Part shown: positions 1 to 33,814 of the stretch, piece after piece
How positions within the stretch are numbered: position 1 is the stretch's first letter
Layout: the number at the start of each line of letters is the position of its first letter
NCBI GenBank assembly: GCA_026225295.1
Contig: JAMFSN010000040.1
Span: 1 to 33,814, forward strand
Length of the DNA stretch: 33,814 nt
Source of the DNA: Frankia alni
GTDB taxonomy: Bacteria > Actinomycetota > Actinomycetes > Frankiales > Frankiaceae
Direction: 5' to 3'
Notes under the pieces: model-generated
Database searches by the model: none
Seen by the model: the letters and a program-made list of their open reading frames with translations, nothing else
Told to the model about the DNA's origin: nothing
Made by a program: the position numbers and the translations under genes

Positions 1-2
1 CC

Positions 3-242
3 TGGTGTGCCTTCCCGGGCTGTTCGAAGCCGGCGGAACGTTGCGACCTCGACCACGTCGTACGCCACACCGACGGCGGTCTGACCAGCAATCCCAACCT
101 CGCGCCTTTGTGCCGGCATCACCACCGGGCCAAAGACAACGGCCCCTGGACCCTGACCCAACCCCACCCCGGCCACCACACCTGGACCGCCCCCACCGGC
201 CGCACCTACACCACCAGTCCCAACCCCATCACCCACCAGTAA
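3..242 (+). CDS. HNH endonuclease domain, C-terminal part of a DUF222/13E12-type protein (5' truncated by window edge)
   Basis: Reading from base 3 gives 79 residues ending at TAA 240-242; the start lies outside the window. The visible part is a classic HNH nuclease fold: CxxPGC, then CDLDHVVRHTDGG, then the N-x-N-L-x-x-LCRHHHRAK block, so both Cys pairs and the His-Asn-His metal and catalytic residues are present. It ends with a W-T-x-P-x-G-x-x-Y tail. This arrangement is typical of the C-terminus of actinobacterial DUF222-HNH proteins (the mycobacterial 13E12 repeat family), which occur in many copies per genome. Their function is unproven; nuclease activity is inferred from the motif. The DUF222 half is assumed upstream and cannot be seen here. 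Confidence 0.85.
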   Translation, partial: WCAFPGCSKPAERCDLDHVVRHTDGGLTSNPNLAPLCRHHHRAKDNGPWTLTQPHPGHHTWTAPTGRTYTTSPNPITHQ

Positions 243-263
243 CGATCACGGAAACGTCAACGC

Positions 264-607
264 CAGGACCCGATGTTGATGATCGCTGACCCGGCGGACA
301 GCAAGCGGTCCACGGCCCGGACGATGAGAACGTGCCGGTCAGGTTGGTATCGAGCACCCGGCGCCATTCAGCCAGGGACGTGATGACCACCGGGTCGTGT
401 CCGATGACGGCCGCGTTGTTCACCACAATGTCCAGGTGCTGGTCGAAACGGCTCTCCCGGCTGTAGCAGAACGACCACCGATACGCCCTGGCGGGCCGGC
501 GACAGGACAATCGACAGGACATTGGAGCGCCCGATTCCCCGCGAACCGCCGGTCACCAGAGCGGTCCGCCCTTTCAGGTCGAACATCACCGCCGGAGGTG
601 GGGTCAC
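264..607 (-). pseudogene. Decayed short-chain dehydrogenase/reductase (SDR) remnant
   Basis: Three pieces of one SDR are readable on the minus strand in different frames. An N-terminal piece near 607-500 has the Rossmann motif LVTGGSRGIG. A middle piece near 450-325 reads DIVVNNAAVIG and then EWRRVLDTNLTGTF. A third piece near 330-268 reads IVRAVDRLLSAGSAIINIGS. About 30 residues between the first two pieces are missing. The catalytic Tyr-x-x-x-Lys and everything after the Ser-region strand are lost, and the remnant ends against the 3' end of the HNH gene. At least two frameshifts plus a deletion make a functional product very unlikely. The family assignment is firm because motif order and spacing match classical SDRs. 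Confidence 0.8.
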
Positions 608-703
608 CGGTCCCGTCGTCGGGCGCGGTCGTCATGCCTGCCCGGGGCGGAACTGGCGGACGAGGTCAAACGTCAGCACGGCGGCCCCTCGGCGTCAGCT
701 CCC

Positions 704-726
704 ACCGCCTGCAGGTGGCGGTTTTT
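704..726 (+). terminator. Possible weak rho-independent terminator
   Basis: ACCGCC (704-709) and GGCGGT (717-722) can pair over a 7-base loop and are followed directly by TTTT. This is the usual layout for plus-strand transcription. The stem is only 6 bp and no intact plus-strand gene ends close by, so it may be a leftover. The remaining bases from 608 to 839 hold no convincing reading frame. Confidence 0.3.
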
Positions 727-839
727 CAGGGCATGTCGGTACGACCTGGCCAGACGTGCGCGGCGGTCGCCCGGGCGACGGAGACAACACTGCTGATCTG
801 CCAGGAGGCTGCCAATCCGGCCGCGCGGGCGGCCAGCGC

Positions 840-3797
840 CTATTCGGGCGCCCCCGGGACGGGCGGTTCGGCAGTGGCGGACGGCGGAGCGGAAGTCGTC
901 ACCGGCGGAACGGGGTCGGTGGGCGGAACGGGGTCGGTCGGAGGAACCGGGTCAGTGGTCGGCGCCGGCGAGGTGACCACGCAGTAGGCGTCCGACCCGA
1001 GCGCCGGTACCCAGTCCGAGTCGCCACCCGCGCTGTTCGCCTGCACCCGGAAACAGTACTTCGACCCCGGTTGGAGCCCGGGCAGCGTGAAACTGGTCGG
1101 ACTGGCCGGAAGCTGGACCTTCTGCCCGTTGGCACTGTTGACGTCCCAGTCAACCGTGTACCCCGTAACACTCGGGTCGTCGTCCGTCCAACTGAACACA
1201 GCGTCGTCGTTATTTGCTAGTGAAACGCTCGGGTTCGACAGACCGATTTTCGGCACGGTCAAGCAGTAGGCGTCCGAGTTCAGCGCGGGTACCCAGTCCG
1301 ACCTACCGCCCGAGCCGTTCGCCTGCACCCGGAAACAATATTTTCCGCCCGGCTGGACGTCGGGCACCGTATAAAATGGCTCGGTGACCGAAACCTTCTG
1401 GTCGTTGGCGTTGTTCATATCCCAGTCGACCGTGTACCCCGTAACATCCGGGTCGCTGTCCGCCCAGGTGAACTGAAGGTCGGCCTTCGGTATCTCTGTG
1501 AGGCTCACAATCGTGGGCGGATCAACCACAGTCCCCGGGGCGGTCACGCAGTCGGCGTCCGAGGTCAGCCCCGGCACCCAGTTCGACATGCCGCCCGGGC
1601 CGTTCGCCTGTACCCGGAAACAGTATTTTCCGCCCGGCTGGAGATTTGGCAGCGGGAAACTGGTGCCGGTCACCGGAACCTTCTGCGCATTCGCGCTGTT
1701 CAGATCCCAGTCGACCGTATAACCCGTGACGGTCGGGTCGCTGTCGGCCCAGGTGAACAAGGCGTCGGTGGCGTCCGGCTGCGAAACGTTCAGGTTCGAC
1801 GGGTCGCCGGGGGGCGGGCTGCCCCCGACCGTCACGGTCTGGCTGAACGTCGCGGTCTCCGCGTTCTGGTCGGTGACGGTGACGGTGACGATGTAGCTCC
1901 CGGCGCCGGTCAGAGTATGGGTCACCACGTTCTGCGTCCCCGTCACCGGCGGCTGGCCGTCGCCGAAGGAGAACTGATATTGGGTAATCGGAGCCGAGCC
2001 GGCGGTCGACGCCGAGGCGTCGGCCCGCACCGTCAGTGGCCCCGGCCCGTTGGACGGAGTGACCGTCAGGTAAGCGCCCGGGGGCACCGACGAGTTGCTG
2101 TCGAACACGGTGATCGTGACCACCGGGGTCCGGATCGTACCGTCGGCCAACGTGGTCTGCGCCGAGACGCTGTAGGAACCCGGCGCGGTCCAGGCATGGT
2201 TCACCTGCGTCCCGGTGGCCTGGGGGCTACCGTCGCCGAACGTCCAGGTCACGGAGCGGGCCTTACTGCCCTTGGCCAGCCCGGCCGCCAGGGTCAGGAT
2301 GTCGCCGGCGCGGACGCTGGTCGCCGACGCCTCGATCTGGACCGAGTCGACGCCCGGGGGCGGCGTTGGGCCGCCCCCACCCGAAGAACCAACCCGGCCC
2401 CCGCCCGAAGAACCACCCCCGCCGGACGCGCCACCCGTTCCCGAGGAACCGGCGCCGCCCGAGGAACCGCCCTGACCGGCGGAACCCCCGGCCGAACCGG
2501 ACGGTCCCAGCGCCTGCGCAGGTCCGGAGGCAGCGGAAACGGCGGGCCGGGGCGCGCCGGCCGGGTCGGCCGGGTTGGCGGAGGCAGCCGGGGACCGGGT
2601 GGCGTTGGGGGTGTTCGGCTGGGATCGGGCGTTCGGCCCGGTCCCGGCGTCGTCCTGCCCCACCAGCCCGGCCGCGGGCCGTTTCGGGTCGTACTTCCGA
2701 ACCGGCTTCGCTGTGATCACGCGCGTCGACGGGTCCAGCCGGATCACCCCGGCCGCCGCCCCCGACGAATCGTTGTAGAACATGAACGGCCCGTCGCCGA
2801 GCAGGTCGAAGCTCGTGCCGGGGGGCAGCACCCGCACCTTGCCGACGAGCGCCTGCCGGGCCAGGTCAACCACGATCACCTGGCCGGTCGTGAAATCGGG
2901 GACGAACACCCGGCCGCCGGCCTCGCTCGGCACCCCGAGCCGGTCCCCGGCCACGCCCAGCGGGACGGCACTGTCACAGGACCCCCGCGCCAGGTCGACG
3001 ATGCTCAGCACGCCACGCCGGCCCGACGCGACGTACAGCTGGGAGTTCGTCGTCGAGCCGACCACGCCCGCGGTCGGGTCGCCCAGGTGGCCCAGGCAGG
3101 TCGGCGCGGCCGACGAGCCGTCCGGGTTCAATGGCCGGGCCTCATTGGCGGTCAGATCGACGAGGACGGCCCGGCCGCCGGCCACCACCAGCCGGGTCCG
3201 GGTCGGATCGACGGCGTGGGCGAGCGTCCGGCGTGCACCGTGGTCGAGCCGGACCAGGTCGCCGACGGCCCCGTCGACGAGCCACAGCCGCCCGGCCCCG
3301 TCGACCACGCCGCCGCCGGCCGCCACCCGTGACACCAGCTCCTTCTGGGAACGCACCTTCAGGGTTCGCGGATCGGCGGTCGTGACCAGCCCGGACTGGG
3401 TGGTGAACGTGTACAGCGCGCCGCCGCCGGCGTAGACCGAGAGGTTCTGCGTGGGCTGGGCGAACCGCGCGGGGGCGGAGGCCGTGAGGGTGGCGCCGTC
3501 GATCCGCTGGACCGTCCCGGCCGTCGAGTTGGCCACGTAGGCGTCCGACCCGTCCTGGGTCGCCGACAGCGTCCCCTTCGCCACCGCCACCTGGGCCTCG
3601 ACCTGGCCGGAGGCACCGTCGACCAGCGCCGCCTGGCCGGCCGACGACGACACCAGCCAGGCCGACCCATCGGCCATCGACACCGCGTGAGCCGCCGAGC
3701 CGTGCGCCCGCACGACCACCACCAGGCCCGCCGCGAGCAGCGCCAGGATGCCCACGCGAGCCGCCCACACCGGGCGGGCGAACCGATTCGACCTCAT
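840..3797 (-). CDS. Exported beta-propeller / PKD / fibronectin type III repeat protein
   Basis: 985 residues. A basic N-terminus and a hydrophobic stretch (about 14-30) form a signal peptide or anchor. Residues about 35-380 are repeated blade-like segments resembling an NHL/YVTN beta-propeller. A Pro/Ala/Gly/Ser-rich linker (about 385-480) follows, then two PKD domains (about 482-564 and 572-656; FGDGSP and FGDGQP motifs with W/F-x-F strands). Three FN3 domains (about 666-937) come next, each carrying TGYTVDWD, YCFRVQANG and a C-terminal DA(D/Y)C cysteine. The C-terminus is a PPTDPV-repeat tail. The ATG overlaps the upstream TgpA-like gene by 4 bases (ATGA), so it is the last cistron of the MoxR/DUF58 unit. 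The domains suggest a surface or secreted binding protein. No catalytic motif is visible and the ligand is unknown. The propeller call is the least certain part. Confidence 0.85.
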   Translation of the reverse strand: MRSNRFARPVWAARVGILALLAAGLVVVVRAHGSAAHAVSMADGSAWLVSSSAGQAALVDGASGQVEAQVAVAKGTLSATQDGSDAYVANSTAGTVQRIDGATLTASAPARFAQPTQNLSVYAGGGALYTFTTQSGLVTTADPRTLKVRSQKELVSRVAAGGGVVDGAGRLWLVDGAVGDLVRLDHGARRTLAHAVDPTRTRLVVAGGRAVLVDLTANEARPLNPDGSSAAPTCLGHLGDPTAGVVGSTTNSQLYVASGRRGVLSIVDLARGSCDSAVPLGVAGDRLGVPSEAGGRVFVPDFTTGQVIVVDLARQALVGKVRVLPPGTSFDLLGDGPFMFYNDSSGAAAGVIRLDPSTRVITAKPVRKYDPKRPAAGLVGQDDAGTGPNARSQPNTPNATRSPAASANPADPAGAPRPAVSAASGPAQALGPSGSAGGSAGQGGSSGGAGSSGTGGASGGGGSSGGGRVGSSGGGGPTPPPGVDSVQIEASATSVRAGDILTLAAGLAKGSKARSVTWTFGDGSPQATGTQVNHAWTAPGSYSVSAQTTLADGTIRTPVVTITVFDSNSSVPPGAYLTVTPSNGPGPLTVRADASASTAGSAPITQYQFSFGDGQPPVTGTQNVVTHTLTGAGSYIVTVTVTDQNAETATFSQTVTVGGSPPPGDPSNLNVSQPDATDALFTWADSDPTVTGYTVDWDLNSANAQKVPVTGTSFPLPNLQPGGKYCFRVQANGPGGMSNWVPGLTSDADCVTAPGTVVDPPTIVSLTEIPKADLQFTWADSDPDVTGYTVDWDMNNANDQKVSVTEPFYTVPDVQPGGKYCFRVQANGSGGRSDWVPALNSDAYCLTVPKIGLSNPSVSLANNDDAVFSWTDDDPSVTGYTVDWDVNSANGQKVQLPASPTSFTLPGLQPGSKYCFRVQANSAGGDSDWVPALGSDAYCVVTSPAPTTDPVPPTDPVPPTDPVPPVTTSAPPSATAEPPVPGAPE
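985..1800 (-). repeat. Three tandem FN3-coding repeats (about 270-285 bp each)
   Basis: The DNA for the three FN3 domains is visibly repetitive. The segments encoding GYTVDWD, YCFRVQAN and the terminal DAYC/DADC recur about every 270-285 bases with strong nucleotide identity. The pattern indicates recent internal duplication or gene conversion within the exported protein. Directly downstream in the gene (about 899-956) a degenerate 18-bp repeat encodes PPTDPV units. Confidence 0.75.
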
Positions 3798-6166
3798 CGT
3801 GAATTCCCCTGTCCGGTCCCGGCCGGCGATGCGCGGCCCGGAAGCAATGGCCGCGGCAGCAATCGCCGCGGAAGTAGTGGCCGCGGATCGACCGCGGCGA
3901 CGACGCGGAGCCGCGGCCCGGCGGCCCGGCCCAGTTCCCGACGGGCCCGGGTGACCAGTTCCCAGGCCTGGTCGGCCTCGGCACTGTCCGGCGGCACCGG
4001 CCCGAACAGGGCCGCGTCGACCACCGGCCCCAGCGCCTGGAGCGACTCGGCGGCGACCCGCCCGGCGGGCAGGTCCCGGGCCCGCCGGCTCACCTCCCGG
4101 GTGGTGAGATGCCCGGTGGACCGCAGTCCGTGTTCGGCCAGTCGGTCCCGGATCTCCCGCCAGGCCCCGGCCACCCGGGCGGCGGCCGGGCCCGACCGGC
4201 GGCGCCGGCGTCGCCGGCTCTTCTCCGCGACGACGCCCAGCGGCGGCCCGAGGACGACGGCGACAACGATGGCCACGGCGATCAACGGGAACCCGCCCCC
4301 GGACCGGCGACCGGGGCCACCGCCGGAACCATCGGACCCGCCGAGCTTCGGCACCACGATCGCCGGGGCCGCGGCGGCCGCCGCGGCTGACTGGGCGGGG
4401 TTCCCGGTGGCCAGCCCGGGCCGATTGGTCGGTGGGGTGAGGGTCCCGAGCTTGCTGATCTGGGTCGGCTCGAACGCCACCCAGCCGATGCCGGCCAGGT
4501 CGACCTCGGGCCAGGCGTGCGCGGTCCGCGTGCTGACCGTGTAGGTGCCCGGACCGGTTGAGGAGCGCTGGTCGAGCAGATAGCCGACGGCCAGCCGGGT
4601 GGGAAGCCCGAGGCTGCGGGCCAGCAGCACGAAAGCGGCCGCGTGCTGCTCGGCGTAGCCATGCTGGTTGGCCGTGCCCGCCGCGGGCGCCCCCGACCCG
4701 CCGTCGGCGATCCCGAGGAACCGCTCCAACGCACCGTAGGAGTGGCCCGGGCGAGCGTGCAGGTCGTAGGGGAAGCGCGCCGGATCACGCAGGTAGGAGG
4801 CGAGCGCCACCAGCTTGTCGTAGGGCCGGGGGGCCGGGTCGGTCACCTGGTGGGCGAGCACGGAAAGCCCGGCCGGGACCTCGGACGGCAGGCTGAGGTA
4901 GCGGGCGGCGGCCGGGCCGGTGACCGGCAATGCCTTGGCCAGTTGGGCGCTGGTGGGGTTGGCGACGTCCGTCCGCAGCGTGTAGGTGGCGCCCGCGCCC
5001 GGAGCGTTGGTGGCGGCCAGGACGCCGGACGCGTCGTCGAACGCGACGCCGTTCATCCCGCTCACGCCGACCGGGCGGCCCAGCGACGGCAGGAACGGGC
5101 CGTCCAGATGTTTCACCGTGATCCGGGCGGTGGCCTGGGCGACCGGGACCGTGACCGACTCGGGCCCGGCGGCCAGCGTCGACCCGGACGGGACGAACAG
5201 GTCGTCGTCCTGCCAGGTGGCGCCGTCGAAGTCGGCCAGGGCGGCGGTCCGAACCCGGTCGACCAGCTTGCCGGTCGACGACGCCAGCGTGACCGTGAAG
5301 ACGTCGAACGGTGGGCCGGCCTCCAACTGGGCCTTGACGTCGGTCAACGGGTTGACCGACGGGGTGATCGCCACCGCCGAGTGGCGCAGGCTGCGCGGGT
5401 CGAAGCGGGCCCCGGGCAGCGGCAGGTAAGCGGCCGCCAAGGTCGCCACCAGCGCGATCACCGCCATCGCGGCGATGGCGGGCCCGGTCGAGCGCCGCCC
5501 GGCCACCGGCCGGGCCGGATCGGCCGGCGTCGAGCGGGTGGTGGCCCCGATGCGGGCCGCCCGCAGCGCGGCCAGCCCGAGGCCGGCCGCCAGGAAGACC
5601 CCGGTCGCCACCAGCTCGCGCCGCCCGCGGGCGGCCACCAGGACCAGCGCGGACGCGAAGGCGATGATCGGCGGCACCAGCGGCGCGAGCACCGCGTCGG
5701 TGCGCAGGACCAGGACGACCGCCAGAAACGTGGCCCCCCAGACCAGCAGGACCGGAACGACCAGCAGCTCGCCGGTCGGGTCGGCCGGCAGTCCCACGCT
5801 GAGCATCCGGGCCCCGCCGTCGACCAGGGCGTGGCCGTAGGCGGCCAGGTGCAGCGGCCCGGCCGGACCGGCCGACCAGTGCCCGGGCGCCAGGGCGAGC
5901 GCGCCGTAGACGAGCCCGCCCACGACCCCGGTCAGGATGAACGTGTCGACCCGGCGGGCCCGGGCGCCGGTCGCGACGGCCAGCGCCGCGGCGACGAGGA
6001 TCGCGCCGCCCGTCGGCGCGGCGAAACTCGGACCATCGAAGAAGACGCCCAGCACGGGCAGCACGGCGGCCATCGCCACGACCACGGCGATCACCTGCGC
6101 CGCGCGTCCCGACCGCAACGCGCGTCCCGACCGCAACGCGCCGCCCATCATCCGGCGGGCGGTCAT
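3794..6166 (-). CDS. TgpA-like (DUF3488) membrane protein with transglutaminase-fold domain lacking the catalytic Cys
   Basis: 790 residues. The N-terminal quarter holds several hydrophobic segments (about 22-190). A large extracytoplasmic region follows with a transglutaminase-like core (about 440-565), then an Ala/Pro-rich linker, one more membrane segment (about 620-640, PLIAVAIVVAVVLGPP) and a cytoplasmic C-terminal domain (DUF4129-like position). In active relatives the nucleophile lies in a G-x-C-E-Q/H block. Here the block reads HGYAEQH, with Ala505 (codon 4652-4654) at the Cys position. His550 (RTAHAWPEVD) and the acidic residue (GWVAFEPT, Glu) remain. Activity as a transpeptidase or protease is therefore unlikely, and a binding or scaffold role is inferred. 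ATGA overlaps couple it to DUF58 upstream and to the FN3 protein downstream. Confidence 0.88.
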   Translation of the reverse strand: MTARRMMGGALRSGRALRSGRAAQVIAVVVAMAAVLPVLGVFFDGPSFAAPTGGAILVAAALAVATGARARRVDTFILTGVVGGLVYGALALAPGHWSAGPAGPLHLAAYGHALVDGGARMLSVGLPADPTGELLVVPVLLVWGATFLAVVLVLRTDAVLAPLVPPIIAFASALVLVAARGRRELVATGVFLAAGLGLAALRAARIGATTRSTPADPARPVAGRRSTGPAIAAMAVIALVATLAAAYLPLPGARFDPRSLRHSAVAITPSVNPLTDVKAQLEAGPPFDVFTVTLASSTGKLVDRVRTAALADFDGATWQDDDLFVPSGSTLAAGPESVTVPVAQATARITVKHLDGPFLPSLGRPVGVSGMNGVAFDDASGVLAATNAPGAGATYTLRTDVANPTSAQLAKALPVTGPAAARYLSLPSEVPAGLSVLAHQVTDPAPRPYDKLVALASYLRDPARFPYDLHARPGHSYGALERFLGIADGGSGAPAAGTANQHGYAEQHAAAFVLLARSLGLPTRLAVGYLLDQRSSTGPGTYTVSTRTAHAWPEVDLAGIGWVAFEPTQISKLGTLTPPTNRPGLATGNPAQSAAAAAAAPAIVVPKLGGSDGSGGGPGRRSGGGFPLIAVAIVVAVVLGPPLGVVAEKSRRRRRRRSGPAAARVAGAWREIRDRLAEHGLRSTGHLTTREVSRRARDLPAGRVAAESLQALGPVVDAALFGPVPPDSAEADQAWELVTRARRELGRAAGPRLRVVAAVDPRPLLPRRLLPRPLLPGRASPAGTGQGNSR
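6101..6141. repeat. 18-bp perfect tandem duplication, in frame
   Basis: An 18-base period is perfect from 6101 to 6141 (2.3 copies). It lies in the first codons of the TgpA-like gene, where it duplicates six residues in frame (ALRSGR ALRSGR) just before the first membrane segment. It adds positive charge on the probable cytoplasmic side and leaves the frame intact. Confidence 0.9.
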
Positions 6167-7308
6167 CGCCGCACCTGCCGGTCCCAGACGGCCTCGAAGT
6201 CGGCGCTGGCCCGCACGTTCACAACCAGGGCGCCCCGGACCGCCGGCGCTGGACGGCCGTGTTCCTCGCCGACCATGACCAGGCTGGCCATGGCGAACCG
6301 GGACCGGACCGCTGACACGGCCGCAAGCTGGGTATGGCTCGCCTGCCCGGTGATCACGCCCAACGCCACCCCCGCCTCGGCCGGCACGACGTGGGGCAGC
6401 ACGGACAGACCCGGGTCGGCCGGGTCCGGCTTGACCTGGCAGAGCAGGTCGAGCAGCGCGGCCGGCGGATAGCGGAAGTCATCGACGACCGTGCGGTCGC
6501 CGGCGGTGGTCCGCAGTTCGACCGGGAACCCGTGCGCCCGTCCGGACACGGCCAGCGAGCCGGCGATCCGCACCGCGTCCTCGAAGTAGTCCCGCCGGTA
6601 CGGCTCGGCGCTGGTATCAAGAATGATCAGCATGCGGGGCTCGTTGGGCACGACGTTGTGGCGGACCATGAGCGTCCCGGTGCGGGCGGTGGACCGCCAG
6701 TGGATGAGGCGCGGGTCATCGCCGCGGGCGTATTCGCGCAGGCTGTGGAATGCGACCCCGCCCTGCGGCGCGGTGGAGGAGGTCGGGCCGTCCAGGTCGG
6801 GCGAGCCGCCGACCGGTAGCGGCAGCACCGGGAACACCCGCGGTTGCACCCGCAGCACCGACCGGGACCGGAATGCCCGCCCGACCTGCATGAGGCGCAG
6901 CGGGTCGGCGTGCCCGACGGTCAGCGGGCCGACGTCGAACACCCCCCGCCGGGCGGTGGGCAGCGGGTAGGTCGCCTCGTAGCGGGCCCCTGGGCCGACG
7001 CTCGGCACGGCCAGCACCAGCTCGCGTCCGGCGACCGACTCCCGGGCCGTCAACGGCGGGCAGCGGCGGCGCCCGCCGTTGGTCACGGTCAGCACGGCCA
7101 GCGCCGGCTCGCCCTCGACGACCCGCAGCGGGCGGATCTCCCGGACGATCTCGACGTCCGGGACGGCGAGCATCCACAGGGCGGCCAGCAGCACGGTCAG
7201 GCCGGCCGCGATCCCCACCGCGAGCAGTTCGGGATAGCGCGCGGCGATCCCGGCCACGGTCAGCACGACGGTCGCCACGATCATGGCGATCCCCGACCGG
7301 GTGATCAC
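6163..7308 (-). CDS. DUF58 domain membrane protein (MoxR-associated)
   Basis: 381 residues from GTG at 7308, which overlaps the MoxR stop as GTGA. Two membrane segments occupy about 9-50. A cytoplasmic or surface beta-rich region follows. The DUF58 signature REYARGDDPRLIHWRSTAR then leads into a vWA-like fold (LIILDTSAEPYRR, with an Asp-x-Ser resembling a partial MIDAS). The ORF is open further upstream, but that part is a shadow of the MoxR gene. DUF58 proteins are regularly encoded next to MoxR ATPases and are thought to be their membrane partners. The 3' end overlaps the TgpA-like ATG by 4 bases. Function is inferred from family and context; no enzymatic activity is known for DUF58. Confidence 0.9.
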   Translation of the reverse strand: MITRSGIAMIVATVVLTVAGIAARYPELLAVGIAAGLTVLLAALWMLAVPDVEIVREIRPLRVVEGEPALAVLTVTNGGRRRCPPLTARESVAGRELVLAVPSVGPGARYEATYPLPTARRGVFDVGPLTVGHADPLRLMQVGRAFRSRSVLRVQPRVFPVLPLPVGGSPDLDGPTSSTAPQGGVAFHSLREYARGDDPRLIHWRSTARTGTLMVRHNVVPNEPRMLIILDTSAEPYRRDYFEDAVRIAGSLAVSGRAHGFPVELRTTAGDRTVVDDFRYPPAALLDLLCQVKPDPADPGLSVLPHVVPAEAGVALGVITGQASHTQLAAVSAVRSRFAMASLVMVGEEHGRPAPAVRGALVVNVRASADFEAVWDRQVRR

Positions 7309-8288
7309 CGGGAGGCCAGCCGCTGATCGGGCACGGGCACCGAGGTCGTGAGCGACCCGAGCAGACCTTCCGCCGTCGCGCCGGCCAGTTCCGCTTCGGG
7401 CCGCAGCAGCATCCGGTGGGCCAGGACGTGCGGGGCCAGCGCCTTGATGTCGTCGGGGGTGACGAACGTCCGGCTGTCGGCCGCCGCGTGCGCCTGGGCG
7501 GCGCCGGCCAGGGCGAGCGCGCCGCGCGGGCTCACTCCCAGCCGCAGTTCGGGTAGCCGCCGGGTCGCCCCGGTCAGCGTGACGATGTAACTCAGCAGCG
7601 GCCGGGCCAGGTGGACCCGGCGGGTGATCTCCGTCATCCGCTGCACGTCGGCGCTGGTGAGTACGGGCTTGACCAGGTCGGTGGTGAAGCCCCGGGCCCG
7701 GTTGGCCAGGATCTCCACCTCGGCCTCGTGCTGGGGGTATCCGACCGCCAACCGGGCCATGAACCGGTCGATCTGCGCTTCCGGCAGGTCGTAGGTGCCG
7801 CTGTGCTCGACCGGGTTCTGGGTGGCGATGACGATGAAGGGCCGCGGCACCAGGATCGGCAGGCCGTCGACCGTCACCTGGCGTTCTTCCATCACCTCCA
7901 GCAGGGCGGCCTGGGTTTTCGGCGAGGCCCGGTTCACCTCGTCGGCCAGCACCACGTTGCCGAACACCGCGCCCGGGGAGAATTCGAATTCCCGGGTCTT
8001 GTCGTTCCACACCTGCACACCGGTGACATCGGTCGGCAGCAGGTCGGGCGTGAACTGGATGCGGCGCATGGTGCCGGCAATGGAATTCGCCACCGCCTTG
8101 GCGATGGAGGTCTTGCCGACCCCCGGCACGTCGTCGATGAGCACGTGTCCCTCGGCCGCCATGCAGACCAGCGTCAGCCGCAGAACGTCCGTCTTCCCCC
8201 GGACAAAGGTCTCGACATTGCGGATCAGCCGGTCGAAGCACTCAGCGAACCAGGCCACCTCGGCGGCAGTCGCCGTTTCGTCTGTCAT
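7305..8288 (-). CDS. moxR: MoxR family AAA+ ATPase
   Basis: 327 residues, normal for the family. Walker A is DDVPGVGKTS (about residues 52-61). Walker B is VVLADEVNRA, and sensor 1 is IATQNPVE. The region with LPEAQIDRFM and the C-terminal lid with LRLGVSPRGALAL match MoxR ATPases. All nucleotide-binding residues appear intact. A GGGGGA stretch lies just upstream of the ATG at 8288. The gene starts 39 bases after the kinase stop and overlaps DUF58 by 4 bases. MoxR proteins act as chaperone-like ATPases that mature or insert partner complexes, often vWA/DUF58 proteins. Here the likely clients are the DUF58, TgpA-like and FN3 proteins of the same operon, which is an inference from gene order. 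Confidence 0.95.
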   Translation of the reverse strand: MTDETATAAEVAWFAECFDRLIRNVETFVRGKTDVLRLTLVCMAAEGHVLIDDVPGVGKTSIAKAVANSIAGTMRRIQFTPDLLPTDVTGVQVWNDKTREFEFSPGAVFGNVVLADEVNRASPKTQAALLEVMEERQVTVDGLPILVPRPFIVIATQNPVEHSGTYDLPEAQIDRFMARLAVGYPQHEAEVEILANRARGFTTDLVKPVLTSADVQRMTEITRRVHLARPLLSYIVTLTGATRRLPELRLGVSPRGALALAGAAQAHAAADSRTFVTPDDIKALAPHVLAHRMLLRPEAELAGATAEGLLGSLTTSVPVPDQRLASR

Positions 8289-8327
8289 TTCATCCCCCGA
8301 ATTTTGAATTCCTGCGGCTGGTAGCGG

Positions 8328-9776
8328 TCAGGCGAGAAAAACGAAGGCCACGGTCACGAAGGCGACCAGCCCGACGAGGGCGAGGGCCAGGAACGCCACC
8401 CGGCGGCTGGAACGGCGGTATTCGACGTCGTCACGGGGGCGCATCACCAGCGGGCCGGACCCATCGTCCCCGTCGGCCGGCCGCCGGGCCGGGGTGAAGG
8501 CCGGGACGGGAACCGGTCGGGCGGCGGACGGCGGGGCCGGCGGCGACAGCCGGCCCCGCCGTCCGGGCGCCAGGGTTCCCGCCCCGGCCAGGGTCACCGC
8601 CTCCGAGTTGACAAGCGCCGCCGGCGTGGGCACCACCGGCGCGGGGGGCGTCGGTGACGACGGCCGCGGTGGCGCGGGCATCGGAGGCGGCGGGACCGGG
8701 CTCGCGGGCGCCGGGACGACGGTGGCCAGCAGGTCGGTGAGCACATCCAGGTCCTCATCGACGGGCGGCGCCGGCCGGTCCGGACCGACCGGGGGCGGCG
8801 GGCCCGGGCCGACGGGGGTCGGGAGAGCCGGGCCGGCCGAGGTCGGTGTAACCGGCCCGGCCCGGCGTCGCCCCGAGGCGGCCGACCCAGCGACGACGGA
8901 TCGGAGGTGCTCGTCGAGCTGGACCGGAATCCGGGCGCCCGCCAGCCAGCCCGGGCCCAGCGAGTCGTTGGCGGCCCGGGCGAGGTCGACGGCGAAGGTC
9001 TCCGCGGTGTGCTGGCGGTCGCGGACCCGCGCGGCGAGCACGCGGATCACCACGGCGCCGATCGGCGCCGGGACGCCGGGCATGGGCGGCGGCGTCTGGT
9101 AGAGCCGGGCGAGTCGTGGCGAGGTGGGCCGGTCGGGCTCCGGCGGGAATGCCGGCCGCCCGGTCAGCAGCTCGTACAGGACCAGGCCCAGTGCGTACAG
9201 GTCGGTGGCCGGCCGGAGCTCCTCCAATTGGAACTGCTCCGGCGCCATGTAGCGCGGGGTGCCGATGACCCGGCTGGGCAGCTCGGCCGTCCGGGCGAGC
9301 ACCTTCGCCACGCCGAAGTCGGCGACCTTCGGCCGGCCGTCCGCGGCGAACAGGATGTTCTCGGGCTTCACGTCCCGGTGCAGAACCCCCTGGTCGTGCG
9401 CGTAGCCGAGCCCGGCCGCCGCGGCCAGCCCGACCGCGCAGGCCGCCTCGATCCGCAAACCCTGGGCGGCCCGCGCCCGCAGGCTGCCCCCACCCAGCTG
9501 CTCCATGACGATCAGGGCCAGCTCGTCGTGCTCGAGGTAGTCATAGACTCGCACCACGTGCGGGTGGTCGAGGCGGGCCAGCACGAGCGCCTCGGTTTCG
9601 GCATCGGCCCGGTCGGGTCCGTCATCCCGCGCGACCCCGGGCAGCACTTTGATCGCCACGTCCCGGCGTAGCCGGTCCCGGCCGGCCAGAACCAGCCCGA
9701 AGGCCCCCCGCCCGAGCTGGCGGCCCAGCTCGTAGCCGGGCAGAGCGGCCTGAACCACCCCGCGATCGACGATCAA
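8328..9776 (-). CDS. Membrane-anchored Ser/Thr protein kinase (PknB-type catalytic domain)
   Basis: 482 residues from TTG at 9776. This start was chosen because GGGGGAG lies 8 bases upstream; the frame stays open to another TTG at 9815. The kinase domain spans about 15-270 with the Gly-loop GRGAFG (22-27), Lys43 (VAIK), HRD 133-135 (LHRDVKPEN), DFG 153-155 and GTPRYMAPEQ, so it looks catalytically complete. A long Pro/Ala-rich linker follows, then one membrane segment at the extreme C-terminus (RVAFLALALVGLVAFVTVAF) with almost nothing outside. It therefore lacks the PASTA or other sensor domain of PknB. It is the first gene of the kinase-MoxR-DUF58-TgpA-FN3 run. Phosphorylation of that machinery is plausible but unproven. 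Confidence 0.92.
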   Translation of the reverse strand: MIVDRGVVQAALPGYELGRQLGRGAFGLVLAGRDRLRRDVAIKVLPGVARDDGPDRADAETEALVLARLDHPHVVRVYDYLEHDELALIVMEQLGGGSLRARAAQGLRIEAACAVGLAAAAGLGYAHDQGVLHRDVKPENILFAADGRPKVADFGVAKVLARTAELPSRVIGTPRYMAPEQFQLEELRPATDLYALGLVLYELLTGRPAFPPEPDRPTSPRLARLYQTPPPMPGVPAPIGAVVIRVLAARVRDRQHTAETFAVDLARAANDSLGPGWLAGARIPVQLDEHLRSVVAGSAASGRRRAGPVTPTSAGPALPTPVGPGPPPPVGPDRPAPPVDEDLDVLTDLLATVVPAPASPVPPPPMPAPPRPSSPTPPAPVVPTPAALVNSEAVTLAGAGTLAPGRRGRLSPPAPPSAARPVPVPAFTPARRPADGDDGSGPLVMRPRDDVEYRRSSRRVAFLALALVGLVAFVTVAFVFLA

Positions 9777-10702
9777 TGAACCCGCTCCCCCATGAGCGGC
9801 AGCGCGCGCGAGCAAGCGTGAAACGCTCCCCCGAACCGCTGCGCACCTGAATTGTCGCAGAACGCGAGACGGTCGCGGAGGCGGATGGCCATCGGAGGCT
9901 GAATTACCGGCCCGGCGGACCGTTGCCGCGCTTCGGAGGTGAGTGCGCTCTTGCTACGGAGCCATCTCCGCGGGCGCTGGGCGGTCGGTAGATCCGCCGC
10001 CCCCAGGCCTTGGCAAGGGGCTTGGCCGGGTCGGGTAGCTGTGAAGCGATGTGTTCCGTTGGATGATTGTCCCGGGGCGGCCGACCCGGCCCCCGATCCC
10101 AGCCCGGCCGCGCTGCGGCAGCTAAGTCCTCGACCGTCCTTGACCGCCGAACGTTGATCGACGCCCTCGTCCACTGAGGCATCTTCCGATGGCTTGAGTC
10201 CAGCGGCGCGGTGTACCGGAAGTAGCGACGGCTGGGACACCCGGCGAGTTGGTCAGGACTGCGGCCGCGCTCCGGCCGGGCCCCTGCCGAGAAACCCCAT
10301 CGGGTGGTCTTACTCTCTCAATCAACACCGACGACGGAGGCTCGGCGGTCACTTCAGGCGGCCGTTGCCCATTGATACGGGCGATGGTCGAAGCGGCCCG
10401 GTCGGTGGCGCTCATCACCCTCGGGATTGTGCCCACCATCGCCAGCACCTATGTGCTGCTATGACTTGTCGGCGGCCATTGGCTACTGAACCACACCATC
10501 GTTTTTCCAGCCTTGGAACGGATCTTCGATCCCACCGCGCACCTGCCCGAGGCGCTCGATGGCCTCTGGCGGACCGCCCAGGAGATCTCCCGTGAGGGTT
10601 GTCTGGGAAACGGGTAGTCCCCAGCCCCCTCCACGCCACCACCCTCCACGGCCCACGCGGTCGGACGGTGGTGCGCTGGGGGTCGCGGGGCGCCGCGGTT
10701 CA
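9777..10702. other. Intergenic stretch without a convincing intact gene
   Basis: Between the kinase start and the VOC gene several short frames are open on both strands, but none has a clear ribosome binding site, recognisable family or consistent codon bias over its length. The best candidate is the interrupted hydrophobic frame listed at 10384-10617. The promoter of the kinase operon should lie in the part near 9780-9900, but I see no clear -35/-10 pair. Confidence 0.5.
10384..10617 (+). pseudogene. Possible small membrane-protein ORF interrupted by an in-frame TGA
   Basis: From ATG 10384 a 26-codon stretch encodes a hydrophobic segment (SVALITLGIVPTIASTYVLL) and ends at TGA 10462-10464. 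The same frame then continues for about 50 codons (LVGGHWLLNHTIVFPALERI and onward) to TAG near 10615-10617. GC at third positions is high, especially in the first half, as in the true genes around it. It could be a decayed gene or a chance open frame. No family is recognised. Confidence 0.25.
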
Positions 10703-11143
10703 ATGAGCGGCATGCGACCCAACCGTTCCATCCCGGCGGCGACCGTCGTCCCGGTCCTGATCTATCCGGACGTGCGCGCGGCCGTCGCCTGGCTCGGTAC
10801 GGCTTTCGGGTTCGTCGAGCAGGTGCGCATCGGGGAGAGTCACCGTTCGCAGCTCCGGTACGGCGCCGGCGCCGTGATCGTGGGCGATGTGCGGGGTGAG
10901 CGCCACCCTCCCCGTCCCGGGGAGGTCACCCATTCGGTACTGGTCCGCGTCGAGGACGCCCGCGCCCACTGCGCGCGGGCCCGCGAGAACGGCGCCCGGA
11001 TCCTGATGGAGCCGACCGATTTCGAGTACGGCGAACGGCAGTACAGCGCCGAGGATCCCGCCGGCCACCAGTGGACCTTCTCCGAAACCTTGGCCGACGT
11101 CGCGCCCGAGCAGTGGGGCGGAGAATCCGCCGGCGCCGACTGA
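10703..11143 (+). CDS. VOC family (glyoxalase/bleomycin-resistance-like) protein
   Basis: 146 residues from ATG 10703; a second in-frame ATG lies at 10712. The protein has the VOC beta-alpha-beta pattern. It begins with VVPVLIYPDVRAAVAWLGTAFGF, followed by a mid-protein SVLVRVEDARAHCARARENGARI. It ends with the typical C-terminal YGERQYSAEDPAGHQWTFSE block, in which His and Glu are usual metal-ligand positions. Proteins of this type (PhnB/YdhC-like) bind or modify small hydrophobic substrates or drugs; the substrate cannot be read from sequence. It is convergent with the EamA gene with a single base between the stop codons, so no separate terminator fits between them. Confidence 0.87.
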   Translation: MSGMRPNRSIPAATVVPVLIYPDVRAAVAWLGTAFGFVEQVRIGESHRSQLRYGAGAVIVGDVRGERHPPRPGEVTHSVLVRVEDARAHCARARENGARILMEPTDFEYGERQYSAEDPAGHQWTFSETLADVAPEQWGGESAGAD

Positions 11144-11144
11144 C

Positions 11145-12191
11145 TCAGGGCCGCGCCACCGGACCTTCGGTCCTGGTCAGGGGGTGAACAGCCCGGACCG
11201 TCGCCTCGGCCCGGGCCACCGTCACCGGCCCGAGGTCGACGTAGCCGGGGCTGGTCGCGCCACGATCGGCCGGCACCTCCTTCGCCGCCGGGTTCTCGGC
11301 CCGGACCGCCGCGATGCCGCCGAGGATCAGCACCCCGCCCACGAGCTGGAGCGGTGTGAGCTTCTCCCCCAGCAGCAGCCAGGCGAACAGCGAGGCGGAG
11401 ACCACCTCGAGCAGGCCGACAAAGGATGCGAGCCTCGACCCGAGCACCCCTGACGCGGTGATTCCCGCCGCGTAGGCCAGTGCCGTGCCGACCACCGCGA
11501 TGACGAGCAGCGGGACCCACCAGGGCCGGTCCGCGCCGAGCAAGGGCACGTCGCCGAATGCGGCGGTGAACGGCAGGCCGCCGGTTGCCCCGACCAGCCC
11601 GAGCGCGAGACCGCCCACGACCAGGCCGGACCCGGCCAGCGCGACCGGCGGAAGGCCGTCGACGGGTCGAGCGGCGATGACGAAATAGACCGCGCAACCG
11701 ATCGACGCGCCGAAGGCGAGGGCCAGTCCGACCGGGTCCACGGCGTGCAGCGCGCCGGGACCGATCACGAGCACCAGGCCACCGAGCGCGAGTACCGAGC
11801 CGGCCAGGACGGTCGGCCGCGGCGTCCGTCGCGTCGTCGCCCAGGTGAACCCGACCAGCAGGAGGGGGGCCAGGTACTCGATGAGCAACGCGCTCGACAC
11901 CGGGATGCGCTGGATGGCGGCGAAGTAGGCGAGCTGGGTGAATGCCACGCCGATGACGCTCATACCGAGCACCCGCCACCGCGCGCGCCACAGAGCCGCC
12001 CACCGGCCGCGCAGCGAAACGAGCACGAACGGCAGGAGCACGACGCCGGCGGTGAGGGCGCGGGCCGTGACGGCCGCAGTCGGGGACCAGCCGGCCGCCA
12101 GCAACGGCTTGACGAAAGCACCGGAGGTTCCGAACGAGACGGCTGAGATCACCGCCGCGGCCAGGCCCGCGGACTTGGACGAGAACGCCAT
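11145..12191 (-). CDS. EamA/DMT superfamily exporter
   Basis: 348 residues from ATG 12191, chosen because AAGGAG lies 5 bases upstream; an in-frame ATG at 12221 has no such site. Ten hydrophobic segments form two EamA repeats (first about 10-135, second about 150-290). Markers are AVSFGTSGAFVKP at the N-terminus and GSRLASFVGLLEVVSASLFAWLLLGEKLTPLQLVGG in the second half. The family exports metabolites or amino acids across the cytoplasmic membrane. The C-terminal 55 residues are hydrophilic and unusual in length. It is divergent from a CGNR zinc-finger regulator, a common pairing in actinobacteria, which suggests the regulator controls it. The exported compound is unknown. Confidence 0.92.
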   Translation of the reverse strand: MAFSSKSAGLAAAVISAVSFGTSGAFVKPLLAAGWSPTAAVTARALTAGVVLLPFVLVSLRGRWAALWRARWRVLGMSVIGVAFTQLAYFAAIQRIPVSSALLIEYLAPLLLVGFTWATTRRTPRPTVLAGSVLALGGLVLVIGPGALHAVDPVGLALAFGASIGCAVYFVIAARPVDGLPPVALAGSGLVVGGLALGLVGATGGLPFTAAFGDVPLLGADRPWWVPLLVIAVVGTALAYAAGITASGVLGSRLASFVGLLEVVSASLFAWLLLGEKLTPLQLVGGVLILGGIAAVRAENPAAKEVPADRGATSPGYVDLGPVTVARAEATVRAVHPLTRTEGPVARP

Positions 12192-12216
12192 GGTGTCTCC
12201 TTGAGTCCCCGCCATT

Positions 12217-12235
12217 GTCATGACCTACATTGACT
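12217..12235. promoter_or_regulatory. Divergent promoter/operator region between EamA exporter and CGNR regulator
   Basis: The 84-base gap contains a perfect 8-bp palindrome GTCATGAC (12217-12224) followed by TTGACT (12230-12235), which resembles a -35 element for the rightward gene. A good -10 at standard spacing was not found. The palindrome is a candidate operator; no binding data exist for this site. Confidence 0.35.
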
Positions 12236-12275
12236 TACGATCCTGACGGTAGACAGGGTTTAGTGAGGAGTCAAC

Positions 12276-12836
12276 TTGCATTTTGCCCCTGACACGGAGG
12301 AGTCGCTCGAGTTCGTCGTGGCGCTCGGGAACACCGATCCCGGAGCGTCCCGCAGCGGCGCTGACGAACTCGCGACCGTTGACGAGCTCTCCGCCCTGCT
12401 CGCCCGGTACCCCTACACCGGGCGCATCGACCATGACGAGGCGGAACTGCGCGACGTCCAGCAGACCCGCACCCGGTTGCGGCAGGTGTGGTTTCTCGAC
12501 CGCGACGATGCCGTCGAGCCCGTCAACCGCATGCTGCGGGACGGGAAAGCGCTGCCGTACCTGGCCCGGCACGACACCTTGGACTGGCACCTGCACGCCA
12601 CCGTTCCCGAGGCGCCGCTCGCGGAACGCATGCGGGTCGAGGCCGCGTTGGCCCTCACCGACGTGATCCGCATGAACGAGATGGTTCGACTACGGATGTG
12701 CGCGGCCGATGACTGCACCGGCCTCGTCCTCGACCTCTCCCGCAACGGCTCCAAACGGTTCTGCGGCATACGGTGCGGCAACCGGATGAACATGGTCGCC
12801 TTCCGTGAGCGCCGGGCGGCCGGCGGAGGAGCGTGA
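12276..12836 (+). CDS. CGNR zinc-finger / ABATE domain transcriptional regulator
   Basis: 186 residues from TTG 12276, preceded by GTGAGGAG at a spacing of 5. The N-terminal part (about 1-130) matches the ABATE-type region (DUF1470) in length and helical content. The C-terminal zinc finger reads MCAADDCTGLVLDLSRN and then FCGIRCGNRMNM, giving four cysteines and the naming CGNR motif. These proteins are thought to be stress-related transcription regulators that bind a ligand through ABATE. Transcribed divergently from the EamA exporter, it is likely its regulator. The motif makes family assignment secure; the effector is unknown. Confidence 0.9.
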   Translation: MHFAPDTEESLEFVVALGNTDPGASRSGADELATVDELSALLARYPYTGRIDHDEAELRDVQQTRTRLRQVWFLDRDDAVEPVNRMLRDGKALPYLARHDTLDWHLHATVPEAPLAERMRVEAALALTDVIRMNEMVRLRMCAADDCTGLVLDLSRNGSKRFCGIRCGNRMNMVAFRERRAAGGGA

Positions 12837-13300
12837 ACACGCGGTGCTGCTCGGCAGGCAGCCTCCAGGCGCATACCCTCAAAGAAGCTCGGCTCCGAGC
12901 CAGGTGAGACGATTGGCTTTATCGACATCGACGACATCGGCGATATCGACGTCGACTCCGGCGGCGGCGAATCGGGCGGCCGGGCTGGCCCCTGGCACCA
13001 GCGTCGTTATCGTCGATGGCCAGGGTCGCGTCGTAGGCACCGGAACGGTGGATTCTTCCGGTGCGATTGTCCAGGACCAGCGGAAGTCGACAGACGACCG
13101 AATGTGTGACAATCAGGTTCGGCTACGGCCTCCCCGGCGCACAGCGTACGCCCAGATTTTTGCTAGAAACCTCCTACTGATGGGTGACTACTGGGGATTC
13201 GCCTGTCCGTGAGGGGCCGTCACAATGAAGAATGACCGCTGGTTGACCGGCGACAACGAAGCCGGTCAGGAACCGGGGTGGCGCGGCGAGCGGAGGCATA
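12837..13300. other. Intergenic stretch with a possible gene fragment
   Basis: No intact gene is supported. Around 12982-13060 on the plus strand a short segment reads LAPGTSVVIVDGQGRVVGTG, which resembles a beta-strand motif found in small exported actinobacterial proteins. It has no signal peptide or proper start in frame, so it may be a remnant. The last 20 bases hold GGAGG, the ribosome binding site of the hydrolase at 13301. Confidence 0.35.
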
Positions 13301-14071
13301 GTGGGGTATGTGGACGTGGCCGGTCTACGGACCTGGCACGAGGTGAGCGGCGCGGGCGACCCGCTCGTCCTGCTGCACGGCGGGTTCGCCGGCGCTTCAT
13401 CGTGGGGTGGCCAGAGCCCGGCCCTGGTGGCGGCGGGCTGGCGGGTCCACATCCCCGAGCGGCGCGGGCACGCCCACACCCCGGACGTCGCCGGCCCGCT
13501 GACCTACGAGCTGATGGCCGCGGACACTGTCGCCTACCTCGACCAGGTCGTCGGGCGCCCGGCCCACCTCGTCGGGTGGAGCGACGGCGCGGTCGTCGGG
13601 CTGATCGTCGCGCAGCAGCGGCCCGACCTGGTCGACCGGCTCGTGCTGATCGGCCAGTACTACAACTCCGCCGGTAAGGCCCCCGGCGGTCTGCTGCGCC
13701 TTCTCGAGCAGCCCGACGACGCGACGATGGGTTTTCTACGGGCCGAGTACGACCAGGTCACACCGGACGGTCCCGACCATTTCCCGGTCGTCTACGCCAA
13801 GATGCTCGACATGATCGGCCGCGAGCCGGAGATCGACCTGGCGACCCTCGGCACCGTCCCGGCACCCACGCTGGTCCTGCAGGGCGACCGGGACGAGGTG
13901 ACGGTCGAACACAGCCAGGCCGTGGTCGCGGCGCTCCCGAACGGTCGCCTGGCAGTGCTGCCCGGCACGCACCTGTTGCCCATCGAGGCCCCACAGCTCG
14001 TGAACGCCCTGCTGGTGTCGTTCCTGCGCGGCGACCCGCCGACCCTCTTCACGGCGGACGGGGACGCATGA
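13301..14071 (+). CDS. Alpha/beta hydrolase
   Basis: 256 residues from GTG 13301, with GGAGG 4 bases upstream. The alpha/beta hydrolase fold is complete: oxyanion-hole motif LLHGGFAG, nucleophile elbow GWSDGA (Ser near residue 96), acid in LQGDRDEVT and His in PGTHLLPIEAP. The short cap region gives no clear substrate. The protein belongs to the broad esterase/perhydrolase/haloperoxidase-like group. No neighbour is clearly linked in function; the downstream gene is on the opposite strand. Confidence 0.9.
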   Translation: MGYVDVAGLRTWHEVSGAGDPLVLLHGGFAGASSWGGQSPALVAAGWRVHIPERRGHAHTPDVAGPLTYELMAADTVAYLDQVVGRPAHLVGWSDGAVVGLIVAQQRPDLVDRLVLIGQYYNSAGKAPGGLLRLLEQPDDATMGFLRAEYDQVTPDGPDHFPVVYAKMLDMIGREPEIDLATLGTVPAPTLVLQGDRDEVTVEHSQAVVAALPNGRLAVLPGTHLLPIEAPQLVNALLVSFLRGDPPTLFTADGDA

Positions 14072-14096
14072 GTCCCCGCGCCACCGAAGGTCACCC

Positions 14097-14128
14097 GCAC
14101 AACGGCCGGTCAGCACAACGGCCGGTCA
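14097..14128. repeat. 16-bp perfect tandem duplication between convergent genes
   Basis: GCACAACGGCCGGTCA occurs twice head to tail (14097-14112 and 14113-14128). The second copy contains the TGA stop of the minus-strand gene at 14126, and the first would supply an identical stop. CCGG-type inverted symmetry within each unit allows weak pairing only. Confidence 0.9.
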
Positions 14129-14347
14129 GAGGTGGGCCATCTTGTTGAAGGGGCTCAGGATGCGCTCCTGCTGGGAGCCGAAATCGACCAGCACGGCGAT
14201 TTCGTCCTCGGCCGCGGTGACCTGGCCGAGCCCATAGGTGTCGTGGATAACCCGGTCGCCCACGGTGAAGTGATCGCACGGTGGAGTAACCGGATCGCGG
14301 AAGGGGCTGTGGGGAAGATGGCGCTTCGGTACCGCTGACTTCGTCAT
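14126..14347 (-). CDS. Small CarD/Tudor-like actinobacterial protein
   Basis: 73 residues from ATG 14347 with GGAG just upstream. After a basic start (MTKSAVPKRHLP) the protein has one small beta-barrel segment: FTVGDRVIHDTYGLGQVTAAEDEIAV followed by LVDFGSQQERI and FNKMAHL. This matches the CarD/Tudor-like modules of RNA polymerase-interacting proteins and the C-terminal domain of PcrA/UvrD, and free-standing proteins of this size are common in actinobacteria. A role in binding RNA polymerase or a nucleic-acid complex is an inference. The neighbouring LexA-type gene on the same strand ends 103 bases upstream. Confidence 0.8.
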   Translation of the reverse strand: MTKSAVPKRHLPHSPFRDPVTPPCDHFTVGDRVIHDTYGLGQVTAAEDEIAVLVDFGSQQERILSPFNKMAHL

Positions 14348-14450
14348 TGACTCCAGTATGCGCCGGCCGGGGGTTCCGCCGCTCGTAGCCCGCCAGGACC
14401 GGACGATCCTCGGCGTGTCCGACCCGCCGCGACCGGTCGCAACCCGAGCT

Positions 14451-15113
14451 TCAGACGCTGCGCAGGACTGAGGCGATCACGCCCAGCACGACCGCCTCGT
14501 CACCGTCGATGACGTCGTAGTCCGGGTTGCGCGGCTCGAGATAGACGTGGCCGCCGCGGCGGCGATACACCTTGACGGTGGCTTCGCCATCGATCATGGC
14601 CGCGACGATCTGGCCCGAATGGGCCTCGGGCTGCTGTCGCACGACGACGATGTCGCCGTCGCAGATCGCCGCGTCGATCATCGAGTCACCCCGCACCCGC
14701 AGGCCGAAAACGTTCCCTCGCCCGGTGAGTTCCCGGGGCAGGGTCAGGATGTCGTCCACATGCTCGTCGGCGGCGATGGGACTTCCCGCCGCGATATCCC
14801 CGACCACCGGCACGGCCACCGAGTCGTCCGCCGACTCCTGTGGCCGGGGTTCCCGCAGGAACAGGCGCACGTCGATCGGCCGGGACATCGTCGGACTCCG
14901 CCGCAGGAAGCCCTTGTCCTCCAGGCTCGCCAAGTGCTTCGACACCGACGACGAGGACCGCAGGCCGACCGCTCCGCCGATCTGGCGGGTGCTCGGCGAG
15001 TAGCCGTACCGGACCACCCAGTCCCGGATCGCGACCAGAATCCGCTGCTGACGGGGTGGCAGGGTCGAGGTGTCGAGGTGCTCGAACTCATCAAGATCGT
15101 CGTAGGCGGTCAC
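14451..15113 (-). CDS. lexA: LexA-type SOS repressor / S24 family self-cleaving regulator
   Basis: 220 residues from GTG 15113. The N-terminal winged helix (about 18-85) reads LPPRQQRILVAIRDWVVRYG, then SPSTRQIGGAVGLRSSSSVSKHL and FLRRSPTMSRPIDVR. The C-terminal S24 peptidase domain has the Ala-Gly cleavage site (DIAAGSPIAADE), the catalytic Ser in RGDSMIDAAI and Lys in EATVKVYRR, so autocleavage should be possible. It lacks the long N-terminal extension of the main Streptomyces LexA and may be a second LexA paralogue. I found no GAAC-N4-GTTC SOS box in the bases upstream of its start. Confidence 0.9.
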   Translation of the reverse strand: MTAYDDLDEFEHLDTSTLPPRQQRILVAIRDWVVRYGYSPSTRQIGGAVGLRSSSSVSKHLASLEDKGFLRRSPTMSRPIDVRLFLREPRPQESADDSVAVPVVGDIAAGSPIAADEHVDDILTLPRELTGRGNVFGLRVRGDSMIDAAICDGDIVVVRQQPEAHSGQIVAAMIDGEATVKVYRRRGGHVYLEPRNPDYDVIDGDEAVVLGVIASVLRSV

Positions 15114-15209
15114 GGCCGCATGCTAGAGGTCGATACCGACCGTTCCGCCGACCACCCGGACGGGCGCGCTCAGCGACCCGGGACCAGGGCCTCCGGCGGC
15201 GCGGGGTTG

Positions 15210-15322
15210 CGCGAAGCCTTCGGCCTCGGCGAACAGCGCCACGTAGGTCTTCGCGCAGCCGGTGACGTCGCCGAGCGCCCGCGACAACGCCACCAGGAGC
15301 GGTCCGATGGCCGCTGGCCATC
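15210..15322 (-). pseudogene. HIT-family protein fragment
   Basis: A minus-strand segment reads IGPLLVALSRALGDVTGCAK then TYVALFAEAEGFA. This closely resembles the helix and strand that precede the His-x-His-x-His motif in HIT-domain nucleotide hydrolases. In an intact gene HVHFHV would follow; here the sequence runs into unrelated codons, and the N-terminal half is also missing. It is a truncated remnant between lexA and the MscS gene. The rest of 15114-15499 shows no other gene. Confidence 0.6.
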
Positions 15323-15499
15323 GAGTTCGCGGTCCTGATGGCCGGCGTAGCCGGGTTGAGCGTCGGTCATGGTGGCCGGTCCGCCCCGCCGTCGCCAGAG
15401 CAGGCGGCCCCTCGGCCCCGGCCGAGCCGACCCGGCACACTGGAACCCGGCGCGGGGGCCAGGCAGAGGCATCGTCGGATGGAAGGAAGGAGGCGGGCG

Positions 15500-16387
15500 G
15501 TGGCGCCGACACTCGCGGTCACGCCGGTGAACGACATCTCCCTGTGGGCGCGCGGGAGCGGCCTGGAGATCGTCCTGCTCGTCACGGGCGCGGCCATCGT
15601 GACCCGCCTCGCGACCTGGACGGGCGGCCTGATCACGACCCGCATCGACGCCCAGGCCCACGACCTGACCGGCATCATCCACACCGAGGCGGCCAAGCAC
15701 CGCCACGCCGTCGCCCAGGTCGTGACGTGGGCGGTCCTGGTCCTCGTCTACTGCGTGGCGGCCGTCCTGGTCGTCCAACGGCTCGGGGTTCCGCTCAGTG
15801 GCTTCGTCGCCCCGGCCACCGTCGTCGGCGTCGCGGTGGGGTTCGGCGCCCAACGCATCCTCCAGGACGTTCTGGCCGGGTTCTTCATGGTCGCCGAACG
15901 CCAGTACGGCTTCGGTGACCTGGTGCGCTTCAACGTGAGCGGCGTGACCGACCCGGTCGTGGGGACCGTCGAGGAGGTCACCCTGCGGATCACCCGGGTG
16001 CGCACGGCCGACGGCGAGGTCGTCACCACCCCCAACGGCCAGATCATCCAGGTGACGAACCTGTCGCGGGACTGGGCCCGGGCGGTCGTCGACGTGCCGG
16101 TGCCGGCCACCGCCGACGTGGCGCACGTCAGCGGGGTCCTCGCGCGGATCGGAACCGACGCGTTCGCCGACCCGGAGATGCGCGGGCTGCTGCTCGATCC
16201 GCCGGCCGTGATGGGCGTCGACAGCATCGACATCGACCAGTTCAAGATCCGGGTTGTCGCCCGCACGCTGCCCGGGCGGCAGTTCGAGGTGGGTCGCGCG
16301 CTGCGGGCCCGGATCAGCATCGCGCTGCTACGGGAGGGGATCAGCATGCCGGCCGACGTCGACACGGCGACCCCGACCTCGTCATGA
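15500..16387 (+). CDS. MscS family mechanosensitive channel
   Basis: 295 residues from GTG 15500, preceded by GGAAGGAGG at 6 bases; an ATG at 15479 is in frame but lies ahead of that site. Three hydrophobic segments are followed by the pore-lining TM3 with VVGVAVGFGAQRILQDVLAG, the hallmark Gly/Ala-packed helix of MscS. The cytoplasmic beta domain follows (GTVEEVTLRITRVRTADGEV, then TTPNGQIIQVTN) and then the alpha/beta vestibule. The protein is of MscS minimal size and should open under hypo-osmotic tension to release solutes. The stop overlaps the start of the next gene by 4 bases (ATGA). Confidence 0.93.
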   Translation: MAPTLAVTPVNDISLWARGSGLEIVLLVTGAAIVTRLATWTGGLITTRIDAQAHDLTGIIHTEAAKHRHAVAQVVTWAVLVLVYCVAAVLVVQRLGVPLSGFVAPATVVGVAVGFGAQRILQDVLAGFFMVAERQYGFGDLVRFNVSGVTDPVVGTVEEVTLRITRVRTADGEVVTTPNGQIIQVTNLSRDWARAVVDVPVPATADVAHVSGVLARIGTDAFADPEMRGLLLDPPAVMGVDSIDIDQFKIRVVARTLPGRQFEVGRALRARISIALLREGISMPADVDTATPTSS

Positions 16388-16749
16388 GCCAACTCGTGGC
16401 CCGGCTCCGGCGGATCCACCGCTCGACGGCCATCCTGTGCGGGTTCTTCCTGGTGACCTTGGCCGTCTACCTGCTCGTCCGGCCCGATCCGGCGACGACC
16501 CCGGCCCGTCGCGAGGTGGTCCCGCTCGTCGCGGTGACGCCCGCGCCGACCCCCCGGGTCACGGTGACCCCGACCCCGACCCCGACGCCGAGCCCGACGT
16601 CCACACCGACCCGCCCGCCGACCGCGACGCCGACGGCGACCGGTTCCCGGACCGCCACGCCCCGACCGGGCGCCACGCCGACCCCCACCGACACCGCGCT
16701 GGCCCCGACCGGCCCGCTCGGCATCCCGACGGACACTGCCACCGGCTGA
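16384..16749 (+). CDS. Pro/Thr-rich single-pass membrane protein
   Basis: 121 residues. One membrane segment (ILCGFFLVTLAVYLLV, about 17-32) follows a basic N-terminus. The remainder is almost entirely Pro/Thr/Ala repeats (TPTPTPTPSPTSTP type), predicted extended and probably outside the membrane, where it could span the cell wall or be O-mannosylated as actinobacterial Thr/Pro tails often are. It is translationally coupled to the MscS channel by ATGA, so it may be a channel accessory. No family is recognised. The repetitive codons (GACCCC units) also make this DNA prone to slippage. Confidence 0.75.
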   Translation: MSQLVARLRRIHRSTAILCGFFLVTLAVYLLVRPDPATTPARREVVPLVAVTPAPTPRVTVTPTPTPTPSPTSTPTRPPTATPTATGSRTATPRPGATPTPTDTALAPTGPLGIPTDTATG

Positions 16750-16816
16750 TCCGGGCGCCGAACCGCGTCCGCCTTGTAGCGTTGGGGGTTCACGGGCGCA
16801 CCGGACATCGGAGTAC

Positions 16817-16972
16817 ATGATGAAGACGACGCTTTCCTGCCCCTGCGGTCAGATCATCCGCGGGGAGAACGAGGACGATCTCGTCGAGAAGTCCTTCGAG
16901 CACCTGCGCGAAAAGCACCCCGACATGGCCGATCACTATGAGCGCGAGCACATCCTGTTCATGGCCTACTGA
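16817..16972 (+). CDS. Small DUF1059-like protein
   Basis: 51 residues from ATG 16817 (or 16820, the next codon, which has a better spacing to GGAG). Sequence features: a CPCG pair near the N-terminus, then an acidic helix (GENEDDLVEKSFEHLREKHP) and the C-terminal HILFMAY. Two Cys and two downstream His residues in this order match the DUF1059 small-protein pattern (C-x-C, then H-x(3)-H-type), suggesting metal binding. It is too short for standard length cutoffs but has clear coding bias and its own stop at 16970-16972. Function is unknown. Confidence 0.75.
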   Translation: MMKTTLSCPCGQIIRGENEDDLVEKSFEHLREKHPDMADHYEREHILFMAY

Positions 16973-17034
16973 GCGGCGGCCGTCGGATTCGGCGGCGATT
17001 GCCCAGGTCCCGGCCAGATCATCGGTAGCTAGCG

Positions 17035-17058
17035 TGTTACCGTAGCCCAGCTGTTACC
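17035..17058. promoter_or_regulatory. Direct repeat upstream of ArsR-type regulator (candidate operator)
   Basis: TGTTACC occurs at 17035-17041 and again at 17052-17058, a 17-base period, 20 bases before the regulator start at 17079. This location suits autoregulation by the HTH protein, although ArsR sites are usually inverted repeats. No confident -35/-10 pair was assigned. Confidence 0.35.
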
Positions 17059-17078
17059 AATGCTGGGGTGGTGATCGG

Positions 17079-17408
17079 ATGGTCCCGGTAGGCGCGGCCG
17101 GCGACCCGTTCGAGGCGCTGGGTGATCCCAGCCGGCGGGAGATTCTGCGGCTGCTCAGCGCTGGTGACCGACCGGTCGGGGAGATCGCCGCGCAGATGCC
17201 GATCAGCCGGCCCGCCGTGTCGCGTCACCTCCGGGTGCTCAAGGACGCCGGAATGGTGGCCGAGCGGGCCCAGGGCACCCGGCGGATCTATCGCCTTCGG
17301 GCCCAGGGAATGCAGGCGGTCCAGGTCTATCTCGAGGGGGTCTGGGGGGAGGCCGCCGCGCGGTTCCGGTTGCTCGCCGAGAACACCGAACGGACCCCCG
17401 AGCAGTGA
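17079..17408 (+). CDS. ArsR family winged-helix transcriptional regulator
   Basis: 109 residues from ATG 17079. The protein is one winged helix: DPFEALGDPSRREILRLLSAG (start of the domain), PVGEIAAQMPISRPAVSRHL (helix-turn-helix, about 34-54), then LKDAGMVAERAQGTRRIYRL (wing). The usual metal-binding Cys residues of ArsR/SmtB are absent, as in the ArsR subgroup paired with SRPBCC proteins. The stop overlaps the next start by 4 bases (GTGA), so the pair is translationally coupled. It probably represses its own operon; the effector is unknown. Confidence 0.92.
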   Translation: MVPVGAAGDPFEALGDPSRREILRLLSAGDRPVGEIAAQMPISRPAVSRHLRVLKDAGMVAERAQGTRRIYRLRAQGMQAVQVYLEGVWGEAAARFRLLAENTERTPEQ

Positions 17409-17857
17409 GCAGCCCGTTGCGGCTGTCCTTCGACGTCGCCTGCTCGGTCGAACACGCATTCACCGTATGGACCGCCGGCATCGGGACCTGGTGGCCACCC
17501 GACCACACCGTGACCGGAGACCGCGACCTCGTGATCGTCCTGCAGAACGGCGTCGGTGGACGGATCTATGAACGCACCCCGACGGGGATCGAACACGACT
17601 GGGGAGAGGTGACGATCTGGGAACCCCCCTCCCGCCTGGTGTACCTGTGGCACCTGCGACGCGACCGCGCCGACGCCACCGAGGTGGAGATCTGCTTTCG
17701 GGCCCGCGGCACCGCCGCGACCCGGATCGAGATCGAGCACCGCGGCTGGGAACGGCTCGGGACCGACGGCGAGCAGTGGCGGGACCGCAACCGGGCCGGC
17801 TGGGCAACCCTGCTGCCCCACTTCCAAACCGCGATCACCTCAGGAGACCAACGATGA
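17405..17857 (+). CDS. SRPBCC / AHSA1-like domain protein
   Basis: 150 residues from GTG 17405. It matches the START/Bet v1-like fold of the AHSA1 group: SVEHAFTVWTAGIGTWWPPD at the start, GGRIYERTPTGIEHDWGEVT, EPPSRLVYLWHL and a C-terminal helix with GWATLLPHF. Such proteins bind hydrophobic ligands in a deep cavity, and with an upstream ArsR-type regulator they form a frequent actinobacterial pair. The last 4 bases overlap the start of the broken gene at 17854, suggesting the operon once had a third member. Confidence 0.9.
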   Translation: MSSPLRLSFDVACSVEHAFTVWTAGIGTWWPPDHTVTGDRDLVIVLQNGVGGRIYERTPTGIEHDWGEVTIWEPPSRLVYLWHLRRDRADATEVEICFRARGTAATRIEIEHRGWERLGTDGEQWRDRNRAGWATLLPHFQTAITSGDQR

Positions 17858-18040
17858 CGTCGGGGACCAGAGACGACCCGTGGGGTGCTCACCACCCCAC
17901 CGGGCACGTCGACCTGACGCGTCCACACCGCTGAACAGACCGAGCCACCGGCGCTGGACTGTGAGGTCGGTTCCACCATCTTGTCCTACCGCCTGCGGGC
18001 CATCGACGATCTGCACGCCTGGCTGCTCGAGCGGGGCGAC
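17854..18040 (+). pseudogene. Truncated, frameshifted third gene of the ArsR-SRPBCC operon (DUF6855-like)
   Basis: ATG 17854 follows GGAG at a normal distance and starts MTSGTRDDPW. A +1 shift at about 17883 then gives VLTTPPGTST, a TGA, and, still in that frame, EPPALDCEVGSTILSYRLRA and IDDLHAWLLERGD. After Asp (18040) the similarity stops abruptly. From memory these pieces match a small actinobacterial family (DUF6855-like) of about 110-120 residues, but I cannot run the search. In the unshifted frame only 26 codons remain. A frameshift, a stop and a 3' truncation together indicate a dead gene. Confidence 0.6.
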
Positions 18041-18085
18041 CCCCGCACAGGTGCGCGCCCGGTGGCGGGTCGGTGGGCGCGTCGG

Positions 18086-18227
18086 ACCGCGGGTCGCCGA
18101 CGAAAAATTCGTCGATGTGGCCGATCACCCCGATGAAGCGGTCGAGGTCGACCGGCTTGCTCACGTAGGCGTTCGCGTGCCGGTCGTAGCTGCGCAGGAC
18201 GTCTTCTTCGGCGTCCGAGGTGGTCAG
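18086..18227 (-). pseudogene. C-terminal fragment of a stand-alone response regulator receiver domain
   Basis: The minus strand reads LTTSDAEEDVLRSYDRHANA then YVSKPVDLDRFIGVIGHIDE and FFVGD. This is the last third of a CheY/Rcp1-like receiver: beta4 with the conserved Thr/Ser (LTTSD), the K-P dipeptide of beta5 (SKPVD) and the final helix. The phosphoacceptor Asp and all earlier parts are missing. The fragment abuts the truncated gene at 17854-18040 in opposite orientation, so a deletion or rearrangement joined two broken genes. The frame stays open to 17889 without further similarity. Confidence 0.75.
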
Positions 18228-18254
18228 GCCGGTGTCCGGACCTGGCTCCGCGCC

Positions 18255-19376
18255 TCAACGGCCGCGATCGTCGACGGCGCCCGCGACCTTGGGATGCGGC
18301 ATGCTGTGCACGGCCGACGCGACCCGCTGGTCGACGGTCCGGGCCATCCGCCCGACCGCGTCCCGGTAACCGGCGATGACGGCATCCTCCGTGCGGTAGT
18401 CGAATCGGTCGGTGAGGGACGGGCACGAGTCCGGGTCGAAAGCGCCCGGGGATGCATACCAGTCCAGAACCGCTTCCAGCGCCGCGACCGGTTCGACGAC
18501 CGGCCGATAGCCGAGTTCGCGCTGGGCCTTCTGCGTGCTCAGGATGCAGTGGGTCGCGGTCGTGTTGGCCAACGGAAGCAGGGTGGTGGCCGCCTCGACA
18601 GCGATGTCGCTGGGAATCGAGACCAGTTCCAGGTCCGCGCCCAGCAGCGTGACGATCGTCTCCGCCCATTGCCGAAGGGACCAGTTCGACGGATCACCGC
18701 AGTTGTAGATCTGCCCGGCCGCCGCGGCGGGGCGGTCCACCGCGGCCAGCACGAAGGCCGCGGCGTTGGCCGCCGCGCACCGGGTATGAATGTGGAACCC
18801 GCCGTCGGGCAGGATCATGTGCGGTCGCCCGTCCCGCACCCGCCGCACGACGGACCACTCGGCCGGCCGGGCGTTGTTCGGGCCATAGATCATCGGAAAG
18901 CGGAAGATCGTGGCCCGGGGATGGTCGGCGAACACCGCGTCCTCGGCCTCGGCGAGCCGCCGGGCGAACCGCAGGGCCGGGTCGCCGGACCCGTCCCGCA
19001 CCACCGGATGCGCCTCGGTCACCGGGATCGGTAGCTCGGTCGCTCCGACGGTCGGGAAATAACCGTGGTAGACCGGCACGCCCCCGATGCTGATGAATTG
19101 ACCGCACCGACCGGCGAGGGCCGGCGCGAGATGCCTGACCCGGCCGTACATGGCGATCACCAGATCGAATTCACGCGACCCGAGCGCCGCGTCAATGGAT
19201 TCCCGGAAATGGGGATCGGCGTGGACGTGCTCGACGGTGGCCACCGCGGCGGGTTCGTGGGTTCCGCGGTGGAACAGGGTGACGCCGTGGCCCCGCTCGA
19301 GAAGCCCCTGCACGACGTGCGGGCCGGTCGGGCCGGTTCCACCGACCACCAGCACCTTCAGCGCGGCACCGGCCAT
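18255..19376 (-). CDS. NAD-dependent epimerase/dehydratase family protein
   Basis: 373 residues. The N-terminal Rossmann motif is VLVVGGTGPTGPHVVQGLLE. An SDR-type IGGVPVYHGYF segment is in the catalytic Ser/Tyr region, and FRFPMIYGPNNARP matches the extended-SDR post-catalytic motif. The Tyr-x-x-x-Lys pair is not obvious, so it resembles the atypical extended SDRs. It starts 10 bases after the SDR stop upstream and is the third gene of a thiolase-SDR-epimerase operon. Its role is probably reduction or isomerisation of an intermediate of the same pathway; the substrate is unknown. Confidence 0.88.
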   Translation of the reverse strand: MAGAALKVLVVGGTGPTGPHVVQGLLERGHGVTLFHRGTHEPAAVATVEHVHADPHFRESIDAALGSREFDLVIAMYGRVRHLAPALAGRCGQFISIGGVPVYHGYFPTVGATELPIPVTEAHPVVRDGSGDPALRFARRLAEAEDAVFADHPRATIFRFPMIYGPNNARPAEWSVVRRVRDGRPHMILPDGGFHIHTRCAAANAAAFVLAAVDRPAAAAGQIYNCGDPSNWSLRQWAETIVTLLGADLELVSIPSDIAVEAATTLLPLANTTATHCILSTQKAQRELGYRPVVEPVAALEAVLDWYASPGAFDPDSCPSLTDRFDYRTEDAVIAGYRDAVGRMARTVDQRVASAVHSMPHPKVAGAVDDRGR

Positions 19377-19386
19377 CGCGGCCCGT

Positions 19387-20268
19387 TCATCCGGGGTCCG
19401 GCTGCTCGTCCAGGACCCGTTTCACCGAGCGGCGGCCGGTCGTCCCGTCGGCGAAACCGGCGGACCGGCGGGTGAGTCCGCGCTGGTCGTGGGCCCCCTC
19501 CATCCGTGGTCCCCAGGCGAGCATTCCGCCGTCGGCCCGGATCGCTTCGCCGGTCACGAACTCGCTGTCCGGCCCGGCCAGGAAGAAGGCCAGCGACGCG
19601 ATGTGCTCGGGGCGTCCGAGGTCCGGCCAGGGTTGAAACGTCGAGCGCCGGCCGACGAGCGCGGCCGGGTCCTTACCCATCACCATCGGCGTGTCGATCA
19701 GGCCCGGGCAGATGGCATTCACCCGGATGCGGTGCCCCGCGAGTTCGACCGCGGCATTGGCGGTGAAGTTGATCACGGCGGCCTTGGCCGCCGAGTAAGC
19801 CAGCGGGCCGCCCCCGCCACCCAGACCGGCGACCGACGCCATATTGATGATGGATCCGCCGCCGCCGAGCGCGACCATGGCCCGCGCGCCGTGTTTCGTG
19901 CCCAGGAAAACCCCCCGGCTGATCACCCCGAAGGTTCGATCCCAGTCGCCGGCATCGAGCTCGACCAGCGGACCGAACGCCCCGCCGACCCCGGCGTTGT
20001 TGACAACGACGTCCAACCGGCCGAACGACCCCACCGCGGTGTCGATCAACGCCGCGACGTCGGCCTCCGCCGACACGTCGGTCGGCGCGAACCGCAGGCC
20101 GACCGGCTCGCCCGCGTCCTTGACCAGGCGATCACCGTTGTCGACGTTTACGTCGCCGAACACGACACGGATGCCTTCGGCCAGGAAACGGAGCACGGTC
20201 GCCCGGCCGATCCCGCTGGCTCCCCCGGTGATCACCGCGACCCGGTCGTTCGCCCCGGTCGACGGCAC
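19387..20268 (-). CDS. Short-chain dehydrogenase/reductase (SDR)
   Basis: 293 residues from GTG 20268, with GAGGGGG just upstream; the frame is open further but runs into a shadow of the thiolase gene. It is a classical SDR: VAVITGGASGIGRATVLRFL, Asp at the end of beta2 (FGDVNVDNG, suggesting NAD preference), DVVVNNAGVGG, INMASVAG (Ser), YSAAK (Tyr-x-x-x-Lys) and VNAICPGLIDTPM. All catalytic residues are present. The C-terminal about 35 residues extend beyond the usual end and are basic. It sits between the thiolase (32 bases upstream) and the epimerase (10 bases downstream), consistent with 3-hydroxyacyl-CoA or alcohol oxidation in one catabolic pathway. Confidence 0.9.
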   Translation of the reverse strand: MPSTGANDRVAVITGGASGIGRATVLRFLAEGIRVVFGDVNVDNGDRLVKDAGEPVGLRFAPTDVSAEADVAALIDTAVGSFGRLDVVVNNAGVGGAFGPLVELDAGDWDRTFGVISRGVFLGTKHGARAMVALGGGGSIINMASVAGLGGGGGPLAYSAAKAAVINFTANAAVELAGHRIRVNAICPGLIDTPMVMGKDPAALVGRRSTFQPWPDLGRPEHIASLAFFLAGPDSEFVTGEAIRADGGMLAWGPRMEGAHDQRGLTRRSAGFADGTTGRRSVKRVLDEQPDPG

Positions 20269-20300
20269 CGCGCCCCCTCTCCGGCCGCTCGCTTCGGTGG

Positions 20301-21497
20301 TCAGGAAACCGCCGGAACCTCGATCACCATGGCCGTCCCCATGCCACCGCCGGCGCACATGGCCGCGACACCGGTTCCGCCGCCGCGCCGCCGCAGTTCG
20401 TGGACGAGCGACATGACCATCCGGGCGCCGGTCATGGCGACCGGGTGGCCCAGGCTGCAGCCGCTGCCCAGAACGTTGACGATCTCCTCGTCCAGGCCCA
20501 GGGTCCGGGTCGCCGCCACGGCGACCGACGCGAACGCCTCGTTGATCTCCCACAGCGTCACGTCGTCCACGCCGAGGCCGGCCCGCTCGAGAGCCCGCGG
20601 GATGGCGAACGACGGCGCGAGCCCGGTGTCGGCCGGCTCGACCCCCACCGAGGCCCACGACCGCACGTAGGCCAGCGGCTCGAGCCCGTTGCCCTCCGCG
20701 AACGACCCGGCCGCGATGACCAGGGCGGCCGCCCCGTCGTTGATTCCGGCCGCATTGCCGGCCGTGATGCTGAACCCCTCGATCTCGGGGTGCAGCGGCT
20801 TCAGCGACGCGAGTTTTTCCAGCGTGCTGCCGCGCCGCGGGTGCTCGTCGACCGCGAACGTGAACGGGTTCCCGTCGCGCCCCTTGACCTCGATCCCGAC
20901 GATCTCGGCGGCGAAGGATCCGGCGTCGATCGCCGCGATGGCCCGCTGATGCGATCGCAGGGACCAGGCATCCTGGTCCTCCCGCGAGATGCCGGCCCGG
21001 TCGGCCGCGTTCCAACCAACCGTGATCGACATGTCCCGGGTCGGCGCGTCGGCGGTCTCGGGGTGGCTGGGCGCGATCCACTCCTCGTCCCACTCGCCCG
21101 TGGCCGGATTGCGCCAGCCGACCTTCGGCGCGGTCGAACTCGACTGGGTACCACCGGCGACGACGACCCGGTCCATGCCGGCCATGATCGAGGCGGCGGC
21201 GGTCTGGACGGCGGACAGGCCGGACGCGCAGTGGCGGTTGTGGGCGATGCCCGGCGCCCGCACCAGCCCGGCCACAATGGCGGCGTGGCGGGCGATCGCC
21301 CCACCGCCGTACAGGGATTCGCCCAGGACGACGTCGTCCACCTCGGCCGGGTCGACCCCTGACCGGCGGACGGCTTCGGCGACCGTCAGCGCACCGAGCT
21401 CGAAGGCGTCCACCCCGATCAGCGACCCTTTGCGGGCCGTGCCGATCGCGGTCCTCGCCGTGGACACGATGACTGCCTCGTTGCCTGCCATGGCCAT
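20301..21497 (-). CDS. Thiolase family protein (acetyl-CoA acyltransferase)
   Basis: About 398 residues from ATG 21497; GTG 21503 and ATG 21491 are also in frame and a GAGGTGAGG ribosome site suits either ATG. All thiolase signatures are present: the nucleophilic Cys in NRHCASGLSAVQ, GNAAGINDGAAAL, WEINEAFAS, GHPVAMTGARM with its His, and the second Cys in AMCAGGGMGTAMV. It should catalyse thiolytic cleavage of 3-ketoacyl-CoA, or the reverse. It is the first gene of the thiolase-SDR-epimerase operon, which makes a degradative role likely. Substrate chain or ring type cannot be told. Confidence 0.93.
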   Translation of the reverse strand: MAMAGNEAVIVSTARTAIGTARKGSLIGVDAFELGALTVAEAVRRSGVDPAEVDDVVLGESLYGGGAIARHAAIVAGLVRAPGIAHNRHCASGLSAVQTAAASIMAGMDRVVVAGGTQSSSTAPKVGWRNPATGEWDEEWIAPSHPETADAPTRDMSITVGWNAADRAGISREDQDAWSLRSHQRAIAAIDAGSFAAEIVGIEVKGRDGNPFTFAVDEHPRRGSTLEKLASLKPLHPEIEGFSITAGNAAGINDGAAALVIAAGSFAEGNGLEPLAYVRSWASVGVEPADTGLAPSFAIPRALERAGLGVDDVTLWEINEAFASVAVAATRTLGLDEEIVNVLGSGCSLGHPVAMTGARMVMSLVHELRRRGGGTGVAAMCAGGGMGTAMVIEVPAVS

Positions 21498-21565
21498 CCT
21501 CACCTCAACCGTTCCCGAACCCGGCCCCGCGGCGCGACGGTGCGCGACTACCCCACGACCGATCT

Positions 21566-21589
21566 GAGTAAGCGCCCACTCTATAGAGT
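21566..21589. promoter_or_regulatory. Two overlapping palindromes upstream of the thiolase operon (candidate operator)
   Basis: GAGTAAGCGCCCACTC (21566-21581) is an imperfect 16-bp palindrome with a GCGC centre. It overlaps the perfect 12-bp palindrome ACTCTATAGAGT (21578-21589). Both lie about 70-90 bases before the thiolase start. The first resembles TetR-family operators of catabolic genes; the second contains a TATA-like core that could be a -10. No regulator gene adjoins. Confidence 0.45.
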
Positions 21590-21680
21590 TCCCGCGCGCG
21601 AGGGGCCCGGTCGCCCGACCCGGCCGACATCTCCGGCCCGAAGGCCTCCGCCTGAACGTCCGGTGGCGCCCGGCTGCCGG

Positions 21681-22274
21681 TCAGCCGGGGTAGGGGTTTT
21701 CGGCGCGCGCCTTGCGGAGCGCCGCGGCCCACCAGGCGAGCTGGTCGAGCAACGTGGTGGCGTAGCCAGCGGCGGCGGGATCGGTCGGTTGGCCCGCGTC
21801 CCAGTTCACGAAGTAGTTCGGGAAGGCCAGCCCGTCGCGGATGGTCACCGCGTGCAGTTCGGTGAGGACGTTTTCCAGGTGCAGGACGGCGTGACGACCG
21901 CCGGCCGCGCCCCCGTAGCTGACGAACGCGACCGGCTTGGCGACCCACTGGGTGAAATGCCAGTCAATGGCCGCCTTGAGCGACGCGGGATAGCTGTGGT
22001 TGTACTCCGGGGTGACCAGGACGAATGCGTCGGCCGCCTCCAACAGGGCGGTCAGGGCGGCCAGTCCCGCCGGTCGTGGGTAGGAGTCGCCGGCGTGCTT
22101 CGGCGAAGCGGCCGGCAGCGCCAGCGGGATGTCGAAGTCCGCCAGGTCGAGGACCTCGACGTCGAAGCCGCCGTGCTTGCTCGCCTGGTCAACGAACCAC
22201 GAGGTCACCACCGGGCCGAACCTTTCCGCGCGCACACTGCCGACGACGACGACCAGTTTGCTGTTCTCGCTCAT
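21681..22274 (-). CDS. NAD(P)H-dependent FMN reductase family protein
   Basis: 197 residues from ATG 22274 (GGAG 3-4 bases upstream); the longer open frame adds unrelated residues. Flavodoxin-like fold: LVVVVGSVRAERFGP near the N-terminus, then FDIPLALP, DAFVLVTPEYNHSYPASLKAAIDW (the flavin-binding P-E-Y-N-x-S block) and FVSYGGAAGGRHAV. Length and motifs match the NADPH-dependent FMN reductase family, including quinone or azo reductases. It is divergent from a cytochrome P450 with a palindromic element between them. It might supply reducing power or act in the same pathway, which is inference; no ferredoxin gene is nearby. Confidence 0.9.
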   Translation of the reverse strand: MSENSKLVVVVGSVRAERFGPVVTSWFVDQASKHGGFDVEVLDLADFDIPLALPAASPKHAGDSYPRPAGLAALTALLEAADAFVLVTPEYNHSYPASLKAAIDWHFTQWVAKPVAFVSYGGAAGGRHAVLHLENVLTELHAVTIRDGLAFPNYFVNWDAGQPTDPAAAGYATTLLDQLAWWAAALRKARAENPYPG

Positions 22275-22389
22275 GTTCTCCACGATCTGTCCGGGCGTCG
22301 GCGATAGCCAGACCGGGCGCAGGATGGTCCCCGGAGGGCCACCCTCGCCGGCGGCGGGCCGCACGACCCCACCCAAAGTCGTGCAAGAC

Positions 22390-22401
22390 TTCATGCATGA
22401 A
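22390..22401. promoter_or_regulatory. Perfect 12-bp palindrome between FMN reductase and P450 genes (candidate operator)
   Basis: TTCATGCATGAA is a perfect palindrome in the 223-base divergent gap. Just to its left, AAGTC (22376-22380) and GACTT (22387-22391) form a second short inverted repeat that overlaps it. The position, 97 bases before the P450 start and 116 bases from the reductase start, suits a shared regulator. No local -35/-10 pair was assigned. Confidence 0.5.
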
Positions 22402-22497
22402 ATGGGTTACGGTGTGCGGGTCGAGGTCGAGCCCCCACTTCCACCGCGACCTCCTCGTGGGTGTTACACCCCTGAACCTGAGTGTCTGGAGTCGGTT

Positions 22498-23688
22498 GTG
22501 ACCAGTACCGAGCTTCCCGTCGGCCCGATGGACCCGACCCGCGACGACCGCAAGTCGGCGCCGCTGGCCGCCCAGCGGGTGCATGCCGATCCCGGCGCCC
22601 GGGTCATCGGCAACTTCCGCCTGGGCCGCGCGATCCTGCGCAGCGGGCAGATGCTGCAGGCCGGGGCCGGTTCTGAGCAGATGAAGAAGGGTGGCGATTT
22701 CGGCCCGGTCTTCTTTCTCGACGGTGACATCCACCGGCAGCGGCGGACCGCGATCGCGCGCTACTTCACCCCCAGGGCCATCAGCACCCGCCACCGCCTG
22801 GTCATGGAACGCACCTCCGACGAGCTGCTGACCCGGATGCAGGCCAACGGCGGTGGGCAGCTCGACGAGCTCAGCTACAAGCTCGCCGTGGCGGTGGCCG
22901 CGGAGATCGTCGGGCTGACCGACAGTGACCAGGCCGGGATGGCCCGACGCATCCAGGCGACGTTGCTCGGCACCCGGCTGCGCGGGATGCACCCGGTCGT
23001 CCGCATCCCGGCCCAGGCGGTTACGGCTGTGCACGCGCTGCGCTTCTTTTCGCGCGACGTCCGGCCCGCGATCAGATCTCGTCGGCTGGAACGGCGCGAC
23101 GACGTCATCTCGCACCTGATCGACGAGGGATATCCGGACAAGGCGATTCTCATCGAATGCATGACCTACGCGGTGGCCGGCATGGTGACGACGCGGGAGT
23201 TCATCGTCATGGCGGCCTGGCATCTGTTCGACAACGACGCCCTGCGCGCCCGGTTCGCGGCGGGGGACGACGCCGACCAGACCGCGATTCTCGAAGAGAT
23301 CCTCCGCCTCGAGCCGGTGGCGGCGATGCTGCACCGACGGGCCAGCGGGAACGCCGAACTCGGGACGGACTCCGCGAAGGAGGGCGAGCTGCTGGCGGTC
23401 AACATCCGGGCCGCGAACGTCGACCCGGAAACGGTGGGTGAATGCCCGCACGCGCTCGACCCGGACCGGGCCGAGCGGATGAAGGTGGTCGGGTCTTTCA
23501 TGAGTTTCGGCGACGGTAGTCATCGGTGCCCCGGCGCCCAGGTGGCGATCAGCGAGACCCGGGTCTTCCTGGACCGGCTACTGCGCCTGCCCGATCTCAA
23601 ACTCGAGCGCACACCCGACATGACCTGGTGCGACGGGTTGATGAGCTATGAGCTGCGCGGGGCCAGGGTGAGCTGCGCGCGGGCCTGA
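22498..23688 (+). CDS. Cytochrome P450
   Basis: 396 residues from GTG 22498, chosen because TGGAG lies 6 bases upstream; the open frame extends left without coding character. The heme ligand loop is SFGDGSHRCPGAQVA (Cys in F-x-x-G-x-x-x-C-x-G), the ExxR motif is EEILRLEP, and the I-helix reads YAVAGMVTTREF. In most P450s the I-helix pattern is A-G-x-(D/E)-T; here Val replaces the acid, while both Thr remain. The protein is a soluble class I bacterial type and requires ferredoxin and a reductase, neither encoded here. It is divergent from the FMN reductase and upstream of the CoA-transferase gene. Substrate unknown; lipid or terpenoid hydroxylation would suit the neighbourhood. Confidence 0.93.
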   Translation: MTSTELPVGPMDPTRDDRKSAPLAAQRVHADPGARVIGNFRLGRAILRSGQMLQAGAGSEQMKKGGDFGPVFFLDGDIHRQRRTAIARYFTPRAISTRHRLVMERTSDELLTRMQANGGGQLDELSYKLAVAVAAEIVGLTDSDQAGMARRIQATLLGTRLRGMHPVVRIPAQAVTAVHALRFFSRDVRPAIRSRRLERRDDVISHLIDEGYPDKAILIECMTYAVAGMVTTREFIVMAAWHLFDNDALRARFAAGDDADQTAILEEILRLEPVAAMLHRRASGNAELGTDSAKEGELLAVNIRAANVDPETVGECPHALDPDRAERMKVVGSFMSFGDGSHRCPGAQVAISETRVFLDRLLRLPDLKLERTPDMTWCDGLMSYELRGARVSCARA

Positions 23689-23754
23689 CCGACCCGGACG
23701 GCCACCTCGCCACCCGTTCGGCATCTGCGCGCACCCGCCGCCGGGTGGGGCACG

Positions 23755-25035
23755 ATGCGGGGTGTGGACATCGTCGGTGAGGCCGAGCTCGCCCGCCGCG
23801 TCGCGGCCCACCTCGGGGCGACGGCCGACCGGCGGACGAACCGCGTCCCACCCCGGGTGGTGGCCTCGGGCAACTACGCCACCCCGACGATCGCTCTGCG
23901 CGCTGTCGATGCCGGGCTCGGCTCCTACCGCCTGTTCATGATCAACGCCCAGGTCGGGGTGCCGGACCGGGTCGGGGTGAGCCCGGAATCCCCGTTCGTG
24001 GGACCTGGGATGCGGACCAATCCGGCCCTGCACTACCTGCCGAACCGACTCAGCCTCGTCCCCGGTCTCCTGGCCACGTCCCACCGGCCGGACCTGGTGG
24101 TCCTGCACACCACCACCCCGCAGCGGGCAACGGTGTCGCTCGGCACCGAAGTCAACGTCCTGCCCGCCGCGGTGGAGGCGGCCCGGGCGGCCGGCGGCCT
24201 GGTCATCGCCCAGCTCAACCCGCGGATGCCCTACACGTTCGGCGACGGTGAACTGCCGGTCGACGCGATCGACCTGGCGGTCGAGGTCGACCAACCGCTG
24301 GCTGAACCGGCGGTGGTGCCCGCCGACGACATCCGCGCGGCGATCGGCGACCGGGTGGCGGCGCTCGTCCCCGATGGCGCGACGCTGCAACTGGGCATCG
24401 GAGCGGTACCGAACGCGACGCTGGCCGCCCTGACCGGCCGCCGGGGACTGCGGATCTGGACCGAGACGTTCTCCGACGGCATCCTCGACCTCGACGCGGC
24501 CGGCGCGCTGGCCGCCCACGCGCCGCTGGTCACGTCGTTTCTGTTCGGCTCCCGGGAGCTGTACACGTGGGCCCATCGCAATCCGCGCCTACGGCTGCTG
24601 CGGACGGAAACGGTGAACGATCCCGGCACGATCGCCCGGCAGCCCGCGATGACGTCCGTCAACACCGCCCTGCAGATCGATCTCTACGCGCAGGCCAACG
24701 CGTCCTGGGTCCGGGGCCGGATCTGGTCCGGATTCGGTGGCCAGCCCGACTTCGTCACCGGCGCCCTGCACGCGCCCGGTGGGCGCGCGATCATCGCACT
24801 GCCGAGCCGCCATGCGAAGTCCGGCGCGTCGTGCGTCATCCCCCTGCTGGGCAGCCCGAGCACCAGCTTCCAGCACAGCTTCGTGGTGTCCGAACACGGC
24901 ACGGCCGCGATCTGGGGGCACAGCCAGCACGGCCAGACCGCCGCCCTCATCGACCAGGTGGCCCATCCGGACGCCCGGGATCAGCTCACCGCCGAGGCCA
25001 GCCTGCGGGCCCTGCTGGCGCCGGCCCACGCCTGA
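23755..25035 (+). CDS. Acetyl-CoA hydrolase / CoA-transferase family protein
   Basis: 426 residues from ATG 23755. The two-domain CoA-transferase fold is shown by ASGNYATPTIALRAVD near the N-terminus, TLQLGIGAVPN, TETFSDGILDLDAAG (the Glu of the T-E-x-x-S-D-G block is the likely catalytic acyl carrier) and the C-terminal SGFGGQPDFVTGA and IALPS motifs. This matches the Cat1/4-hydroxybutyrate CoA-transferase family in length and layout. It should move CoA between acyl groups or hydrolyse acyl-CoA. It lies 66 bases after the P450 in the same direction and may be co-transcribed with it. Confidence 0.9.
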   Translation: MRGVDIVGEAELARRVAAHLGATADRRTNRVPPRVVASGNYATPTIALRAVDAGLGSYRLFMINAQVGVPDRVGVSPESPFVGPGMRTNPALHYLPNRLSLVPGLLATSHRPDLVVLHTTTPQRATVSLGTEVNVLPAAVEAARAAGGLVIAQLNPRMPYTFGDGELPVDAIDLAVEVDQPLAEPAVVPADDIRAAIGDRVAALVPDGATLQLGIGAVPNATLAALTGRRGLRIWTETFSDGILDLDAAGALAAHAPLVTSFLFGSRELYTWAHRNPRLRLLRTETVNDPGTIARQPAMTSVNTALQIDLYAQANASWVRGRIWSGFGGQPDFVTGALHAPGGRAIIALPSRHAKSGASCVIPLLGSPSTSFQHSFVVSEHGTAAIWGHSQHGQTAALIDQVAHPDARDQLTAEASLRALLAPAHA

Positions 25036-25040
25036 GGTAT

Positions 25041-25057
25041 CCCGCCCATCGGGCGGG
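25041..25057 (+). terminator. Short GC hairpin after the CoA-transferase gene
   Basis: CCCGCCC and GGGCGGG pair perfectly over a 3-base loop starting 5 bases after the stop codon. No U-tract follows, so it may be a weak terminator or an mRNA 3'-end stabiliser. Confidence 0.45.
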
Positions 25058-25090
25058 TGGCGCTCGACCGCCAGTGTACCTGGTCCCACC

Positions 25091-25104
25091 GTGACTTTGG
25101 TCCC
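25091..25104. promoter_or_regulatory. DosR/DevR-like box upstream of doxX
   Basis: GTGACTTTGGTCCC matches the core GGGACTTTNGTCCC of the DosR (DevR) hypoxia-regulator binding site at all but one position. It lies 82 bases before the DoxX start. The match is to a consensus known from mycobacteria; no DosR gene is in this window, so control by a DosR homologue elsewhere is inferred. Confidence 0.4.
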
Positions 25105-25186
25105 CCGAAATGAGGATATTGCGCTCACCTACCGCGGCGGTGGAAAGACCGACGATGACGTTGACACAAACGAGGAGGCACACGTC

Positions 25187-25777
25187 ATGGCCATTCACCG
25201 TCCGACCGCTCCCACCTCCGCCCACCCGGAGATCGCCGAAATTCCCGGCTCAATGATCACCGCGAACGCGTCGAAGGCGCTCGCTGTTCTGCGACTCGCC
25301 ACCGGTTTCGTCTTTCTCTGGGCATTCCTCGACAAGACGTTCGGGCTGAACTACACGACGAGCTCGGCCAAGGCCTGGATTCACGGCGGATCACCGACCA
25401 AGGGTTTCCTGTCCTCGGTCGCGGTCGGCCCCTTCCAGTCGGTGTTCCACACCATGGCCGGCACCTGGTACGCCAACTGGCTGTTCATGCTGGGCATGCT
25501 CGGGATCGGGGTCGCCCTGATCGCCGGGGTCGCGGTCCGCATCGCGGCTGCGTCCGGTGTCCTGATCATGGCGATGATGTGGTTCGCGGAATTCCCGTTC
25601 GCTCAACACACGAGCGCCGGCGCGGCCAGCGGTTCGACGAACCCGCTGACCGACTACCACTTCATCTACGCCGCCGTCCTCGTCGTGCTCGCGGCAACGT
25701 TTGCCGGCAGTACCTGGGGACTGGGCCGGTACTGGGCGCGGCTGCCGTTCGTCCACCGGCACCGCTGGGCCCTCTGA
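25187..25777 (+). CDS. DoxX family membrane protein
   Basis: 196 residues from ATG 25187, with AGGAGG 8 bases upstream. Four membrane segments: LAVLRLATGFVFLWAFLDK, then ANWLFMLGMLGIGVALIAGV, AAASGVLIMAMMWFAEFPF and FIYAAVLVVLAATFAG. The layout, the R-x-A-x-G-F-x-F-L-W-A-F-L-D-K opening and the NPLTDYHFIYA motif match DoxX/DoxD-like proteins, related to thiosulfate:quinone oxidoreductase subunits. In actinobacteria such proteins are linked to redox or oxidative stress. It ends before a strong hairpin (25809-25836), so it is probably monocistronic, and a DosR-like box lies upstream. Confidence 0.9.
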   Translation: MAIHRPTAPTSAHPEIAEIPGSMITANASKALAVLRLATGFVFLWAFLDKTFGLNYTTSSAKAWIHGGSPTKGFLSSVAVGPFQSVFHTMAGTWYANWLFMLGMLGIGVALIAGVAVRIAAASGVLIMAMMWFAEFPFAQHTSAGAASGSTNPLTDYHFIYAAVLVVLAATFAGSTWGLGRYWARLPFVHRHRWAL

Positions 25778-25808
25778 CCATCCGGTCGTCGATCCGTCGG
25801 TACCCACC

Positions 25809-25836
25809 GGGGCCGTGAGCGCAGGCTCACGGCCCC
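25809..25836 (+). terminator. Strong perfect 12-bp hairpin after doxX
   Basis: GGGGCCGTGAGC (25809-25820) and GCTCACGGCCCC (25825-25836) pair perfectly over a 4-base loop, 31 bases after the DoxX stop. No clear U-run follows, as is usual for GC-rich actinobacterial terminators. It separates doxX from the ECF41 promoter, which begins 23 bases further on. Confidence 0.75.
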
Positions 25837-25858
25837 GTGTCGTCGTTGCCGGCCCGGA

Positions 25859-25885
25859 TGTCACAACCCGGCCGGCCGCGTCGTC
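25859..25885 (+). promoter_or_regulatory. Candidate ECF41-type autoregulated promoter
   Basis: TGTCACA (25859-25865) and CGTC (25882-25885) are separated by 16 bases. This is the published ECF41 target-promoter form (TGTCACA-N-CGTC). It sits 62 bases before the GTG start of an ECF41 sigma factor gene. ECF41 factors commonly control their own promoters, so self-activation is likely. Confidence 0.7.
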
Positions 25886-25946
25886 CTATCGGCAGCCGCG
25901 GTCTTCCCGCGTCAGTCTTGCTGGAGCCGACCGCAGGGAGCAGTCC

Positions 25947-26861
25947 GTGGATGCCTCGACCGCCGCCACCGAGTTCGAAGGACACCGCGCCCATCTGCTC
26001 GGCGTCGCCTACCGGATGCTCGGCACCCGGACGGACGCCGAGGATGCGGTGCAGGAGGCGTATCTGCGGTTCGCCCGCGCGACCGACCCCGGTCCCCGGG
26101 ACCCGCGGGCCTGGCTGACCACGGTCGTCGCGCGGATCTGCCTCGACGAGCTGGGCTCGGCCCGGGCCCGCCGCGAGAACTATGTCGGCCCGTGGTTGCC
26201 GGAGCCGCTCGTGGACGCACCCCGGGATTTCGCCGTCGCGGCCCTGGGCCCCGACCCGGAGGACCGGGTGACATTGGATGAGTCGGTCAGCCTGGCCATG
26301 CTGGTGGTGCTCGAATCGCTCAGCCCCGCCGAGCGGACCGCCTTCGTCCTGCACGACGTGCTCGGCCTGCCCTACGGCGAGATTTCGACGGTCGTCGGCC
26401 GGGGCGAGGCGGCCTGCCGGCAACTCGTCGCCCGGGCCCGCGCCCACGCCCACGAGCGCGCCCCCCGCTTCACCGCCGACCGCGCCCAGCACGCCGGAGC
26501 GGTGACGGCCTTCCTGACCGCCTGCTCCCACGGCAGTGTCGAGGAGCTGGTCCGCGTCCTCGATCCCGCCGCCGTCCTGCGTTCCGACGGCGGCGGCCTG
26601 GTACCGGGGGTCGCGCGGCGGCCGGTCACCGGCCCCGACAACATCGCCCGACTGCTGCTCGGGGTCGCGGCGAAACACGACGCGATCCCCTACCTCCACC
26701 CGGTCAACGACGCGACCGGCCTGGTGTTCGAGGCCGGCGGCACGGTCGTCGGGGTGATGGCCTTCGCCGTGGCCGGCACCCTGATCACCGAGATCGACTT
26801 CGTGGTCAACCCCGAGAAACTGCGCGGGGTCACCCGCCGCCGGTCAGGAGAATCCGCATGA
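25947..26861 (+). CDS. ECF41 family RNA polymerase sigma factor with SnoaL-like C-terminal domain
   Basis: 304 residues from GTG 25947 (GGGAG 7 bases upstream). Sigma2 (about 10-75) includes LLGVAYRMLGTRTDAEDAVQ and YLRFAR. Sigma4 (about 115-165) includes LSPAERTAFVLHDVLGLPYG then EISTVVGRGEAACRQLVARA. A SnoaL-like extension (about 180-290) carries the DGGG motif (214-217) and NPEKL (288-292), the two regulatory motifs that define ECF41. In this group the C-terminal domain takes the place of an anti-sigma factor. The known partners (carboxymuconolactone decarboxylase, oxidoreductase or epimerase) are not adjacent; instead an alpha/beta hydrolase is coupled by a 4-base ATGA overlap. Confidence 0.93.
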   Translation: MDASTAATEFEGHRAHLLGVAYRMLGTRTDAEDAVQEAYLRFARATDPGPRDPRAWLTTVVARICLDELGSARARRENYVGPWLPEPLVDAPRDFAVAALGPDPEDRVTLDESVSLAMLVVLESLSPAERTAFVLHDVLGLPYGEISTVVGRGEAACRQLVARARAHAHERAPRFTADRAQHAGAVTAFLTACSHGSVEELVRVLDPAAVLRSDGGGLVPGVARRPVTGPDNIARLLLGVAAKHDAIPYLHPVNDATGLVFEAGGTVVGVMAFAVAGTLITEIDFVVNPEKLRGVTRRRSGESA

Positions 26862-27706
26862 CCGACGATCACCCGGGCCTGGCGTTCACCCGGACCGGCA
26901 CCGGCCGGCCGCTGGTTCTGCTGCATGGCATCGGGTCGTCGCGCGGGATTTGGGATCCCGTGCTCCCGGCCCTCGCCGAACACTTCGACGTCATCGCCGT
27001 GGACCTGCCCGGATTCGGCGACTCCACGGCCCTGCCCACCCCGATCGAGCCGGTGCCGGCCGCGCTCGCCGGGACGGTCGCCGGGCTGCTCGACCAGCTC
27101 GGGGTGGTGGAACCGCACGTCGCCGGGAACTCCCTGGGCGGCTGGGTGGCCCTCGAACTGGCCGCGCTACGTCCGACCGCGTCGGTGGCCCTGCTGTCCC
27201 CGGCCGGGTTCTGGCGCGCGGCCGCCCCGCGGTACTGCCGGGCCAGCCTGCGGGCCTCGCGGTGGCTCACCACGCACGCCACCGGTCTGCTCCTGCGCCT
27301 GGTCAGTAATCGTCCGGGGCGCCTGCTCGTCCTCGGCCAGACCCACGCGCGGCCGGCCCGGATGACCGCCGAGCACGCCCGCTCGATCATCCAGGCCATG
27401 GCCAGCGGCCCCGGCTTCGACGCCACGTTGAGGGCCACCGCCACCCGCCGGTACCGCTCCGGACCGCCGATCGACGCCCCGGTGACGGTCGCCTTCGGCT
27501 CCCGCGATCGGCTGCTGCTGCGGCGCCAGTCCCGCCACCTCGATCAACTTCCCCCGGCCACCCGACGCGCCTCGCTGCCCGGCTGCGGCCACGTCCCCAT
27601 GACCGACAACCCCGCCGCCGTCACCGCCCTGATCACCGCCTCCGCGCGCGGCACCGGGCCGATCACCGGGGCGGCTGATCGCACCGCGACCGAACGCCAC
27701 AGGTAG
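26858..27706 (+). CDS. Alpha/beta hydrolase, coupled to ECF41 sigma factor
   Basis: 282 residues. The start ATG overlaps the sigma factor stop (ATGA). Alpha/beta hydrolase motifs are complete: LLHGIGSSRGIW (oxyanion hole), DLPGFGDS, GNSLGGWVALEL (nucleophile Ser), FGSRDRLLL (acid) and GCGHVPMTDNP (His). The cap is Arg-rich and helical. The family includes esterases, epoxide hydrolases and meta-cleavage-product hydrolases, and the substrate cannot be assigned. Coupling to an ECF41 factor suggests it is the output enzyme of that stress circuit, which is an inference. Confidence 0.9.
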   Translation: MTDDHPGLAFTRTGTGRPLVLLHGIGSSRGIWDPVLPALAEHFDVIAVDLPGFGDSTALPTPIEPVPAALAGTVAGLLDQLGVVEPHVAGNSLGGWVALELAALRPTASVALLSPAGFWRAAAPRYCRASLRASRWLTTHATGLLLRLVSNRPGRLLVLGQTHARPARMTAEHARSIIQAMASGPGFDATLRATATRRYRSGPPIDAPVTVAFGSRDRLLLRRQSRHLDQLPPATRRASLPGCGHVPMTDNPAAVTALITASARGTGPITGAADRTATERHR

Positions 27707-27823
27707 GGCGAAGACCGCCCGCGGGATTCAGTCGCGCCGGGAGCGGGTGAACCGGGGGCGGCCATTGCCCGTGTCGATGATGAAAGGGCCGCAACGAGGC
27801 GCCCATCGAATGGGGAGAAGGCC

Positions 27824-28264
27824 GTGGAACAGATCCAGATGCGCGAAACAGCTTGGATGACCCGGCTGGTGGGGGCACTGTTGGCGCTGGGTGTGGTGGT
27901 GGCCCATGTGAACGACCAGGGCGGCGTCGCCAATTTCGCCGATCCTGACTGGTTGGGGTGGGGATACCGGCTTATCGAGGTTGGCGGTCTGCTGACCGCG
28001 GCAACGTTGTTGCTGGTCGGCGGCTGGCGCCCGGCCTGGGCGCCCGCCGCGCTGCTGGGGCTCGCACCCTTTCTCGGATATATAGCGACCCGGACCGTCG
28101 GGCTCCCCGGCGATTCGGGTGATGTCGGCAACTGGGACGACTGGGGCGGCACCATGGCATTGCTGTTCGAGGCATCTTTGTTCGTCCTCGCGATCAGCAT
28201 CCTGGTGAGCCGGACGCGACCGGCTCACCGACGACCGACGGCGGCTGAGCCCTCCATCGCCTGA
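27824..28264 (+). CDS. Small four-segment membrane protein, unknown function
   Basis: 146 residues from GTG 27824 (GGGGAGAAGGCC upstream). Hydrophobic segments: RLVGALLALGVVVAHV, RLIEVGGLLTAATLLLVGGW, ALLGLAPFLGYIA and MALLFEASLFVLAISILVS. An acidic loop with GDSGDVGNWDDWGG lies between the third and fourth segments, probably on the outer face. The coding bias is strong and the length suits an integral membrane protein. No family is recognised with confidence. It is flanked by about 115 bases upstream and 150 downstream without another gene. Confidence 0.8.
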   Translation: MEQIQMRETAWMTRLVGALLALGVVVAHVNDQGGVANFADPDWLGWGYRLIEVGGLLTAATLLLVGGWRPAWAPAALLGLAPFLGYIATRTVGLPGDSGDVGNWDDWGGTMALLFEASLFVLAISILVSRTRPAHRRPTAAEPSIA

Positions 28265-28418
28265 GCTCCGCACCGGGCGGGCCGCCGAATTCCGGATGGG
28301 TTGGTCAACCGTTGCCGGGAGGGGGTCGCACTGACGGTAACCTGACCCAGCCATCGCAGCGCGTCAGAAACGACCTCCGATCGGGTGGTGCACCGGCCCC
28401 GCTCGGGCCGTCGCGTGG

Positions 28419-29021
28419 ATGGGGGCGAGGATGCTCGGGCCCGGCGTCGGCGCGGTTCACCGCTCGGCGGTCCCGGGCGAAGTGCGCGTGGCCCGGTACG
28501 GCCGGGCCCGGCTCGGCCCGGCCGTTCTGTGCACGGCCATGTTCCTGGTAACGGCAGTGACCGGATGCGGCAGTGCGCCCGCGAGTGCGCCGTCCTCGTC
28601 GCCGTCGCCGGCCACCGCGACCGTGACCGCGGCCCAGCCGCCCGCCGCACTCTCCGCCGCCCCGTCGTCCGGTCGCGCCGCCGTGCAGAACCTCGTCGTC
28701 ACGAGCGCCGTCCGCGGCCAACTGGTGAAGGCCTACGTCACCGCGCACGACTACCAACCCGGATGGATCACCGGTACCGAACCCGGCTCCGTCTACTACG
28801 CCTACGATCCGGGGACCGCCATCTACCTGGCCTGGGCCGGATTCGTGCCGGCCGCCGCCGTGCCCCAGCAGGTCCTGGTCGGTCTGCAGGACGACGGCGC
28901 TCGAACGGCCTTCCACCGAACCGCGGGCGGTTCCTGGCAGACCTATGACATCTGCACGACACCGGCGTTCTTCACCCTCATCGGCGGCCGACTTCCGGGC
29001 GGTGGAACCTGCCCCGACTGA
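28419..29021 (+). CDS. Putative lipoprotein, unknown function
   Basis: Up to 200 residues from ATG 28419. The true start may be ATG 28431 or a GTG near 28482 (VRVARYGRARLG), which would give a compact signal peptide. A lipobox-like LVTAVTGC precedes GSAPASAPSSSPSP, a Ser/Pro-rich linker, so membrane anchoring by a lipid-modified Cys is likely. The mature domain (about 90-200) has many aromatic residues (YQPGWITGTEPGSVYYAYDP, LAWAGFVPAAAVPQQVLVGL). Two further Cys residues near the end (ICTTP, GTCPD) may form a disulfide. No family is recognised. Cell-surface location is inferred from the signal only. Confidence 0.75.
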   Translation: MGARMLGPGVGAVHRSAVPGEVRVARYGRARLGPAVLCTAMFLVTAVTGCGSAPASAPSSSPSPATATVTAAQPPAALSAAPSSGRAAVQNLVVTSAVRGQLVKAYVTAHDYQPGWITGTEPGSVYYAYDPGTAIYLAWAGFVPAAAVPQQVLVGLQDDGARTAFHRTAGGSWQTYDICTTPAFFTLIGGRLPGGGTCPD

Positions 29022-29125
29022 AGATCCTTCGCTCGTACCGCCGCTGCGCGAGTTCCTCGACCGCATCGTGACCGGCCCCCCGCGCGGAACAGCCCTGAGG
29101 AATCGGCCCGCGATCGGGCGGCTGC

Positions 29126-29565
29126 TCAGCTCGGCGACCGCAGAGCCCGCCCGGCCCGGCGCAACCGGTCGCACAGGGACGCACCCGGAGCGGCCGGGTC
29201 CGGCGACCCGGCGGCCGGATCCGGTGACGGGACGGCCGCCGCAGCGGGCGGGACGGCGACCGATCCAGCCTGGGCGGCGGCCCGGTCGGCCAGGACGTCC
29301 AACGACCAGTCGCTGAGTACGCAGGACAGGAAGGCGCTGAGGTCGGCCACCTCACCGACCGGCAGCCGGAACGTCGCCACGCAGGTCTCGCCGCGCCAGG
29401 TGCTCAGGACGCAGGTCTCGACCTCAGGACGCAGGTCTCGACCTCGGGATGCCAGGTGAGCCGCAGGCCGGTGCCGCGCTCGTCGACCAGAACCTTCTGC
29501 CGGAAGGGGGCGCCCGCCGTCCCGCGTTCCGCCGAGCGCGTTCCCGGGTCTCCGGACCGCTCCAT
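29126..29565 (-). pseudogene. Small actinobacterial gene frameshifted by a 20-bp tandem duplication
   Basis: From ATG 29565 the frame reads KVLVDERGTGLRLTWHPEVE then TCVL, after which it shifts and stops at 29424. Removing one copy of the 20-bp tandem repeat at 29406-29445 restores a continuous frame: TWHPEVETCVLSTWRGETC, then ATFRLPVGEVADLSAFLS and a Pro/Ala-rich tail ending at 29126. The total drops from 440 to 420 bases, a multiple of three, giving a 139-residue protein. The L-R-L-T-W-H-P-E and V-x-T-F-R-L-P-x-x-E-V blocks match a small actinobacterial family of unknown function. As it stands only the first about 47 codons can be read. Confidence 0.8.
29403..29445. repeat. 20-bp perfect tandem duplication causing a frameshift
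   Basis: AGGACGCAGGTCTCGACCTC occurs head to tail at 29406-29425 and 29426-29445, and the 20-base period holds from 29403. A shared 12-base core (ACGCAGGTCTCG) also occurs at 29379-29390, which may have helped slippage. Twenty is not a multiple of three, so the gene at 29126-29565 is out of frame. Confidence 0.95.
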
Positions 29566-29650
29566 CGGGCACGCCCTCTCCACGCGGATTCGCCGCCCTG
29601 ATCATCCCCGAGCCGGGCCCCGGACCGCAACCGGATTGGCCGTCCCCCGG

Positions 29651-30694
29651 TCACGCGCCTTCGTGGTCGGCGTAGGCGGCGGCGAACCGCTCGATGGTGG
29701 CCAGGCACACCTCGACCGGCTGGAAGCCGCCCCCGGCCAGGGTGTGGAGCCAGGTGCCGAGACCGAACACCGGCGTCCGGCGGTACTGCGCCCAGGCCTC
29801 GGTGAAGCTCGGGGCGCCCACCCCCTGCTGCGTCAGCTCGGCCAGGTAGTCGGCCAGCAGGGCGCGCTCGTGGGCCCGCCGGTCGGTCGGGCTGAGGCTG
29901 GAAACCAGGAAGTAGCCGACGTCGTGCGACCAGTTGCCGGCCCGCACCAGTTGCCAGTCGTAGAAACCGGTGACGGCCGCGGGCCGGGTGTAGGTGTTGC
30001 CGATGTGGGGGTCGCCGTGCAGCAACGTGCGCGGCCCGGCCGCCGCCACCGTCGCCCAGCCGCGAAAACCCCGCTCGATGACCCGGGCGTCGACCCCGGC
30101 CGGGATCAGCCGGTCGTGGCCGCCGGACCGCAGCAGGTGCAGGCCCCGGGCCAGGCTGGCCCACGACACCGGCGCCCAGACCGACCCCAGCCGCCACGGT
30201 TGCACGAACCCGAGCGTGTCCGGCAGCGGCCGTCCCCAGTACGTCGCGTGCAGCCCGGCCAGGCCGATCAGTCCGTTCCTTACCTGCTCGACGCTCAGAG
30301 CAACGGTTGCCTGGCTGGGCCGCCCCCCGTGCAGCGTCACGTCCTCCATCACCATCACCGCCGCGAGCCGGCGCCGATCGACCGCTGCCGCATAGAAGGC
30401 GGGATGCTCCAGCGGCAGCCGGACTCCCGAGCCGACCAGCCGCGATTCGGCCTCCCGGGCCCGCAGAGCCGTCAGCGCCAGACGGTTCAGCACCCGGCCC
30501 TCGCGCTTGACGAACACCCGCTCCGGTCCCCGTCCCGACCCGTAGTGCAGTCCGATCCGGGCCCGGCTGTTCGTGCCGTCGACGACGTCGCCGATCTCCA
30601 CGGCGTCGACCACCGCCCCCGCGAAGGCCGCAGCCAGCGCCTCGGTCATCCAGGCCGGGGTCAGCTCCGACCAGGAGCGGGGGACGCGCAGCAC
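29651..30694 (-). CDS. Phosphotransferase (APH/choline-kinase-like) family protein
   Basis: 347 residues from GTG 30694, a start chosen where coding character begins; the frame is open to 30847 but that part has low-complexity bases. Kinase-like fold of the aminoglycoside phosphotransferase group: VFVKREG (ATP-binding Lys), Brenner motif LLHGDPHIGNTY (catalytic Asp) and GFYDWQLV (metal-binding Asp in place of D-F-G). It contains VMVMEDVTLHGG and a helical C-lobe similar to ecdysteroid kinase-like (DUF1679) proteins. Its substrate may be a small molecule or sugar alcohol; antibiotic resistance should not be assumed. Neighbours give no functional hint. Confidence 0.87.
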   Translation of the reverse strand: MLRVPRSWSELTPAWMTEALAAAFAGAVVDAVEIGDVVDGTNSRARIGLHYGSGRGPERVFVKREGRVLNRLALTALRAREAESRLVGSGVRLPLEHPAFYAAAVDRRRLAAVMVMEDVTLHGGRPSQATVALSVEQVRNGLIGLAGLHATYWGRPLPDTLGFVQPWRLGSVWAPVSWASLARGLHLLRSGGHDRLIPAGVDARVIERGFRGWATVAAAGPRTLLHGDPHIGNTYTRPAAVTGFYDWQLVRAGNWSHDVGYFLVSSLSPTDRRAHERALLADYLAELTQQGVGAPSFTEAWAQYRRTPVFGLGTWLHTLAGGGFQPVEVCLATIERFAAAYADHEGA

Positions 30695-30935
30695 CCGAGC
30701 AGCATGCCGCAACCGGCGGAATGCGGTACGGGCCGCGACCCGGTGACCCGGTGACCCGGCCGCGGGCAAGATCGGGTTAACGCCAGTTCCGGTCGGGAGT
30801 AACCACCATGGTGCCCGGGTCGCTTGACGGTTGCGATCGGGCTGCACAAAGCTGCTGGTCGGCTAATCAGTGTCCTGAAGAGGACGCGGGACGGTAATTT
30901 CCGCCCCTCTGAGCCGAGCCGACCGGGAGTCGCCT

Positions 30936-31784
30936 GTGACTGGAATGAAGCGCGCCACGCGGTTGGCGGCCCTCACGGTCGTGGCGGTCGCCTGCCTGTC
31001 GGCGGCCACGATCGCGAGCGCTACCGCGTCCGCGACGCGGTCCGGGCGGTCGACGGCGTCCCCCCCGGCCGGCCCGGCGACGACCACGGTCAACGATTTC
31101 ACCTGCCGGCCGACGCGCGCTCACCCCTACCCGGTCGTTCTGGTCCACGGGACCCTCGAGGACATGTCGATGTGGGCCGGCCTCGAACCCTCGCTGACCG
31201 CCCAGGGCTACTGCGTTTTCGCGCTGAACTACGGCAACAACGGGACCGGCGACATCGCCACCTCCGCCGGCCAGCTCGGCACGTTCGTCGACCAGGTGAC
31301 CGGCGCGACCCACGCCCGCCGGGTCGATCTCGTCGGCCATTCCCAGGGCGGAATGATGCCGCGCTATTACCTCAGGTTCCTGGGTGGGGCCGGTAAGGTG
31401 CATCAACTCATCGGGCTCGCACCGTCGAACTACGGAACCACCTTGAGCGGCCTGGACACTTTGACCGGCTGCGTGGCGTGCCAGGAACAGGCTCAGGGGT
31501 CGGATTTCCTGAACACTCTCAATGCGGGCTGGGACACCGTGCCCGGCGTCTTCTTCACGGTGATCGCGACGAACAAGGACGAAATTGTCACGCCGTACAC
31601 GAACACGTTCCTGCACGGTCCCGGGGCATGGAACATCGTCATCCAGAAGATCTGCCCGGCGGACGCGTCCGGGCATGTCAACCTGGCGACCAGCGACGAG
31701 AATGCCTGGCAGCTGGTCCGCGACGCGCTGGACCCCCGGCACGCCCGACCGGTGCACTGCGTCCCGGCGACCAACGCGACCTGA
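30936..31784 (+). CDS. Secreted lipase/esterase (class 2 lipase-like)
   Basis: 282 residues from GTG 30936, with ATG 30945 as an alternative start. A signal peptide is clear: basic MKRATR, the hydrophobic LAALTVVAVACLSAATIASA and a Ser/Ala/Thr-rich linker. The mature alpha/beta hydrolase domain has VVLVHGTLEDMSMW, nucleophile GHSQGGMMPRYYL, DTVPGVFFTVIATNKDEIVTP (acid region) and SGHVNLA (His). Pairs of Cys (GCVAC, IC, HC) suggest disulfides in an exported enzyme. The family hydrolyses extracellular esters or triacylglycerols. It ends before a strong bidirectional hairpin shared with the convergent SDR gene. Confidence 0.9.
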   Translation: MTGMKRATRLAALTVVAVACLSAATIASATASATRSGRSTASPPAGPATTTVNDFTCRPTRAHPYPVVLVHGTLEDMSMWAGLEPSLTAQGYCVFALNYGNNGTGDIATSAGQLGTFVDQVTGATHARRVDLVGHSQGGMMPRYYLRFLGGAGKVHQLIGLAPSNYGTTLSGLDTLTGCVACQEQAQGSDFLNTLNAGWDTVPGVFFTVIATNKDEIVTPYTNTFLHGPGAWNIVIQKICPADASGHVNLATSDENAWQLVRDALDPRHARPVHCVPATNAT

Positions 31785-31797
31785 ACCGACGGAACCG

Positions 31798-31849
31798 CGG
31801 GCTGGTACCGCTCACGCGACGCCGGTGACGCGCGTGCGGTACCAGCCCG
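31798..31849. terminator. Bidirectional terminator, 14-bp perfect stem
   Basis: CGGGCTGGTACCGC (31798-31811) pairs perfectly with GCGGTACCAGCCCG (31836-31849), and inner bases can extend the stem. It lies between the converging lipase (stop 31784) and SDR (stop 31865) genes, so it can end transcripts from both sides. No U-run is present. Confidence 0.8.
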
Positions 31850-31864
31850 GGCGCCCGAGCGGGA

Positions 31865-32671
31865 TCAGCAGAAGTCGGAGCCGCCGTCGACATTGACGTT
31901 GGCGCCGGTCATGTAGGTGTTGCGGCGGGAGGCAACGAAGGCGATCACCGGGCCGATCTCGCTGGTCGCGCCGGCCCGGGGCAGGTGCGCGGGGTGACCG
32001 AAATGCTCCTTGATGCCGCGCATCACGGCATAGAGATCGTCCGGATCGATGTCAACGCCGGTGGCCCACCGGGCCAGCCCCTCGGACGCGAAGCTGCCCG
32101 GTGACACGGTGTTGACCAGGATCTCGTCCTTGGCCAGGGACAGCGAAAGGTTCTTGGTAATGCTGGTGACCATGGCTTTCGCGGCGGTGTAGGCCGTCAG
32201 GGACGCGGTCTGCCGCTTGGTGGAGTGGGCGGAGATGTTGACGATGCGGCCCCAGTCGGCGCTGCGCATCAACGGAAGCGCGGCCCGCACGCAGCGGACC
32301 ATGCCCAGCACCCCGAGATCCACCGCCGCGAACCAGTCCGCGTCCGTCAGGTCCTCGAACCCGCCTCCGACATTCGGACCGGTCGCGTTGACCAGGATGT
32401 TCAGCTCACCCCACCGGTCGCGGACCTGGTCGAACGCCGCCGTCACCTCGTCGGGACGGGTGATGTCGGCCCGCAGCCCCACCGCGTCGGTGGCGCCCCG
32501 CTCGAGCAGGTGAACCACCGTCTTGTCGAGATCCGCCCGGGTGCGGGCCAGCACCGCGACCTTGGCGCCGTCCGCGGCGAAGCATTCCGCCGCGGCCCGG
32601 CCCATCCCCTGCGTCCCGCCCTGCACCACCACCGTGGCCCCCGCTAAGCCGAGATCCATTTTGTGCCCCAT
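31865..32671 (-). CDS. Short-chain dehydrogenase/reductase (SDR)
   Basis: 268 residues from ATG 32671; ATG 32659 is a close alternative, and the open frame further up lacks a site. It is a classical SDR: TVVVQGGTQGMGRAAAECFA (the T-G-x-x-x-G-x-G motif with Q-G-G-T), VLARTRADLDK, NILVNATGPN (the usual N-A-G has become N-A-T), IVNISAHSTKRQ, YTAAK (catalytic Tyr and Lys present) and VNTVSPGSF. A C-terminal NVDGGSDFC ends the protein. It should be an NAD(P)-dependent oxidoreductase of the 3-oxoacyl reductase-like group. It is monocistronic and convergent with the lipase. Confidence 0.9.
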   Translation of the reverse strand: MGHKMDLGLAGATVVVQGGTQGMGRAAAECFAADGAKVAVLARTRADLDKTVVHLLERGATDAVGLRADITRPDEVTAAFDQVRDRWGELNILVNATGPNVGGGFEDLTDADWFAAVDLGVLGMVRCVRAALPLMRSADWGRIVNISAHSTKRQTASLTAYTAAKAMVTSITKNLSLSLAKDEILVNTVSPGSFASEGLARWATGVDIDPDDLYAVMRGIKEHFGHPAHLPRAGATSEIGPVIAFVASRRNTYMTGANVNVDGGSDFC

Positions 32672-32927
32672 CCGCTCGGTCAGAGATTTCGCGACAGAGG
32701 ATGCCACCAATTTTGCGGGTCCGGCAACTCCAGGCGCGGCCCGGGCCCGGCGCACCTCGAGACCGGGCGGCGTGGAGTGTGGACCGCGCTATTCCAGACC
32801 GTGCTTGCGGCCAGGATGCGCGCGGCCGGTCCGTCGAGCTGGGTACGGGCGGTCAGGACGTGCTCGGGTTCCAATTGACCGCACCCCAGGGCCCGGGCCT
32901 CCGCGGCAGCGAGACCGACGGCGGGAC

Positions 32928-32961
32928 ACCCCGCCTGCGGGATACCCCGCCTGCGGGATAC
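32928..32961. repeat. 16-bp perfect tandem duplication, each unit a hairpin
   Basis: ACCCCGCCTGCGGGAT occurs head to tail at 32928-32943 and 32944-32959. Inside each unit CCCGC and GCGGG are complementary with a 2-base spacer, so the two copies can also pair across each other. The tract ends 10 bases before the ATG at 32970, where a ribosome binding site would be expected but is not evident. Confidence 0.9.
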
Positions 32962-32969
32962 TGCCGGGC

Positions 32970-33371
32970 ATGACAGCTCCCGGGCGCCGAAATTCGGCTC
33001 ACCGGCGTCGGGTTCTGGTCGCCGTCGGGATGATGGCCGGGCTGGTGGCGCTGGGCGTCCTCTTCGCCGCCGGCATCAAGCTCGACGAGCGACACCATGA
33101 CTACGGCGCTTATTTCCCGGGCCGCACCCCGGCTAAATTGGCCTACTGCGGCGGGCGCCACTACCTGCGCGGCGATCCGGTGACCAGCGCCGAGATTGAA
33201 CCGGCCGGTGGGTCGTTGGTCGCGGCCGGACGCACGCCGGGCGGTGCAACCCTCTTCGGCTCCATACGCACCGCCCAGACTCGTGGCGAGACGATGTGTC
33301 CTACTGTCGTGTGGGTCGCCGACCCGAACCCCGCCCACCTGATTTCCTACGTCCTGTCCGGCGGCCCCTGA
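32970..33371 (+). CDS. Membrane-anchored or exported small protein, unknown
   Basis: 133 residues from ATG 32970. A strongly basic start (GRRNSAHRRR) precedes one membrane segment (VLVAVGMMAGLVALGVLFAAG). A C-terminal region of about 90 residues with two Cys (AYCGGRHY, TMCPTVVW) then ends in a short hydrophobic LISYVLSGG. The Cys pair may form a disulfide outside the cell. Two 16-bp hairpin repeats lie just upstream and no clear Shine-Dalgarno is present. The gene starts 299 bases from the divergent SDR. No family is recognised. Confidence 0.65.
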   Translation: MTAPGRRNSAHRRRVLVAVGMMAGLVALGVLFAAGIKLDERHHDYGAYFPGRTPAKLAYCGGRHYLRGDPVTSAEIEPAGGSLVAAGRTPGGATLFGSIRTAQTRGETMCPTVVWVADPNPAHLISYVLSGGP

Positions 33372-33398
33372 CCAACCTTTCCCGGAGGTCGGCGCGAC

Positions 33399-33814
33399 GT
33401 GCGTGAAGCCAGGTCCCTCGCGGAAGCTCCGATCGATGCGCAAGTCGCCGCACTCCGTACCGCGCTGAGCAGCAACGACATTGTCTCCGAGGTTCTGGTC
33501 CGGGCCGCGGCGCTGAATCTGCCGGGCTGGTATCTGGCCGCCGGATGCCTTTTCCAGACCGTGTGGAACGTCATCACGGACCGGCCTCCGACCGAGGGAA
33601 TCGGAGACTACGACCTGCTGTATCTCGATTCCACCGACCTGTCCTGGGAGGCGGAGGACGCCGTCATCCAATCCGGTCAGGAGATTTTCGGAGACCTGCC
33701 GGCCCCGGTCGAGATCCGCAACGAGGCCCGCGTTCATCTGTGGTACGAGCAGAAGTTCGGGGTGACCTGCCCGCCATACCGCTCCACTGAATCCGCCATC
33801 GACTCGTTCCCGGC
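33399..33814 (+). CDS. DUF925-type nucleotidyltransferase family protein (3' end outside window)
   Basis: The reading frame from GTG 33399 (GGAGG at 33384-33388, spacing 10) is open for 138 codons to the window edge. Distinctive blocks are CLFQTVWNVITDRPPTEGI then GDYDLLYLDSTDLSWEAEDA and VEIRNEARVHLWYEQKFG, closing with STESAIDSFP. These are the conserved core of the DUF925 family of nucleotidyltransferase-fold proteins, with D-Y-D-L as the metal-binding pair. The usual family length is about 190-200 residues, so roughly a quarter is missing at the 3' end. Substrate is unknown. Confidence 0.85.
   Translation, partial: MREARSLAEAPIDAQVAALRTALSSNDIVSEVLVRAAALNLPGWYLAAGCLFQTVWNVITDRPPTEGIGDYDLLYLDSTDLSWEAEDAVIQSGQEIFGDLPAPVEIRNEARVHLWYEQKFGVTCPPYRSTESAIDSFP

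Follow-up and report, generated by a model that had tools for sequence, protein, structure and literature searches.

A sigma factor and hydrolase gene pair in Frankia alni as a probable variant of the ECF41 regulatory circuit

Background

Can an alpha/beta hydrolase take the place of the usual partner enzyme in an ECF41 sigma factor circuit? The question is raised by a locus in a 33,814-nucleotide stretch of Frankia alni DNA (contig JAMFSN010000040.1 of assembly GCA_026225295.1; hereafter the window), in which an ECF41-type sigma factor gene overlaps a hydrolase gene. The classical ECF41 partner or target classes are three, namely carboxymuconolactone decarboxylase, oxidoreductase and epimerase. 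About 30% of ECF41 genes are orphans with miscellaneous neighbors, and ECF41 sigma factors have been reported to control just one linked gene or operon. In the Ecf41Bli-YdfG circuit of Bacillus licheniformis and the Ecf41Rsp-RSP_0606 circuit of Rhodobacter sphaeroides, as in the window, the sigma factor has a fused C-terminal regulatory domain and a WLPEP linker motif, the promoter reads TGTCACA-N16-CGTC, no anti-sigma gene is present and a single enzyme gene is adjacent; their partner is a carboxymuconolactone decarboxylase, whereas that of the window is a predicted serine-type alpha/beta hydrolase (PMC3426412).

Results

The sigma factor gene occupies 25947-26861 of the forward strand, with a GTG start, a stop at 26859-26861 and a ribosome-binding site (AGGGAG, 25935-25940, same strand) before it, and encodes 304 residues. 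Its only Pfam domains are Sigma70_r2 (PF04542, residues 11-73) and Sigma70_r4_2 (PF08281, residues 117-167), with no sigma3 domain. The sigma2-sigma4 linker contains WLPEP (26193-26207, forward strand; WLPEPL at residue 83), which was almost invariant in an alignment of 54 homologues. The protein has the C-terminal extension of ECF41 proteins (about 100 residues or more, with the motifs DGGG and NPDKL and a SnoaL/NTF2-like fold): DGGG lies in the SnoaL-like domain at 26586-26597 (residues 214-217) and NPEKL near the C-terminus at 26808-26822 (residues 288-292), both on the forward strand. The sequence scores 308.3 bits against the NCBIfam SigJ subfamily NF007214, for which the curated cut-off is 271. 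An AlphaFold model built from the 54 homologues (mean pLDDT 84) matched the SigJ structure 5xe7 first, along its full length, and SigG1 7qh5 next in structure comparison, and its C-terminal part matched NTF2/ketosteroid-isomerase folds. SigJ of Mycobacterium tuberculosis, with about 36% identity and a shared SnoaL-like domain, is also the best solved-structure match by sequence (E 3e-47). The ECF56 factor SigG1 of Streptomyces tsukubaensis, known as part of the SigG1-RsfG system (PMC7730460), likewise combines sigma2-sigma4 with a SnoaL-like domain but belongs to another ECF group and is 26% identical. No anti-sigma gene lies beside the sigma factor gene; the neighbors are a DoxX-like gene, the hydrolase gene and genes for two proteins without a Pfam match. 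The window protein is an ECF41/SigJ sigma factor and displays every testable ECF41 sequence feature of PMC3426412.

Upstream of it, an ECF41-type -35 element (TGTCACA, 25859-25865) and -10 element (CGTC, 25882-25885) are separated by a 16-base spacer on the forward strand, and both are kept in relatives. The pattern by which an ECF41 promoter is recognized, TGTCACA-N16±1-CGTC before a sigma or partner gene, is thus present at 25859-25885, in a form identical to the consensus mapped in PMC3426412. It is the sole exact match in the window, against 0.08 expected from shuffles of the whole window, and its chance rate is about 1.4e-4 per 150-bp stretch of this composition. Further upstream, a perfect 12-bp inverted repeat, GGGGCCGTGAGC-GCAG-GCTCACGGCCCC (25809-25836, forward strand), lies between the promoter and the DoxX-like membrane protein gene (25187-25777, a weak DoxX match), and this hairpin sets the sigma-hydrolase unit apart from that gene. 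The repeat probably ends upstream transcription; it was missing from the terminator-scan list because it has no T-run. The DoxX-like gene was not found at the loci of relatives.

The hydrolase gene (26858-27706, forward strand; 282 residues) begins with an ATG at 26858 that overlaps the sigma stop codon as ATGA, and its product belongs to the Pfam families Abhydrolase_1/6 (PF00561/PF12697). Ser92 in a GxSxG motif, Asp217 and His245 make up the nucleophile, acid and histidine of a serine-type enzyme and are invariant in 27 homologues. Among solved folds, the model of the protein (pLDDT 92) came closest to esterases and after them to PlaF, a phospholipase, and to epoxide hydrolases, with identities of 20-27%. 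Epoxide hydrolases use an aspartate nucleophile, and epoxide-hydrolase chemistry is disfavored here because the nucleophile is a serine; the protein is predicted to be a serine esterase-type enzyme. The nearest solved relatives by both sequence and fold are a Thermogutta esterase (4uhc) and PlaF (6i8w), the substrates of which are not transferable to the window protein because identity is 24-25%. Identity as PcaD (3-oxoadipate enol-lactonase) was rejected at 82 bits against a cut-off of 255.85. Elsewhere in the window, 30936-31784 encodes a probable secreted lipase (Lipase_2, E 5e-17).

These results agree with a preliminary description of the locus in its assignment of the sigma factor to ECF41, for which Pfam, the NF007214 score, the motifs and the SigJ-like model all speak, in the positions of DGGG and NPEKL, and in the ATGA-coupled alpha/beta hydrolase; WLPEP is a third ECF41 signature to add to the two motifs listed there. 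The TGTCACA-N16-CGTC promoter does lie upstream of the sigma gene as described, at a distance of 61 bases from the GTG and not 62, and the interval originally delimited (25859-26861) takes in the promoter and sigma gene but omits the hydrolase gene.

Conservation of the pair was followed with a hydrolase profile searched against 341 Streptosporangiaceae genomes. Ten matches scored at least 413 bits and one contig-end fragment scored 281 bits, with the next match at 251 bits, which places the hydrolase clade in 12 genomes, namely that of the window and 11 of the 341. An ECF41 sigma gene is adjacent in 10 of the 12, window included: six loci have the sigma gene first (the window, L055/L189, L176/L193 of Nonomuraea gerenzanensis, L188, L191 and L192) and four the hydrolase gene first (L185, L186, L187 and L194). 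In Nonomuraea sp. PA05 (L055), identified by searching a set with a single genome for each species, the sigma factor is 73% and the hydrolase 66% identical to those of the window; the order is the same, the genes are 12 bases apart and the promoter reads TGTCACG-N16-CGTC. The remaining two hydrolases are that of L190 (genome G448, 74% complete), which stands alone with its promoter and no adjacent sigma gene, and that of L195, where the locus is interrupted by a contig end. A further locus, L135 (G272:C54, 1462-2481), is a decayed unit with an intact promoter, in which the sigma factor is without residues 1-50 and the hydrolase is reduced to its C-terminal part (about 195 residues missing); an assembly fault is possible there. 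Flanking genes of the window unit are not common to the loci of relatives while the sigma and hydrolase genes are, mostly over 1.5 kb of compared flank. Eleven of the 12 genomes belong to one family, which leaves a small number of independent events, with two sigma lineages involved. Judged from its recurrence in sequence, the pairing of an ECF41 sigma factor with this hydrolase is very likely real.

Upstream regions were readable at 12 loci (the ten pairs, L190 and L135), and TGTCAC-N16/17-CGTC preceded the first gene in all 12, with a single mismatch in one (L176, CGTCACA in place of TGTCACA). Only GTCAC and CGTC were invariant in the aligned regions. The promoter stands directly before the hydrolase gene in five loci. 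Its spacing to the gene varies, from 61 bases in the window to 8 in Nonomuraea and the hydrolase-first loci: in L055, L191, L192, L176, L185-L187 and L194 the distance from the end of CGTC to the ATG is 8 bases, which predicts leaderless mRNAs, and leaders are present in the window, L188 and L190. Of the related hydrolases that fall outside the clade, 28 distinct ones were compared, and none had an ECF41 promoter upstream in the correct orientation. Sister hydrolases with 41-47% identity (L199-L203, L205, L206, L210-L212) often lie directly 3' of an ECF sigma gene, the product of which has no ECF41 extension and is SigE-like by eye; these weak sigma matches were rejected as ECF41 pairs, as they lack both the ECF41 extension and the ECF41 promoter. 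The hydrolase family may be tied more broadly to ECF sigma factors.

Phylogenetic trees placed the hydrolases of both gene orders in a single clade (support 97/95). The sigma factors of the sigma-first and hydrolase-first loci were each monophyletic and were placed apart among ECF41 proteins, in a tree that covers a sample of ECF41 loci, and a single clade for both sets was rejected (AU p 0.0012). Because one hydrolase clade accompanies two separate sigma lineages, the hydrolase was either joined to both of these ECF41 lineages or moved from one to the other. This pattern is the strongest argument against chance adjacency.

No stand-alone hydrolase of this clade's kind was adjacent to the sigma gene in about 110 other ECF41 loci, where the neighbors were CMD, NAD-binding/epimerase, FAD or zinc oxidoreductase and miscellaneous genes. 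Hydrolase-like genes presumably also lie beside sigI of M. tuberculosis. Other Abhydrolase_1 neighbors of the sampled loci are apparently prolyl oligopeptidases (Peptidase_S9) of Microbacterium and were set aside as a different family. In Microbacterium L065, L067, L070 and L071, the ECF41 gene is followed by a long gene (about 700 aa), which in L065 encodes a member of Peptidase_S9, a prolyl oligopeptidase that may be another non-COE partner. The Lentzea ECF41 loci L077, L089, L095, L100 and L104 have alike neighborhoods; in L100 a Dioxygenase_C-type protein is encoded just 3' of the ECF41 gene, and four downstream neighbors in the sample match that family. A hydrolase partner is absent from the text of PMC3426412, although the 6% of loci that it leaves "ungrouped" could include such cases. 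In the ECF41 literature searched, a hydrolase and a sigma factor were mentioned together only in a general review; the 2021 ECF reclassification lay outside that search, and hydrolase neighbors may have been described earlier, for example there.

The scan of the genome for other TGTCACA-N16-CGTC promoters proposed in the preliminary description yielded one further intergenic site, before an epimerase gene. In all, six exact TGTCACA-N15..17-CGTC matches were found: that of the window, four inside coding sequence and the intergenic one (L016, G000:C282:3612-3638, minus strand), about 46 bases before a gene for a NAD-dependent epimerase (Epimerase, E 1e-27). No ECF41 gene lies beside this epimerase gene, which is likely a target in trans, judging by its promoter. 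The genome encodes two more ECF41 paralogues, L002, which is convergent with a CMD gene and is without WLPEP, and L003, which adjoins another ECF sigma gene; within the stretch read, an exact promoter is lacking at both. The three ECF41 paralogues of the genome could share the promoter of the window unit.

Discussion

We consider it quite probable that the two genes form an autoregulated ECF41 circuit with the hydrolase as output. A cytoplasmic small molecule would act on the C-terminal SnoaL-like domain and release the sigma factor, the holoenzyme of which would read TGTCACA-N16-CGTC at 25859-25885 and transcribe both the sigma and hydrolase genes. The hydrolase would thus replace the usual decarboxylase, oxidoreductase or epimerase, and the window sigma factor or one of its two paralogues may also drive the unlinked epimerase gene with the same promoter. 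Autoregulation and control through the C-terminal domain are inferred for the window protein by analogy with characterized ECF41 members (PMC3426412, PMC8999054), for which activation of the sigma factor's promoter, and higher activity upon partial C-terminal truncation, are hallmarks assayed with reporters (PMC3426412). With a PF00561/PF12697 hydrolase set against the three classical target classes, the window supports the earlier proposal of a new partner type, as a variant of the known ECF41 circuit: the pair is kept in other genomes, in two orders and with two sigma lineages, and the promoter stands before the first gene.

The hydrolase could also take part in sensing, in which case it would make or destroy the ligand bound by the SnoaL-like domain and thereby set sigma activity. 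A ligand common to enzyme and sensor would lead one to expect that one hydrolase clade joins two ECF41 lineages, as seen here, and the fold of the domain is that of small-molecule-binding proteins; however, the B. licheniformis partner enzyme YdfG left sigma activity unchanged (PMC3426412), and G448 has no linked sigma gene but still carries the promoter and the hydrolase, and a sensing role seems unlikely. We give a similarly small chance to the fuller version, that two ECF41 lineages independently captured one hydrolase clade, the substrate or product of which is the SnoaL-like domain ligand, in a metabolite feedback loop.

It is also conceivable that a paralogous ECF41 sigma factor, from L002 or L003, drives the promoter, and that the linked sigma factor is itself an output or serves other promoters. 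The lack of an exact promoter of their own at both paralogues in the stretch read and the same promoter at the unlinked epimerase gene fit this arrangement, but this promoter is present in all genomes found to carry the sigma-first lineage, and L002 is without WLPEP and beside its own CMD gene, which makes it distinctly improbable. Chance adjacency to a hydrolase of independent housekeeping metabolism, conceivable given the abundance of alpha/beta hydrolases and the miscellaneous neighbors of orphan ECF41 genes, is very hard to reconcile with a pairing that recurs in ten genomes and two gene orders, a promoter directly before the hydrolase gene, the ATGA overlap in the window and flanking genes that, unlike the pair, are not shared among relatives.

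Conclusions

The association of a further enzyme class with two lineages of sigma factor, under conserved promoter elements, would mean that the ECF41 sigma-promoter module controls different enzymes. The ECF41 papers drawn on here name no natural signal for these sigma factors. The hydrolase offers an assayable handle, in that its substrates could be screened in vitro and the substrate or product then taken as candidate ligands of the SnoaL-like domain. The metabolite feedback loop, if true, would be a pointer to the natural signal for the ECF41 group.
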